Assembly (NCBI GenBank): GCA_027024145.1
Contig: JALVTF010000006.1
Span: forward strand, 1-57,231
Length of the DNA: 57,231 bases
Direction: 5' to 3'
Origin: Campylobacterales bacterium
Lineage (GTDB): Bacteria; Campylobacterota; Campylobacteria; Campylobacterales; Nitratiruptoraceae
Shown one piece after another: positions 1-57,231 of this stretch (positions are counted from its first letter, which is position 1; each line of letters opens with the position of its first letter). The notes under the pieces were generated by a model. That model searched no databases and was not told the origin of the DNA. It saw only the letters and a program-made list of their open reading frames with translations. Position numbers and translations under genes: made by a program.

Positions 1-258
1 TCTATAAACACTATCTATAAAGAAAAAGGATGCCCGGTGTGCAATTGGAGCGGTTTTCGCTCACGCCGCGCAGTAGGGGAGCTTTTTTTGATGAATGATG
101 AGATCAAAACACTGATAGCCCAAGGAAGCAACGACATCGAGCTCAAGCAAACCATGATTCAACAAGGGATGAAAACACTCAAAGAGAATCTCCTCGAGCT
201 CGTTCTTTCTGGCCAAACTTCACTCAAAGAGGCGATCCGCGTGGGTCTCAAGGACTGA
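1..258 (+). CDS. gspE: Type II secretion ATPase GspE, C-terminal fragment
   Basis: The frame is open from the first base, so this is the last 85 residues of a gene that begins outside the window. The visible stretch has the CPVC pair followed by a R-S-R-R-A-V-G-E-L-F segment. This matches the zinc-binding tail of GspE/PilB assembly ATPases, which usually read CxxC...GR.ai.E. These cytoplasmic ATPases drive pseudopilus assembly. The stop codon lies 2 bases before the gspF start, so the two genes are in one operon. The Walker motifs are upstream and not seen, so GspE rather than PilB is inferred from the adjoining gspF and the nearby pseudopilin set. Confidence 0.8.
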   Translation, partial: SINTIYKEKGCPVCNWSGFRSRRAVGELFLMNDEIKTLIAQGSNDIELKQTMIQQGMKTLKENLLELVLSGQTSLKEAIRVGLKD

Positions 259-260
259 GG

Positions 261-1451
261 ATGCGATTTCGCTACACCGCTTATGACAAAACAAAACGTA
301 TCAAGGGAGAAATCGAAGCTTCAAGCATAGAAGAAGCCAAAAGCCGTTTAACGCATCTGGTACTTATCGATATCAGACCTACTCGAAAACTTACTATACA
401 TCTCAGCAAAAAAGCCAACAAAAAAGAGCTCGCCAAACTCTTCAATGTCTTGGGGCACTATCTCAAAGCTTCCATACCATTGGCAAGTGCGCTCAATCTT
501 ACCAAAAATCAGCTTGAAAGCACACGCCTCATACGCTTCGTCGATTACCTCCTCATACAGATCAAAGAGGGTCAGTCCCTCTATAATGCTTTAGAGTCAC
601 AAAACTTTATCCGATTGCCTCGCTATATCGTCAACTCCATCAAAATAGGTGAAGAAAGTGGCAAACTCGATCGTATTTTACTCGAGATGGCAAAATTTTT
701 ACAAGAAGAAGAGAAAATAGCCTCCAAGACGATCCAAGCACTCATCTACCCCCTCTTTATCGTCGGGGTCTCCATATTTATGATATCTTTTATGCTTACT
801 ACCGTTGTACCAAAAATTGTCAAAGTTTTTACAAGCCTTCATCAAGAGCTCCCTTCTATAACGAGATTCGTCATCGAAAGTGGACACTTTGTACAAGAAA
901 ATATCATCACCCTCATCGCTTCTGCACTCATTCTCATAACTTCAATAACTATACTATACAAAAAAAGTGCTCCATTTCGTCTTGTCATAGACACTGCACT
1001 CTTGCGGCTTCCCATAATCAAAAATATTATTCTCTCCAAAGAACTGGGACGTTTTAGCTATCTCACCTATATACTCACAAACTCCGGAATTACCTATGTA
1101 AACGCTATCAATCTCGCAACTACTACGATAGAAAATAGCAAACTCAAAAAGATTTTTGAAAATGCGCTCAAAGAGGTAGTGGAAGGAAAACGATTCTCCA
1201 CGGCGCTGGTCAAAGCTAGATTTTCCTACGATCAAAGCTTCCTCCAATCTCTCGCTCTAGCAGAAGAGACAGGAGAGATAGGAGATATTTTGCAAAGCAT
1301 CAGCGATCTTTACATGGAAGAGAACGAAGCACGTATCAATACGCTCCTCAGTCTTCTTGAGCCAATGCTCATCATCTTCGTAGGAGGCACGATCGGTTTT
1401 ATCGTCACGGCACTGCTACTGCCGATGTTTCGTATGAACATCCTGCACTGA
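261..1451 (+). CDS. gspF: Type II secretion inner-membrane platform protein GspF
   Basis: A 396-residue protein, the usual GspF length. It opens with the typical F-x-Y-x-A-x-D start and a basic cytoplasmic region. It then shows the duplicated GspF fold, with membrane segments at about residues 168-192, 216-236 and 368-392. GspF is the polytopic platform that couples the GspE ATPase to pseudopilus growth. It follows gspE directly. Its last 36 bases overlap the end of the convergent pseudopilin gene at 1416-1931. The PilC paralogue of type IV pili is the alternative, but the adjacent gspGHIJ-type genes favour type II secretion. Confidence 0.87.
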   Translation: MRFRYTAYDKTKRIKGEIEASSIEEAKSRLTHLVLIDIRPTRKLTIHLSKKANKKELAKLFNVLGHYLKASIPLASALNLTKNQLESTRLIRFVDYLLIQIKEGQSLYNALESQNFIRLPRYIVNSIKIGEESGKLDRILLEMAKFLQEEEKIASKTIQALIYPLFIVGVSIFMISFMLTTVVPKIVKVFTSLHQELPSITRFVIESGHFVQENIITLIASALILITSITILYKKSAPFRLVIDTALLRLPIIKNIILSKELGRFSYLTYILTNSGITYVNAINLATTTIENSKLKKIFENALKEVVEGKRFSTALVKARFSYDQSFLQSLALAEETGEIGDILQSISDLYMEENEARINTLLSLLEPMLIIFVGGTIGFIVTALLLPMFRMNILH

Positions 1452-1931
1452 CGGCCCTACCATCTCAAAATAAAGAGGTGTACCCTCATCGATATAGACA
1501 AAGAGTTTTTCACCCTTTTGATAGATACGAAAAACCTGCACATTTTTTGCAAACCGATCTAAGTAAAACAGCTCGTCATTCGGCAATGCTATGGGATTGT
1601 AGCTTTCTGCCCGCATAAGGCTCTTTTGATTTTTACTTACATACCATACCACGTATGGTTCGATGATGTCATACAAAGAATTCGCCGTGCGAATAAAAAC
1701 GCGACAGTAGTTCTTTTCAGGAGATTTTTCTATTCTTATGCTTTGTGCTTGTAAAAGATCATTGTAGAGCACTTTGACCAAAATGTTTTTTTTCACTCCA
1801 TATCGGCTACTGCGTTCGAGTAATTTTTGTACAGATTTTGCCTGTCCTAAGATATAACTCATCGCCAAAAACAGCATCGAGAGAATCGCAACGGCTATGA
1901 GAATTTCCAAAAGCGTAAAAGATCGCCTCAT
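1416..1931 (-). CDS. gspJ: Pseudopilin, GspJ-like
   Basis: A 171-residue protein with a type III (prepilin-type) signal: a short basic head, MRRS, then FTLLEILIAVAILSMLFLAM. The conserved Glu is at +5 of the mature form. The residue before the Phe is Ser, not the usual Gly. The rest is a soluble domain with no motif that I recognise. It is the last gene of the leftward four-gene pseudopilin block and overlaps the preceding gene by 4 bases. Assignment as minor pseudopilin J rests on gene order (G, H, I, J) and size, not on diagnostic residues. Confidence 0.65.
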   Translation of the reverse strand: MRRSFTLLEILIAVAILSMLFLAMSYILGQAKSVQKLLERSSRYGVKKNILVKVLYNDLLQAQSIRIEKSPEKNYCRVFIRTANSLYDIIEPYVVWYVSKNQKSLMRAESYNPIALPNDELFYLDRFAKNVQVFRIYQKGEKLFVYIDEGTPLYFEMVGPSVQDVHTKHRQ

Positions 1932-2311
1932 TGTAGATCCACTTCATACGCACTATGGGAATTATACGCATCATGCGCAGTAATTTTATAGATCGTTTCT
2001 GTGAAAGCACTCTTTTGCGAGAGATTTATCTCATTTACCATATCGACACTCTTTTGCACATGTACCGAATCTCTTTTGAGTCTCCGTATGATAGCGTCGT
2101 TGGTGATATTGAAATCACGCAACTGCTCGTACATATTCGTCGCTTCCTTGCCTTCGATAATAGCTACACTCGATTTGAGGGCAAATAGATCCTGTGTCAA
2201 AGAGAGATGCAGCAGATGTCTATCATTGGAAGAGAGATGGAAAAAAGCGCCTGCCACCACGAAAAATATCATCACGGCTATCAGTGTCTCGATAAGAGTA
2301 AAAGCCTTCAA
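1928..2311 (-). CDS. gspI: Pseudopilin, GspI-like
   Basis: A 127-residue protein beginning MKA-FTLIETLIAVMIFFVVAG, a prepilin-type N-terminal methylation signal with Ala in place of Gly before the cleaved Phe. The short length fits the minor pseudopilin I. It overlaps both neighbours by 4 bases (ATGA junctions), so translation of the block is coupled. The product would sit in the inner membrane and join the tip of the pseudopilus. The letter I is inferred from order and size only. Confidence 0.6.
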   Translation of the reverse strand: MKAFTLIETLIAVMIFFVVAGAFFHLSSNDRHLLHLSLTQDLFALKSSVAIIEGKEATNMYEQLRDFNITNDAIIRRLKRDSVHVQKSVDMVNEINLSQKSAFTETIYKITAHDAYNSHSAYEVDLQ

Positions 2312-2781
2312 TAGTACTCTCCGGCAGCAGGTGCGAAGTTTGCAAGTAAAAAGAGTTGCTTTGCTTGCTCCAATGAATGTGCTTTCATAATTGCAAGCGG
2401 TTTGAATACATAGTAGCCTTGGGAAGATTTGAGAACGAAATACGATCCCAGTCCACTATGGATGCTATATGTAAAAACAATTCGCCGGCCGGTTTTTTGG
2501 CCAAAATTTACTTCTTCCCATAGCCCATTTTTACAGCGATAAGCCACGGGATCGGTTAGTCTAAGATGAAGCGGCACCTTTTTGCCATCTTTTTGTGCCT
2601 CGATAGTTCCATCTGCATAGAGCGTCACCGACCCCTGTGGCCAAAGAAACTCTCTCAGAGCATCGACTTCGACACTCTTGGATTGTACCTGTGGCAAACG
2701 AACCACCAGAAACGTGATAATCCCTATTAATACTACGACGACAAGGAGTTCAATGAGTGTAAAAGCTTTTACTTTTGACAT
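2308..2781 (-). CDS. gspH: Pseudopilin, GspH-like
   Basis: A 157-residue protein with the signal MSKVKA-FTLIELLVVVVLIGIITFLVV. Ala again replaces the Gly at -1. A soluble beta-rich domain without Cys pairs near the end follows. It overlaps the GspG gene by 13 bases and the next gene by 4, so it is second in the leftward block. Size and place fit the minor pseudopilin H. The chain is too divergent to separate H from a generic type II pseudopilin by eye. Confidence 0.6.
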   Translation of the reverse strand: MSKVKAFTLIELLVVVVLIGIITFLVVRLPQVQSKSVEVDALREFLWPQGSVTLYADGTIEAQKDGKKVPLHLRLTDPVAYRCKNGLWEEVNFGQKTGRRIVFTYSIHSGLGSYFVLKSSQGYYVFKPLAIMKAHSLEQAKQLFLLANFAPAAGEYY

Positions 2782-3188
2782 TCGCTGAGCTTGATGTCGC
2801 GATTTTCTCCTTTGCCCCCCTCTTTTTTATCCGCTCCTAAAGAGATAATATCGATATCACCGTCATTATTGACGTAGATGTACTCACCGCCCCAAGGATC
2901 TTTGGGCACGCTTTTGCTTCCTAAAAACCCACCTTGTGGATAGCTTTTATACTTTTGAGGGTCGGGATTTTTCACAAGCGCTTGCAAACCCTCCTCGGTG
3001 GTAGGATAGGAGCCTTCTTGGACTTTGAAGCTATCGAGGGCATCTTTGAGCGACTTCATCTGCACACAGACAAGCTTTTGCTTCGCCTGTTCGCTCTGAC
3101 CTATGACGTTTGGCACCACCAATGCAGCCAAAAGACCTAAAATCACTACAACGATCATTATCTCTATGAGTGTAAATGCCTGTCGCAT
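2769..3188 (-). CDS. gspG: Major pseudopilin GspG
   Basis: The start is placed at 3188 because GAGGAGAAGT lies just upstream and the protein then begins MRQA-FTLIEIMIVVVILGLLAALVVP, the classic pseudopilin signal. Upstream in-frame codons would add an unlikely 12-residue head. The 139-residue product has the major-pseudopilin signature: a long hydrophobic helix, then D-x-F-K-x-x-x-G-x-Y-P-T-x-x-x-G-L and the C-terminal D-P-W-G-x-x-Y loop with calcium-binding acidic residues. The first two features identify GspG better than the other three pseudopilins here. It heads the leftward gspGHIJ block. Confidence 0.87.
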   Translation of the reverse strand: MRQAFTLIEIMIVVVILGLLAALVVPNVIGQSEQAKQKLVCVQMKSLKDALDSFKVQEGSYPTTEEGLQALVKNPDPQKYKSYPQGGFLGSKSVPKDPWGGEYIYVNNDGDIDIISLGADKKEGGKGENRDIKLSECQK

Positions 3189-3262
3189 ACTTCTCCTCTC
3201 GTACGTTTTGCATAATTCTATCATATACCGCTTTTTAGTAACATCAGCAATAAAATTTTAAC

Positions 3263-4018
3263 CTACCACATGCCCATATTTGCGATGAGCGCATCGTGGA
3301 TATGACCGTTTGAGGCGACGATAATATCGCCGAAGCGGTAGGGTGCGCCTACGTGGTTGGTCACCGTGCCGCCAGCTTCTTGGACGAGCAAGATACCGGC
3401 CGCCACGTCCCAGGGCATGAGATTGACCTCGTAAAAACCTGCAAAGCGCCCGCAGGCTACGTAGGCCAGATCTATCGCAGCACTGCCGAGCCTTCTGATG
3501 TCGCGCGTCTTGGGCAGAAGCTGGGCCATCGTATCGATGACGAAGCGATAGTCCCTGCCCATTTCGACCTTTGTATAGGGAAAGCCGGTGGCGATGAGAG
3601 CATCGATGAGCTGCGCTGCTTTGCTCACTGTGATTTTTTCTTCGTTTAAAAATGCTCCCCCACCCTTTTTGGCATAGAAAAACTCTTCTAAAATGGGATT
3701 GTATACAGCCGCTTCGATAGGCTCTCCATTCTCCCAAATGCCTACGGAGACGCAGCAGTAGGCGATATGGTGGACGAAGTTGGTGGTGCCGTCGATAGGA
3801 TCGATAAAGATAGCTCTATCGGGAATGGTACCGTCGAAACTCTCCTCCGCTACGATGGCAAAATCGGGATATTTTTTAGCCAGCGCCTCTTTGAGATACT
3901 CCTCTATCGTCACGTCAAACTGCGTCACCAAATCGACGCTCGCCTTTTTATGGATCTCTTTTTTCTCCTCATACGCTTCGGCCAGCATCCCTCCGGCGAT
4001 TTTTATCACCTCTTTCAT
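3263..4018 (-). CDS. suhB: Inositol monophosphatase family protein (SuhB-like)
   Basis: A 251-residue cytosolic magnesium-dependent phosphomonoesterase. The metal-site motifs are all present: the E-E-S segment, the DPIDGTTNF loop in the middle, and the late W-D-V-A-A-G motif. Family members remove phosphate from inositol 1-phosphate, fructose 1,6-bisphosphate or NADP. In bacteria SuhB also takes part in rRNA antitermination. The true substrate cannot be told from sequence. It is transcribed away from the HtrA gene, with 85 bases between them. Confidence 0.87.
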   Translation of the reverse strand: MKEVIKIAGGMLAEAYEEKKEIHKKASVDLVTQFDVTIEEYLKEALAKKYPDFAIVAEESFDGTIPDRAIFIDPIDGTTNFVHHIAYCCVSVGIWENGEPIEAAVYNPILEEFFYAKKGGGAFLNEEKITVSKAAQLIDALIATGFPYTKVEMGRDYRFVIDTMAQLLPKTRDIRRLGSAAIDLAYVACGRFAGFYEVNLMPWDVAAGILLVQEAGGTVTNHVGAPYRFGDIIVASNGHIHDALIANMGMW

Positions 4019-4103
4019 CGTTAACCTTTCGTTAATTTTCCATTAAGAATAGTAAAGATTTTTATCATATCATTTCAATGATTAAACTTTCGAGGAGGAA
4101 AAA
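4019..4103. promoter_or_regulatory. Divergent suhB/htrA promoter region with small palindrome
   Basis: This AT-rich 85-base gap separates divergent genes. It contains a 6+6 inverted repeat ATCATT-TC-AATGAT at 4069-4082 and, just before the HtrA start, a strong GAGGAGG ribosome binding site. No promoter hexamer pair is convincing. The palindrome is a candidate operator, possibly for the regulator encoded just downstream of htrA. Confidence 0.35.
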
Positions 4104-5507
4104 ATGAAAAGAGTCGTAATTCTTTCGACAATTGCAGCCGTGATGCTGAGTGCTGCGACGATTCACTTCAACGAAGCACCCAAAGTTACCAACCGTGTCA
4201 TGCCAGGAAACGGCCAAAACACCGTACTCTCTTTTTACGACGCCATCAAAGATGCCAAACAAAGCGTCGTCAACATCTCGACCAAAAAGCGCATCAAGAT
4301 GCCTTCGATGCAGAATATGCCCTTTTTCAACGACCCCTTTTTCAAGCAGTTCTTCGGCCCGATGTTTCACAACGCCATCCCAAGAAGCCGCGTAGAACGT
4401 GCTCTGGGAAGCGGCGTGATCATCAGCAGTGACGGCTACATCGTCACCAACAACCACGTCATCCGCAACGCCGACGAAATCACCGTCACACTACCGGGTG
4501 ATACGAAAGAGTACAAGGCCAAAGTGATCGGCAAAGATCCTCTTACGGACCTGGCCGTCATCAAGATCGACAAAACGGGTCTCAAAGCCATCAAGATGGC
4601 TGACTCTTCGCAGATCAAGCCAGGGGATGTAGTTTTTGCCATCGGGAATCCCTTTGGAATCGGCGAAACCGTCACACAGGGGATCGTGAGCGCAACCAAT
4701 AGAAACAACGTGGGCATCAATACCTACGAAAACTTCATCCAAACAGATGCCGCCATCAACCCCGGCAACAGCGGCGGCGCTCTCGTGGATAGCCGCGGAG
4801 CTCTCATCGGTATCAACAGTGCTATCATCACGCGTAGCGGCGGCAACAACGGAATCGGATTCGCAATTCCTTCCAATATGGTCAAAGATGTAGTCAAAAA
4901 ACTCATAGAAAAAGGAAAAATCGAACGCGGCTATCTGGGCGTCGTAATCGAAGACCTGCGCGGCAATCTCAAAGATGTCTATGCCCATAAATACGGTGCT
5001 GTGGTCGTGGATGTGCAGCCAGACAGCGCAGCGGCAAAAGCCGGCATCAAGCGAGGCGATCTCATCATCGAAGTGGACGGCAAAAAAGTAGATGACGCCA
5101 ATACACTCAAATCGATCATCGGCTCTTACCCTCCGGGCAAAAAGGTGCGCATCACCTATGAACGCAATAAAACGATCCATACCACGACGGTCAAACTCGC
5201 CGAACGTCCGACAGGCTCAAACAGTGCAGTATCGGAGCTCAAAGGTTTGGAGGTCCAAACCCTCGATGATCGCATCCGCCACATGTACAACATCCCAAGC
5301 GATGTCAAAGGGGTTTTCGTCACCAACGTCAAAGAAAACTCCCCGGCCGACAAAGCGGGAATCAAACCGGGCGATGTTATAATAGGCGTAGAGGATATGA
5401 ACATCACAAACGTAGCAGATCTCAAAAAAGCCTTCGCCAAATACAAAGGTCCCAAAAAGATCTTTATCAAACGCCAAGGTATGCCGCTCATCTTGGTACT
5501 CAAATAA
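4104..5507 (+). CDS. degP: Periplasmic Do-family serine protease/chaperone (HtrA/DegP/DegQ)
   Basis: A 467-residue protein with an N-terminal signal segment, a trypsin-like domain and two PDZ domains (about residues 270-365 and 375-467). The catalytic triad is intact: His118 in NNHVI, Asp149 in TDLAVIK and Ser223 in GNSGGAL. These enzymes degrade or refold damaged envelope proteins. A strong Shine-Dalgarno sequence precedes the ATG. The adjacent two-component genes on the same strand (30 bases away) suggest envelope-stress control. DegP and DegQ cannot be separated by eye. Confidence 0.93.
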   Translation: MKRVVILSTIAAVMLSAATIHFNEAPKVTNRVMPGNGQNTVLSFYDAIKDAKQSVVNISTKKRIKMPSMQNMPFFNDPFFKQFFGPMFHNAIPRSRVERALGSGVIISSDGYIVTNNHVIRNADEITVTLPGDTKEYKAKVIGKDPLTDLAVIKIDKTGLKAIKMADSSQIKPGDVVFAIGNPFGIGETVTQGIVSATNRNNVGINTYENFIQTDAAINPGNSGGALVDSRGALIGINSAIITRSGGNNGIGFAIPSNMVKDVVKKLIEKGKIERGYLGVVIEDLRGNLKDVYAHKYGAVVVDVQPDSAAAKAGIKRGDLIIEVDGKKVDDANTLKSIIGSYPPGKKVRITYERNKTIHTTTVKLAERPTGSNSAVSELKGLEVQTLDDRIRHMYNIPSDVKGVFVTNVKENSPADKAGIKPGDVIIGVEDMNITNVADLKKAFAKYKGPKKIFIKRQGMPLILVLK

Positions 5508-5537
5508 TTTCTCCCCTCGCGGGGGCAAAGGATGTGT

Positions 5538-6197
5538 ATGAAAGTGGTAATGATCGAAGATGATTTGGAGCTCGCCGAAATCCTTAGTGAATATCTCAAA
5601 AAGTACGGCATCGAAGTGACCAACTACGAAGATCCCTTTATCGCCCTCTCGGCGCTCCATATCGAAAAGGACTACGACGCGCTGATTTTAGACTTGACGT
5701 TACCTGGCATGGATGGACTCGAGATTTTAAAAAAGCTACGCGAATTTAGCGACATTCCTGTGATCATCAGCAGTGCCAGGAGCGATCTGAGCGACAAAGT
5801 GATAGGATTGGACTTAGGAGCGGACGACTATCTGCCAAAACCCTACGATCCCAAGGAGCTCGAAGCCAGACTCAAAGCCATCACCCGCCGCCGCGCCAAA
5901 CCACCCAAAGAGCCGGAGTTTCGCATCTACAAAAACCGCCATGAAATCGTCTTTCAGAACAAAACACTTCCCCTCACGCCGGCTGAATACGAGGTGCTCA
6001 GCTACCTCATCGAGCACCCCAATCAGCCCATCAATCGCGAAGAGCTGCTCTATGCGTGCGAGAGTCTCAGTGAAAGTGCGTCGGTCAAGACCATCGACGT
6101 CATCATCAGCCGCATACGCCAAAAGTTAACAGAGGATCCGAAAAATCCCCGCTACATCATATCCGTACGCGGTGTGGGATATAAATTCGTTCCATGA
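5538..6197 (+). CDS. OmpR-family response regulator (ArsR/CpxR-like)
   Basis: A 219-residue regulator with a receiver domain (acidic pair E-D-D near the start, phospho-acceptor Asp in LILDLTLPGMDG, Lys in LPKPYDP) and a winged-helix DNA-binding domain ending VRGVGYKFVP. I use the ATG at 5538, not the one 6 bases earlier, because the earlier ATG overlaps the GGGGGCAAAGGA ribosome binding site. Its stop overlaps the kinase start (ATGA), so the pair is coupled. The pair resembles the acid-responsive ArsRS system of Helicobacter; the actual stimulus is unknown. Confidence 0.9.
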   Translation: MKVVMIEDDLELAEILSEYLKKYGIEVTNYEDPFIALSALHIEKDYDALILDLTLPGMDGLEILKKLREFSDIPVIISSARSDLSDKVIGLDLGADDYLPKPYDPKELEARLKAITRRRAKPPKEPEFRIYKNRHEIVFQNKTLPLTPAEYEVLSYLIEHPNQPINREELLYACESLSESASVKTIDVIISRIRQKLTEDPKNPRYIISVRGVGYKFVP

Positions 6198-7411
6198 AAA
6201 AGAGTTCTATCTTTCTTTGGATTACGATCATCTTCCTTTTAGGGTTTCTCGGCATCGCCGGTGCCTATTTTCTTTCGCTCAAATATATCACCACCGCCGA
6301 GAAGTACCAGCGCCAAAAGCGCTTCGACTACGTCTCGCAGGCGATCATCTTGCAACTCAGCAACTTCAAGGACGTCCAGACACTGCTTACAAACTTTCGC
6401 GCTCTCGATCTACTCCCTATCATGCATCTCAAGGAAGTGCGCGCTATCTTAGATGGCGCACAGCCCATCAAGAAACGCAAATTCCCCATCGGCCAGGTGC
6501 TCGTACTCAAAAAAAACGACAGCTACTATTTCCTGGTCCAAAGTTTCGGTAACGTCATCCTGCTCAAAGACATCTCCAAAAACATGGCATCCCTCAAACT
6601 CCTCTACACCATCATTTTTGCAGTGACGCTGGGGCTTTTGCTCATGATTTACATCCTGATGCTGCTCAAACTCAAGCCCCTCAAAAAGATCACGCGCGAA
6701 ATAGGCAAATTCTCCCGCGGCCAGCTCGATCTCGATCTGGATATCCAGGGATTCAAGGAGCTGAATGAAGTGGCGGCTGCTCTCGACAACGCGGCACAAA
6801 GCCTCAAAAACATCCAAAACTCGCGCAAGCTGCTTTTGCGCAACATCATGCACGAACTCAAAACCCCCATCACGAAAGGGCGCATCCAAGCAGAAATGGT
6901 GGAAGATCCCAAGCAGCGCCAACGCTTGGTGCAGATCTTCGAAAAGCTCAACTCCCTCATCAACGAACTGGCCGCCCTCGAAGCGGTCAACTCCAAAATC
7001 AAACCCAACTTCGAAAATCTCCATCTCGGTGATATCTTAGACGAAGCCATCAATATCGGGATGTTCGATAAAAAGGACCTCATCATCGAGCGCCACGCAA
7101 ACCCCATCATCCAAGCAGACTACCGCCTCATGGCCATCGCCATCAAAAACCTCATCGACAACGCCCTCAAATATGCCGAGGACTCCAAAGCCACCATCAT
7201 TCTCGAAACAGACCATATCGCCATCGCCAACAAAGGCGCACCCCTCAAAGAGCCACTCTCCCACTATCTCGAACCTTTCAGCAAAGAGGGCAAAAGAAGC
7301 GGTTTCGGCCTGGGGCTCTATCTGGTGGACAACATCCTGCGCCTCCATGGATTTTCGCTCGTCTACCGCTACGAGGGGGGCGAAAATATCTTTAGCGTAG
7401 CTTTTAAATAA
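6194..7411 (+). CDS. Sensor histidine kinase, ArsS-like
   Basis: A 405-residue inner-membrane kinase. It has membrane segments at about residues 7-30 and 140-160, a short periplasmic sensor between them, a HAMP-like linker, the H-box RNIMHELKTPITKG with His220, and an ATPase domain with N-box IKNLIDNALKYA and G-box GFGLGLYLV. The H-box sequence and the small sensor are those of the ArsS group common in Campylobacterota. It phosphorylates the regulator just upstream. Neighbouring htrA suggests envelope or pH stress, which is inference. Confidence 0.87.
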   Translation: MKKSSIFLWITIIFLLGFLGIAGAYFLSLKYITTAEKYQRQKRFDYVSQAIILQLSNFKDVQTLLTNFRALDLLPIMHLKEVRAILDGAQPIKKRKFPIGQVLVLKKNDSYYFLVQSFGNVILLKDISKNMASLKLLYTIIFAVTLGLLLMIYILMLLKLKPLKKITREIGKFSRGQLDLDLDIQGFKELNEVAAALDNAAQSLKNIQNSRKLLLRNIMHELKTPITKGRIQAEMVEDPKQRQRLVQIFEKLNSLINELAALEAVNSKIKPNFENLHLGDILDEAINIGMFDKKDLIIERHANPIIQADYRLMAIAIKNLIDNALKYAEDSKATIILETDHIAIANKGAPLKEPLSHYLEPFSKEGKRSGFGLGLYLVDNILRLHGFSLVYRYEGGENIFSVAFK

Positions 7412-7461
7412 TTTTTTCCTCCGTTCGATAATATCTCCAAAAGCCAGCAACGGAGCAGACC

Positions 7462-9303
7462 ATGCGCTACATCTTTTTCATCTTTCTCGCTCTTTCGCTC
7501 TATGCCCAGAGTCTCGATACGCTTTTGCAAGCCTATCGCAGCGCGAGCGAACTTTCCAAAATCACCAAAAGCGACAGCGCGGGATTTGTCTATGTCTATA
7601 CCAGGGAAGATCTCGAGCGCATGCAGGCCTACACACTTGCCGATATCTTGCGCACCGTTCCGGGCCTCAACTACACCCTCTCGCCCAACTACCTCAATCT
7701 CTTTAGCCTGGTCTCCACCACCTTCGCTCCTCCCACCATCGCACGCCTCTACATCAACGACCACGACGTCACGAGCGCGTCGTTTGGGAGCGCTTTGCTC
7801 ATTTGGGGCGCGATGCCTGTGGAGTATATCGACCATATCGAAGTCTACAAAGGCGCTTCTTCCATCGAGTTCGGCGACGAATCGGCCGTCATCGTCATCA
7901 AGGTCTACACAAAGCTTCCCGCACGCGAACTGGGAAACAAACTGCGCATCATAACAGACCATCGCGGCAGCAAAGGGCTCGATCTGTATACCGCGCAGCT
8001 CTTCGATGACTCCTCGCTCTTTGGCTACGTGCACGGTTACGACCTCCAGGCCAAAAAGTATAGACACGGCGGCTACACATATAGACGCGACAAAAAAGAT
8101 TTTTTGGCCTTTTTGCAATACACCACACCCGACTACTCCCTCGAAGCGGCGCACTACAGCCTCAAAAAAGACCCCTTCATAGGCTACGGCATTTCGGCCA
8201 AACCTCGTGACGGCGGACTCCACGCCTACCACAGCTACGTCAAACTCAGCAAGAGATTGTGGAATGCGCAGTGGACACTCTCCCTCGATAGACTACGCTA
8301 TTCGCGCCGCTACCAAGAAGATGCTCCCGGCATCTACACCTCCGGCGGATTCGTCCATAGCTACCACATCACCTACGACGACACCATCGCCGCCATCAAA
8401 TGCAAAAAGCACATCCAAAGCCGCGCAAACTCCTTGCTGCTGGGAGGTTTTTACAAATACAAAGGCTACAAAAGCGACGGCAATTTCGACAGCTTTCTCA
8501 GCGATTCACACAGCCACGTCAATCTTTTTTCACTCTATGCGGAGGATAGCTACAGCTTCGATCCCGATACACTCCTCATCCTCTCGCTCAAGGGAGATTT
8601 TTACCGCTACGCCCACGGCGTGAAAGACCACAACCAAAAGATCCTTCGCATCGGGCTGATTAAAAACCTGGGCAAATGGCAGTTCAAAGGCTTTTATACT
8701 CAAACCTACATTCCGGCGCAGTTTTTTAGCCTCTACTCTCCAAATGATATGCCGCTGCGTGCCAATCCCCGTCTCAAATTCCCTACCATAGAGCTCCTCA
8801 CATTCGGCGGCATCTACAAACATGCGGCCCATACGCTCAAACTCAAAGGCGGACTCAAACATATCAAAGACTACATCAGCTACAGCCCCGCTCGCGGCTA
8901 CTACAACCAGCCGGACAAACAGTACTACGATTTCGTGGAACTCAACTACGCCTATACACTCGATAACGACCGATTCATGCTCGACATCGTCAAAGGGGAC
9001 AATTCCAAAAGAAAACTCTCCCCCGATTTGCAAATCAATCTGCGCACACTGTGCAGCTACGGAAAATTCGATATATATAACGAACTGCTCTACAAAAAAA
9101 ACTACACCTTCTATACTATCCATGTCAAACGAGCACTCGACTACACCCTGGCACTGCAGTACCACTACAGCCCGGACCTTACACTCGGCTTCAAAGCCCA
9201 AAACCTGTTAGACGAGGGATTTGAACAGGCCTATCGCAGTATCGCATCATCCATCCCGGTCTTCGATAGACGCTATATCTTGAGCATGGAGTACACGTTT
9301 TGA
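7462..9303 (+). CDS. TonB-dependent outer-membrane receptor
   Basis: A 613-residue protein with a signal peptide ending near ALSLYAQS and a plug domain containing TREDLERMQAYTLADILRTVPGLNY. A long Tyr/Ser-rich beta-barrel follows, ending in a C-terminal aromatic residue (SMEYTF) as outer-membrane proteins do. The plug keeps the Y-K-G-x-x-S-I-E-F-G-D segment. Its barrel is short for the family and the ligand is not evident. It overlaps the next gene by 4 bases and so is co-expressed with a small periplasmic protein and a c-di-GMP enzyme, which suggests sensing rather than only uptake. Confidence 0.87.
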   Translation: MRYIFFIFLALSLYAQSLDTLLQAYRSASELSKITKSDSAGFVYVYTREDLERMQAYTLADILRTVPGLNYTLSPNYLNLFSLVSTTFAPPTIARLYINDHDVTSASFGSALLIWGAMPVEYIDHIEVYKGASSIEFGDESAVIVIKVYTKLPARELGNKLRIITDHRGSKGLDLYTAQLFDDSSLFGYVHGYDLQAKKYRHGGYTYRRDKKDFLAFLQYTTPDYSLEAAHYSLKKDPFIGYGISAKPRDGGLHAYHSYVKLSKRLWNAQWTLSLDRLRYSRRYQEDAPGIYTSGGFVHSYHITYDDTIAAIKCKKHIQSRANSLLLGGFYKYKGYKSDGNFDSFLSDSHSHVNLFSLYAEDSYSFDPDTLLILSLKGDFYRYAHGVKDHNQKILRIGLIKNLGKWQFKGFYTQTYIPAQFFSLYSPNDMPLRANPRLKFPTIELLTFGGIYKHAAHTLKLKGGLKHIKDYISYSPARGYYNQPDKQYYDFVELNYAYTLDNDRFMLDIVKGDNSKRKLSPDLQINLRTLCSYGKFDIYNELLYKKNYTFYTIHVKRALDYTLALQYHYSPDLTLGFKAQNLLDEGFEQAYRSIASSIPVFDRRYILSMEYTF

Positions 9304-9719
9304 AAAAGATAGTGATTCTCGTAGCTCTCGCGCTCTCACTCTTTGCAAACGTGGAGGAGCAGATATACGCACTCATTCTCCACGCTGTTTTCCCTCACAA
9401 AGCTGTCATCAAGGTCTGGGTGGACGATCGAGCCAAAAGAGCCCTGTTAGAAGAGATTCCCATGGTGGTCATCGTGCGGCACGCACAGGATGCGGATATC
9501 GTCTTTGAGTACCATCACGACGTCAATCTTACGATCCCTGCCCATGCGCTGCTCTTCGTGGGGTCCTATCCCTTGCTCCTCGAGCACACTAAAGAGGCGA
9601 TAGGAGGCTTTTTTTGGCAAAAGGGGCGCCCCAATATCATTTTCTTGCGCAAAAATTTGCAAGAGCACAACATCACGCTGCCGCAAGAGTTCGCAAAATA
9701 TATAGAGGATAGGCCGTGA
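9300..9719 (+). CDS. Small periplasmic protein, possibly YfiR-like
   Basis: A 139-residue protein with a clear signal peptide (MKKIVILVALALSLFAN) and no membrane segment afterwards. The C-terminal part has GG-F-F-x-x-x-GR-x-x-I-x-F, then N-L and a later hydrophobic helix. This resembles the end of YfiR/DUF4154 proteins, which inhibit a periplasmic-sensing diguanylate cyclase. The likeness is short and made by eye. It lies between, and overlaps, a TonB-dependent receptor and a GGDEF-EAL enzyme, a fitting place for a periplasmic go-between. Confidence 0.5.
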   Translation: MKKIVILVALALSLFANVEEQIYALILHAVFPHKAVIKVWVDDRAKRALLEEIPMVVIVRHAQDADIVFEYHHDVNLTIPAHALLFVGSYPLLLEHTKEAIGGFFWQKGRPNIIFLRKNLQEHNITLPQEFAKYIEDRP

Positions 9720-11578
9720 AAGAGATTCGCTTTACCATATTTCTCTTTATCTCCATGATTGTGCTGCTGTTGGGATACATGTATGTCAAGATCCAGCACA
9801 CCGAAGCGGCTCTCAACGGCAATCTCGAACATCTCTATCTCGATCACGCCAAACGTATCGCCAAAAATATCGATACCTATCTGCACCGCTCCATCGCGGG
9901 AGATGTCTATGCCACGCTTCGCAAAGATGCGAAACTGCGTCGCCGTCTCGAAAGCGCACTGGAAATCGCAGCGGCAGAACCCTACAAATATGTCTATATC
10001 CTCTATCGCGACGCCAACGGCCAATACCGCTACCTCCTCGACGGCAGCCATGAAGACAAAGGCTTTTTCGACCAGAAACTGGATGTGGATATCGCACGAT
10101 GGGACCGTATCTACACAAGCGGAAAAGACGGCACTATCTCGCATAAAGATTCGCGCTTCTTGGCCATTACGTACCTGCATCCACTTAGATTTGGCGGAAA
10201 AGTCCAGGCGATTCTGGCCATCGACTTTACAAGCTCCCTGCCCCAAACCATCGCACAAACTCTCACGCCGCTACGCAATACCCTTTTGGTGATATTCGGT
10301 ATCTTCGTACTGCTGAGCATCCTTTTGGCCTATCAGCTCTACCTGTTCCTTATCACACGCAGGCGTGCTGTTACCGATCCATTGACACATGTGTACAACA
10401 GAACCTTCATGAAGCAGTTCATAGAAAGCGTGGATCCGAACAAATACGCCATCATGATGGTGGATATCGACCATTTCAAAAAGATCAACGACAATTACGG
10501 TCACAAAGCGGGCGATTTTATCCTCAAAAAAGCGAGTGACACTCTCAAGGCGGTGCTGCGCAATCACGACGTGATCATTCGCTACGGCGGAGAAGAGTTT
10601 TTGATATTTTTGCGAAGCCCCGGAAGCGACGAGGCCACACTCGCCATCGCCGAGCGCATTCGCCAAACCTTCGAAAACACAAACTTCATCTACGAAGGCC
10701 ACTCCATCAAAGTGACCGTCTCTATCGGCGTGACGCTGCATCCGTATCGCTACCACTCCATCAAAGAAGCCATCAAAAACGCCGACGAGCAGCTCTATAG
10801 CGCCAAGCGTGCCGGCCGCAACCGCATCGCTTATCGTGATGACGCCATCAAAAAGGAAGGCAGCGACGTTATCAACATCGTCAAAGAAGCTCTCGAAAAC
10901 GACAAGATCTTTTGCCACTACCAGCCCATCTACGATATCGCTACCAAAACCCCCAAAAAATATGAAGCGCTGGTGCGCCTCGAAGCCGACGGCAAGATAC
11001 TCTTTCCGGGCAGTTTCTTGGAGCAGATCGCCTATACCACCCTCTATACCCAAATGACCAAACGCGTCTTGGAGGTGGTCTTTCGCGCCATCGCGCAGCA
11101 CAAAAAGCCCATCAGCGTCAATCTCAACTTTTCGGACATCACCGATAACGTCATTTTCGCCAACATCCTTGAAGCCATCGAAGCCAACAAAGCGTTGGCA
11201 AGCTATCTGACCATCGAGCTTTTGGAAAACGAACCCATCGAAGATATCGCAGCGATGCAAACAAGACTCCAACGTTTCAAAGAGTTGGGGATAGCCATCG
11301 CCATCGACGATTTTGGCAGCGGATATTCCAATTTCGAGATGTTTCGCCATCTGCCCATCGACATCCTCAAAGTCGACGGCACCATCATAAAAAGCCTGCC
11401 TGAATCGAAAATCTCCCTCTCCATGGCAAAATCTATCCTGCTCTTTGCCAAGGAAAACGGCATTACGACGGTGGCGGAGTTCGTAGAAAATCGTGAAGTC
11501 TTCGATATTTTAGTGGATTTGGGGTTTGAGTATGCGCAAGGCTACTATCTTTCACGTCCCCTTGCGGAGCTTGAATAA
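9716..11578 (+). CDS. Membrane-bound GGDEF-EAL c-di-GMP enzyme
   Basis: A 620-residue protein. It has a membrane segment at about 7-25, a periplasmic domain of some 165 residues, a second membrane segment near 190-215, a GGDEF domain with RYGGEEF at about 288-294, and an EAL domain. The GGDEF active site looks competent. The EAL domain keeps E-A-L-V-R near 417, the later N, E, D-D-F-G-S-G-Y and K residues, so phosphodiesterase activity is also possible. Direction of net activity cannot be read from sequence. It overlaps the putative YfiR-like gene by 4 bases. Confidence 0.9.
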   Translation: MKEIRFTIFLFISMIVLLLGYMYVKIQHTEAALNGNLEHLYLDHAKRIAKNIDTYLHRSIAGDVYATLRKDAKLRRRLESALEIAAAEPYKYVYILYRDANGQYRYLLDGSHEDKGFFDQKLDVDIARWDRIYTSGKDGTISHKDSRFLAITYLHPLRFGGKVQAILAIDFTSSLPQTIAQTLTPLRNTLLVIFGIFVLLSILLAYQLYLFLITRRRAVTDPLTHVYNRTFMKQFIESVDPNKYAIMMVDIDHFKKINDNYGHKAGDFILKKASDTLKAVLRNHDVIIRYGGEEFLIFLRSPGSDEATLAIAERIRQTFENTNFIYEGHSIKVTVSIGVTLHPYRYHSIKEAIKNADEQLYSAKRAGRNRIAYRDDAIKKEGSDVINIVKEALENDKIFCHYQPIYDIATKTPKKYEALVRLEADGKILFPGSFLEQIAYTTLYTQMTKRVLEVVFRAIAQHKKPISVNLNFSDITDNVIFANILEAIEANKALASYLTIELLENEPIEDIAAMQTRLQRFKELGIAIAIDDFGSGYSNFEMFRHLPIDILKVDGTIIKSLPESKISLSMAKSILLFAKENGITTVAEFVENREVFDILVDLGFEYAQGYYLSRPLAELE

Positions 11579-11593
11579 TAAGAGGAATATGCA

Positions 11594-11618
11594 CTATCGG
11601 AGAGAGGCTCTCCGATAG
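11594..11618. terminator. Bidirectional hairpin between convergent genes
   Basis: A perfect 11-bp stem, CTATCGGAGAG and its complement, has a 3-base loop (AGG). It fills the 42-base gap between the stop of the GGDEF-EAL gene and the end of the convergent porin gene. There is no strong T tract on either side. Position and stem quality support a shared terminator. Confidence 0.7.
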
Positions 11619-11620
11619 GA

Positions 11621-12778
11621 TTAAAAATCGTAGCGCATAGAGAAGGCTACGGAAGTCTCTTGGTGTTTGACGGTAAGAGGGCCTGCAAAACCAGTAGTTG
11701 TCACGGTTTTATTGGGGGCATAGACGATGTCGAAATCGAGTGAGAGATGTTCGGTGATTTTCGCTCCTGCTCCTGCAGTGTAGTGCGTCTCTTCCGTTGC
11801 TGGGAACATGAGATAGTTAAAGGTATTCATAATAGCTTTTGGATTGTTTCCAGCTGTTGTCGCATAATTTGCCACAGGATTTTGTGCATAATTAAAACCG
11901 ACTGCCGCCCAGTAGCCATCCGTTTCATACTTCGCGCCGATCGCATAGACATCCTGGTCATCCCAGCCGAAATCTTTGTAGCCATCCGCATCGGACCACT
12001 TGATGCGTTTGTAATCAAACGCGAAAGTGAAGTTGTCCATATCGTACGAAAGCCCGATGCCGTACTCCGCAGGTTGCTCGAGTTTGTCACTTATATTCAT
12101 CCCAAACGGTGCACTCGCTACGCTCAACGTATGATCATATGTCATACTAATGGAAGATTTGTACACGGCGCCCACGCGTAGATTTTCCATGAGGTCGTAC
12201 GTTAGACCAGCTTCGAATCCAAGGCCAAAATCTTCAGTAGAACCTTGGCCAACCCATTTATTTGACATGATGTTGTAATATGCGATATCAAGGTTTCCAT
12301 ACTGCACGACCGGAGCCACACCCACAGCTAAAGCACCGCTATGGTATGCCACTGCAGGAGCGAACTTCATCAGCTGCAGGTTCGTGCGTGCTTTCATGTT
12401 AAGATAAGGATCGGTTCCTTGATAATCGCGATAATCCACACCCATACCGGCCGAACCGTACATACCTATACCGTATGCCCATGCGTCGTTTATCTTTTCA
12501 GAGACGGATACTTCGGGGATGACGTTGGTATCTGCAGAACTCTTCACACCATTTGCCTTGACGGTAGGTGCGAAATAGGTAGCACCGAAAGCCACTTCAC
12601 CGCCTTTGGATTTTGCGATGAGCGCAGGGTTAGAAAGGGTGTTTTCCGCTCCATAGTATGTAGCGATACCCACGCCGCCCATGGCGCGTGCTTTCGCACC
12701 AAGTCCTATCAGATTGTCTCCGTTGGTCGCAAAGAGTGCTACAGCACTTACGACACTCAACGCCACGATTTTTTTCAT
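11621..12778 (-). CDS. OmpP1/FadL/TodX-family outer-membrane transporter
   Basis: A 385-residue protein with a signal peptide (MKKIVALSVVSAVALFA). The diagnostic FadL start follows: NGDNLIGLGAKARAMGGVGIA with A-x-x-x-x-NPA shortly after. The barrel ends ETSVAFSMRYDF, with terminal Phe. Family members carry hydrophobic compounds such as long-chain fatty acids or aromatics across the outer membrane. The native substrate here is not known. A near-perfect sigma-70 promoter lies upstream, so it may be strongly expressed. It is a single-gene unit bounded by a terminator. Confidence 0.88.
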   Translation of the reverse strand: MKKIVALSVVSAVALFATNGDNLIGLGAKARAMGGVGIATYYGAENTLSNPALIAKSKGGEVAFGATYFAPTVKANGVKSSADTNVIPEVSVSEKINDAWAYGIGMYGSAGMGVDYRDYQGTDPYLNMKARTNLQLMKFAPAVAYHSGALAVGVAPVVQYGNLDIAYYNIMSNKWVGQGSTEDFGLGFEAGLTYDLMENLRVGAVYKSSISMTYDHTLSVASAPFGMNISDKLEQPAEYGIGLSYDMDNFTFAFDYKRIKWSDADGYKDFGWDDQDVYAIGAKYETDGYWAAVGFNYAQNPVANYATTAGNNPKAIMNTFNYLMFPATEETHYTAGAGAKITEHLSLDFDIVYAPNKTVTTTGFAGPLTVKHQETSVAFSMRYDF

Positions 12779-12798
12779 TGTCTACTCCTTCGATTGGT

Positions 12799-12813
12799 TT
12801 GCAATTGTTGCAA
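12799..12813 (-). promoter_or_regulatory. Candidate operator: TTGCAA palindrome in the fadL leader
   Basis: Two copies of the self-complementary hexamer TTGCAA are separated by 3 bases. They lie between the predicted transcription start and the ribosome binding site of the FadL gene. A protein bound here would block transcription of the porin. No cognate regulator is identified. Confidence 0.35.
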
Positions 12814-12822
12814 CGCACATCC

Positions 12823-12851
12823 ATTATAATAAGATTATTTTATGGTGTCAA
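12823..12851 (-). promoter_or_regulatory. Consensus sigma-70 promoter of the FadL gene
   Basis: On the minus strand a perfect -35 box TTGACA (12846-12851) and a perfect -10 box TATAAT (12823-12828) are separated by exactly 17 bases. This points to the FadL gene, with a leader of about 38 bases that carries an AAGGAG ribosome binding site. Confidence 0.85.
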
Positions 12852-13251
12852 CAAAATTGCCTCTTGTGAACTGTCCGATTTTTACGCAGTTGCAAAGATT
12901 TTGTACATAATACAATACTATCGTTTTTATACATTTTTCTAATGTCTTGAAGCGCTCTACGCTACTTCGCGGTCTGCACACGCACTCTTTTATGAAAAAA
13001 ACAGGAAAATGCGCCCGCCCCTAAGCTATTTCAATAAGTTTGATTTATAATAATTTTTCTTGGAACAAATACGAGAACAGCGCTACCTTCGTGGTTCGTT
13101 CAATTTAACTAATCGTTGCATACCAGTTTTACTAATCGATGCGATTTAATTTGGATGAAGTTTGGTTGTGCTAAGATTTGGTCAGATGTGATGTGCTGGG
13201 CTTCGTGACCCATGGCATATCCATAGCTTAGGTTTTTCGTAAGGAGGTCGT
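12852..13251. other. Intergenic region, 400 bases, no gene seen
   Basis: This gap lies between the divergent FadL promoter and the sulfur cluster. It contains AT-rich runs and a pair of direct repeats with the shared core ACTAATCG (13107-13120 and 13130-13143), 23 bases apart. A strong TAAGGAGGT ribosome binding site precedes the first YeeE gene. I see no small gene and no clear promoter hexamers for the sulfur operon. Confidence 0.5.
13107..13143 (+). repeat. Two direct repeats with core ACTAATCG
   Basis: AACTAATCGTTGCA and TACTAATCGATGCG start 23 bases apart, about two helical turns, some 110-145 bases upstream of the first sulfur-cluster gene. Spacing on one face of the helix suggests a dimeric activator site, but no regulator gene adjoins it. 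Confidence 0.4.
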
Positions 13252-13764
13252 ATGGAAGAAAAGGGTTATTGGAATCCCGTATTGTCAGGCATACTGCTGG
13301 GTACACTGCTCTTCATCGCCTACGCAGTGGCCGGCCAGGGGCTGGGTGCGAGCGGCGCATTCGCACGCACGATGGCTCAGCTGCTCTACTCTGTCGATCC
13401 CGATTTCGCACACAACGCCTACGCAGGTAAATATCTGCGCCACGGTAACGCACTCTCAAACTGGATCGTCGTAGAGGTCGTAGGGGTGATGATAGGCGGT
13501 TTCATAAGCGCACTGCTTGCGGGCCGCATCAAACAATCTCTCGACAAAGGCGAAGGATACTCCTCTGCCAAGAGAATCTTCTTTGCCTTTTTGGGTGGCG
13601 TGCTCATCGCCTACGCTACACGCTTGGCTCGTGGCTGTACCAGTGGGCAGGCTCTCAGTGGAGCCAGCGGCTTTTCAGTAGGTGCATGGATATTCATGCT
13701 CAGCGCATTTGGTGCCGGCATGTTTCTCGCACCTCTGTTTAAAAAACAGTGGAAGGGGCTGTAA
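13252..13764 (+). CDS. YeeE/YedE-family membrane protein (sulfur transport), first half
   Basis: A 170-residue membrane protein with about four hydrophobic helices and the family motif ARGCTSGQALSG, with Cys129. YeeE/YedE (TsuA-type) proteins move thiosulfate or related sulfur species through the inner membrane, using cysteines in such Gly-rich motifs. Here the protein is half the usual size. The adjacent gene supplies a second half, so the two probably form one heterodimeric pore. A TAAGGAGGT ribosome binding site lies upstream. The stop and the next start share one base (TAATG). Confidence 0.85.
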   Translation: MEEKGYWNPVLSGILLGTLLFIAYAVAGQGLGASGAFARTMAQLLYSVDPDFAHNAYAGKYLRHGNALSNWIVVEVVGVMIGGFISALLAGRIKQSLDKGEGYSSAKRIFFAFLGGVLIAYATRLARGCTSGQALSGASGFSVGAWIFMLSAFGAGMFLAPLFKKQWKGL

Positions 13765-14378
13765 TGGAACATCTCTATCCTCTCTTCACCACCGGTCAGA
13801 TTTCGAGCAATCTCAATCTCTTTTATGGACTTTTGATAGGAATCGGTTTCGGTTTCATTCTCGAACGCGCGGGTTTCGGTACCTCCAAGCACATCGCACC
13901 GGTTTTTTATTTTAGCAATCTTCGTGTCACCCAGACCATGATCGCCGCTATTCTTACGGCGGCCACATGGGTGGTTATCTTTAGTTGGATGGAATGGATG
14001 GACTTTTCCAAAGTCTTCATCCCTCCTACGTATGTATGGCCCTACCTCGTGGGCGGTATTATCTTTGGCGTGGGTATGATCATGGCGGGATGGTGTCCGG
14101 GTACTTCTGTCGTGGGGATGGTCACGGGTAAAGTGGATGCCTTCGCATTTGTGGTAGGTATGTTCGTGGGAATGTGGTTTTTCTTCGACACATACGACGG
14201 CATCAAAGATTTCGCCAATTCAGGCTACCTGGGCCGCTTCACTATCGACAAATTCATCGGCGGTGACATGTTTACATCATCCTATCTCGTCACCGTCGTG
14301 CTGGGTGTCGGCCTCGGCATCTTCATGCATACCATGAAAAAAATCGTAGATTCTAAAAGGAGCGTAGAAAATGAGTAG
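13764..14378 (+). CDS. YeeE/YedE-family membrane protein, second half
   Basis: A 204-residue polytopic membrane protein with the motif GWCPGTSVVG, with Cys111. This is the counterpart of the RGCTSG motif in the preceding gene. I start at ATG 13764 (MEHLYPLF), preceded by GGAAGGGG, rather than at an in-frame GTG 15 bases earlier. The pair matches the split DUF395 arrangement found next to sulfurtransferase genes. It probably imports or channels thiosulfate or sulfane sulfur. The overlap with the next gene is 8 bases. Confidence 0.85.
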   Translation: MEHLYPLFTTGQISSNLNLFYGLLIGIGFGFILERAGFGTSKHIAPVFYFSNLRVTQTMIAAILTAATWVVIFSWMEWMDFSKVFIPPTYVWPYLVGGIIFGVGMIMAGWCPGTSVVGMVTGKVDAFAFVVGMFVGMWFFFDTYDGIKDFANSGYLGRFTIDKFIGGDMFTSSYLVTVVLGVGLGIFMHTMKKIVDSKRSVENE

Positions 14379-14751
14379 TACTAAAGTACCGGCAGTAGTA
14401 GGTGCAGTTCTTTTGGTGTGTGCTGTTATTCTCTCCTTCGTAGCCCACGGCAACGGCAAAGCACAGCAAGAGCGCGCGGCGAAAATCGTCGCCAAATATA
14501 AACAGCTGTGCGACGAAGCGCTCAAAGCGGGCGATATCAAAAAGGCGCAAAAATTCGCGAAAATGGCCATCCAGGCCGACCCAAACAGCAAAGTTGCTTT
14601 TGCGTGCTATAATAATGCGTTGTTGGCGACTTGTCCAAAAGCCGCTCCTGCGGCTGCAGCACCTGCACAACCTGCTGCTGAGCAACCTGCAGCCGCACAA
14701 CAAAACGCACCTGCAGCCTCCGAAGAGTCTGAAGATGATCTTGGCTGCTAA
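14371..14751 (+). CDS. Small membrane-anchored protein with TPR-like helix pair and Ala/Pro-rich tail
   Basis: A 126-residue protein that I do not recognise as a named family. A membrane segment (about 9-27) is followed by a helical stretch with a TPR-like pattern, A-L-K-A-G-D-I-K-K-A-Q-K-F-A-K-M-A-I and D-P-N-S-K. A low-complexity Ala/Pro/Gln tail ends in the acidic DDLGC. Four cysteines include the very last residue, which could carry sulfur or tether a partner. It overlaps the YeeE gene and precedes the rhodanese gene by 24 bases, so a role in periplasmic sulfur handling is plausible but unproven. Confidence 0.7.
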   Translation: MSSTKVPAVVGAVLLVCAVILSFVAHGNGKAQQERAAKIVAKYKQLCDEALKAGDIKKAQKFAKMAIQADPNSKVAFACYNNALLATCPKAAPAAAAPAQPAAEQPAAAQQNAPAASEESEDDLGC

Positions 14752-14775
14752 AACAACTTTATTAAAGGAGTCTCT

Positions 14776-15666
14776 ATGAAAAAACTGTTCAGCTCACTCT
14801 TGATCGCGGGATTGATGGCACTGCCTTCATTCGCCGTAAGCGTTCCCGCCACACACGTCGTTTCTGCAGACTGGCTCGCCAAACATGCCAAAGAGGTGGT
14901 CATCGTCGATGTCAGCAGCCCTAAAGATTATGCAAAAGGACATATCCCTGGCGCTGTCAATATCCCTAAGAAAAAATTCTTCATGGGAGAGTTCGGCAAC
15001 ATCAAGCACCTCCTCGATACACCACAACAAGTGCAAGCACTTTTCCGCAATGCCGGAATCTCTAACAACTCCACCGTCGTATTCGTGGCACATGTCAAAA
15101 AAGGCAAAAAATATACCGACATGACCAGAGGTCTTTGGACCGCTTGGGTCTATGGTCTTAAAAACGTCGCTATTCTCGATGGCGGTATCGAAGCGTGGAA
15201 AGGTCAGCTCAGCACTGCGACACCTGCTGTGAAAAAAGGCAACTTCACTCCTAAATACTCCGCTGCAGACGTACGCACATGGAGAGACGTCGAAAGCGCC
15301 ATGGTCAACAAAGATGCCCAACTCGCGGACGCGAGAGAGATGAAACACTTCGTCGGACAAGACAAAGACAAACGCCTCCTCAAACACGGACACATCCCTG
15401 GAGCAAAAAAAGTCTCTGCCTATCTTTTCGCGAAAAAATCAGGCAATGTCTTCAAACTCGTCTCTCCCGCCGAAGCAAAAGCTATGGTGAAAAAAGATGG
15501 CATCAATCTCGCTAAACCTGTCATCGTCTACTGCAACACCGGCCACCTTGCTACCGGTACGTGGTTCGTGCTCAAATTCCTCGCAGGTGACAAAAACGTC
15601 GGCGTCTACGATGCATCTATGTATGCGTATACACGCTCTCCTCTTCCTGTCGTACAAGGAAAATAA
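14776..15666 (+). CDS. Periplasmic tandem rhodanese (sulfurtransferase)
   Basis: A 296-residue protein with a signal peptide (cleavage near SFA-VSVP) and two rhodanese domains, as in thiosulfate/3-mercaptopyruvate sulfurtransferases. Only the second domain has the catalytic Cys (Cys253 in VIVYCNTGHLATGTWF). The first has VVFVAHVKKG instead and is structural. Both contain the D-V-S/A-R and G-H-I-P-G-A motifs. It would receive sulfane sulfur in the periplasm, between the YeeE/YedE genes and the multiheme cytochromes. A TTAAAGGAG ribosome binding site precedes it. Confidence 0.88.
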   Translation: MKKLFSSLLIAGLMALPSFAVSVPATHVVSADWLAKHAKEVVIVDVSSPKDYAKGHIPGAVNIPKKKFFMGEFGNIKHLLDTPQQVQALFRNAGISNNSTVVFVAHVKKGKKYTDMTRGLWTAWVYGLKNVAILDGGIEAWKGQLSTATPAVKKGNFTPKYSAADVRTWRDVESAMVNKDAQLADAREMKHFVGQDKDKRLLKHGHIPGAKKVSAYLFAKKSGNVFKLVSPAEAKAMVKKDGINLAKPVIVYCNTGHLATGTWFVLKFLAGDKNVGVYDASMYAYTRSPLPVVQGK

Positions 15667-15670
15667 TCTC

Positions 15671-15700
15671 TCATGAGGGACGCTTTTCGCCCCCTCATGA
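15671..15700 (+). promoter_or_regulatory. Hairpin over the start of the 12-heme cytochrome gene
   Basis: TCATGAGGG (15671-15679) pairs with CCCTCATGA (15692-15700) across a 12-base loop. The left arm contains the first ATG of the cytochrome gene and the right arm an in-frame second ATG. Some T residues follow (CTCCTTTTTCT). It could act as an attenuator or lower translation of the cytochromes relative to the rhodanese. Confidence 0.45.
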
Positions 15701-17424
15701 TACCGATACTCCTTTTTCTGCTCTCTTTGTATCTCTTTGCCAAAACACCCGATGGCTGCATCACCTGCCATAGGAATACCACACCTATAGATGCCTACCA
15801 TCCCTATAAAGAGTTTGGCTGTGCCAGTTGCCACGGTGGCGACAAGAATACACGCTCAAAAGAGTTGGCGCACCGCGGCATCGTCTTACATCCAGCACAC
15901 ATCCAACATGCGAAAATATTTTGTGCAAAGTGTCACAAATCTATCATCGATCGCATCCAGCACTCCATCATGTACGATATGCACGGTGTTTACGATGTGC
16001 TACGCTACCAGTTCAAAGAAACCTCTACGATACGCCCCAGTCACGGCGTCTATGCAAAGATGGACGAATCGAATCTGACACTTGCCCAAAGCCATTTTCG
16101 CAAGATGTGCGCTGCATGCCATATCGACCAAAACGAATCGATCTTTCCCAAAGGGTACGCTCCAAGAGGTGGTGGATGCGTAGACTGCCACCGCATCAGC
16201 CAAGCCAAATGGCAAGGCAGCAAGCTTCTCCATCCACGCCTGAGCACACGTATCCCATCGAGCAACTGCCTCAAGTGCCACAACCGTTCCGATCGCATCG
16301 GTCTGGCCTATTTTGGCAAATTCGAAAGTGAAGGGTACGGCACACCCTATCACCATGGACAGCTCAGCCACAAAATCGAAAAAAATCGCTACTACTATCC
16401 CCTTCCAGCCGATATCCACCACACCAAAGCCAAACTCGACTGTATCGACTGCCACACAGAGCGTGGCGTCATGGGTGATGGCAAATACCATGAGCACATG
16501 GAGGGCGCCGAGGATATCTCCTGTATCGACTGCCATGCACCCCGCTTACACGATGCTATGCACTACCCCTTGGCAGCGAAACTCGCCGCCATCAACGCCA
16601 AAATCCCCCTCCCTACAGGCAAAATCGCCATCACGCACAAAAAAGGAACGCCTCTTTATAATGTGCAGCTGCGATCGGGCAAAGTCACGCTCTTTCGCAA
16701 GCGCGACGGCAAGGCCTTCTTTATTACACCATCGAGCCGCCGTCCCTACCATACGCTCGCCATCCACAAACGCCTGGCATGCACGGCCTGCCATAGCTCC
16801 TGGACGCCCAGCTGCTACGGCTGCCATGAGGTCTATCTCGACAGTGGCCGTCAACTCGATTGGATCAGCAAAAAGCGCACACCCGGACAGTGGCAAGAGC
16901 TGCGCAGTTTCTTGCGTTGGGAACACCCTACACTCGGCATCGGCTACAACAAAAAGATCATGCCCTTCGCACCGGGCTGCCAAGTGATAGCGACCATTTT
17001 CCACGGACGCAAAGTCCAAAAGCGCTTCGTCTCCATGGCGATGGCCGGATGGGATCCTCACACTACTCAAAAAAAAGCGCGCAGCTGCCAAGACTGCCAT
17101 TTCGATCCTGCATCCTTGGGGCTTGGTAGAGGAATTTTGCATATCGAAAAGGGGCGTATCGCCTTTGCACCATTCTACGATTCTCGCGCCAGCGGTATGC
17201 CCTTTTCCTATCCCATCGACGCTTTCGAAACACCCGAGGGCCATCAACTCCAAAGTACCTCACGTACCTATGCGCGCAGCTTCAACGCCAAGGAGCTTAC
17301 AAAAATCCTCCAGGCCTATACTTGTATCCTGTGCCATACCGGCTACAACGATCCGATCTATCGTGATTTTACTCGATCCAAAAAACTCTTCTTGCGTGGG
17401 ATGACGCCATGTTTGAAAAAGTAG
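15673..17424 (+). CDS. Twelve-heme periplasmic c-type cytochrome
   Basis: A 583-residue exported protein with twelve CXXCH heme-binding motifs: CITCH, CASCH, CAKCH, CAACH, CVDCH, CLKCH, CIDCH twice, CTACH, CYGCH, CQDCH and CILCH. The hydrophobic segment at about 9-22 ends near LFA-KTPDG and is the export signal. I use the ATG at 15673, 12 bases after AAGGA; ATG 15697 is the alternative. No CXXCK or other unusual heme motif is present, so it is not a classic nitrite or tetrathionate reductase. It is probably an electron conduit or a reductase coupled to the sulfur genes upstream. Confidence 0.87.
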   Translation: MRDAFRPLMIPILLFLLSLYLFAKTPDGCITCHRNTTPIDAYHPYKEFGCASCHGGDKNTRSKELAHRGIVLHPAHIQHAKIFCAKCHKSIIDRIQHSIMYDMHGVYDVLRYQFKETSTIRPSHGVYAKMDESNLTLAQSHFRKMCAACHIDQNESIFPKGYAPRGGGCVDCHRISQAKWQGSKLLHPRLSTRIPSSNCLKCHNRSDRIGLAYFGKFESEGYGTPYHHGQLSHKIEKNRYYYPLPADIHHTKAKLDCIDCHTERGVMGDGKYHEHMEGAEDISCIDCHAPRLHDAMHYPLAAKLAAINAKIPLPTGKIAITHKKGTPLYNVQLRSGKVTLFRKRDGKAFFITPSSRRPYHTLAIHKRLACTACHSSWTPSCYGCHEVYLDSGRQLDWISKKRTPGQWQELRSFLRWEHPTLGIGYNKKIMPFAPGCQVIATIFHGRKVQKRFVSMAMAGWDPHTTQKKARSCQDCHFDPASLGLGRGILHIEKGRIAFAPFYDSRASGMPFSYPIDAFETPEGHQLQSTSRTYARSFNAKELTKILQAYTCILCHTGYNDPIYRDFTRSKKLFLRGMTPCLKK

Positions 17425-18695
17425 CTCCCTTTCTCCTCGTTCTGAGCGCACTTCAGGCCGGCACCTGCATCACATGCCACCCCAAAGAGGCTCGTGACGT
17501 GCGCCATTCGCTCCATTTTACTCTCCAAAAAGCGCTCACCATCACACACCATGCATGGAGCATCGAAGGGAATGTCACGCTCCAAACGCTCCCGCATCCA
17601 CCCAAAACCATCAAAAAAGTCACCGATTTAGTGGATGACTTTTTGCGTCGCAAATGCCTACGCTGCCACCTTCCTCCTCAAGATGAGAACTCCTGTCTCG
17701 CTTGCCACCATCCCCATCCACCAAAAGTACACTTCGCCCGAGCCAAAGCCACGATGGACAAATGCCTCGCATGCCACAACAAAGAGTACATAGGTACAGA
17801 CTTCTTAGGCTGGTTTCCCAAAGATTACGACAGGAGCTATCGCGCCCCACTTTCGCCTCAGGGCACCTATCCGCCCGTGAAGTATGGCATCGACTACCAC
17901 CACCTCGCACCCGACGTGCACTATGAAGCTGGGCTCACATGTACCGACTGCCACACGAGGCTGCACCCAAAAGCCAAAACCCTCAGCTGCAAGGCGTGCC
18001 ATCCTCACCCCAGCAGCTCCAACCATCCTGCCTACCACAAGCGCATCGCCTGCATCGCATGCCACGCTTCATGGCAGATCAACTCCTACGAACTCTCCCT
18101 CTTTCGCGACGATACCGCCCACTACAAACAGTGGCGACGCCTCACGCTCCAAGAAGATCCTTGGCTGCGCACCTTTTTACAAAAAGCGCTCCATAGCCCC
18201 ACGCCGCCTCCGCCGCGGATGCCCGATTTCATAGACGGCACGCTTCATAAAGGCATCTGGTACAGCGGCTATCGCTTTCGCAGGTGGGAGGACTTCTATC
18301 TCGCGGTGGATAGGCGCGATGGCAAAATCAAGCTCTATCGCCCTTTGTACCAGTATCGCATCAGCTATCGCGACGCAAACGGAAGTGTAGTTTTTGATGA
18401 TGTCCATACCCTCGCTGGCCGCCCCATCGCCGTATGGCTGCCTTATGCGCCCCATACCATAGGAAAGCAAGCAAAAAGCTGCGAAATGTGCCATGACAAT
18501 CCGCTGCTCTTGCCGGCTAAATCCACAGGCACCGTCCTCGATCTCAAACATCCAGCAAGATCCGATCTTTTGTGGCAAGCCCGCATGCTCGACGCCAAAG
18601 AACGAGCGAAACTCCACTCACAACGGTATAGAAAAATACGAGCGAAGATGCTGATACGAAGGTTACAGATGGTGCCATCGCCCCAGGGGCGATAG
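17409..18695 (+). CDS. Eight-heme periplasmic c-type cytochrome
   Basis: A 428-residue protein with a short signal peptide (MFEKVAPFLLVLSALQAGT) and eight CXXCH motifs: CITCH, CLRCH, CLACH twice, CTDCH, CKACH, CIACH and CEMCH. It overlaps the 12-heme gene by 16 bases, so the two are made together. Its pattern CIACHASW...Y is close to CTACHSSW in the 12-heme protein, which suggests that the two are paralogues. Both contain a long heme-free stretch near the C-terminus. The function is unknown; a periplasmic complex with the 12-heme protein is likely. Confidence 0.85.
   Translation: MFEKVAPFLLVLSALQAGTCITCHPKEARDVRHSLHFTLQKALTITHHAWSIEGNVTLQTLPHPPKTIKKVTDLVDDFLRRKCLRCHLPPQDENSCLACHHPHPPKVHFARAKATMDKCLACHNKEYIGTDFLGWFPKDYDRSYRAPLSPQGTYPPVKYGIDYHHLAPDVHYEAGLTCTDCHTRLHPKAKTLSCKACHPHPSSSNHPAYHKRIACIACHASWQINSYELSLFRDDTAHYKQWRRLTLQEDPWLRTFLQKALHSPTPPPPRMPDFIDGTLHKGIWYSGYRFRRWEDFYLAVDRRDGKIKLYRPLYQYRISYRDANGSVVFDDVHTLAGRPIAVWLPYAPHTIGKQAKSCEMCHDNPLLLPAKSTGTVLDLKHPARSDLLWQARMLDAKERAKLHSQRYRKIRAKMLIRRLQMVPSPQGR
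18677..18693. terminator. Short GC-rich palindrome at the cytochrome gene end
   Basis: ATCGCCCC and its complement lie back to back around one A, giving about seven usable base pairs. It sits over the stop region of the 8-heme gene, 6 bases before the convergent gene end. There is no T tract, so termination is uncertain. Confidence 0.35.
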
Positions 18696-18698
18696 CTC

Positions 18699-19499
18699 CT
18701 ATTTGAAGAGGGATTTGAAGAAATTGGTGATATGTCCCGGTGTGGTAGAAATTCTCATGAATTGCCCCAATGAAAGATCGGGCAGAGAAATCGCGAGGTA
18801 GTATTTAGGATTGAGAATTTTAGCTTTGTTTCCTTCGATCAAAACCATATATGGCAAGAATGCACAGTGTTTTTGCTGATGCAGTTTAGAAATGTAGTAC
18901 TTCTCTCCATCGGGCGTGTCCATATAGACGCCATAGAGCACTGCCCCTTGCAAAGGAAGCTTGAACACTACGCGTGAGCCCGCATTTTTTTCGAGTTTTT
19001 GTGCGAGATTGCTCCCTTTGGCCACAGTGATCATATCTTCATAGTAGGGCATACCGAACATGAAGTGATAGCCTGCGAGTTTACTCTCTTTGAGTTTTTG
19101 TTTCGAAGGCGTAAGATCTCCAAAAGCCGCATGGAGACGCTTCGAAACCGCTGCGAGTTTGTTTTTGTCCAAATCTTTTTGCATGAACGCCACGACGAAG
19201 TAATCGGGATTCGTCAAGACAAGGATATGATCTTTGCTATCCACAAGTACCTTTTGCACACCTGCAAAGCCACGATCTTTTTTGGAAGCCATCGCTTTGA
19301 GTTCATTTGAGGTATAAACGACGATGTGGTAATTTGGATCGCCCATGGCGTCGTATTCGCCCACGGTGGCAAAGCCGTGTGCTTTGAGGGCTTGCTTGAC
19401 AGCGTCGGCACTTTCATACTTGCCGTACAGATAGGTACTCACGTCTTTTGCCATGAGGCTTACAGCCATGACCAACAGACCGATCAACAGTTTTCTCAT
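18699..19499 (-). CDS. Exported protein of unknown function
   Basis: A 266-residue protein with a clear signal peptide (MRKLLIGLLVMAVSLMA-KDVS) and no later membrane helix. The mature part is mixed alpha/beta with a segment GMPYYEDMITVAKGSNL and only one cysteine. I do not recognise the family. It is a single gene, convergent with the cytochromes and separated from them by 3 bases, and it has GGGGAG upstream of the ATG. The nearness to the sulfur cluster may be accidental because it is on the other strand. Confidence 0.7.
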   Translation of the reverse strand: MRKLLIGLLVMAVSLMAKDVSTYLYGKYESADAVKQALKAHGFATVGEYDAMGDPNYHIVVYTSNELKAMASKKDRGFAGVQKVLVDSKDHILVLTNPDYFVVAFMQKDLDKNKLAAVSKRLHAAFGDLTPSKQKLKESKLAGYHFMFGMPYYEDMITVAKGSNLAQKLEKNAGSRVVFKLPLQGAVLYGVYMDTPDGEKYYISKLHQQKHCAFLPYMVLIEGNKAKILNPKYYLAISLPDLSLGQFMRISTTPGHITNFFKSLFK

Positions 19500-19554
19500 T
19501 CACTCCCCTTTATTAGGTTTTGTTATACCTTTATCATATATCGTGTTTTCTTAA

Positions 19555-20016
19555 TTACTTCTTACTCGCACACTTTTTTTGCGCCAGATTTTCCAACCGT
19601 TCCAAAAAGGGCACCTGGTATGCGATGAGCAGATCTTTGGCCGCCTCTATGTCGAACCATGCGGCCTTGTCGATTTCCGGAAAGCGAAGCTGCTTTCCAT
19701 GGTACTCCATCTGCACCATATTGGATGTGATATCACCCGAAAGATCCTGCACGGTAGCGTAGATGCGCACCTCCTTGTTGGCAGTGCGCACACTGCCCAA
19801 ATCCATAAAATCCCCCTCGATTTGCTTGCCCGTCTCTTCGAAAAACTCGCGTTTGGCCGCCTCGATTGGTGTTTCGTCCTTTTCTATCTCCCCCTTGATG
19901 ATTCCCCAGCTGCGCTGCTTTTTGGCCCAAAAAGGACCACCCAAGTGCCCCAAAAAGACCTGCAGTTTCCCATCTTTACAGCGATAGGGCAAGATGCCGG
20001 CACTCCGTTTCATCAT
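19555..20016 (-). CDS. NUDIX hydrolase
   Basis: A 153-residue cytosolic protein with an intact Nudix box, G-x5-E-x7-R-E-F-F-E-E-T-G, at about residues 42-64. It starts SAGILPYRCKDGKLQVFLGHLGGPFW, which matches the subgroup sharing the G-x-L-P-Y/F start with diadenosine-tetraphosphate and nucleotide-sugar hydrolases. It hydrolyses a nucleoside diphosphate linked to another group. The exact substrate is unknown. It is divergent from the membrane protein at 20073. Confidence 0.88.
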   Translation of the reverse strand: MMKRSAGILPYRCKDGKLQVFLGHLGGPFWAKKQRSWGIIKGEIEKDETPIEAAKREFFEETGKQIEGDFMDLGSVRTANKEVRIYATVQDLSGDITSNMVQMEYHGKQLRFPEIDKAAWFDIEAAKDLLIAYQVPFLERLENLAQKKCASKK

Positions 20017-20072
20017 ACGCCTTTAATTGAACTATAAGTATTGACATTCTACACTAAACCCAAAGGAGTCGC

Positions 20073-20453
20073 ATGAACATCCAAAAAGTGATAAGCGGGT
20101 TTTTCTTCATTCTCGCGATGACCACGAACTTCGGCTTTTTCTACGGCAATCCGGCAAATCTCGAATATCACAGTCGCTACGAACTCTTCGCGGCGATCGT
20201 CGTCAACCTCATCGCCACTATCCTCAAACTCGGTGACAAGACCCAGTTGGGATCGGTGCTTTTAGCCACCAGCCTCGTGGCAGACATTCAGCTCATCGGT
20301 GCAGCGAGCGTGTGGGCACTGGGAGTATATGGGATCGGCCATCTCGATCTCGAATATATCGTCGCCATCGTCTCCATGAGTGGTGGTGCACTGCTGGCCA
20401 ATATCGTCTCAGTGTTGCTTTTTATCGGCGATACCCTCAAATCCAAAAGGTAA
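20073..20453 (+). CDS. Small membrane protein upstream of a potassium channel
   Basis: A 126-residue protein with four predicted helices and few charges, resembling the small uncharacterised membrane proteins (DUF6394 type) that precede TrkA-domain channels in related bacteria. That name is from memory. It has AAAGGAG upstream and ends 2 bases before the channel gene start, so the two are co-transcribed and may act together in the membrane. Confidence 0.65.
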   Translation: MNIQKVISGFFFILAMTTNFGFFYGNPANLEYHSRYELFAAIVVNLIATILKLGDKTQLGSVLLATSLVADIQLIGAASVWALGVYGIGHLDLEYIVAIVSMSGGALLANIVSVLLFIGDTLKSKR

Positions 20454-20455
20454 CT

Positions 20456-22165
20456 ATGGAATCCAATAGCGCATGGATCATCATCCATCGGATGCGGATC
20501 CCTTTTTTGGTGATCATCATCACCTTCACCATCTCCATTTTGGGCATGACCCTCATTCCCGGCCGCGACGACCAGGGACATGTCTATTACATGAACTTTT
20601 TCGATGCCTTCTATTTCGTTAGCTACATGGCCACCACCATAGGTTTTGGAGAAGCGCCCTACACCTTCACATATCCCCAGCGGTTGTGGGTGAGCTTTTG
20701 TATCTATCTGACAGTCATCGGCTGGTTCTACGGCATAGGAAACATCATCGCCCTCATCCAGGATAAAAAACTCGCACGCGAACTGGCCATCGCCCGCTTT
20801 CGCTCCAAGGTGCAAAAACTCACTGAACCCTTTATCATCGTTCTGGGCTACAACAACGTCACCAAAGAGATCATTAAACGTCTCAGCGGCGAAGGCATCC
20901 GCACCGTGGTGGTGGACAAAAACGAAGAGAAGATCGAAGAGATAGAGCTCGAAAACTTCATCCCCGAAGTCCCCGCCATCAGCGCCGACACGACCAAGCC
21001 AGAAACCCTCAAACTTGCTGGCATCCACCACAAACTCTGTCAGGCAGTGGTGATACTCTTCGAAGACGACGTCAAAAACGCCAAAATCGCACTCATGTGC
21101 AAACTGCTCAACAAAAAGATCAACATCATCGTCAAATCCACTACCAAGGACAATACCGAACATCTACGCAATATCGGTATCCGCAACATCGAAGATCCAT
21201 TCAAAATCATCTCCGACAGGTTCTACTTCGCCATCGCCGCACCCTATATCTGGCTTTTAGAGATGTGGATTTTCGGCCATATCCTGCGCATCCGCAAGCG
21301 AGAATTTTTGCCCACGCAGGGTAAATATATCATCTGTGGCGCAGGACGGATGGGAAAAGCGCTGGCCGAAGCCCTGGAACGTGCCCAGATCGAATATGTC
21401 TTCATAGACATCAAGGCAAAGGAGTACAAGCAGCGTAAGCAAAGTGCCATCTACGGGGACGCCGAAGATATCGAAACGCTTCTCAAAGCCGGCATCAAAG
21501 AGGCCAGCTGCATCATCGCCGGAACCAAAGACGACATGATCAATCTCACCATCCTCTCGACCGCCAAGAAGCTCAATCCAGCCATCTACACAGTCGCTCG
21601 CGAAAATAGCCTCGAAGATATCAGCGTCTTCAAATCGGCGCGCATCGACCGTATCTACATCCTCGAGCGTATCCTGGCCAAGTACACCTACAACTTCATC
21701 GCCCGTCCCATGGCCAACCGTTTCGTGCGCATGATCCACTACAAAGACAACGACTGGGCGATGCATGTGGTAGGCAGACTCAGCGCCACCATCGGCAAAA
21801 ACCCCGATGTCTTCGAGGTTACACTATCAGAAGAGAATGCCTATGCACTATGCAAAGAGCTCCAAAGAGGACGTTCCATCACTCTCGAGGTGCTACGCCG
21901 CTCCCGTAAAGACTACCGTAAGAAAAACCGTATCGTCTTTTTACTTTACCATTACGAAGATGAACATGTACGCAGGTCGGTACTGATGCCGGACGACAGC
22001 CTCGAAATCCAAGAAGGTGCGTCGCTTCTCGTAGCGTGCGACGAAGAGGCGCGTAGCGATTTTGAGTATATCATCAACAACTACTACGAGCTCTACTACG
22101 CCATGACGGGCAAAAAGCAAAGTGTAGGCATATTCGCACTTTTAGAGCATAAAAAAGACTCATAA
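20456..22165 (+). CDS. Potassium channel with two cytoplasmic RCK (TrkA-N) domains
   Basis: A 569-residue protein. It has two membrane helices (about 8-30 and 70-95) flanking a pore loop with ATTIGFGEAP, where canonical TVGYG is replaced by TIGFG. Two NAD-binding RCK domains follow (about 110-240 and 280-420), the second with GAGRMGKAL. A TrkA-C-like segment ends the chain. I start at ATG 20456, after AAAAGG, because longer in-frame reading only covers the end of the previous gene. RCK domains gate such channels by ligand binding. The 3' end overlaps the convergent lipase gene by 6 bases. Confidence 0.87.
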   Translation: MESNSAWIIIHRMRIPFLVIIITFTISILGMTLIPGRDDQGHVYYMNFFDAFYFVSYMATTIGFGEAPYTFTYPQRLWVSFCIYLTVIGWFYGIGNIIALIQDKKLARELAIARFRSKVQKLTEPFIIVLGYNNVTKEIIKRLSGEGIRTVVVDKNEEKIEEIELENFIPEVPAISADTTKPETLKLAGIHHKLCQAVVILFEDDVKNAKIALMCKLLNKKINIIVKSTTKDNTEHLRNIGIRNIEDPFKIISDRFYFAIAAPYIWLLEMWIFGHILRIRKREFLPTQGKYIICGAGRMGKALAEALERAQIEYVFIDIKAKEYKQRKQSAIYGDAEDIETLLKAGIKEASCIIAGTKDDMINLTILSTAKKLNPAIYTVARENSLEDISVFKSARIDRIYILERILAKYTYNFIARPMANRFVRMIHYKDNDWAMHVVGRLSATIGKNPDVFEVTLSEENAYALCKELQRGRSITLEVLRRSRKDYRKKNRIVFLLYHYEDEHVRRSVLMPDDSLEIQEGASLLVACDEEARSDFEYIINNYYELYYAMTGKKQSVGIFALLEHKKDS

Positions 22166-23014
22166 TCGCAGCAAAAACTCCCTTGCTGCGATGCGTCCCG
22201 CTTCGATCACTTCGTATGCTTTGTGAAAGTCATAGGTGCCGCAGATGTCTTTGGAGATCTCGATGAGATGATCGGGCGGATAGGCGGCCAGGCGATAGCG
22301 CGTCAGCGCCCGCTGCATGGTATCGAAGCTCATATCCATGATATCGAACATGCTAAATTTCGTATCGTCTTTGATGAGGGTGGAGAGCTGGTTTTTGAGT
22401 TTCGTTTTGGTCTTTTCGAGGCGCTTTTTACGTTCGCGCTCCTTGGAAGGAATCGCGATTTGTGGCTTCGGGGCATCGCCGTAGACGTTGACGACGATGA
22501 TCTTGTCGCTATGGTCGCTCATGGTGGGCGCCACGGGGATAGGATTGAGTACGCCGCCGTCGACGAGGAGCATATCTTTAAACTCTACAGGCGTAAAAAA
22601 GGATGGGATCGAAATAGAGGCCCGCATGGCCGTAAGCAGATCGCCCTCTTGGAACCATACCTCTTTGTTGTGCTTGATATCGGTGGCGATGGCGGTGTAT
22701 TTGATAGGCAGCTCTTCGATTTTTATCTCGCCTATGATCTGGCGCAGCTTCGCAAAAACCTTCTCGCCGCGGATGAAGCCTCGCTTATCGAAACTCAGAT
22801 CAAAGAGCCCCACCACATCCCACACATCGAGCCCCAAAACCCACTCTTTGTACGCTTCCATCCCGCCCGCGGCATAGAGACCGCCGATGAGCGCTCCCAT
22901 GGAAGAGCCGCTGATAGAGACGATCTCGATGCCGGCTTTTTGGAGCTCTTCGATGACGCCGATATGTGCATACCCTCTGGCACCGCCGCTGCCGAGCACC
23001 AAGGAAATTTTCAT
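22160..23014 (-). CDS. Patatin-like phospholipase (RssA-type)
   Basis: A 284-residue cytosolic serine hydrolase. The oxyanion motif GSGGARG starts at residue 8, the nucleophile Ser38 is in GSSMG, and the catalytic Asp is in VDGG. The start at 23014 gives MKISLVLGSGGARGYAHIG, the normal head of this family, and overlaps the preceding gene by 4 bases. These enzymes release fatty acids from lipids. Its place at the end of an efflux operon (emrA-emrB-tolC-like) is shared with no obvious function and may reflect membrane repair. Confidence 0.87.
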   Translation of the reverse strand: MKISLVLGSGGARGYAHIGVIEELQKAGIEIVSISGSSMGALIGGLYAAGGMEAYKEWVLGLDVWDVVGLFDLSFDKRGFIRGEKVFAKLRQIIGEIKIEELPIKYTAIATDIKHNKEVWFQEGDLLTAMRASISIPSFFTPVEFKDMLLVDGGVLNPIPVAPTMSDHSDKIIVVNVYGDAPKPQIAIPSKERERKKRLEKTKTKLKNQLSTLIKDDTKFSMFDIMDMSFDTMQRALTRYRLAAYPPDHLIEISKDICGTYDFHKAYEVIEAGRIAAREFLLRL

Positions 23015-24276
23015 CGCACGGCCCTTTGAAAACTTTGCAAACCCATCATCAGCGCCACCGTACATTTTTGCGCAAAAATCTCGGAGCGCACCGCTGCAAG
23101 CTTCGCTTTGGCCTCAGCCTCTTGCGCGATAGCGCGGCTCAGCTCGTCCGCACTGGCTAATTGATTGTCGTAGCGACCTTGCACGAGCCGCGCATATTCC
23201 CTGGCGGCTCGAAGCTGCTTTTTGGCCCAAGCAAGTTTTTCTTGGAGCGCACCGAGCTTGATTTTGGCGTTTGCAAGGTCGGTTTTCGCTCTTTGTACAT
23301 AGTCGTTAAAGTAGCTTCGCTTGGCTAAATAGGCTGCTTTTGCAGCTTCGATTTTGTGCATGTCACCCATGCCATGAAAGAGATTGTAGCGCACGCCGAT
23401 GCCCACGTAGCTCTCATCGGCATTGCGATACCCATCCCCATCCAAGGCGATACTATCACCGAAACGTTTCAAACTCGCTTCTATACCAATTTTTGGCCAG
23501 AGAGTCGATTTGGCCAGTTTTATTTGGCTCTTGCCGATGGCGAGCTCTTTGGATAGAGCCGCGATATCGGCACGCTGCAAAAGCGTGCTCGTTTGGGGCA
23601 GCGTGATATGCGGCAGCTGCGTAGCTTTTGGTTTGTAGCCGCTCAGATACGCCAATGTATTGGCTACACTCTTTTGCCGCGCCTGTGCGCTTGCGAGCTG
23701 TGCCTTGATGGCATACATCTTCGCTTCGATATTGTACACGTCACTCAGCGGCGCCAAGCCCTGATCGTAAAGCCCCTGCGCCTTTTTATACGAAAGGCGC
23801 AACGCGGCGTACGCTTTTTGCAGTGCCGATACCTCCTCGTTGGCTGCATAGAGGGCGGCGTAGAGTCTGGCCGCTTCGAGGTAGAGGTTGCGCTGCAGAT
23901 CCTTTTTAGTTAGTTTCGCTTTAAGATATTCTAAGCGGCTCTTTTGGATCATGGAGGTGATGGCAAATCCGCTAAAGAGTGGATAGCGCAGCATCAACGC
24001 ACCCTCGATATGCGTCTTTTTGCCCATAGGCAGCCCCACTACCGGCTGGCGGGGCAGATGCAGATACATCGTGGGCGTTTCACGCAGCTTGGCCGCATCG
24101 AGCGTAGCGTCGAGGCTCGGAAGATTTTGCGCCTTTTGTGCCAAGTAGAGCGCTCGCATCGCCTTGGCTTGGAAATCTTTGGCCTGCAAGAGCCTACCCT
24201 TTTGCACCCCTTCCAAAACTTTCGTAAATTCGCCCGCCATCAGCAGCAGCGGCAAAAAGAGTACTATCCATCGCAT
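23011..24276 (-). CDS. TolC-family outer-membrane efflux protein
   Basis: A 421-residue protein with a signal peptide (MRWIVLFLPLLLMAG) and the internally duplicated, Ala-rich coiled-coil pattern of TolC. The motifs R-Y-P-L-F-S-G and Y-N-L-F-H-G occur at equivalent places in the two halves. I use ATG 24276, after GGGAGAAAATC. Its start overlaps the end of the MFS gene by 13 bases. It would form the outer-membrane duct for the EmrAB-type pump of the same operon, and perhaps also for the ABC exporter at 36-40 kb, which lacks its own. Confidence 0.87.
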   Translation of the reverse strand: MRWIVLFLPLLLMAGEFTKVLEGVQKGRLLQAKDFQAKAMRALYLAQKAQNLPSLDATLDAAKLRETPTMYLHLPRQPVVGLPMGKKTHIEGALMLRYPLFSGFAITSMIQKSRLEYLKAKLTKKDLQRNLYLEAARLYAALYAANEEVSALQKAYAALRLSYKKAQGLYDQGLAPLSDVYNIEAKMYAIKAQLASAQARQKSVANTLAYLSGYKPKATQLPHITLPQTSTLLQRADIAALSKELAIGKSQIKLAKSTLWPKIGIEASLKRFGDSIALDGDGYRNADESYVGIGVRYNLFHGMGDMHKIEAAKAAYLAKRSYFNDYVQRAKTDLANAKIKLGALQEKLAWAKKQLRAAREYARLVQGRYDNQLASADELSRAIAQEAEAKAKLAAVRSEIFAQKCTVALMMGLQSFQRAVR

Positions 24277-25829
24277 GATTTTCTCCCAAAACGTGGTGTC
24301 ACGAAGAGCGCTACGACAAAGAGTGCTCCCAATAGGGCCCAATAGCCTGCGTGCATGAAGGTGTTGTAAAAGCCGTAGTCGTAGCTCATGAATAGCTCGA
24401 AATTGCGAAAGAGCTCGCGCACGAGGGCTTCTCCCATGCCCAAAAGCTCTGCAAATCTATGCAAAAAATGCTCCACATAGTCGCTGTTTTGTGTTTCTAC
24501 CATTCTATCGAAATTGAGGGCTTTGAAGTACTCCATATTGTTCGTCGCCAATGCCGTGCCAAAACTCCCGCCCACGAAACGCACATAATCCATCAGCACG
24601 ATGGCAAGCTCGCTCTTGTTGGCCGGAGCGCTTTGGAGTATCAGCACCGTCACAGGCGCGAAGAACATCCCCATGCCGATACCGAAGGGAATCGTCAGTA
24701 AGATTGCCTGCGCAAGCGGCGTATAGTAATCGAGGCGCGGCAAGAGTACGAGTGCTGTGACGACATAGATGACGGTCGCCAAAGCTATGGCGTTTCTGGC
24801 TCCAATCTTGTCGCTAATCATTCCGGCAATGGGAGAGAAAATACCGATAAACAACGCAAACGCAAAGACCGCTATCCCCGCATCGAGGGTGGGCAGCCCT
24901 TTGATATGTTCGTAGTAGATGGGTAGAAGATAGAAATACTGGTACATGCTAAAGCCGAGGATAAAGAAGTAGATGAAGATGCCGTTGGTAAAATCGAGAT
25001 TGCGAAAGAGCGTAAAATCGATGAGCTTAGCCTTGGCGTTGAGCTCGATGAGGGCGTAGATGAGATAGGATATGATGGAGATAAAGAGCAAAACCCCGAT
25101 GATGGTGGAGCTCAACCAGCCAAGCTGCTGACCGCGTCCGAGCATAATCAGCAGCGAAACGGTCGCTATAGAGAGGAAAAAGAGACTTACGAAGTTGATG
25201 CGCAGTCGCTCGAAAAAGCGCTCTTTTGGCAGATACAAAACCCCGGCGATCGTGAGCAGTATGCCGATGGGCACGTTGATAAAAAAGACCATCCGCCAGT
25301 TGTAGTATTCAGTCAGATAGCCGCCTATCGTGGGACCCAGAGCCGGAGCGAAACTGACCCCCAGCGCAAAAATCCCCATCGCTAATCCCTGGCGCTCCGG
25401 GGGAAAGTAGCTAAAGACCATCACATGGCTCGTGACCATGATGAGCGCTTCTGCGAAGCCTTGGAATATGCGCGCTGCGATGATAGACTCCAAGGAGCTC
25501 GAAATCCCGCACACGAAACTGGCGAGACTAAAGAGCGCTACGCCTACTAAAAAGACCTTTTTCGCACCATTGCGCTTGATGAGATACTCACATACCAAAA
25601 GCCCGATGGCCGCAGCCACCATGTAGCTGGTGATGATCCACTGCACGCCGTACATATCTGTCGCCAATGGCCCCGTGAGCTTGGGCACAATTACATCCAC
25701 CACCGTCGTATCGAGAATCGCCATAAAAGCACCTACCATGACGATGAAAGTATAGAGGGCGCGCTCTTTGGAAGAAATATCCCAAGGTTTTTTGTCATTG
25801 GTCATTAGGTCATTGGTCATTGGCGACAT
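24264..25829 (-). CDS. emrB: DHA2-family MFS drug exporter (EmrB-like)
   Basis: A 521-residue membrane transporter with about 14 helices and the DHA2 motifs: motif A-like LIKRNGAKKVFLVG, and motif C ALGPTIGGYL. It opens F-M-A-I-L-D-T-T-V-V-D-V. EmrB-type pumps export hydrophobic drugs by proton exchange. The start is ATG 25829, after GGAAAG. The first residues MSPMTNDLMTND are encoded by the TGACCAAT repeat that ends the four-helix-bundle insertion, so the N-terminus has been altered. It overlaps that inserted gene by 20 bases. Confidence 0.88.
   Translation of the reverse strand: MSPMTNDLMTNDKKPWDISSKERALYTFIVMVGAFMAILDTTVVDVIVPKLTGPLATDMYGVQWIITSYMVAAAIGLLVCEYLIKRNGAKKVFLVGVALFSLASFVCGISSSLESIIAARIFQGFAEALIMVTSHVMVFSYFPPERQGLAMGIFALGVSFAPALGPTIGGYLTEYYNWRMVFFINVPIGILLTIAGVLYLPKERFFERLRINFVSLFFLSIATVSLLIMLGRGQQLGWLSSTIIGVLLFISIISYLIYALIELNAKAKLIDFTLFRNLDFTNGIFIYFFILGFSMYQYFYLLPIYYEHIKGLPTLDAGIAVFAFALFIGIFSPIAGMISDKIGARNAIALATVIYVVTALVLLPRLDYYTPLAQAILLTIPFGIGMGMFFAPVTVLILQSAPANKSELAIVLMDYVRFVGGSFGTALATNNMEYFKALNFDRMVETQNSDYVEHFLHRFAELLGMGEALVRELFRNFELFMSYDYGFYNTFMHAGYWALLGALFVVALFVTPRFGRKSCDG
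25794..25823. repeat. GTCATTRG-type repeat array, left copy
   Basis: Four tandem units close to GTCATTGG (GTCATTG, GTCATTAG, GTCATTG, GTCATTGG) occur. Its first 14-base stretch TCATTGGTCATTAG (25795-25808) is exactly complementary to 26203-26216 in the right copy. The array lies across the emrB start and holds the stop codon of the four-helix gene. Confidence 0.9.
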
Positions 25830-26187
25830 TTTTCTTTCCGGTTTTTTGGATAAAATTATTGAGTTTCTTTCCCAAATCTTCCAAATCTTGTAGCATTGTC
25901 TCAAATAGCTGTTGCGTTATAAAATTTCGCTTCCACAACAGTAACAGCCAATGTTTTGCTTCCCATAAACTCCCACGCGCATTGTAATAGAAACGAATTT
26001 TGTCCTTGTAGTGAAATCGTCCATATCCTTCTGCAATATTCGCTCCAATCGAATCACATGATGAGAGAAACTGCTCTCCTATAGAAAATTGAAATTGTTT
26101 AGGAAGGGTTTGAAAAATTTGCCATCCTTGTTCACTCACTTGTAACGATAATCGATAAATTTCCAAATTTCTAAGTCCCTGTCCCAT
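25810..26187 (-). CDS. Four-helix-bundle protein (23S rRNA intervening-sequence family) inserted in the emr operon
   Basis: A 125-residue protein starting MGQGLRNLEIYRLSLQVSEQGWQIFQTLPKQ, with the middle segment F-L-S-S-C-D-S-I-G-A-N-I-A-E-G-Y-G-R. These are characteristic of the S23/avd-like four-helix-bundle family, which is often carried in rRNA intervening sequences or in small mobile units. Its GC content is visibly lower than the neighbours. It is bounded by inverted TGACCAATGAC-type repeats and splits emrA from emrB. The cellular role is unknown. No reverse transcriptase or template repeat is nearby, so it is not part of a diversity-generating retroelement here. Confidence 0.85.
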   Translation of the reverse strand: MGQGLRNLEIYRLSLQVSEQGWQIFQTLPKQFQFSIGEQFLSSCDSIGANIAEGYGRFHYKDKIRFYYNARGSLWEAKHWLLLLWKRNFITQQLFETMLQDLEDLGKKLNNFIQKTGKKNVANDQ

Positions 26188-26194
26188 CTTCTTT

Positions 26195-26221
26195 CCTAAT
26201 GACTAATGACCAATGACTAAT
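26195..26221. repeat. GTCATTRG-type repeat array, right copy (inverted)
   Basis: Repeated TAATGAC/CAATGAC units are complementary to the left array, so the four-helix gene is flanked by inverted repeats with a 14-bp perfect match. The emrA stop codon (TAG) is supplied by this array. Its outer edge marks the probable insertion boundary. Confidence 0.88.
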
Positions 26222-27335
26222 CACCTCTTCGTATCGCCACATTCGCTCCCATCCCCACTTTTAGATCGGGGGTAGGATCATCGAGGGTGATGCGCACCAC
26301 GAAGCGCTGGTCGAGTTTGGTAAACTCGCCGCTGGCGATGTCGCGCGGCACAAGGGCGAACGTAGCGGCGCTGGCTGGGAGGATGTCTTGGACTTTGCCG
26401 TGGTAGTCACGATCGGGATAGGCATCTACGTGGATGAGCACCTTGTTGCCTTTCTTGACGCCTTGGAGTTTCTTTTCGCTGAGCAGTACCTCCACGTGCA
26501 GATCCTTAGGATCGACAAGCGCATAGATAGGAGAGCCTTTTTTGACGACACGACCTGTGTTGATATATTTTTTGGCTACTCTTCCATCAAAGGGGGCATA
26601 GAGATTGCAGTAAGCGATCTTGTTTTGCATCTCTTCGAGCGCCTTGCTTTTCGCAGCGATTTGCTGCGTCAACGCCGCTATCTCTTTATCCAAAATCGCT
26701 ACGCTTTTTTTGGCATTTTTCGCCGCTTCCACGTTGTCTTGGGCCGCCAATAGTTGCGACTTGAGTGCTTGGATCTTGGCTTTTTGTGCTTTGAGGGTGG
26801 CAAGCAAGACGGTTTTTTGTGTCGTAAGTTCGTCGATCTTTTGTTTTTGCACCAGATTGCCGTGATAGAGTTTTTGGAAGCGTCGCAAATCGCGTATCGC
26901 AAGCTGCAGCTTCGCTTGCGAAATGCCTATCTGCGCACGCTGCGCCGCTATTTGATGCACAAGTGCAGCCACTCTATCCTCGGCGCTCTTGATGCCTATC
27001 TCCACATCGCGAGCCGTTTTTTGCCGTTTGATCTTCAAAGCCTCTAATTTGCTGCGAAGCGCATCTATCATGCGTACCAGTTCATCGCGCGCCACCTTGA
27101 AATCGCGATCGTCGATGTGGGCTATGAGTTCGCCTTTTTTGACTCTTTCACCCTCGATTTTTCGCATGCTATCCACTCTGCCGCCCACCTTGAAGGCCAA
27201 GGTCGTAAGCGAATCGGTGCGGATAAAAGCCGCATCGCTCACGGCGTTGTGGGTCCTGTAGCGCACGTAGTTTATGCCAATAATCGCAAAAACGACAATC
27301 AAAAGTATCAAAACCACCGTACCTATGCGTTTCAT
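26217..27335 (-). CDS. emrA: Membrane-fusion adaptor protein (EmrA/HlyD family)
   Basis: A 372-residue protein with one N-terminal membrane helix (MKRIGTVVLILLIVVFAIIGINY). Half-lipoyl motifs (KVGGRVDSMRKIEGERVKKGE...) and a long coiled coil follow, then a second lipoyl half and a beta barrel. Its start at ATG 27335 follows AAAGGGAAGC. Adaptors of this kind link EmrB to TolC. The operator-like palindrome overlaps its probable -10 element, so the divergent TetR protein is the likely repressor. The last codons abut the repeat array of the inserted element. Confidence 0.88.
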   Translation of the reverse strand: MKRIGTVVLILLIVVFAIIGINYVRYRTHNAVSDAAFIRTDSLTTLAFKVGGRVDSMRKIEGERVKKGELIAHIDDRDFKVARDELVRMIDALRSKLEALKIKRQKTARDVEIGIKSAEDRVAALVHQIAAQRAQIGISQAKLQLAIRDLRRFQKLYHGNLVQKQKIDELTTQKTVLLATLKAQKAKIQALKSQLLAAQDNVEAAKNAKKSVAILDKEIAALTQQIAAKSKALEEMQNKIAYCNLYAPFDGRVAKKYINTGRVVKKGSPIYALVDPKDLHVEVLLSEKKLQGVKKGNKVLIHVDAYPDRDYHGKVQDILPASAATFALVPRDIASGEFTKLDQRFVVRITLDDPTPDLKVGMGANVAIRRGD

Positions 27336-27436
27336 GCTTCCCTTTCTGTTTCGCACTATAGTGAATTATATTCACTTTTTTATTAACTAATTCTTATTTA
27401 AGAGTTTTTGTCCTATCATTTGCATAAGGAGTCCTC
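27336..27436. promoter_or_regulatory. Divergent emrA/tetR control region with TetR-type operator
   Basis: A 17-bp perfect palindrome, AGTGAATTATATTCACT (27360-27376), sits between the divergent genes. Read toward emrA it contains TATAAT (27365-27370, minus strand), so the operator would cover the -10 box. A 15-bp core with one mismatch recurs at 34732-34746. Toward tetR a weak -10 TATCAT lies at 27414-27419, and AAGGAG is the ribosome binding site. Confidence 0.72.
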
Positions 27437-28003
27437 ATGATCAAAGAGCAGGTACGCGAATACAAAAAAGAGCTGATTTTGCAAAAGGCCAGCGAATATC
27501 TCGAAAAAGAGGGATTTGCCAAAGCCAAAATGGCCGATATCGCAAAGTACTGTGGGATCTCTGTAGGAGCGCTCTATAAGCTTTTTGCCAGCAAAGAGGA
27601 GCTCTTTTATGAATATGTGCGCTACCAGGTCAATATTTTCGATGCGAAACTCGAAGAGCTCTTCGCCATTATCGATACGCCCCAGGAGCGCATCAAAGCC
27701 TATTTGCGCCTAAAATTTTCCACGTTTGCGCAAAAGCGCAGCATCCTCACAGACACCCTCGCCGGTGATCCGCTCTTTTTCGCTAAACTCGCAGCCAACA
27801 AGGAAAACCCTGCCCGCATCGTGATAGAGCGCATCGCTCATGAACTTGCCCGCATGGGGCTGCGCGACCCCATCAAAAAAGCCTACATCCTCACCTATAT
27901 CGCCTACGGCTACATCGAATACTGGCTCGTCAGCGGCGAAGATATCGAAAAATTTGCCGATGAGACCTACGAGCTTTTCATGCGAGGCGCGCGGTATGTT
28001 TAG
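27437..28003 (+). CDS. TetR-family transcriptional repressor
   Basis: A 188-residue protein with the TetR DNA-binding head at about residues 12-55: KASEYLEKEGFAKAKMADIAKYCGISVGALYKLFASKEEL. The variable C-terminal ligand domain follows. It is transcribed away from the emrAB-type operon and overlaps the HlyD gene by 8 bases. Such regulators repress efflux genes and release DNA when a drug binds. E. coli CecR, a TetR protein, controls the ybhGFSR exporter, which is the closest known parallel to the arrangement here. Confidence 0.9.
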   Translation: MIKEQVREYKKELILQKASEYLEKEGFAKAKMADIAKYCGISVGALYKLFASKEELFYEYVRYQVNIFDAKLEELFAIIDTPQERIKAYLRLKFSTFAQKRSILTDTLAGDPLFFAKLAANKENPARIVIERIAHELARMGLRDPIKKAYILTYIAYGYIEYWLVSGEDIEKFADETYELFMRGARYV

Positions 28004-29147
28004 GAAGTATCTGTTAGGATTTTTGCTTCTGGGACTTGTGGCCCTCGCCGGTGTGCTCATCTACCACAAACTTCACCCCAAAACGCTTCCCGCCAATCTC
28101 ATCGCCGGGGTGGGACGCATCGACGGGGATCTGGTCAATATCAATACCAAATACCCAGGTCGCATCGCCAAACTCATGGTGGATGAAGGCCAAAGCGTCA
28201 AAAAAGGCGTCCTCATAGCGTTACTCGAGAGCAAAGAGTACACGGCGCAAAAGGATGCTCTCACGGCGCAGATCGCAGCACAGCAAAAAGTGCTCCAGGC
28301 AAAGAGCGTGGCTCTGAAAATCGAAGAGTCCTCACTGCCCCAAAATGTCCAAAAAGCACTGGCGGCCAAAAGAGCCAAAGAGGCCCAAAAACGAGCACTC
28401 CAAAGCCAGATCGCCACACTCACGGCCCAAGTGGCGCAAGATGACAAAGATCTGCATAGACTCAACCAACTGCTACTAAGACATCTGATCCAAAAACACA
28501 GCGTCGAACTGGCCAGACTCAAACTCCGAGCAGATCGGAGCAAACTTCAAGCTCAACGTCAAAAACTCCAGGCAATAGATGCAGCCATCCAAGCAGCCGA
28601 CGCCACGCTTGCACAGGCGCGCAGCGCTCTGAAAAAAATAGAAGCACGCAAGCTTCAAATAGCGGCACTCCAAGCCCAAATCAAAGCACTCCAAGCCAAA
28701 AAAGCGCAAATCCAAGCCATCCTCGATGAGCTGCAAATCCGCTCACCCCTCACTGGCTATATCGTGGACAAAGTGGCACTACCCGGCGAAGTGGTGGGAG
28801 CGGGCATGAGTATCGTCACCGCCATCGATCCATCCACGCTCTATCTCAAAATCTACGTGGATACGCGCAAAAACGGCCGCGTCCACATCGGTGACAGAGC
28901 CGAAATCTTCCTCGATGCCTATCCCAATGACCCGATATCGGCCAAAGTCACACACATCGCCCAAAAAGCGGAGTTCACCCCCAAAGAGGTAGAAGTCCGC
29001 AGCGATCGCATCCAGCGTGTCTTTGGGGTGCATATCAAACCACTCCATCCCGACCCACGCCTCAAGCTCGGTTTACCGGCAATTGGTATAATAACCACCA
29101 ACGGCAAAGATTTGCCGACGAGTTTGCAACAACTTCCACCATTGTAG
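27996..29147 (+). CDS. HlyD-family membrane-fusion protein, YbhG-like
   Basis: A 383-residue protein with one N-terminal helix (MFRKYLLGFLLLGLVALAGVLIYH), a biotinyl-lipoyl-like domain with G-R-I-A-K-L-M-V-D-E-G-Q-S-V-K-K-G, a long Ala/Gln-rich coiled coil (about 90-250) and a C-terminal beta-barrel domain. Start ATG 27996 overlaps the tetR stop. It is co-transcribed with tetR but has no transporter beside it. The YbhF/S/R-like ABC genes 8 kb downstream lack an adaptor, and this protein would fit. Confidence 0.85.
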   Translation: MFRKYLLGFLLLGLVALAGVLIYHKLHPKTLPANLIAGVGRIDGDLVNINTKYPGRIAKLMVDEGQSVKKGVLIALLESKEYTAQKDALTAQIAAQQKVLQAKSVALKIEESSLPQNVQKALAAKRAKEAQKRALQSQIATLTAQVAQDDKDLHRLNQLLLRHLIQKHSVELARLKLRADRSKLQAQRQKLQAIDAAIQAADATLAQARSALKKIEARKLQIAALQAQIKALQAKKAQIQAILDELQIRSPLTGYIVDKVALPGEVVGAGMSIVTAIDPSTLYLKIYVDTRKNGRVHIGDRAEIFLDAYPNDPISAKVTHIAQKAEFTPKEVEVRSDRIQRVFGVHIKPLHPDPRLKLGLPAIGIITTNGKDLPTSLQQLPPL

Positions 29148-29154
29148 GATAGCA

Positions 29155-30471
29155 ATGAACATCATCATCGCCGGTGCGGGTCGCGTAGGCTATCGATTGG
29201 CGCAAACACTCTCTATCAAACACAACGTCACCATCATCGACCAAAACCGTGACGCTTTAGGACGTCTGTACGAATCGATCGACGTGCTTCCTATCGTGGG
29301 CAATATCGAAGACCCCGACACCTTCAAGGCTCTCGATGGCCACTACGACATCTTCATCGCCGTCACAGACAACGACGAAGCCAACATCCTCTCCACGCTC
29401 ATCGCAGATGACGAAATCGACGTGGACAAAAAGATCATACGCTTGCGCAACCCCTACTTCGCCAAAAGCTCCATCGCCAGCAAACTCGGTATCGACGAAG
29501 CGGTCTTTCCCTTTCGCCTGGCGGCCTCGGCCATAGGCGATCTGCTCGATTTTCCCAAAGCCAACAATATCAAAAAATTTATCTTCACCCCTTTCAAACT
29601 CATCTCGGTGCGTGTGGACGAACCACTGCTGCACACCACAGAAGAGATCGAAGGCTCCACCATCGTTGTAGCCGGCATCGAACGAGACAAACGCTTCTTC
29701 ATCCCCGAGGGTGATGTGCGTTTAGAGCAAAACGATTTGATCTATCTTTTTGGCGACGAGGATGCCATCCGCGACGTCTGTCACAAAATCAACAAGAACG
29801 ATCCCGGCTCCATCACCAAAGTGGCAATTTTCGGTGCCAAACTTTTGGGAATCGAAGTGGCCAAGGCGTTCTCAGACCGCAAAGTCCAGATCAAACTCAT
29901 CGAAACCGATCCCGAACTGTGTAAAAAGGCATCGGAAATCTTGCAAGATCGCGTCACCATCATCAATAGCAAATATATCGAGCATGAAGTCTATGAAGAG
30001 GAAAACATCCGCCTCGCCGACATGGTCATAGCCACCAGCAGCGAAGATGAAGAGAATATCATCGAATGCCTCGAAGCCAAGGAGTTCGGGGTCAAAAAGA
30101 CAGTGGCTGTGAACAACAATATCGAATTTTACAACCTCATGCACAAACTCGGCATCGTAGCCGTACGAGGCCCAAAAGCAAGTGCCTACTACGCAATCCT
30201 CGAAAAGATCGGATCAAGCAATATCATCTCAGAGCGCCACTACTGTGGAGGAAGAGGTACCATTTTCATGCGCAAAGTATTCGAAGATTCGCTGCTTATC
30301 GGCAAAGCCGTCAAGCCCTTGAAACTCGACGAGTGCACGACCTTCATCATCCGCGAAGGTGCCATCAGACCTTTTAGAGAGAAAACAACGCTCCATAAAG
30401 AAGACGTTATCGTCGTCTTTTTGAAAACCTACCAGGAAGAACAGGTCAAAAAGTGGATCTACAATCTCTAA
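29155..30471 (+). CDS. trkA: Trk potassium uptake regulator TrkA
   Basis: A 438-residue cytoplasmic NAD-binding protein with two TrkA-N plus TrkA-C units. The first begins MNIIIAGAGRVGYRLAQTL, and the second is near residue 225 (KVAIFGAKLLGIEVAKAF), where the glycine pattern is weaker. It gates TrkH. The start lies 7 bases after the HlyD stop, so it is transcribed from the tetR-side promoter or from an internal one. TrkH begins inside its last codons. Confidence 0.92.
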   Translation: MNIIIAGAGRVGYRLAQTLSIKHNVTIIDQNRDALGRLYESIDVLPIVGNIEDPDTFKALDGHYDIFIAVTDNDEANILSTLIADDEIDVDKKIIRLRNPYFAKSSIASKLGIDEAVFPFRLAASAIGDLLDFPKANNIKKFIFTPFKLISVRVDEPLLHTTEEIEGSTIVVAGIERDKRFFIPEGDVRLEQNDLIYLFGDEDAIRDVCHKINKNDPGSITKVAIFGAKLLGIEVAKAFSDRKVQIKLIETDPELCKKASEILQDRVTIINSKYIEHEVYEEENIRLADMVIATSSEDEENIIECLEAKEFGVKKTVAVNNNIEFYNLMHKLGIVAVRGPKASAYYAILEKIGSSNIISERHYCGGRGTIFMRKVFEDSLLIGKAVKPLKLDECTTFIIREGAIRPFREKTTLHKEDVIVVFLKTYQEEQVKKWIYNL

Positions 30472-31907
30472 AAAACCTCGTCAAATTCACGAGCCTCACA
30501 GGGCTCGGGCTGGGCATCTTTTTCCTCATCCCGCTCGGTGTAGGGATGGTCTATCAAGAAAACATCTACGACTTCATGCTCTTTTATCTTCTTTTCATGC
30601 TCGTCAACTTCGCCATGTACATGAGCGTCTACAAGCACCCTTTTGCTATGAACATCAAGGAGTCTATCCTCGCTGTGAATCTGATTTGGATTTTGCTCGG
30701 TGTGGCGGGAGGCGGAGCGCTCTACTTCACCTCCGATATCTCCATCCCCGACGCTTTTTTCGAAGCCATTAGCGGCTTTACCACCACGGGAGCCACCATC
30801 TACACCGATATCGAGAGCCTTTCCAAAACCACGCTGATGCTGCGCTCGCTCATGCACTGGCTGGGCGGTATGGGTATCATCGTGCTGGGTGTAGGGCTTT
30901 TTACCATACTCAACCCCTCCGGTTCGCTCACCCTTTTTAAGTCCGAGTCCACGGGCATCAACATCGAAAAGCTCACACCCAAAATCAAAGACACCGCCTC
31001 ACGCCTGTGGGGTATCTATGTGGCTTTGACACTCATAGATGCGCTGCTACTCTACATCGGCGGCATGAGCCCCTTCGATGCCATAAACCACGCCTTTGCC
31101 ACCATCTCCACGGGAGGGTTTTCCACCAAAAACGCGAGTCTCGGCGCATGGCAGGACAATCCTTTTATCCTTTGGGTGACGACGATTTTCATGTTTCTAA
31201 GCGGTGTGAACTTCCTCGCGCACCTGCGCGCCCTGCACAAGGATTTCAGTGGCTACAAAAGCGAAGAGGTGCGCTGGTACACGCTGCTCTTCTTGCTCTT
31301 TTCCATCGCTTTGACGCTCGTGCACACCTTCAAAGGGCACGACTCGCTGTGGCATGCTGCGACGCATGCGTTCTTTACCATCTCTTCCATCATCACCACC
31401 ACGGGGTTCGCTTCCACCGACTACTCTCAGTGGTCGCCACTGGCGATCGCCATAATCATCATCCCCATGTACATCGGCGCCAATGCCGGCAGCACCGCCG
31501 GCGGCGTCAAAGTGATCCGCTACGTAGTGCTCTTTAAGAACCTTTTTGCGCAGATCAAACAAAACCTCCACCCCAATGCCGTGGTGGGCGTCTATATCGA
31601 CCACAAACGCATCGGCGGTAAGATTTTGGGTAGCGTGCAGGGATTTTTCTTTATCTATGTCGTCACCAACTTGCTTCTGGCACTCTTTTTGTTTTCGCAC
31701 GGCTACGACTTTCTCACCTCCGTCACGGCAGCTATCGCATGTATCGGCAATATCGGCCCGGGATTCGGACATGTGGGGCCGGCGGACAACTTCGCCTTCT
31801 TTAGCGATTTTGAAAAGATAGTGCTCGCGATTTTCATGATCATCGGGCGCTTGGAGTTCTATACCTTTTTAGCGCTCTTTTCACGGGATTTTTGGAAAAA
31901 GTATTAA
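30453..31907 (+). CDS. trkH: Trk potassium transporter TrkH
   Basis: A 484-residue membrane protein with four pore-loop repeats. Their filter segments read S-G-F-T-T-T-G-A, A-T-I-S-T-G-G-F-S, I-I-T-T-T-G-F-A and G-N-I-G-P-G-F. These identify the Ktr/Trk/HKT family. It takes up potassium with TrkA bound on the cytoplasmic face. The start is GTG at 30453, inside the trkA end (19-base overlap), so translation is coupled. Confidence 0.92.
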   Translation: MDLQSLKNLVKFTSLTGLGLGIFFLIPLGVGMVYQENIYDFMLFYLLFMLVNFAMYMSVYKHPFAMNIKESILAVNLIWILLGVAGGGALYFTSDISIPDAFFEAISGFTTTGATIYTDIESLSKTTLMLRSLMHWLGGMGIIVLGVGLFTILNPSGSLTLFKSESTGINIEKLTPKIKDTASRLWGIYVALTLIDALLLYIGGMSPFDAINHAFATISTGGFSTKNASLGAWQDNPFILWVTTIFMFLSGVNFLAHLRALHKDFSGYKSEEVRWYTLLFLLFSIALTLVHTFKGHDSLWHAATHAFFTISSIITTTGFASTDYSQWSPLAIAIIIIPMYIGANAGSTAGGVKVIRYVVLFKNLFAQIKQNLHPNAVVGVYIDHKRIGGKILGSVQGFFFIYVVTNLLLALFLFSHGYDFLTSVTAAIACIGNIGPGFGHVGPADNFAFFSDFEKIVLAIFMIIGRLEFYTFLALFSRDFWKKY

Positions 31908-31946
31908 TTGTATCCGATAATAATGGACACAGAAAAAAGGTAGCAG

Positions 31947-33326
31947 ATGTTTCGCGGACATATCACTGAACAAACGGCAATTCTCCTTTCGGTCACCAAA
32001 TGGATCTTTCTCTCCTCCTTTATCGGCGTCGTCATTGGCGCGATCGTCACCTTTTTTCTCAAAACCATCGAATATTCGGAGCATTATCAGCACAAACTCC
32101 CTTTTCCCTACTACTACTTGCTTCCTTTTGTCCTGCCCTTCGCGGTCTGGCTCATTCGCACCTTCGCCCCCAGTGCCGAAGGACACGGCACGGAAAAGGT
32201 GATCGAAGCGGTCCACAAGCACCACGGCAAGATCGATATCAAAGTGGTGCCCATCAAGCTCATCGCCACGGTGCTCACCATCTTCGCAGGCGGTTCGGTG
32301 GGTAAAGAGGGACCTGCCGGCCAAATCGGTGCAGCCAGCGCATCTGGGCTCAGTGATATTTTACGCTTTAGCGATGCAGACCGTAAAAAGATCGTCATCT
32401 GCGGTATCAGCGCTGGTTTCGCATCCGTTTTTGGCACGCCCATCGCCGGAGCGATCTTCGGGGTAGAAGTGCTCATCATCGGCGTCATTTTGTACGATGT
32501 GTTATTGCCCTCTTTTATAGCGGGATTTGCAGCATTCACCACGGCACAGTATTTAGGTATCGATTATACCTACTACGATCTGCACTACTACCAAAGCATC
32601 GATCTCGATCCCATCCTCATAGCCAAAGTGGTGGCTGCAGGGCTCTTTTTCGGACTCGTCTCCGATCTCATGGTCACCATCATCAATCTCACCCACAAAG
32701 GGATCGAAAAGATCAAGCTCAACGTCTACCTCAAAGCCTTTCTCATCGGTCTGCTCTTAGTGGGTATCGGCAGGCTCTTTGGGCAGCAGTACTTGGGCCT
32801 TGGGATGGATACTATCTCCAACACCCTCAATCCCGATCCCTACTTTGCGAAAGATCTGCCCTGGTACGCCTTCATTCTCAAGACCATTACCACCGCTTTG
32901 ACTTTAGGCGGAGGCGGAAGTGGTGGCGTCATTACGCCTGTCTTTTACGTAGGCGCCACCAGTGGGCATGCCTTTGGGGCATGGTTTGACTACCAGCACA
33001 TCACCCTCTTCGCGGCACTTGGATTTGTAAGTGTCCTCTCAGGCGCTACCAACGCACCCATCGCCGCTACTATCATGGCTGTGGAGCTCTTTGGGCTTGA
33101 GATCGCTCACTACGCCGCTTTGAGCGCTGTGATTAGCTTCCTCGTCACAGGGCATCGCAGTGTCTTTCCATCTCAAATTTTGGCGATGAAAAAGAGCGAG
33201 ATCTTGGAAGTCAAAATCGGCAAAGAGATAGAAGAGGCGGAGGTGGAACTGGAAAGAAAAGAGGTCTCCCGTTTCCAAAAAATCCGCCGCAGAATCTTAC
33301 GCAAAAAGATGAAATTAGGCAAGTAG
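31947..33326 (+). CDS. ClC-family chloride channel or chloride/proton exchanger
   Basis: A 459-residue membrane protein with the ClC motif GKEGPAGQIG, including the gating glutamate Glu120, and the later Gly-rich loop GGGGSGGVITP. About ten or more hydrophobic segments are present and there is no CBS domain. The charged C-terminal tail is Lys/Glu-rich. It may balance charge during Trk potassium uptake, which would explain its position behind trkAH (39 bases). Exchanger or channel mode cannot be told by eye. Confidence 0.87.
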   Translation: MFRGHITEQTAILLSVTKWIFLSSFIGVVIGAIVTFFLKTIEYSEHYQHKLPFPYYYLLPFVLPFAVWLIRTFAPSAEGHGTEKVIEAVHKHHGKIDIKVVPIKLIATVLTIFAGGSVGKEGPAGQIGAASASGLSDILRFSDADRKKIVICGISAGFASVFGTPIAGAIFGVEVLIIGVILYDVLLPSFIAGFAAFTTAQYLGIDYTYYDLHYYQSIDLDPILIAKVVAAGLFFGLVSDLMVTIINLTHKGIEKIKLNVYLKAFLIGLLLVGIGRLFGQQYLGLGMDTISNTLNPDPYFAKDLPWYAFILKTITTALTLGGGGSGGVITPVFYVGATSGHAFGAWFDYQHITLFAALGFVSVLSGATNAPIAATIMAVELFGLEIAHYAALSAVISFLVTGHRSVFPSQILAMKKSEILEVKIGKEIEEAEVELERKEVSRFQKIRRRILRKKMKLGK

Positions 33327-33327
33327 C

Positions 33328-34665
33328 CTACTTTTTATATAAGATTTGGCTCAGGCGTTTTTCTATCTCCTTGGCATCCCACAGGATATGTTTGCGAACG
33401 ATACGCTGCGTACCCAGGCGCAGCACGATTTCGATGAGATAGGCACCAAAAAAGGCTCCCGCTACATACCAGCTGACACTTGGCATCGACTTGGAGGTAT
33501 ACAGCAGCGCCATGATCGCCGCACCGAAGGCTCCGATGGCCGCCAGCGCCACGAGAAAAGGATTCGCTCCCGTGCGCTTGATTTTAAAAAAGTGCCCAAG
33601 ATGGACGAATCCCTGGATAAAGAGTATCACGATCGATGCGATCGTGGCGATCTGATCGAGCTGTAAAAACAAAATCATCGGTACGATGAGCAGAGCCGAG
33701 ACGATGAGCCCTTCGGTGGAGCGAAAGACGTTGTACTCATAAATTTTGGGCAGTTCCCCTTTACGCGCTAAATCGTAACTGATCTGCGTGGCTGCATAGA
33801 GGGTAGCGTTGATAGCGCTCATAGCGCTGATGAGCGCCACGGCCGCCATGATGCGGAACCCGATCTCGCCAAATATCGGCTTGGCCGCTTCGGCCAAGGC
33901 GTAGTCTTTGGCGCGTATCACCTCAGATAGGGGTAAATTGCCCAATACTGCAACGGCCGTAGCCACATAGAGCACCACGACAAAAGAGATGGCTATCATC
34001 ATCGCACGTAAGATGTTTTTGGATGGATTTTCCATATCTTCGACGGTGTTGGCGATGAGGCTAAATCCCTGGTAGGCGAAAAAGACGAGCCCCAAAGCGT
34101 AGAAAAGATTGATTAGTGCCGGTGAGGCGCTGGCTTGGAGGCGAGCCGGATCTATATACGGCAGTGCCGCTCCCACGAAGAGTATGAGCGCGGCAAGCTT
34201 GATGATGACGATGATATTTTCGCTCTTTGCTACGATAGTGGCGCCTATGAGATTGATAAGCGTAAAGAACGCCAAGACGCCCAGTGCAAAGAGATCGATC
34301 CAAAAAGGATCGGAAGCTGCGTTCAGATACGTAGCTGCATAGGTGCCAAAGGACTTGCACACGGCGGCAAGCCCTATGAGCTGCGCCAGATAAAAGAGCA
34401 CCCCGGCACTGCCGCTAAAAAACCCTTCGCCATACTCTTGGACTAAATACTCGATCACCCCGCCGCGGCTGGGATAGACGATGGCGAGCTTGGCCAAAGA
34501 GTAACCAGCCAGCAGTGCGATGAGCCCACCGAGGATAAAGGTGTAGATGACGAGATTACCCGCTATTGCCCCCGCTTCGCCGATGACTATGAATATCCCG
34601 ATGCCCACCATCGAGCCGATTCCTAAAAAGACGGCACTCCAGAGTCCAAAAGCTTTTTTATGCAT
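33328..34665 (-). CDS. APC-superfamily amino-acid permease
   Basis: A 445-residue membrane protein with the APC start F-G-L-W-S-A-V-F-L-G-I-G-S-M-V-G-I-G-I-F. About twelve helices are present. Start ATG 34665 follows AAGGATCAC. It is convergent with the ClC gene, one base apart, and divergent from the MFS gene. The substrate is not evident; members of this group carry amino acids or polyamines by proton or sodium symport. Confidence 0.85.
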   Translation of the reverse strand: MHKKAFGLWSAVFLGIGSMVGIGIFIVIGEAGAIAGNLVIYTFILGGLIALLAGYSLAKLAIVYPSRGGVIEYLVQEYGEGFFSGSAGVLFYLAQLIGLAAVCKSFGTYAATYLNAASDPFWIDLFALGVLAFFTLINLIGATIVAKSENIIVIIKLAALILFVGAALPYIDPARLQASASPALINLFYALGLVFFAYQGFSLIANTVEDMENPSKNILRAMMIAISFVVVLYVATAVAVLGNLPLSEVIRAKDYALAEAAKPIFGEIGFRIMAAVALISAMSAINATLYAATQISYDLARKGELPKIYEYNVFRSTEGLIVSALLIVPMILFLQLDQIATIASIVILFIQGFVHLGHFFKIKRTGANPFLVALAAIGAFGAAIMALLYTSKSMPSVSWYVAGAFFGAYLIEIVLRLGTQRIVRKHILWDAKEIEKRLSQILYKK

Positions 34666-34731
34666 TGTGATCCTTTTTTTTCTTAGGATTATAAAACATC
34701 TACGCACCAAAAACTGCAACCAAAGGCACAA

Positions 34732-34746
34732 ATGAATATAATTCAC
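34732..34746 (+). promoter_or_regulatory. Second TetR-type operator overlapping a -10 box
   Basis: ATGAATATAATTCAC matches the palindrome in the tetR/emrA divergence (GTGAATATAATTCAC on that strand) in 14 of 15 positions. It contains TATAAT (34737-34742) in the same register as at emrA. It lies upstream of the MFS/ABC exporter genes, on their strand, so the same TetR protein probably controls them. The -35 region (34714-34719, CTGCAA) is poor. Confidence 0.7.
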
Positions 34747-34795
34747 GAAAATGACATTTATTTCATCCTCAGCTTTTTTATCATACTATATGCAT

Positions 34796-35922
34796 ATGAA
34801 CAAGAATATCCTCTACTTGGGACTCGTGAGCTTCTTTACCGACTTCGCCACGGCGATGATCAATCCCATCTTGCCCATTTTCGTGGTCTACTATCTCCAC
34901 GCAAGCGTGGAGAAACTTGGCTACATCGTAGCTATCGCTACCTTCGTCTCCTATATCTTTCGCATCGCCAGCGGCTATGTCAGCGATAGATTTGCCATAG
35001 TCAAGCCTATCGTGGTGGCAGGCTACGCCCTCTCGGCACTATCCAAGCCGCTTTTGGGGTTCGCGCATACTTGGCAAAGCGTTGCCGCGTTGCGCGCTTT
35101 GGAGCGCTTCGGCAAAGCGGTGCGCAGCGCCCCCAAAGACGCCCTCATCAGCGCCTATGCCACGAGGGTTGGCAGAGGATTTGGCCTGCACAAAACCCTC
35201 GATATCGCAGGAGAATTGGGTGGCTCTTTGCTGCTCTTTTTTGTGCTGCATCACATCTCCCAGAGCGAAGAGACCATTCGTCTGCTCTTTTTCGCACACT
35301 CATCCCGGGCCTCATTGCTCTTCTCATAGTACTTTTTTTGGTCCAGGATGCACCACCCAAAAAGCGAGGAACCTTTCGTTTCACTTCCCACGACAAACGT
35401 GCAGCCGCTACACTGCTTTTTTACTTCGCGTTTTTATTCTTTTTCTTTAGCGACTCCTACTTCGCCGTAGCGGCCAAGGAGGTGGGCGTCGATACAGCGG
35501 ACATCGCACTCCTTTTCATCCTCTCCACCGCCACCCAGACCCTCACCAGCTACGCCAGCGGCATGGCTTTCGATAGATTCGGCTACAAAACGCTGCTTCT
35601 TGTAGGATTTATTGCAGGCATCGCGGCGTTAGCGGCCCTGCATCTGGCGCATCCCTACATCGCCTTTATCTTCTCGGGACTTTTTAGCGTCTTTACCCTC
35701 AACGCCAACCGGGCCTATATCGCGCAAAAAGCCATGAATAAGGCCACCCTCTACGGCATTTTCTATGCCGGCGTAGCGCTCTTTGCCTCACTGGGAGCGC
35801 TGGTCATAGGATGGATATGGCACCACTATGGGATGGAGAGGACACTCTGGATAGCCTTAGCAGGATGCAGCATTGTGACACTTGTATTTTTTTGGGGATA
35901 CAAAGATGCTCCAAGTCAGTGA
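34796..35922 (+). pseudogene. MFS transporter gene interrupted by a single-base frameshift
   Basis: The first part (MNKNILYLGLVSFFTDFATAMI..., open until 35329) and the second part (from 35290, frame shifted, to 35922) together make a typical 12-helix MFS protein of about 375 residues. The break is at a T5 run (35288-35292). One extra T would read IRLLFFRTLIPGLIALL and restore the frame. No ribosome binding site is convincing; ATG 34790 and 34751 are alternative starts. It may be inactive, phase-variable or a sequencing error. The downstream ABC gene overlaps its end, so the operon reads on. Confidence 0.75.
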
Positions 35923-37519
35923 CGTTACGGTACGCTACGGCAAGACTATCGCCATCGAAGATGCGAATCTTGAAGCCAGACACGGCCAGATCGTGGGTTT
36001 CATCGGTGCGGATGGAGCAGGCAAGAGCTCGCTGATGCACGCTATCGCCGGTGTGGTACGCTTTACGGGCAGCATCACCTATGATACCTTCACCTACCGC
36101 TCCCCCAAAGAGGCCGAACCCATCAAAGACAAAATCGGCCTCATGCCCCAAGGCATCGGTCTCGTGCTCTATGATGAGCTAAGCGTCGATGAGCACCTCG
36201 ATTTTTTTAGCGATATCAGAGGCCTGCGGCGCGATGCGGAGTATCACCGCTATAGGCAGCGCCTTTTGGAAATGGCGGGTTTGGCGGAGTTTGGAGGCAG
36301 GCTCGCCAAGAATCTGAGCGGCGGGATGCAGCAAAAACTCTCGCTGATTTGCACCCTCATCCACCGTCCAGATCTGCTCATCCTCGATGAGCCCACCACG
36401 GGCGTGGATCCGCTGAGCCGCAAAGAGCTGTGGGAGATCCTCGATGACAATCGCCGCCAGCGCAACTCCATCACACTTGTGAGCACCGCCTATATGAGCG
36501 AAGCGAGCAAGATGGATGCGATACACCTTTTTGACGAGGGGCATATCATCGCGCGCGGAAGCGCTGCCAAGCTCATCGATTCGGTGCGGCCCTACACCTA
36601 CGAAGAGACGACCTGTGAAGGATGCATCACCTTCGGCGGTCGCACCTACTCTTTGCAAGCCTTGGAGGCCAAACACGCAGAGCCGAGCCTGGAGAGCCTC
36701 TTTTTCGTCAACGCCTTGCAAAAAGGCAAAATCCCGCCACCCATCACCATTGCCCCCAGAGAAAATCCCATCGACATCCCGCCCGTGGTGATGGAGGCCA
36801 AGGGCCTCACCAAGCGCTTCGGTGATTTCGTAGCGGACGATCACATCGACATGCAGCTGCGACGGGGTGAGATTTTGGGACTTTTGGGTGCCAATGGTGC
36901 GGGCAAGACCACCTTTATCAAGATGCTGTTGGGTCTCTATCCCATCGATGAGGGGGAACTCTATCTTCTGGGCAAGCGAATCCGCAGCTACGAAGATCGC
37001 ATCGCACTCAAGAACAAAATCGGCTACATGAGCCAAAAGTTTGCGCTCTATAAAGATCTCACGGTCTTGGAAAACCTGCTCTACTTTGCCAACATGCACC
37101 AACTACCGCTCTCCAAAGCCAAAAAACGCATCGACAAACTCGCCGAAGGCTTGGGGTTTGCCCAGTATCTGCACAGTTTCCCCCGCGAACTGCCCCTTGG
37201 CATCAACCAGCGCTTCAGCCTCGCTGTGGCGATCCTCCACGAACCGGTGGTGCTCTTTTTGGATGAGCCCACAAGCGGCGTGGACACCATCGCCAGAGCG
37301 CAGTTTTGGAAGCTCTTGCACGAGCTCAAAAACAGGTGGAACATCTCTATTCTCATCACCACCCACTACATGAGTGAAGCGGAGTTTTGCGACCGCGTGG
37401 TGGTGCTAAAACGCGGCAAAAAGATCGTGGACGACACCCCTGCAAATCTCCATGCCACCTACCCCGAGGCCAAGAGTTTCGAAGATATCTTCATCCACTT
37501 TTACAAGGATGCGCGATGA
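35906..37519 (+). CDS. ABC exporter ATPase with two fused nucleotide-binding domains (YbhF-like)
   Basis: A 537-residue cytoplasmic ATPase. Domain 1 has Walker A GADGAGKSS at 34-42, signature LSGGMQQ and Walker B LLILDEPTTGVD. Domain 2 has Walker A GANGAGKTT at 328-336, and Walker B VVLFLDEPTSGVD. The second signature is LPLGINQ, a degenerate LSGGQ. The fused ATPase followed by two ABC-2 permeases is the E. coli YbhF-YbhS-YbhR design. Start ATG 35906 overlaps the end of the MFS gene by 17 bases. Confidence 0.88.
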   Translation: MLQVSDVTVRYGKTIAIEDANLEARHGQIVGFIGADGAGKSSLMHAIAGVVRFTGSITYDTFTYRSPKEAEPIKDKIGLMPQGIGLVLYDELSVDEHLDFFSDIRGLRRDAEYHRYRQRLLEMAGLAEFGGRLAKNLSGGMQQKLSLICTLIHRPDLLILDEPTTGVDPLSRKELWEILDDNRRQRNSITLVSTAYMSEASKMDAIHLFDEGHIIARGSAAKLIDSVRPYTYEETTCEGCITFGGRTYSLQALEAKHAEPSLESLFFVNALQKGKIPPPITIAPRENPIDIPPVVMEAKGLTKRFGDFVADDHIDMQLRRGEILGLLGANGAGKTTFIKMLLGLYPIDEGELYLLGKRIRSYEDRIALKNKIGYMSQKFALYKDLTVLENLLYFANMHQLPLSKAKKRIDKLAEGLGFAQYLHSFPRELPLGINQRFSLAVAILHEPVVLFLDEPTSGVDTIARAQFWKLLHELKNRWNISILITTHYMSEAEFCDRVVVLKRGKKIVDDTPANLHATYPEAKSFEDIFIHFYKDAR

Positions 37520-38634
37520 GAGCGGGAGTGATTCGCGCCTACATCCTCAAAGAGTTCAAAGACTTAGCGCGCACCAAAATGCTTTATCTCGTTTACATCC
37601 TTCCTACGATGATTTTGCTGCTCTTTGGTTACGGCATCCGCCTCGAAGTGACCCACGCGCGCACCATCGTGCTCGATTATGACAACTCCACGCTCTCGCT
37701 GGATCTCATCAGCGCACTGGAGCATACCAAGTACTTCGATGCGCACGTCAGCACGATGAGCGAGCAAGAGGCACTGCGCCTTATCAAAAAAGGGGATGCC
37801 GATATCCTCGTCATCATCCCCGCATCCTTGCAAAAGCGCATCCTCAAGCACCAAAAGGCGCAAATCGGTGTCTACATCGACGGAGCCTACCCGATGCGCG
37901 CACTCACGATGCAAAGCTACGTGGAGGGCGAGATCCTGCATCTGGCACAAAAGCTCTTGGCAAAAAGAGGCTTTGATGGCCACCTCATCACCATCAACCA
38001 GCGCACCCTCTTCAATCAGGCAATGCGCGACGAAAACGCCATCGTCCCGGGTCTCATCGGCCTTATTATGCTAGTGGCTCCAGCCCTTTTGGCAGCACTG
38101 CTGATAGTCAAAGAAAAGGAGCTTGGCACGATTTTTAATTTCTACGCCTCTCCCATCGGCAAAACCGAGTTTCTCATCGCCAAGCTCACACCGGTCTTTT
38201 TGCTCCACTCTCTCAATATCTTCATCCTCTTTCTTTGGGCCGTCTACCTCTTCGCGGTGCCTTTTCGCGGCAGTTTCACTCTCTACTGGCTCGCCAGCGA
38301 GCTCTACCTCTTCGTCTCGCTTGGCATCGGACTTTTGGTCTCCATCATCACACGCCGCCAGATCGTAGCCGTGGTGCTGACGGTTATCATCACCGTGATT
38401 CCGGGGTTTTTGTATTCTGGGATCTTGATGCCGATATCCTCGATGCAGGGAGCTTCGGCCATCGAAGCGCATCTCTTTCCCGTGATGTACTACAACCACA
38501 TCGTCTACGACACCTTCTTGGTGGGCGAGGGGCTGGCATCCCACAAAACGGTGCTCTATCTTGGGATTTTGGCTCTGTATGGCGCTGTGCCTTTGGTTTT
38601 GGGCACACTCTTGCTGCGCAAGGAGCTGCGATGA
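37516..38634 (+). CDS. ABC-2 type permease, first subunit (YbhS/YbhR-like)
   Basis: A 372-residue membrane protein with one N-terminal helix, an extracytoplasmic domain of about 130 residues and five further helices. It ends with the ABC-2 motif region YSGILMPISSMQ, typical of YbhN/YbhR/DrrB-like exporters. Start ATG 37516 overlaps the ATPase stop (ATGA). It pairs with the next permease as the transmembrane part of the exporter. The substrate is probably a drug or other amphiphile, by analogy. Confidence 0.85.
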   Translation: MRAGVIRAYILKEFKDLARTKMLYLVYILPTMILLLFGYGIRLEVTHARTIVLDYDNSTLSLDLISALEHTKYFDAHVSTMSEQEALRLIKKGDADILVIIPASLQKRILKHQKAQIGVYIDGAYPMRALTMQSYVEGEILHLAQKLLAKRGFDGHLITINQRTLFNQAMRDENAIVPGLIGLIMLVAPALLAALLIVKEKELGTIFNFYASPIGKTEFLIAKLTPVFLLHSLNIFILFLWAVYLFAVPFRGSFTLYWLASELYLFVSLGIGLLVSIITRRQIVAVVLTVIITVIPGFLYSGILMPISSMQGASAIEAHLFPVMYYNHIVYDTFLVGEGLASHKTVLYLGILALYGAVPLVLGTLLLRKELR

Positions 38635-39710
38635 GAGCCTTTTGGAGTGTCTTTGGCAAGGAGATTTTGCTCTTTTTACGCTCTTTCGGTCTCGTGGCCG
38701 TGGTGCTCTACGCTTTTACGGCCGACATCTACATCGCAGGCGAAGGCATCCAGGTCAAACCGCGCCACGTCAAAGTGGGCTACGTAGACTATAGCGGCGG
38801 ATATTTAGCAAACAAGATCCTCTCGCACCTCCACGCACCCGAATTTGAAAAGCCACGCGCATTTACCAGTGTCGAAGCGCTGCACAAGGCGATTTTTGAC
38901 AAAGAGATCATTGTGGGATTGGTCTTTGGTAGTGATTTTGAGCGCAGCTCCTACCGCTCGCACCGCGCCAAAGTGGACGCACTCATCGACGCCACCGCCG
39001 CGGCGCAGAGCTTCGTGACTTTGGGGTATTTGCAAAACATAGTCCTGGGAATGAGCGACATAATCTTTCCCGTGGATCTGCGCATCCACAAACTCTTCAA
39101 CCAAAACGCCGATAGCAAAATCTTCATGAGCTTTACCGAAATGCTCTCCATTACCACACTTCTTGCCGTGATCCTCTCGGCGATGGTCTTCGTAAAAGAA
39201 AAAGAGGAGGGCACTTGGGATATCATGCTCTTGATGCCAACAAACGCCAAAACCATCATCCTCGCCAAGGCGCTCTCGCAAGTACTCATCATCCTTGGCG
39301 GCATCCTCTTGGCACTGGGGTTTGTGGTGCTTGGCATCTTCGATGCACCGATGAACGGCTCTTTTTGGGCTTTTATGCTTCTGAGTCTGCTTTACTCTCT
39401 CACTTCCATCGGCATAGGCTTTTTCATAGCCGCGGCATCCCGCACCATCATGCAAGTAGCCCAGCTGACCATTCTCATCATGATGCCCCTTATCTTTTTA
39501 AGCGGCGCATGGACACCCATCTACGCCATGCACCCCGTCTTGCAAAAGTTCTCGCTCCTCTCGCCGCTACGCTACTACATCGAAGGGAGCGAGAGCATCT
39601 TCTTTCGCGGAGCTTCCATCCTCGATATCTGGCCCTCCTTCGTAGCCGTAGCGCTTTTGGGTTTTATACTCTTTGTGGTAGGATATAGGAAAATAGGGAG
39701 GCTGTTTTGA
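38631..39710 (+). CDS. ABC-2 type permease, second subunit (YbhR/YbhS-like)
   Basis: A 359-residue paralogue of the previous permease: N-terminal helix, extracytoplasmic domain, then five helices with F-L-S-G-A-W-T-P-I-Y-A-M-H-P near the end. Start ATG 38631 overlaps the previous stop by 4 bases. With the fused ATPase it completes an exporter that still needs an adaptor (the HlyD protein at 27996-29147) and an outer-membrane channel. Confidence 0.85.
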   Translation: MRAFWSVFGKEILLFLRSFGLVAVVLYAFTADIYIAGEGIQVKPRHVKVGYVDYSGGYLANKILSHLHAPEFEKPRAFTSVEALHKAIFDKEIIVGLVFGSDFERSSYRSHRAKVDALIDATAAAQSFVTLGYLQNIVLGMSDIIFPVDLRIHKLFNQNADSKIFMSFTEMLSITTLLAVILSAMVFVKEKEEGTWDIMLLMPTNAKTIILAKALSQVLIILGGILLALGFVVLGIFDAPMNGSFWAFMLLSLLYSLTSIGIGFFIAAASRTIMQVAQLTILIMMPLIFLSGAWTPIYAMHPVLQKFSLLSPLRYYIEGSESIFFRGASILDIWPSFVAVALLGFILFVVGYRKIGRLF

Positions 39711-40588
39711 AAAGACTCGTCGCTTGTTTGCTGGCACTACCGCTACTTGCCGCCGAGCCTCTGACCACATCTTTTTACCATCCATCACGCCTCCCCTTTT
39801 ATGCGATGCTCCCCTTCGCTCCCGCACCACACGAGAATCTCCAGCTCCTTGTCGCAGAGAGCAATGAATTCGAAAACGAGAAGATAGTGCTGGCCGATTT
39901 AGAGATGACGACGCTGCGGCTTGTGTATGAGCATCCTCTTAGCAGCGCTTCGAGCCTTCGCATCAGTATCCCTTTCCATATTGTTTGGGGAGGCTTCATG
40001 GATGAGGCGCTGGACTGGTTCCACGACGCCACAGGCCTGCTCAACGGCGCGGAACACAATATCTATGGAGACAACGAGGTGCACTACCGTATCGGTACGC
40101 TTTTTTCCAAAGATAGCTCCTATAGCTTCGTAGGCGATATGACACTTGAATATAAACGTGCACTCCCTTGGCATCCCCTCGGCACGACACTGGCCGTGCA
40201 GCTTGGCTGTAAGCTCCCTACGGCTCCCAAATATTCACACATGGCCTCGCGCAAAATGGACGCAGCCCTGGCCATAGGAGCACAAAGAGGCGACTGGATA
40301 GCCGACATCTGGGTAGCGCGCCTGGGAGAAAAAAGGCTTGGAAACTACGCCAGGTCGCACCGCCTCATGGCAGGAGCGTACATAGGTTACAGCTATAAGC
40401 GCTGGCAGTTCGCCTACCGCTTCGCCACGGCACCCTATGAATCATATTACTCCACCCTCAATTCCGTAGCGAACGTGGTGGATATCAGCTACACCTTCCC
40501 AAGTGGTCTGGCGCTCTTTGCCACAGAAAATCTCGCACCCTTTTACACCACTATGGATTTCACTATCGGGGTGCGCTATAATTTTTGA
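39707..40588 (+). CDS. Exported outer-membrane protein, DUF3187-like
   Basis: A 293-residue protein with a signal peptide (MKRLVACLLALPLLA-AEP) and a beta-rich chain that ends in an aromatic residue (IGVRYNF), as outer-membrane barrels do. The general pattern matches DUF3187 proteins, whose function is unknown. It overlaps the permease gene by 4 bases and so belongs to the exporter operon. A role as an unusual outer-membrane partner of the exporter is possible, but barrels of this size are not TolC-like. Confidence 0.65.
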   Translation: MKRLVACLLALPLLAAEPLTTSFYHPSRLPFYAMLPFAPAPHENLQLLVAESNEFENEKIVLADLEMTTLRLVYEHPLSSASSLRISIPFHIVWGGFMDEALDWFHDATGLLNGAEHNIYGDNEVHYRIGTLFSKDSSYSFVGDMTLEYKRALPWHPLGTTLAVQLGCKLPTAPKYSHMASRKMDAALAIGAQRGDWIADIWVARLGEKRLGNYARSHRLMAGAYIGYSYKRWQFAYRFATAPYESYYSTLNSVANVVDISYTFPSGLALFATENLAPFYTTMDFTIGVRYNF

Positions 40589-40602
40589 AAAAAGGCTACG
40601 CA

Positions 40603-41451
40603 ATGCGATGGGAAGATCGCGAAGGATCGCAAAACATCGAAGATAGACGCCGCTTCGGCGCCAAAGGCAAAAGCCTCACGGGACTGCTCATCACGGCGGC
40701 TTTGGTCTACTTCCTCTCTGGAGGCGATATGAGCGCGGTGCTGCAGACGGTACTCAGCCAAGGCCTCCCCACTACCCAAAGCACCAAACCCTCGGCCCAC
40801 GAAGAGCACTACGCCCGCTTCGCTTCGGTGGTGCTCAAAGATACCGAAGATGTCTGGAGCCGCTACTTCCAAGCGATAGGACGCACCTACCATCCTACCA
40901 CCCTCGTGCTCTATCGAGGCGGCACACGCTCGGCTTGCGGCTATGCCCAAAAGGCGATGGGACCCTTCTACTGCCCACGTGATCAGAAGGTCTATCTGGA
41001 TCTGAGCTTCTTCGATGAATTAGAGCGCAATCTCGGTGCGCACGGCGATTTCGCCAAAGCCTATGTCATCGCCCACGAAGTGGGCCATCACGTCCAAGAT
41101 GAGCTGGGGATCTTGGATAAAGTCCACGCAGCCCGGGCACGCTTGCCCAAAGTGCAGGCAAACAGAGTCTCCGTGCGCACGGAGCTGCAGGCAGATTGCT
41201 TAGCCGGCGTGTGGGCCAGATGGGACCAAAAGATCCACAATGCCTTAGAGCCAGGAGATGTGCAAGAAGCGCTCCAAGCGGCCGCACAGGTAGGCGACGA
41301 CACCCTCCAAAAGCGCGCCCAAGGCTACGTGGTGCCCGACTCCTTCACCCACGGCAGCGCCAAGCAGCGCAGCTTCTGGTTCTACCGAGGCTACAAAAGC
41401 GGCGATATCCGCGCGTGCGATACATTCAATCAAAGGATAGCAGGTGGATAA
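40603..41451 (+). CDS. ypfJ: Neutral zinc metallopeptidase (YpfJ family)
   Basis: A 282-residue protein starting MRWEDREGSQNIEDRR, the normal YpfJ head, so I use ATG 40603 (after AAAAGG) and not the earlier TTG. A membrane helix follows (about 25-45), then a large extracytoplasmic domain with the zinc motif HEVGHH (mid-chain) and E-L-Q-A-D-C downstream. It contains the conserved SACGYAQ and FYCPRDQ segments. The native substrate is unknown. It overlaps the PPK2 gene by 8 bases. Confidence 0.87.
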   Translation: MRWEDREGSQNIEDRRRFGAKGKSLTGLLITAALVYFLSGGDMSAVLQTVLSQGLPTTQSTKPSAHEEHYARFASVVLKDTEDVWSRYFQAIGRTYHPTTLVLYRGGTRSACGYAQKAMGPFYCPRDQKVYLDLSFFDELERNLGAHGDFAKAYVIAHEVGHHVQDELGILDKVHAARARLPKVQANRVSVRTELQADCLAGVWARWDQKIHNALEPGDVQEALQAAAQVGDDTLQKRAQGYVVPDSFTHGSAKQRSFWFYRGYKSGDIRACDTFNQRIAGG

Positions 41452-42202
41452 GAAAGAGTACAAAAGAGAGCTCTACTACCTTCAAGTGGAGCTTGTCAAA
41501 TTCCAAAGAGAAGTGATAGAAAAAGAGCTCAAAGTCTGCACCATCTTCGAAGGACGTGACGCAGCCGGTAAAGACGGCACCATCAAGCGTTTCGTGGAGC
41601 ATCTGAGCCCTCGCGAGACGCGGGTGGTGGCTCTGGGCAAGCCCAGCGACATCGACAAAAAAAGCTGGTACTTCCAGCGCTACGTGCCGCATCTACCCCA
41701 CGGCGGCGAGATGGTCTTTTTCAACCGCAGCTGGTACAACCGAGCAGGTGTAGAAAAGGTGATGGGCTTTTGCACAAAAGAGGAGTACGAGCAGTTCATG
41801 GCCGAAGTGCCCAATTTCGAGCATTTACTGGTGCATGACGGGATGATTTTTACCAAGTACTACCTCGATATTTCCAAAGAGGAGCAAAAAAAGCGCCTCG
41901 AAGAGCGCAAGCACGACCCTCTCAAGCAGTGGAAACTAAGCCCCATCGATATGAAAGCCCAGGATTTATGGGATGAGTACTCCTTGGCGCGCGACGAGAT
42001 GTTTGCGCGCACCCATTTTGCCTATGCGCCGTGGTATGTGGTGCATGCCGATGATAAAAGAGCGGCGCGCATCAACTGCATCAAACATTTCTTATCTAAA
42101 GTAGATTATAAGAAAAAAGATGAGAAACTACTTATATACGATCCCACTATCGTGTGCGAATTCGATCCGTCTTGCTACGAAAAGGGGCTCATCGCCAAAT
42201 AA
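41444..42202 (+). CDS. ppk2: Polyphosphate kinase 2 (PPK2)
   Basis: A 252-residue cytosolic enzyme with the PPK2 motifs: Walker A-like EGRDAAGKDGTIKR, the lid motif RVVALGKPSD, Walker B-like FNRSWYNRAGVE and W-K-L-S-P-I-D. PPK2 transfers phosphate between polyphosphate and nucleotides, often making GTP or ATP. The GTG start at 41444 follows AAAGGA and overlaps the preceding stop. The substrate class (mono- or diphosphate) cannot be set by eye. Confidence 0.92.
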   Translation: MDKKEYKRELYYLQVELVKFQREVIEKELKVCTIFEGRDAAGKDGTIKRFVEHLSPRETRVVALGKPSDIDKKSWYFQRYVPHLPHGGEMVFFNRSWYNRAGVEKVMGFCTKEEYEQFMAEVPNFEHLLVHDGMIFTKYYLDISKEEQKKRLEERKHDPLKQWKLSPIDMKAQDLWDEYSLARDEMFARTHFAYAPWYVVHADDKRAARINCIKHFLSKVDYKKKDEKLLIYDPTIVCEFDPSCYEKGLIAK

Positions 42203-42212
42203 GGAGGCAGCC

Positions 42213-42530
42213 ATGGCAAAGCTTGAACGCTACATGTTCTACTATATGGATACCATCACAGAAAAGAACTTCAAGGAAGCACAGGAGCTCGCATCGCAGA
42301 TGCTGGAACTTTGTGAAGACGAGAGCGCACCTGTCGTAGAAGGGTTTCTCAGTGCCGCAAACTGCCTGCAAGCCCTCAAGATGGGAGATTTCGATCGCGT
42401 CGAGGAACTCTGGAACGCCTATGAAGAGTCCAAGAAGTTTTTAGAGCCATCCAATCGCCACTATGCGCTGCTTTTAGAGATCTCTCTGGTGCTTGAAAAC
42501 ACAAAAGAGGAAATAGAGAGGATCATATGA
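42213..42530 (+). CDS. Small helical protein of unknown function
   Basis: A 105-residue acidic protein, mostly helical, with a tandem-helix pattern that resembles a degenerate TPR (K-N-F-K-E-A-Q-E-L-A-S-Q and D-F-D-R-V-E-E-L-W-N-A-Y). No family is recognised. The AAGGAGG ribosome binding site fixes the ATG at 42213. It lies between PPK2 and a flavin reductase and overlaps the latter by 4 bases. Confidence 0.65.
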   Translation: MAKLERYMFYYMDTITEKNFKEAQELASQMLELCEDESAPVVEGFLSAANCLQALKMGDFDRVEELWNAYEESKKFLEPSNRHYALLLEISLVLENTKEEIERII

Positions 42531-43099
42531 AGATAGATTTCGCAACTCTCAGCCTCAAAGAGCGCTACAAAATCATGAGCCGCACCATCATTCCAAGACC
42601 TATTGCTTGGATCGTCACCGAAGGCGAAGCCCTCAACATCGCGCCCTTTAGCTACTTCATGGCGCTCAGCTCCGAGCCGCCCACGGTGATCGTCTCCATC
42701 GGCCACAAAAAGGATGGCACGCCCAAGGATACGCTGCATAACATCATCCACTCCAAAAAGGCTACCATCTGCATGGTGCGACCAGAGCATCTCGAAAAGA
42801 TGGTAGCAAGCAGCGAATCCCTACCGGCCGAGATCAGCGAGGCCGAAAAATTTGGCATCGCCACCAAGCGCGCCATCGATGGCTATCCGCCCATCATCAC
42901 CGGCACTCCGGCAGCCTTCTTTTGCGATCTGCACCAGATCGTGGATCTTGGTGGCGGCAAGACCATCCCCCTCATTCTCAAAATCGCACACTACTACATC
43001 GACGATAGTTACTACGACGAAGAGTACAATTTCGACTTAGACGTAGTAGCGCGTATCGGCAAGGAGTACTGCCGCTGCGAAAAGATCGATGCGAGCTGA
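42527..43099 (+). CDS. Flavin reductase-like FMN-binding protein
   Basis: A 190-residue protein of the split-barrel FMN-binding group. The head, IPRPIAWIVTEGEALNIAPFSYFMALSSEPPTV, is the family signature. Members reduce flavins or bind FMN for electron transfer. The electron donor and acceptor are not known. It is the last gene of a long same-strand run. An AT-rich stretch and the extended -10 promoter of the next gene follow. Confidence 0.87.
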   Translation: MKIDFATLSLKERYKIMSRTIIPRPIAWIVTEGEALNIAPFSYFMALSSEPPTVIVSIGHKKDGTPKDTLHNIIHSKKATICMVRPEHLEKMVASSESLPAEISEAEKFGIATKRAIDGYPPIITGTPAAFFCDLHQIVDLGGGKTIPLILKIAHYYIDDSYYDEEYNFDLDVVARIGKEYCRCEKIDAS

Positions 43100-43156
43100 T
43101 TTCTTAAAAATATTTTAATTTTTGCAACTTTTGTCGCACTCCTTCGCTGCAAACAG

Positions 43157-43165
43157 TGGTATAAT
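43157..43165 (+). promoter_or_regulatory. Extended -10 promoter of the AmrS gene
   Basis: TGGTATAAT is an extended -10 element (TGn plus the perfect TATAAT). It lies 20 bases before the ATG, leaving a leader with AAAAGGAGG. No good -35 box is seen, which an extended -10 does not need. Confidence 0.55.
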
Positions 43166-43185
43166 GGATACAAAAGGAGGCGAAG

Positions 43186-44208
43186 ATGAGTGTGCATGCA
43201 TGGATGAGCAAGAAATTGCCATCAGGAAAGATTCTTTGCGAAGCCTGTGCGCAAGCCTGCAAATTAGATGAAGGCGAATACGGCATATGCGGCGTGCGCA
43301 AAGTCGAAAACGGCGAGCTCAAACTTCTGGTCTACGGCAAGGCCGCGGCCGTGAACGTGGATCCGATAGAGAAAAAACCACTCTTTCATTTCCTGCCCAA
43401 CTCGCTGGTCTTTTCCATCGGTACCGTGGGGTGTAATCTCAGCTGCAGCTTTTGCCAAAACTTCGACATCAGCCAATACCCCCAAGAGCACGACCATAAA
43501 ATCTTCGGCCAGGACCTCCCGCCCCAAATGGCCGTGGATCTCGCGCTCCAATACGGCGCCAAATCGATCGCCTATACCTACAACGAGCCGATCGTGTGGA
43601 TCGAATACAACTACGACATCGCCAAGCTCGCCAAGGAAAAAGGCCTCAAAAACGTCTACGTCACCAGCGGATATGAAACACGCAAAGCGATGGACAAGCT
43701 CGCACCTCTTGTGGATGCGATGAACATCGACCTCAAAGCCTTTACCGATAGATTCTACAAAGAGCTCTGCGGCGCCAGACTCAAGCCTGTCCTCGAAGCC
43801 ATCGAATATGCCTATAAAAAGGATATCTGGATCGAAATCACCACGCTCTTTATCCCAGGCCAGAACGACAGCGAAGAGGAGATGCGCCAGATCGCCGAAT
43901 TCATCGCCGAGCTCGACACCGCCATCCCTTGGCACGTCAGCGGCTTTTATCCTACATACAAGATGACCGACACCAACCCCACACCGCCCGAAACGCTGCT
44001 AAAAGCCTACGAAATCGGCAAGGATGCGGGTTTGAAGTTCGTCTATGTCGGCAACTTCAACGCACCGCAGTTCGAGACCACCTACTGCCCATCCTGCGGC
44101 TTCGCGGTAATCGAGCGCGCCGGCCACATCGGCAGCCAGGTCAAAAACCATCTGGTCGATGGCAAATGCCCAAAATGCGGCACCTTCATCCCGGGAGTGT
44201 GGAGTTAA
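43186..44208 (+). CDS. amrS: AmmeMemoRadiSam-type radical SAM enzyme (AmrS-like)
   Basis: A 340-residue protein with the radical SAM motif CNLSCSFCQN, which binds a 4Fe-4S cluster. A Cys-rich head (C-E-A-C-A-Q-A-C ... C-G-V) and two CxxC pairs at the tail (CPSCG and CPKCG) follow. This domain order is typical of the AmrS family, which works with AMMECR1 and MEMO proteins. Neither partner is in this window. The reaction is not known. Confidence 0.88.
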   Translation: MSVHAWMSKKLPSGKILCEACAQACKLDEGEYGICGVRKVENGELKLLVYGKAAAVNVDPIEKKPLFHFLPNSLVFSIGTVGCNLSCSFCQNFDISQYPQEHDHKIFGQDLPPQMAVDLALQYGAKSIAYTYNEPIVWIEYNYDIAKLAKEKGLKNVYVTSGYETRKAMDKLAPLVDAMNIDLKAFTDRFYKELCGARLKPVLEAIEYAYKKDIWIEITTLFIPGQNDSEEEMRQIAEFIAELDTAIPWHVSGFYPTYKMTDTNPTPPETLLKAYEIGKDAGLKFVYVGNFNAPQFETTYCPSCGFAVIERAGHIGSQVKNHLVDGKCPKCGTFIPGVWS

Positions 44209-44846
44209 AATCTGCCGAGCAACCCCACAAGGCGCTGCGTAGCACCGCTATTTTTTCGCACCTGACACGCCAGCACGCTGCGCGGTGCTGCGTGATAGTA
44301 GGCGCGTGTGCGCGCTTCATCGATGCTCAGCGCCGCTCCGTTAAGAGAAATTCCCGCAAAAGCCCCGCGCGAACGGGAGTAGGAATAGATTTCAGAGTGT
44401 AGCTCAATATCGGTAGCAGCACTCCCTGTGCGTCCCACCGGCCCCACGGCCACGGAGCCGTCCACGCCCAGGGTGAACTTGCCACCTAAGAGCTTGTGCA
44501 CGCTCTCGCGCGAGCGAAAGACGAGCACCAAATCGATGCTCTCTACGCCTATTTGCCATCCTAAGCTACCACCTGCTACTTTTACGAATACCGGATCGCT
44601 CCAGCCGCTGCCGCAGCGCACCAGCAGCACCCCCTCGCCGTAGCGCCCTCCCACGATGAAGGCTCCCCGCAAGAGCCCGGGCACCACCACGATGGCCTTG
44701 GCCTCGCGCAGGAGTTTGGTGGGGATTTTACTCTCTTTGAGATCGGTAAAGTCGCGCAGCACGTAGTAAGCATCACTGAGAATCTGCGAAGCACTCGCAC
44801 CAAAAAGCCATACGGCCGCTATCAGCATCACAACTATCTTTTTCAT
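44205..44846 (-). CDS. SYLF-domain (Ysc84) lipid-binding protein
   Basis: A 213-residue exported protein (signal MKKIVVMLIAAVWLFGASA). It has the SYLF/DUF500 signature, with A-K-A-I-V-V-V-P near residue 55, GGRYGEGVLLVR, and the late G-V-D-G-S-V-A-V-G-P-V-G-R. Eukaryotic relatives bind phosphoinositides; the bacterial role is unknown. Start ATG 44846 follows GGAGG and overlaps the kinase stop by 4 bases. The 3' end overlaps the convergent AmrS gene by 4 bases. Confidence 0.85.
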   Translation of the reverse strand: MKKIVVMLIAAVWLFGASASQILSDAYYVLRDFTDLKESKIPTKLLREAKAIVVVPGLLRGAFIVGGRYGEGVLLVRCGSGWSDPVFVKVAGGSLGWQIGVESIDLVLVFRSRESVHKLLGGKFTLGVDGSVAVGPVGRTGSAATDIELHSEIYSYSRSRGAFAGISLNGAALSIDEARTRAYYHAAPRSVLACQVRKNSGATQRLVGLLGRF

Positions 44847-46213
44847 ATTTCCTCCAATCGAAAACAAAACTCGCTCCCCTCTTTGTAGCGGCTTTGGATC
44901 TGCAGTTCGCTGCCGTGGAGCTTGAGGATATAACCGGTGATATAGAGCCCCAGTCCCATCGAGTTATCCCAAGAGTGGCGCACGCGGTAAAATTTTTGGG
45001 TGATGCGACCAAGATCCTCTTCCTTGATCCCTACACCTTTGTCGCGCACGCAAAAGCGCCCGCCGCGCACCTCCACCACCACATCGAGCTCGGAGTATTT
45101 GAGCGCATTATCCAAAAGGTTGCTCATGGCGATCTCTATCATCGCACGGTCGGCTTCGACGAAGCTCGGCTCGCACTCTAAGCGTATAGCACGATCCTTG
45201 TAGCGGCTGCGCATCAGCTCCACCACCTCGCGCGCCACCTCGCAGAGATCGAAGCGGCTCTTTTGGAGTGTGAGATTGCCGCTTTCAAACTTCATCGCTA
45301 GTGCCAAGCGATCGATCATCTTCGCTATTTTCCCGCTGGCAGCGTAGATCTTTTCGATGAAGCGCTGGCGCAGGTTTTTTGGCATATCGGGATCTGTCAA
45401 AAGCGTCTCTGCATAGCCGTTTATAATGGCGACGGGGTTTTTGAACTCGTGGCTGATGGCAGATATCAGCTCGTTGCGCTGGCGTGAGATCTGCTTGATC
45501 TTTTTGGTAAATTTCTCTTTTTTGGCATCACGCTTGGCCAGTTTCGCCGCAAGTGCTTTCAAATGCTCAGCTATCGTGACGAACTCCTTGGCAAAACCTA
45601 CGCGCAAGGGTCTGTCGTACTCTTTGTGCGCCAAAGCGTCCAGATACTCCACGATCGCTTCGATCTGGTGGGAAATTTTGGCACTGAGCATAAAAGAGGC
45701 CACCATAGCCGCCACCACAAAAAACGCGAAAAGCGCCACGAACTGCAGCCACAGCCGCATATAGGAGCTGCGGATTTGATCCAGAGGATATGCCAAGCGC
45801 ACGACATACGCGCCGCTACGCTTGGCTACGTAGAGGAAATCTTCATGCAGCGTGGTAGAGTAGCGCACACTCTGTCCCCAGCCTGTGCGCAGCGCCTCTT
45901 GGACTTCGGGACGCAGCAGGTGGTTTTCCATATTCTCTTTGTCGTGGCGGCTTTCGGCGATGACGCGCCCTTTGGGGTCGATGATGGTAATGCGCGCCGC
46001 GATTTTTTTATCGAGCTTTCGCACCAGCGCATCGCTGATACCTTCGTGAGCGAGGATATTTTCTAAAAGCGTCGCCTCGTTTTTGAGCGCTTTGGCGTAG
46101 TTGGAGATTTCTATATTTTTGAAGGTGTAGTAGCTAAAGATGGAGATAAACAAAAAGAGCGCCGCCAAAAGCAGCATTAAGTGGCTGAGGAATATGCGGC
46201 TGAGTTTCAGCAC
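44843..46213 (-). CDS. Sensor histidine kinase, PhoR/CpxA-like
   Basis: A 456-residue inner-membrane kinase with two membrane segments (about 8-32 and 162-182). A periplasmic sensor of some 125 residues lies between them, followed by a HAMP-like region, the H-box ISHEFKNPVAIINGYAETL with His255, and the ATPase motifs MSNLLDNALKYS and MGLGLYITGY. The start is GTG at 46213, overlapping the regulator gene by 7 bases. The upstream regulator and downstream SYLF gene are in the same run; the signal is unknown. Confidence 0.88.
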   Translation of the reverse strand: MLKLSRIFLSHLMLLLAALFLFISIFSYYTFKNIEISNYAKALKNEATLLENILAHEGISDALVRKLDKKIAARITIIDPKGRVIAESRHDKENMENHLLRPEVQEALRTGWGQSVRYSTTLHEDFLYVAKRSGAYVVRLAYPLDQIRSSYMRLWLQFVALFAFFVVAAMVASFMLSAKISHQIEAIVEYLDALAHKEYDRPLRVGFAKEFVTIAEHLKALAAKLAKRDAKKEKFTKKIKQISRQRNELISAISHEFKNPVAIINGYAETLLTDPDMPKNLRQRFIEKIYAASGKIAKMIDRLALAMKFESGNLTLQKSRFDLCEVAREVVELMRSRYKDRAIRLECEPSFVEADRAMIEIAMSNLLDNALKYSELDVVVEVRGGRFCVRDKGVGIKEEDLGRITQKFYRVRHSWDNSMGLGLYITGYILKLHGSELQIQSRYKEGSEFCFRLEEI

Positions 46214-46869
46214 AGTTTATACCCCACGCCGCGAATGGAGGCGATGTAGTTTTTCTCTTTGGTAGGGTCGATTTTTTCCTTGAGGCGCTTGATGGCCACA
46301 TTGACACTGCGCTCTTGCTTCATATCACCCCAGACGTGCTCGAGGAGGTAGTCGCGGCTGAGCACCTGATGGGAGTTTTTAACAAACTCCAACAAAAGGC
46401 GATATTCGAGATTGGTCAACTGCACTGGCTCTCCATCCACAGAGACTTTTTGGCTTTTGGGATGGATCTCGATATCGCGGTAGCGCAGCACTTCGCTGAT
46501 TTCTGGTTTGGTGCGACGAAGGACTGCTTGGATGCGAAGTTTGAGCTCGCCGAAGCGAAAGGGCTTGGTGATATAATCGTCCGCCCCGCGCAAAAATCCC
46601 TCTTCGATCTCCTCCTCTTTATCTTTGGCGGTGAGAAATATCACGGGGATATCATAGCCCTCTTTGCGCAGCTGCGCCACAAATTCACTCCCCTCGATGC
46701 CTGGGAGATTGCGATCGACGATGAGCAGATCGGCTCCCTCTTCATCGAGGAAATCCCGCACACGCTTGGTGTGCAAAAACCCCTCTACGTCGTACTCTTT
46801 GGAGAGCTGATACTCCAAAAGCTCCAAGAGATCCTGCTCATCTTCGATGATGACGAGTTTCGGTTTCAT
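46207..46869 (-). CDS. OmpR/PhoB-family response regulator
   Basis: A 220-residue regulator with a receiver domain (acidic E-D-E near residue 9, Asp in LLIVDRNLPGIEG, Lys in ITKPFRFGE) and a winged-helix domain ending VRGVGYKLC. There is no Shine-Dalgarno sequence before its ATG. Instead a promoter (TTGACG-17-TATAAT) is set so that transcription should begin at or next to the start codon, which suggests a leaderless mRNA. It is coupled to the kinase gene by overlap. Confidence 0.9.
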   Translation of the reverse strand: MKPKLVIIEDEQDLLELLEYQLSKEYDVEGFLHTKRVRDFLDEEGADLLIVDRNLPGIEGSEFVAQLRKEGYDIPVIFLTAKDKEEEIEEGFLRGADDYITKPFRFGELKLRIQAVLRRTKPEISEVLRYRDIEIHPKSQKVSVDGEPVQLTNLEYRLLLEFVKNSHQVLSRDYLLEHVWGDMKQERSVNVAIKRLKEKIDPTKEKNYIASIRGVGYKLC

Positions 46870-46875
46870 AGTACT

Positions 46876-46904
46876 ATTATACTATCGCACCTCTATGTCG
46901 TCAA
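46876..46904 (-). promoter_or_regulatory. Promoter inside the heme-binding gene end, giving a leaderless regulator mRNA
   Basis: On the minus strand TTGACG (46899-46904) and TATAAT (46876-46881) are separated by 17 bases. The last T of the -10 box is 7 bases from the A of the regulator ATG at 46869, the normal distance to a transcription start. So translation would start on the 5' end of the mRNA. Confidence 0.65.
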
Positions 46905-47337
46905 AACCCTTACCGTTACTGGCCCAGTCACGGATGCGCTGCTTGTCTTTTTGCGAAAGCTTCGCATCATGGTGGAGCCACAAGTACTGCGGCAAAGGCA
47001 TCGCGATAGCCACGCTGCGGTATATCTGCTTGCGCAGCTCCTTGCGCTTGGCATCACTATAGTCGTACCAGGTGCTGAAATTGAGCGCCTTGCGCCCCTC
47101 GATCACGTCGCGGCGCACCGCCCAGCTCATAGGCGCTACGTTCGCATACCAGGGCCAGCGGGTTTCGTTGGAGTGGCAGTCGTAGCAGCTGCGCTTTAGG
47201 ATCGCCATCACATCTTGTGGCGCTTTGATCTCTTTTGCGCGGTCTACCGGAGGATTGGTTTTTTCATAGGTTGGAACAAACTGCAAAAGTCCGATGATAA
47301 TGGCCACTACCGCCAGATACTGCAAAAAGCTCTTCAT
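46882..47337 (-). CDS. Membrane-anchored heme-binding-domain protein, one CXXCH
   Basis: A 151-residue protein with an N-terminal helix (about 5-24) and the segment LKRSCYDCHSNETRWPWYANVAP, the signature of the Haem_bd (PF14376-type) family. The CYDCH site can bind one c-type heme on the periplasmic side. The ribosome binding site GGGGGAG precedes the ATG. It is upstream of the two-component genes, whose promoter lies over its 3' end. It may sense or use redox state for that system, which is inference. Confidence 0.82.
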   Translation of the reverse strand: MKSFLQYLAVVAIIIGLLQFVPTYEKTNPPVDRAKEIKAPQDVMAILKRSCYDCHSNETRWPWYANVAPMSWAVRRDVIEGRKALNFSTWYDYSDAKRKELRKQIYRSVAIAMPLPQYLWLHHDAKLSQKDKQRIRDWASNGKGFDDIEVR

Positions 47338-47378
47338 ACTCCCCCTTTGTTTTTTTGCGCAAAGTATAGCACAAGCGG

Positions 47379-48068
47379 CTAAACGATTTTACGAATATCT
47401 ACATACTCGCCGCTGGGATACTCCAGGAGTTTAGGGAAGTTATCACTCAGTAGCATGGCCGCATCCATCGGACCCAGGCGCTTGGAGTTGGCCAGGCGCT
47501 GGACGACGGGGAATTTGCTGCGATCGGCGTGGGTGAGGATGTACTCCATCATCGGTGTTTCGATGAGGCCGGGAGCCAAAGCTGTGAGGTGCGTATTTGG
47601 CATCTCGGATGCATAGAGGCGCACCAGCATATTGAGCGCGGCTTTGCTGAGGCTATAGGCGTTCCAGCCTCTTGCGCCACTCACACTGGCACCGCTGCTG
47701 ATGGCCACCACTTGTTTTACGGTACGTTTTTTGAGGATATCCAGCAGCACCTTGTTGGCATAGACGTTGAGATTCATAATAGTTTCTATCTCGTGGATGG
47801 AGGTCTCGCTCATATCCTTGAGCTCACCGAGGATGCCTGCATTGAGGATGGCCAAGTCCAGCTCCACATCGCCCAAGAGCTCTTCCACTACAGGCGCGAT
47901 CTTTTCGAGGCTGTGGAGATTGAGCGGTACGAAATGGAGGTTCGTAAAGCCTTCCAAACTCTTTGGCAAAAAGCGACTCACCGCATAGACCTCTTCGCCG
48001 GCTTGCAAGTAGAGCCTGGCTAGTGCCTCTCCCAGACCGCTGCCGATACCCGTGATGAAGATTTTCAT
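47379..48068 (-). CDS. Short-chain dehydrogenase/reductase (SDR)
   Basis: A 229-residue cytosolic oxidoreductase with the N-terminal nucleotide motif TGIGSGLGEA, the NAG motif (LAILNAG), the catalytic Ser in AISSG and Y-x-x-x-K in AYSLSK. The substrate is not known. Its start overlaps the end of the reverse gyrase gene by 4 bases (ATGA), so it is translated from the same message. It has no evident link to DNA topology. Confidence 0.88.
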   Translation of the reverse strand: MKIFITGIGSGLGEALARLYLQAGEEVYAVSRFLPKSLEGFTNLHFVPLNLHSLEKIAPVVEELLGDVELDLAILNAGILGELKDMSETSIHEIETIMNLNVYANKVLLDILKKRTVKQVVAISSGASVSGARGWNAYSLSKAALNMLVRLYASEMPNTHLTALAPGLIETPMMEYILTHADRSKFPVVQRLANSKRLGPMDAAMLLSDNFPKLLEYPSGEYVDIRKIV

Positions 48069-51000
48069 AGTCGCTCCTGTAAAGTTCTATAGAGATTATA
48101 CAACACCTCTTGATAGTCCGCTTCTCCTCGCTCCACCCGATCCATCACAGCTTCAAGCTCTTTGGTGTAGTGCTCATTGACAAAGGCGTAGATCGCTTTG
48201 TGCTTTCGCAGCTCTTCATAGACACGTATCCCTAATTTCGTGGCGATCAATACGCCCTTTCTTTGGATAATATAGCGGCGCTCTTCAAGTTTTTGGATAG
48301 TGTTGGCATAGGTGGAAGGTCGGCCGATGCCCCGCTCCTTCATCATCTGGATGATCTGCGCATAGGTGTAGTGCGGAACCTTGGGTCGCTCTCTCAAATC
48401 CTTCTGTACGGCTACGTTGCCCTCGCCCACACTGTGCAGCGCCACCGGCCACACCAGATCGATACCGTGGCGCAGGATCTGGCTATAAAAGCGCACTTGG
48501 GCGGCTTGGTCCAGCGCCTCGATGCGCGCCGTGATCTCTTTGGCGATGGTTTCGCGCATTTGCGAGGCTATGAAGTTGCGAAAGATAAGGTCGTAGAGCC
48601 TGATATGGCGACTATCCAACGTGGTGCGACCGCTGAGTGCTAGAAAGCTTCGCAGCTGCTCCGCATCCATCGCGCGGGTGGGTCGGATGCACTCGTGCGC
48701 GCCGCCGGCTTTTGCATGGGTGCGGGGTGTGAAATAGTCGGCGCCGAAACGCTCGGTGATGTACTCCTTGGCGATGGCGATGCCTGCGGCACTCACGCGT
48801 GTAGAATCTGTACGATGGTAGGTAATCAGCCCCGCTTCGAAGAGATCTTGCGCCAATTGCATCGTGGTTTGTGGCGAAAAGTGGAGACGATTTGCCGCCT
48901 CGAAAAGCATCGCATCGGTAGTGAAAGGCTCGCGAAAGAGCGGTACCTCCTCTATTTTCTCATAGCGCACAGTAACTTCTTGGAGTGCATCGAAAAAACT
49001 CTTGGCCGCCTCTTTGTTTTCGAAAACGAACTCCGCCGTGATACCATCCAAAAGCGCTTGCACCACCCAGATGCGCTGCTTCGCTTCATATTCGCACAGC
49101 ACGATCCACTCCAGCACCGCGCTTTGCACCCGTCCGGCACTCAGGGTCTTTCGTCCCAGACGCCGCTGCAAAAACTGGCTCACCGCAAACCCTATCCACC
49201 TATCGGCGATGCGACGCACCAGCTGCGCACGCACCAGATCTTCGTCGAAACTGCGCGGCTCCTCGATGGCTGCATCGAAAGCGCGCTTCGTCACTTCGTG
49301 AAATTCGGCGCGCTTGATGTGGGGGTTGTAGGGTTTTAGATTCAGTGCCACATCGTAGCTGATCTTCTCCCCCTCCACATCGGGGTCGGTGGCGATGAAG
49401 ACCTCTTGCACTTCGATGCCCTCTTCGCGAAGTGTTTGGACGATACGCAGCCGCTGCGCATCGATCGGCTCGAAGATCGGCAGCATCCCTCCATCCATCT
49501 CTACACCGAAATACCCCTCCTCTTTGTTCAGATCAAACAGATGCCCTTTGGATGCGGCGATGAGGAGGATGCGATTTTCCTTGGCCACTTCATAGACCCG
49601 CACCGCACCGAAATCGCGCACCATCGGCTTGCCGTAAAAGCCGGCAATCGTGCGCGCCTTGTTGGGGGATTCGACGATCACGAGGGTTGTGGTAAAAAGA
49701 TCGCGCGCTTCTTGGAGCTTGCCTGCAAGAGAGAGGCGGATACGCTCCCTATCGGCATCGATCTTTGCAAAAATCGCTTCGATATCCACCTCGTCGGCTC
49801 TTTGGAAGGTAATGGCGTCGCTAAACCAGCGCACCTTCTTTTGCAGGCTACAAAAGGCCTTGGCGCTATCGACGAGAGTGAGGGCGAGCCCTTGGCTAAG
49901 GCCCCCGGCATAGAGGCGGCTGGTGCGTCCGCTCGCTTGGATGTAGCCGGTCACGTCGGCGGTAATGAGATGGAACCGCTCATCTTTTACAAGTGCGATG
50001 TTGGGATTTTGGTTGATCTTTTCGATGATGTGGGGTGTGAGCGCTTCCGTGAGCTTTTCGTAGATTTGCGCGATGTGCTCTTTGGCGCTCTGTGTAAGGC
50101 GCTCGGCGGGGATGTGAATGAGCTTTTGCAAATACCCCACGTAGCGCTGCAAATCGGCGAAAAACTCCTCCTCGCGCACCGCAGGCAGGAGCGAGAGCAA
50201 AAAGTAGTAGAGCGTGACGTGATTCGATAGATCCAGCGTGAAGGTGAGCTTGGGCACCCCCACGAAGAGCGCGTAGCGGATGACATCCGGCATATCGATA
50301 CCGCGTGCCAGAGGGTTGCGATAGCTGGCAAACCCCACCAGCACCTGCGTTTTGCCGCTGCGAAAGGCCTCTTCGTCGAAATCTTCGTAGCTCGCTGCTT
50401 CTATCCCCTCATCTTGTAAGAAAGCTACGAACTCTTCGAGACGCTCTTTGGTTTCATTCCCCGGCAAAAAGACTAAACCTCCACTCCCAAACTCCTTGAT
50501 ACGCTCTGCGGCGCGTTGCCACAAATTCCCTGGCTCTTCATAGAGATCCGCCACATTGCGAATCGTGATGGATGGTCTGCTCACCTCAAAGCCCAAGAGC
50601 TCGCGAAAGAGATGAATACGGCGGCTTTTGGGATTCGCCGTGGCACTGGAGACGATGAGGCGGCCACGCGCCTTTTGGCGAAGCAGCTGCACCTCTTCTT
50701 GGAGTTTGGCAAGCTCCTCGGGATCGAGATCGCCTTTTCGTTTGGCATCGATGATCTGGAGCGCCCTTTGGATATCGGCCTCGCTAAAGCCAAGGAGCAT
50801 CAAGACTTTGTCGATATTGCGAGCACTCTTGAGGATGCTATCCACATCGTCGACGAAAACGAAGGCGAAAGCTTTTGGAATGAGAGCGAAGTTGCGATAC
50901 AAAAAGCTCGTGGTGGTGATGAGGATACGAAAATCGCCTGCAGCAATGCGCTGCTTCACAGCTTCCTTTTGCTTGCCCGAAGCGCGCGAATCGTAGAGAA

Positions 51001-51412
51001 GCGGCTCCTCGCCCAGAGCCTGGAGTTTTTTGAACGCCTGCTTGGCCAAAAGCTGCGTAGGGAAGATGAGGTAGGACTTTTCTGGCAGGTAACTGGCCAG
51101 CGCAAGTCCGAAGGTGGTCTTACCCACGCCCGTGGGTGCCAAAAGCGCAAAGGAGCGCCCCAGAAAAAAGCGTCGCGCCCACATCTGCTGCAAACTTCTT
51201 AGGCCAAAGCCCATCTTGGCTGCAAAGAAGCGGCCAAACTCCTCGGCCTCGTCCCACACTCTACAGACTTTGCGAAATGCCTTGTCGGCCACCTCGCACG
51301 GTTCGGCGGATTCCGGCATACACCGCCTGCATAGTAGCCCCGCCGCAAGTCTGTCGCTCTCGATATCACCCCCGCAGTTGGGACACATCTGTTTGTAGCG
51401 AAGCGCTATCAC
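48065..51412 (-). CDS. rgy: Reverse gyrase
   Basis: A 1115-residue protein joining a SF2 helicase-like half to a type IA topoisomerase half. It introduces positive supercoils with ATP and is the hallmark enzyme of life above about 60 degrees C. The N-terminal zinc finger has Cys10, Cys13, Cys28 and Cys31. Walker A APTGVGKTT is near 92 and the motif II VDDVDS near 187. The TOPRIM start (VIVESPNKARTI) is near 579 and the active Tyr is in LITYHRTDSTRVS, near 863. A second zinc finger in the topoisomerase half is not seen. The gene overlaps both neighbours by 4 bases. Confidence 0.95.
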   Translation of the reverse strand: MIALRYKQMCPNCGGDIESDRLAAGLLCRRCMPESAEPCEVADKAFRKVCRVWDEAEEFGRFFAAKMGFGLRSLQQMWARRFFLGRSFALLAPTGVGKTTFGLALASYLPEKSYLIFPTQLLAKQAFKKLQALGEEPLLYDSRASGKQKEAVKQRIAAGDFRILITTTSFLYRNFALIPKAFAFVFVDDVDSILKSARNIDKVLMLLGFSEADIQRALQIIDAKRKGDLDPEELAKLQEEVQLLRQKARGRLIVSSATANPKSRRIHLFRELLGFEVSRPSITIRNVADLYEEPGNLWQRAAERIKEFGSGGLVFLPGNETKERLEEFVAFLQDEGIEAASYEDFDEEAFRSGKTQVLVGFASYRNPLARGIDMPDVIRYALFVGVPKLTFTLDLSNHVTLYYFLLSLLPAVREEEFFADLQRYVGYLQKLIHIPAERLTQSAKEHIAQIYEKLTEALTPHIIEKINQNPNIALVKDERFHLITADVTGYIQASGRTSRLYAGGLSQGLALTLVDSAKAFCSLQKKVRWFSDAITFQRADEVDIEAIFAKIDADRERIRLSLAGKLQEARDLFTTTLVIVESPNKARTIAGFYGKPMVRDFGAVRVYEVAKENRILLIAASKGHLFDLNKEEGYFGVEMDGGMLPIFEPIDAQRLRIVQTLREEGIEVQEVFIATDPDVEGEKISYDVALNLKPYNPHIKRAEFHEVTKRAFDAAIEEPRSFDEDLVRAQLVRRIADRWIGFAVSQFLQRRLGRKTLSAGRVQSAVLEWIVLCEYEAKQRIWVVQALLDGITAEFVFENKEAAKSFFDALQEVTVRYEKIEEVPLFREPFTTDAMLFEAANRLHFSPQTTMQLAQDLFEAGLITYHRTDSTRVSAAGIAIAKEYITERFGADYFTPRTHAKAGGAHECIRPTRAMDAEQLRSFLALSGRTTLDSRHIRLYDLIFRNFIASQMRETIAKEITARIEALDQAAQVRFYSQILRHGIDLVWPVALHSVGEGNVAVQKDLRERPKVPHYTYAQIIQMMKERGIGRPSTYANTIQKLEERRYIIQRKGVLIATKLGIRVYEELRKHKAIYAFVNEHYTKELEAVMDRVERGEADYQEVLYNLYRTLQERL

Positions 51413-52068
51413 ATCTTCGCCTCGAGGTACTCTTTGATTTCGTGCAAGAGCTCGGCCGGCGTCTTGATGGGATAGAGAAGCCCCTCGGCCACTTCTGCGC
51501 CGCTATGGCCTTTGATGGTGATGTTTGCCAGTCTTTGTGCCAACACTTTGGCTTCTACGATAGGATAGTCGATGCCTTTGGTGTGTTTGAGCACCTGATA
51601 GGCCCAAGGACTTTCGCAGCTTGCGGCTTTGAGCGCTTCGCCGGCCATCTGGTGGCAAAAGTCCAGCATCGTTTGCGAATCTTGCCCCTCTTTGACGAGC
51701 TTGTAGGCCAGTTTCGCCACGCCGCCTGCTGTGTGGACTTTGAGCTCTTTTTTCTCTTCGGCGCTGAGCTCGTCGATGTGCTGGATCTTGTACATCGCCG
51801 CATCCGGGTCAGCACGCAGGATATTGCGCACGGTATTGCGCGTCAGTTCCACATATTCGGCGATATCGTCTTCGGTGCGTAGGTATTCTTCATGCAGCAC
51901 CACGGCAAATGCCGCACGTGCCAGGCTTGGCAGCCACGTAAGCGTGCGATACTCCGCCAACTGCTTGAGCCCTCCCAAAAGATCGATCGCTTTGAAAAAG
52001 ACGCGTTCGACCAGTCGCTCCAGCCCCTTTTCGTCGATAGTCAGTTCGTTACCGCTTAAAATTATCAT
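51409..52068 (-). CDS. Helix-turn-helix 'near-KaiC' regulatory protein
   Basis: A 219-residue protein with the segment LTWLPSLARAAFAVVLHEEYLRTEDDIAEYVELTRNTVRNILRADPDAAM, at about residues 43-93. This matches the small 'near-KaiC' domain known mainly from archaea, whose genes sit beside KaiC-like ATPases. The I-A-x-x-x-x-L-T-x-x-T-V-R stretch is a helix-turn-helix. The start at 52068 follows AAGGAGG. It overlaps reverse gyrase by 4 bases, so both are translated together. DNA binding is probable; the target is unknown. Confidence 0.8.
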   Translation of the reverse strand: MIILSGNELTIDEKGLERLVERVFFKAIDLLGGLKQLAEYRTLTWLPSLARAAFAVVLHEEYLRTEDDIAEYVELTRNTVRNILRADPDAAMYKIQHIDELSAEEKKELKVHTAGGVAKLAYKLVKEGQDSQTMLDFCHQMAGEALKAASCESPWAYQVLKHTKGIDYPIVEAKVLAQRLANITIKGHSGAEVAEGLLYPIKTPAELLHEIKEYLEAKM

Positions 52069-52127
52069 CTTCGCCTCCTTTTTCAGATGGTGGTATTGTG
52101 GAAAATTACAAGTCGAGCGAATGCTTT

Positions 52128-52247
52128 GCGATTGCAATGTGCACGGCGTATGGTAGCTTTAGCTAAAAAAGCGCGCCAAACCCGAAGGGCGCTTGTCGTT
52201 CGCGCTTTTTAATACGACGTGCACATGGTCGTACAGCGAGCAATCGC
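52128..52247. repeat. Nested inverted repeats between the KaiC-like and near-KaiC genes
   Basis: ATGTGCACGGCGTAT (52137-52151) pairs with ATACGACGTGCACAT (52212-52226) in 14 of 15 positions. GCGATTGC (52128-52135) pairs with GCAATCGC (52240-52247). GTGCAC is itself palindromic. The repeats surround a terminator hairpin. They may be operators for the helix-turn-helix protein. Confidence 0.6.
52166..52210 (-). terminator. Terminator after the KaiC-like gene
   Basis: AAAAAGCGCG (52166-52175) and CGCGCTTTTT (52201-52210) are exact complements. An inner GCGCC/GGCGC pair offers a second fold. Read leftward it has a T tract after a GC stem, as an intrinsic terminator should. It separates the KaiC-like gene from the reverse-gyrase operon. 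Confidence 0.75.
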
Positions 52248-52282
52248 AACTCGCATGAGTGAGATTTGGTAATTTTTCGCAA

Positions 52283-53164
52283 TCAGCCTTCTCCCAATGG
52301 CCCCAAAATCCTCACGATCCCAGTATCGGTGATCTCCATATAGTGCGTCTTGCTATCGTGTCCGCTCATGCGACAGCCGTCTATCCGAAAGAGCCGCACC
52401 AGATCGCCCAGCTTCGCTTTGTACATACGCGCGGCGTACTGGCTGGCGATGAGCTCCTTGGCCACCACCATCGTGCCATCCACGATGTGCCCCACGGCAT
52501 ACCCACCTGCCGCCTCGGCGCTCAGCTCCTCGTGGCCGCTGCGCTTTTGGCTGATGAAGATGGCTGTTTGGTACCACTTTTTCATAAAGTTGTAGACCCT
52601 GCGCACGATGGCTCTGGCCATCATCTCCTTGTTTTCGAAAAGCCCTGTAATGGAGTCGATGACGGTGAATTTGATGTCATACTCCTTGATAGCGTAGGCC
52701 AGCGTGGCCAGAAGGTCCGGGACGTTTTCGCGAAGTTTCGTGTGGCTGGCAGCATCGATGAGGATGATGTTGTCTTGGAATGTGTCGAAGTCGTACCCCA
52801 TCGCCAGCGCGCGATACTTGATGGATGCGATGACGAAATTGGCCGGTGTCTCGACGGTGATGAAGGCCACCTTGTCGCCTCTATGCGCCTGCTCTACGGC
52901 GAACTGCTCGGCCATGAGACTCTTACCGGTATCGCTCACGCCTGTGATGTTGAAGACGCTATATTTTGGGATGCCGCCGAGCGGTACTTGCTCCAATTTG
53001 CCCTTTTTTTCTTTGACGGTAAAAAAGAGCTCATCAAGCCCCTCGATGCCCGTAGGCACTCCCTCTATTTCTGGCGCTTTGGCCAGCGCTTCGGAGCCTA
53101 TGAAGATACTCTCTTTGACGACTTCCGGTTCGTGATAGGAGACAGGATAGCTATTTTCGGCCAT
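52283..53164 (-). CDS. Single-domain KaiC-like ATPase (archaeal type)
   Basis: A 293-residue RecA-fold protein with Walker A GVSDTGKS at 75-82, a single catalytic-type Glu near 105 (VET) and Walker B VIDS with Asp170. Its head T-G-I-E-G-L-D-E-L-F-F is that of KaiC-related proteins. Canonical circadian KaiC has two domains and a double Glu, so this is not a clock gene. It belongs with the archaeal KaiC-type family that occurs beside near-KaiC proteins. Start ATG 53164 follows AAAGGAGGAG. It is divergent from upp. Confidence 0.87.
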   Translation of the reverse strand: MAENSYPVSYHEPEVVKESIFIGSEALAKAPEIEGVPTGIEGLDELFFTVKEKKGKLEQVPLGGIPKYSVFNITGVSDTGKSLMAEQFAVEQAHRGDKVAFITVETPANFVIASIKYRALAMGYDFDTFQDNIILIDAASHTKLRENVPDLLATLAYAIKEYDIKFTVIDSITGLFENKEMMARAIVRRVYNFMKKWYQTAIFISQKRSGHEELSAEAAGGYAVGHIVDGTMVVAKELIASQYAARMYKAKLGDLVRLFRIDGCRMSGHDSKTHYMEITDTGIVRILGPLGEG

Positions 53165-53182
53165 AGCTCCTCCTTTTTTTCG

Positions 53183-53207
53183 ATTATAACGCAAAGCGCG
53201 CTATAAT
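53183..53207. promoter_or_regulatory. Divergent -10 boxes for upp and the KaiC-like gene
   Basis: TATAAT occurs on the plus strand (53202-53207) and on the minus strand (53183-53188), in a 74-base gap. They point at upp and at the KaiC-like gene respectively. The -35 boxes are weak on both sides. The two polymerases would compete. Confidence 0.5.
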
Positions 53208-53238
53208 GTGTGCAACTTTTCTAACAAAAGGAGCGCCA

Positions 53239-53859
53239 ATGGCAGTGCACGAGTCACCGCATCCCCTCGTCAAACATCTGGTCAACTCCATTCGCGACAT
53301 CTCCATCGACGCCGCGCAGTTTCGCAGCCGCATCGCCCAGATAGCGCAGCTTCTGCTCTACGAAGCGCTTGCGGAGTGGAAACTCGCACCGAAAAAGATA
53401 GCGACCTGGATAGGCGAAAAGGAGTTTGGCTTCGTCGACCAAAAAAAGATCCTCTTCATCCCGATTTTACGCGCGGGACTCCCGATGATGGAGGGGGTGA
53501 GCGAACTTTTGCCCGAAGCGAGTGTAGGGTTTTTGGCCATGAAGCGCGATGAAGAGACCTTCAAACCCCACATTTTTTACGAGCGTTTCCCCGAAATAGA
53601 GGGAAAAACCGCCATCCTCCTCGATCCCATGCTGGCCACCGGCAGTTCGCTGACTGATGCCATAAACGTGGTCAAAGCCAAAAACCCGGTGCGCATCCTC
53701 TCGCTCAATATCGTGGCCGCTCCCGAAGGGGTGGAGTATGTGACGAAGCTTCATAGCGATGTGGATCTGCATATCGCCCAAATAGACAGCCACCTGAACG
53801 AAAGAAAATACATCATCCCCGGCCTTGGCGACGCGGGAGATAGGGCCTACAACACATGA
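53239..53859 (+). CDS. upp: Uracil phosphoribosyltransferase
   Basis: A 206-residue cytosolic salvage enzyme that makes UMP from uracil and PRPP. It has the PRPP loop DPMLATGSSLTDAI and the uracil-site region E-R-K-Y-I-I-P-G-L-G-D-A-G-D-R. Both are typical of Upp. Start ATG 53239 follows AAAGGAGCG. The leucine-rich-repeat gene overlaps its stop by 4 bases. Confidence 0.93.
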   Translation: MAVHESPHPLVKHLVNSIRDISIDAAQFRSRIAQIAQLLLYEALAEWKLAPKKIATWIGEKEFGFVDQKKILFIPILRAGLPMMEGVSELLPEASVGFLAMKRDEETFKPHIFYERFPEIEGKTAILLDPMLATGSSLTDAINVVKAKNPVRILSLNIVAAPEGVEYVTKLHSDVDLHIAQIDSHLNERKYIIPGLGDAGDRAYNT

Positions 53860-54383
53860 GCGTGCGAGATATCATTCGCGAGACGCTGCGAACGCGGCGC
53901 TACTATCTGGACCTGCGAGGATTGGGACTGCGAGAGATTCCCCAAGAGGTGGCGAAGATGGAGTTTTTGGAAAATATCGCGCTCTCGCGCAACGAGATCG
54001 AAGATATCTCGATTCTTGCGCACCTGCCGCATCTGCGCAAAGTGGCACTTTCGTACAATCGTATAGAGAACCTGGAGCCGCTGCGGGGATTTTACAATCT
54101 CAAATACCTCTTCATCGGCTACAACCGCATCAGCGATCTCGCACCGCTCGTAAACCTCCCCAAACTCAAAAAGCTCGTGGCACCTGCCAACGAGATAGCG
54201 GACATCACACCTTTAGCAAAGATCCCGACTCTCGTCAATCTCGACCTCTCTCACAATCCTATCGAAGATGCGAGCGCGCTTTTTGCGCTCCCCGATCTCA
54301 AATGGCTGAGCCTTCACGCCACCGAGGTGCCTGTGGAGCAAAAGCTGCGCTTACGCAAAAAGGTGCGTATCTTTTACTCTTGA
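53856..54383 (+). CDS. Leucine-rich-repeat protein (SDS22-like)
   Basis: A 175-residue protein with about five leucine-rich repeats of 21-23 residues. The repeated pattern is L-x-x-L-x-L-x-x-N-x-I-x-D-I-x-x-L. No signal peptide or membrane helix is present, so it is cytosolic. Repeats of this type bind proteins. The partner is unknown. It overlaps upp by 4 bases (co-translated) and the convergent hydantoinase gene by 10 bases. Confidence 0.82.
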   Translation: MSVRDIIRETLRTRRYYLDLRGLGLREIPQEVAKMEFLENIALSRNEIEDISILAHLPHLRKVALSYNRIENLEPLRGFYNLKYLFIGYNRISDLAPLVNLPKLKKLVAPANEIADITPLAKIPTLVNLDLSHNPIEDASALFALPDLKWLSLHATEVPVEQKLRLRKKVRIFYS

Positions 54384-57231
54384 GACTCTCCATACCCACC
54401 CCCGCCGGGAGTTTTGATGATGAGCTTGTCGCCGGGTTGGACAGTGAGGCTTGCTTTGGAGCGCAGATCGTAGCGCTTGCCCTCTCGTTCCAAGATATTC
54501 TCGCCCTTTGCACCCGATTCGCCGCCGGCCATTCCGTAGGGTGCGAAGACGCGCCGTTCAGTCAGCAAGCTCACCTGCAGCGGCGCGAAAAAGCGATAGA
54601 TACGCTCTATGCCGTCACCTCCTCGGTGTCTGCCGGCTCCTCCACTGCCGCGGCGCAAAGCGAAACGCTCTATCATAAAAGGATAGCGCCGCTCGATGAT
54701 CTCGGGATCAGTGATCTTGGTGTTGGTCATATGGGTGTGCACGCCGCTGGCGCCATTACTCGCAGCCGTCGCGCCGGCACCCCCGGCGATGGTCTCATAG
54801 TAGCCAAAATTTTCGTCGCCGATGATGACGTTGTTCATACATCCCTGGCTGGCACCCGAGACGCCAAAAGCCTTGAAGATCACATCCACGATGCGCTGAC
54901 TGGTAGTGACGTTGCCGCCCACCACAGCGAGCTCGGGATCGGGACCCAGGAGCGAGCTTTTTGGCACGAGAATTTGCAGCGGCTCCAAAAGCCCCTCGTT
55001 GAGCGGCACATCTTCACCCAGCATCACCCGCACCGCATAGAGCACGGCACTACGCACCACGGCATAGGGAGCGTTTTGGTTGGAGAGGAGCTGCGCGTTG
55101 GAGCCGCGAAAATCGAAGATTACTTTTTCATCTTCTTTGTAGACCTTCAGATGGATACGTGCGCCGTTGTCGAGGTAGTCCTCCGCCTCCTTGGGAGTGA
55201 GGCCTGCGAAAAAGTCGCGCACTTTGGCGGCGCTGATAGCCTGGATCCGTTCGAAAAACCACTCATAGTCCGCAATTTCTAAGACTCCTCTGATTCCTTC
55301 CATATTGGCCGCGATTTGCGCGCGAATGTCGCTGATGTTATCTTCGATGCGGCGCGCTCCGGCCTTTTGAAAAATCTCGCGCAGTTTCGCTTCATCAAAT
55401 CTCCCCTCTTCCACCACCGCAAATGCCTCGATGATAGCACCCTCTTCAGATAGCCACCTGGAAAATGGCGGCATACTCCCCGGTACGCTGCCGCCGATAT
55501 CTGCGTGATGTCCGCGGCTCGCCACCCAAAAGCGCACCTCGCCATCTTCGATGTATGGCGTCACCACGGTGATATCCGGCAGATGCGAACCACCCTCGTA
55601 GGGGACGTTGGTGATGTAGGTGGCGTTTTTTGGCTCGGGAAATTTTCGCATCACGGCTCTCACTACGCTGCTCATACTCCCAAGATGCACGGGGATGTGG
55701 GGTGCGTTGGTGACGAGATTGCCAGCAGCATCGAAGATGGCACAGGAAAAGTCGTGGCGCTCCTTGATGTTTGTGGAAATCGCTGCTTTTTGGAGCACTT
55801 CGCCCATCTTTTTGGCCACAAACTGCATCCTGTTAGCCAGGAGCGACACTTTGGCAGCCTCGATGTTTTGTACCTCTTTTGCTGCACCGAGCTCGATCTC
55901 GATATCGCCGTAGTCGCTGACGCGCGCAGTGCTGGCCTCATCCAGCACGATGGTGGAGCTCTCTTGCACTATCAGTGCAGGCCCCGCTATCTCCTGACCG
56001 GCTCCAAGCTCCTTATAAACTTTCGCCTCTTGCCAGCGGCCGCCCAGGAAGATTTGCGTGTTTTTGATGGGTGGGAAATTGCCGGCGGCTATCTTTTGGC
56101 GTTTTGGCATTTCACCCTTTTGGACCGTGCGCACCTTGATGCGCTCCACGATGAGCTCGGTATCGAGCAAAAAGCCAAACATCCGCTTGTAGGCCGCTTC
56201 GAACTCGCTCACGGGATCGTGGGTGCTCACCTCGATAGTGGTGTTGGTACCGCGGTATCTGAGAAAAAGGCTGCGCTCCCCTTCGGGGAGATCCGCAAAC
56301 CACGCCTCATCGAACTGCTCTAGCGGCTTTTCGATCACCTTGAAGTGGTTTTCACTCACCTCGGCGTACGCAATTCCCACAGCCGAAAAGATTCCGCTAT
56401 AGCGATGGATGAAGACCCGTTTGATCCCCAGCTTCCTCGCCACCGCCACGGCGTGCTGGCCACCCGCTCCCCCGAAGGCGCAAAGAATATGCTCTTTTGG
56501 GTCATATCCCTTTTTGATGGTGATCTCTTTGATAGCGTTTGCCATATGCTCGTTCGCCACGTCCAAGAAAGCCTGCGCCACTTCCTCGATACTTGCTCCC
56601 ACCTCCTGGGCTATCGGCGCGAAACCTTGGCGCGCTAATTCGATGCTCAGCGGCTCATTGCCGCTTTTGCCAAAGATAGCGGGAATACTCTGTGCATCCA
56701 GCCTCCCAGTGACGAGATTGGCGTCAGTCACACTCAGATACCCATCCTTGCCGTAGCAAAGGGGCCCAGGATCGCTCCCGGCACTCTCGGGGCCCACCAC
56801 AAACATCCCATCTTTATAAAAGTGTCTGCTGCCGCCACCAGCTGCGACGGTATGGATGTCCACCATCGGGGTGCTCACATAGCAGCCAGCCACTTCGCTC
56901 TCGTATCTGAGCTCCACCGTTCCGTCGTAGCGGCTCACATCTGTGCTGGTGCCACCCATATCGAAGCCAATGAGCGGCACGCCCGCATAGACGCTCTTCA
57001 TCGCCACCACGCCGCCGGCAGGACCGCTGAGGATCGCGCTGGCACCGCGAAACTCCTCGGCTTGGCAGAGGCCACCATCGGATTTGATGAAGTAGATTTT
57101 TTTCGTATCGCCTCTGAAGTTTTTTAAGATTTTCGCCACATACTCACGTACCACGGGTGTGAGGTAGGCGTCCACCACGGTGGTTTCGGCGCGTGTGACG
57201 ATCTTGAGCGATGGCGAGACTTCGCTCGAAA
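54374..57231 (-). CDS. Hydantoinase/5-oxoprolinase HyuA-HyuB fusion, N-terminus cut by window edge
   Basis: The frame is open to the window end, giving at least 951 residues. The visible part starts SSEVSPSLKIVTRAETTVVDAYLTP, a known HyuA segment. It continues with GGTSTDVS and C-A-F-G-G-A-G-G-Q-H-A in the A half. The B half begins near V-A-K-K-M-G-E-V-L-Q-K-A-A-I-S-T-N-I-K-E-R and holds G-G-N-V-T-T-S-Q-R-I-V-D, and GGGGYG near the end. Such enzymes open 5-oxoproline or hydantoin rings with ATP, or carboxylate ketones. Which it does here is not known. Confidence 0.87.
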   Translation of the reverse strand, partial: SSEVSPSLKIVTRAETTVVDAYLTPVVREYVAKILKNFRGDTKKIYFIKSDGGLCQAEEFRGASAILSGPAGGVVAMKSVYAGVPLIGFDMGGTSTDVSRYDGTVELRYESEVAGCYVSTPMVDIHTVAAGGGSRHFYKDGMFVVGPESAGSDPGPLCYGKDGYLSVTDANLVTGRLDAQSIPAIFGKSGNEPLSIELARQGFAPIAQEVGASIEEVAQAFLDVANEHMANAIKEITIKKGYDPKEHILCAFGGAGGQHAVAVARKLGIKRVFIHRYSGIFSAVGIAYAEVSENHFKVIEKPLEQFDEAWFADLPEGERSLFLRYRGTNTTIEVSTHDPVSEFEAAYKRMFGFLLDTELIVERIKVRTVQKGEMPKRQKIAAGNFPPIKNTQIFLGGRWQEAKVYKELGAGQEIAGPALIVQESSTIVLDEASTARVSDYGDIEIELGAAKEVQNIEAAKVSLLANRMQFVAKKMGEVLQKAAISTNIKERHDFSCAIFDAAGNLVTNAPHIPVHLGSMSSVVRAVMRKFPEPKNATYITNVPYEGGSHLPDITVVTPYIEDGEVRFWVASRGHHADIGGSVPGSMPPFSRWLSEEGAIIEAFAVVEEGRFDEAKLREIFQKAGARRIEDNISDIRAQIAANMEGIRGVLEIADYEWFFERIQAISAAKVRDFFAGLTPKEAEDYLDNGARIHLKVYKEDEKVIFDFRGSNAQLLSNQNAPYAVVRSAVLYAVRVMLGEDVPLNEGLLEPLQILVPKSSLLGPDPELAVVGGNVTTSQRIVDVIFKAFGVSGASQGCMNNVIIGDENFGYYETIAGGAGATAASNGASGVHTHMTNTKITDPEIIERRYPFMIERFALRRGSGGAGRHRGGDGIERIYRFFAPLQVSLLTERRVFAPYGMAGGESGAKGENILEREGKRYDLRSKASLTVQPGDKLIIKTPGGGGYGESQE

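Follow-up and report, generated by a model that had tools for sequence, protein, structure and literature searches.

A reverse gyrase gene in a predicted KaiC2/near-KaiC operon with a dnaK-type promoter dyad in Nitratiruptor-type Campylobacterota

Reverse gyrase is the marker enzyme of high-temperature life, and its control is poorly known. Here we analyse a locus in which its gene (rgy) stands downstream of the genes for a near-KaiC helix-turn-helix protein (nk) and a single-domain KaiC ATPase (kaiC2), an arrangement that raises the question of what the KaiC pair has to do with reverse gyrase and what turns rgy on. The window, a stretch of 57,231 nucleotides, comes from a Nitratiruptor-type Campylobacterota genome, in which it is contig C6. 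On balance, and with some confidence, we favour the explanation that rgy stands last in a stress operon of three genes under a dyad shared with dnaK, and that KaiC2 and nk act in the same process. The locus thereby offers a concrete, testable case of a reverse gyrase that is apparently wired to the switch of dnaK in a sequenced vent bacterium.

By family criteria the product of rgy (48065–51412, minus strand, third gene of the operon) is a reverse gyrase with predicted ATP-dependent positive supercoiling activity: it scores 1185 bits against TIGR01054 (cut-off 472), covering positions 1–1170 of 1172, and carries the Pfam domains zf_Rg, DEAD, Toprim and Topoisom_bac, corresponding to an N-terminal zinc finger, a helicase and a topoisomerase IA. 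The second gene, nk (51409–52068, minus strand), scores 121.8 bits against TIGR03879 (cut-off 65), and the first, kaiC2 (52283–53164, minus strand), 452 bits against TIGR03878, the thermo_KaiC_2 model (cut-off 232, positions 1–258 of 259, one KaiC domain); the Walker A region (DTGKS) and the Walker B aspartate are invariant in the KaiC2 alignment. Genes nk and rgy overlap by four bases (GTGA), nk ending in ATG TGA and rgy beginning with GTG A, and a GAGG stands a short way upstream of the rgy start. Curated models and direct reading of the sequence thus bear out the three protein identities and the overlap named in the original prediction. We regard the nk product as a predicted DNA-binding protein of helix-turn-helix (HTH) type on the basis of the family model, of weak matches to HTH domains and to sigma region 4 in 28–33 of 38 family members (33 of 38 for HTH) and an AlphaFold2 model that is helical, with a mean pLDDT of 85. 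A fold search with this model returned nothing at E ≤ 0.001, its ParB-like matches being weak, and an assignment of nk function from that search was dropped for want of a significant match. Sequence searches for relatives of nk in the PDB gave chance-level matches only, and no near-KaiC protein was confirmed in viral contigs. We know of no function established by test for the thermo_KaiC_2/near_KaiC_dom pair.

The order kaiC2-nk-rgy, all on the same strand, is kept in 18 genomes of the Nitratiruptor family (three group-coded genera), with nk and rgy overlapping or a few bp apart, whereas the genes outside the trio vary. Leaving out L056, the closest relative of the window, identity to the window across these loci is ∼52–72% for rgy, 76–88% for KaiC and 64–88% for nk, and rgy diverges by up to 48% within the family. 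The trio is found again, with an nk-rgy gap of ∼75–85 bp, in ∼11 genomes of Persephonella-type Aquificota (loci L093 and L095–L098; by coordinates, G282, G283, G390–392, G395–397 and G399–401). Because the order is kept in 18 family genomes and recurs in Persephonella-type Aquificota, it is, judged from these gene maps, far beyond chance. In L113, a 420-kb Hydrogenothermaceae contig, kaiC2-nk and an rgy of the Thermodesulfobacteria type are divergently oriented and separated by well under 130 bp. Genes kaiC2 and nk adjoin each other in most of the relatives and bacterial loci examined, for which 80 loci from genome contigs, appearing bacterial by title, were kept; in Aquificaceae types nk does not adjoin a KaiC gene. 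Across bacteria the KaiC2-nk pair in most cases has no rgy next to it: the pair stands apart from it in Nautiliaceae, nk is followed by smc in Thermodesulfobacterium types (TIGR02168 over cut-off), and other lineages have the pair beside pyruvate kinase, GAPDH, argG or ndk. Rare adjacency of the three genes, which the original prediction named as evidence against itself, is therefore found across all bacteria, where a minority of KaiC2-bearing genomes have the trio, but not in the Nitratiruptor family or the Persephonella types.

Co-occurrence extends the association beyond linked genes. Among 249 Campylobacteria, rgy was found over cut-off in 13 and KaiC2 in ten, all ten among the 13 (Fisher p ∼1e-15, a value drawn from two families only and so from few evolutionary events); the 50 other KaiC2 genomes of the genome collection included 40 with rgy over cut-off and ∼5 more with fragments. 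Near-KaiC was present in 116 of 136 Aquificota, rgy in 123 and both in 109 (Fisher p 0.004, with incomplete MAGs as noise), and the statement that the KaiC pair is known mainly from archaea was wrong. KaiC2 appears nearly to imply rgy, since KaiC2-bearing genomes mostly carry it; the converse does not hold, as rgy occurs where KaiC2 was not detected, in G075, G255 (partial) and G082, which we take to be Nautilia profundicola.

The histories of the genes point the same way. In both the rgy and the nk trees, which have SH-aLRT support only and contain long branches, Nitratiruptor, Nautiliaceae and Persephonella/Hydrogenothermaceae fall together, Sulfurihydrogenibium groups with Thermocrinis and Hydrogenobaculum, and L113 groups with Thermodesulfobacteria. 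Caldimicrobium is an exception, its rgy grouping with Thermodesulfobacteria and its nk and KaiC with Aquificota. The tree topologies are suggestive of gene transfer between Aquificota and Campylobacterota, which supports the original claim of transfer as regards exchange between phyla. Partial Mantel correlations of nk with rgy given rpoB, the sole control gene rather than an unrelated habitat gene, were r = 0.57 in 38 genomes, 0.53 in 28 and 0.48 in 22 (p ≤ 0.004), and r = 0.48 (p ≤ 0.004) in 27 genomes without linkage; with 13 very distant representatives r was 0.31 (p = 0.10). These comparisons support a functional connection between the KaiC2/near-KaiC pair and reverse gyrase: the trio is conserved in two phyla, KaiC2 is found almost only in rgy-bearing genomes and the histories are correlated.

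It is possible, though we consider it somewhat unlikely, that KaiC2-nk and rgy serve heat adaptation independently of each other, became linked by chance, were spread by transfer between vent bacteria, and co-occur only as a reflection of habitat. The varied neighbours of the pair keep this explanation alive, the genomes with rgy but without KaiC2 and the suggested transfers between the two phyla would fit it, and it would leave intact the stress-regulon part of the explanation that we favour. It accounts poorly for an order retained in the family despite the divergence of rgy and the changing flanks, for L113, where the pair is separately and divergently linked to another type of rgy, and for the correlation of histories even where the genes are unlinked. 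A closer bond, in which KaiC2 and near-KaiC would serve reverse gyrase as a dedicated partner switched by ATP, with nk recruiting or restraining the enzyme or shaping DNA, we regard as unlikely; if true, it would tie high-temperature supercoiling to cellular energy in the thermophiles that bear the pair.

The original prediction looked for a regulator binding site in the 214-bp gap between kaiC2 and nk (52069–52282), which it described as repeat-rich. This gap does fold into a long imperfect palindrome (fold z-score −3.0). It holds a dispersed palindromic repeat element (52085–52278, strand unassigned, boundaries approximate), recognised from genome matches and an alignment of its copies over ∼180 bp. 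The element is matched 12 times in this genome; of the four relatives searched, two close ones gave 4 and 6 matches, and G015 and G012, the latter presumably Nitratiruptor sp. SB155-2, gave none. The description of the spacer was accordingly apt as regards its palindrome, but the element is a lineage-specific repeat copy outside the conserved operon, and most operon-bearing members of the family have 8–100 bp in its place. It gave no match in Rfam, and as a dispersed repeat it was rejected both as a conserved operator and as a known RNA. The core hairpin of the repeat is terminator-like, and in this genome the repeat may uncouple kaiC2 from nk-rgy.

A candidate control site was found instead upstream of kaiC2, by comparison of relatives; a sigma-70 scan of the region gave promoters no more numerous than in shuffled sequences. 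A −10 element, TATAAT, lies at 53183–53188 (minus strand), 18 bp upstream of the start codon of kaiC2, and 22 bp from this −10 lies the candidate stress dyad of the operon, TGTTAGAAAAGTTGCA (53211–53226, minus strand), which is imperfect in the window, with three of five arm pairs. All 18 kaiC2 upstream regions in the comparison have a −10 in this position; 17 are from trio loci and one is from L069, which belongs to another family of the same order and whose kaiC2-nk pair has no rgy with it. The element reads TATAAT except in three, where it is TACAAT or TAAGAT. The dyad is present in 15 of the 18, its right half ending 21–22 bp upstream of the −10, and is missing from three trio loci (L058, L070 and L071). 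A matrix made from gene-front sites, with the KaiC sites among the pattern hits left out, recovered the dyad at 15/18 kaiC2 promoters as against 2/140 other gene starts of the same loci (p = 3e-16, which overstates independence because the loci are related; the other upstream sequence mostly differs). Upstream of Nautiliaceae or other unlinked rgy genes no convincing dyad site was found. When the window was scored with a matrix that left out its own and three other KaiC sites, TGTTAGAAAAGTTGCA was the second-best site (14.2 bits). The best, at 19.8 bits, is a second stress dyad, TGCAACTTTTGTCGCA (43123–43138, plus strand), 21 bp before a TATAAT at 43160–43165 and upstream of an AmmeMemoRadiSam radical SAM gene (43186–44208, plus strand; TIGR04337, 366.8 bits), a predicted regulon member whose start is one of the 2 of 140.

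A search with the pattern AAGTNGCA-N20-23-TANAAT in 22 family genomes gave 2–10 matches per genome, some of them within coding sequence. We read 91 distinct matches, of which 58 precede a gene with a ribosome site; these gene-front sites form more complete palindromes than the other matches (3.4 versus 1.8 of five pairs). The full architecture of dyad and −10 stands directly upstream of dnaK in ten family genomes including this one, whose dnaK dyad is TGCTACTTAAGTAGCA (L332). Further genes behind a dyad, by Pfam, are YfdX, DUF505, 1-Cys peroxiredoxin, thioredoxin 2, rhodanese, Memo (in L347 downstream of a weaker match of the pattern) and an M23 peptidase, and the sites recur at the same stress genes in different genomes. 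The kaiC2-nk-rgy promoter matches that of dnaK both in its dyad and in the spacing between dyad and −10, and so falls within this predicted regulon.

Which protein reads the dyad bears directly on the original prediction, in which KaiC2 is the ATP sensor and rgy is controlled by near-KaiC as a transcription factor bound in or near the spacer. Searches of G016 and G020 detected neither nk nor KaiC2 (nor, in G016, rgy over cut-off), yet both genomes carry a perfect dyad at dnaK, so near-KaiC is evidently not the sole reader of the predicted dyad and some other factor must read it. An HTH-type protein encoded in an operon with rgy and adjoining a KaiC-type ATPase is what such control would look like, the divergent arrangement in L113 resembles a regulator-target pair, and nk could still act at another site. 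We nevertheless consider it quite improbable, given a spacer occupied by a dispersed repeat that most relatives lack, an operator predicted at dnaK where nk was not found, and a majority of KaiC2-nk pairs that do not adjoin rgy. In addition, rgy of N. profundicola rises more than 100-fold at 65 °C (PMC2628731) where KaiC2 was not found, and heat induction of rgy therefore does not need the pair. Of the proposed link between regulator and rgy, the functional association stands on operon, co-occurrence and histories, and the role of near-KaiC as sole reader of the predicted control site does not. That the dyad is an ordinary promoter feature of the Nitratiruptor family with no regulon meaning is very improbable: there are 2–10 pattern matches per genome, some in genes, but only two of 140 other gene starts carry the dyad, one of them AmmeMemoRadiSam, and the far more palindromic gene-front sites fall on recurring stress genes.

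Because the operon has the same predicted switch as dnaK and antioxidant genes, rgy is probably turned on within a general stress response and not by its KaiC partner. In the explanation that we favour, a single promoter before kaiC2, made up of a TATAAT-type −10 and the dyad centred near −41, would drive co-transcription of kaiC2, nk and rgy. The dyad would be the binding site of a family-wide transcription factor whose other targets would be dnaK, thioredoxin, 1-Cys peroxiredoxin, rhodanese, YfdX and AmmeMemoRadiSam; a position near −41 resembles that of class II activation, and repression is equally possible. With stress as the signal, rgy would rise with the heat/redox response, having been recruited together with KaiC2-nk into a heat/redox stress regulon. 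KaiC2-nk itself would be a thermophile-wide two-gene module, co-occurring and sharing its history with rgy even when unlinked, and would most likely act in the process of rgy, which at high temperature could be DNA topology or gene expression. In that process nk would bind DNA and KaiC2 would serve as its ATPase switch, both working beside the stress factor and not in its place. In the literature searched, a single paper mentions both “KaiC” and “reverse gyrase”, in separate contexts; the operon, the switch shared with dnaK and the shared history appear to be new, while the component families were already known. An uncharacterised KaiC family of thermophilic bacteria is thus linked with reverse gyrase through a common operon, joint occurrence and shared history.

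Several known systems resemble parts of this arrangement. KaiC2 shares the KaiC-type ATPase domain with the cyanobacterial circadian KaiC, but has a single domain rather than two in tandem and scores 36.7 bits against the circ_KaiC model, with its cut-off of 546, and is thus not a circadian KaiC. Heat-shock control by HrcA/CIRCE and HspR/HAIR likewise uses a dyad operator at dnaK; the dyad consensus here, TGCTACTTAAGTAGCA, is unlike CIRCE or HAIR. The rgy of N. profundicola is also a reverse gyrase of a vent member of the Campylobacterota, but belongs to another clade (45–48% identity), is unlinked to kaiC2-nk and has no such dyad detected upstream. In Pyrococcus furiosus, PF1931, a KaiC-domain protein, and PF1932, a predicted regulator, are heat-induced Phr targets with neighbouring numbers (PMC10746257), and in these respects they are like the pair described here, although membership of the same families is only conjectural; they are archaeal and under another operator, and the part of that report drawn on here describes no linkage to reverse gyrase (PMC10746257). 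With the thermo_KaiC_2/near_KaiC_dom pair (TIGR03878/TIGR03879) the locus shares scores far above the cut-offs and adjacent genes, and to that pair it adds reverse gyrase as the third gene of the operon.

The palindromic dyad found upstream of stress genes and of kaiC2, which encodes the thermo_KaiC_2 ATPase, has the consensus TGCTACTTAAGTAGCA and lies ∼21 bp ahead of TATAAT across the Nitratiruptor family (loci L300-L389 and the window); in the window, dyad and TATAAT together span 43123-43165. We predict that this dyad defines a heat/redox regulon throughout this family, with dnaK and genes for peroxiredoxin, thioredoxin, rhodanese, YfdX, DUF505 and AmmeMemoRadiSam as its putative members.

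Between kaiC2 and the near-KaiC gene, the window carries one copy (52085-52278) of a dispersed ∼180-bp palindromic repeat, which has 12 matches in the window's genome; copies lie at loci L194-L200 and L202. Its core hairpin is terminator-like, and the region of the window's copy had no matches in Rfam.

Genome G018 has a second thermo_KaiC_2 copy (L269, G018:C1:1386427-1387200), although just a single near-KaiC gene was detected in it. KaiC2 lacks a neighbouring near-KaiC gene in Aquificaceae-type genomes (L138-L161), several of which encode the latter at a separate site. KaiC2 contigs in MAGs labelled Deltaproteobacteria, Bacteroidales, Omnitrophota and Dojkabacteria (L087, L109, L121, L134) resemble vent-bacterial ones, and some may be misbinned. 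In Thermodesulfobacterium-type genomes (L124, L131, L133, L148), the pair of kaiC2 and the near-KaiC gene is followed directly, on the same strand, by the chromosome condensation gene smc.
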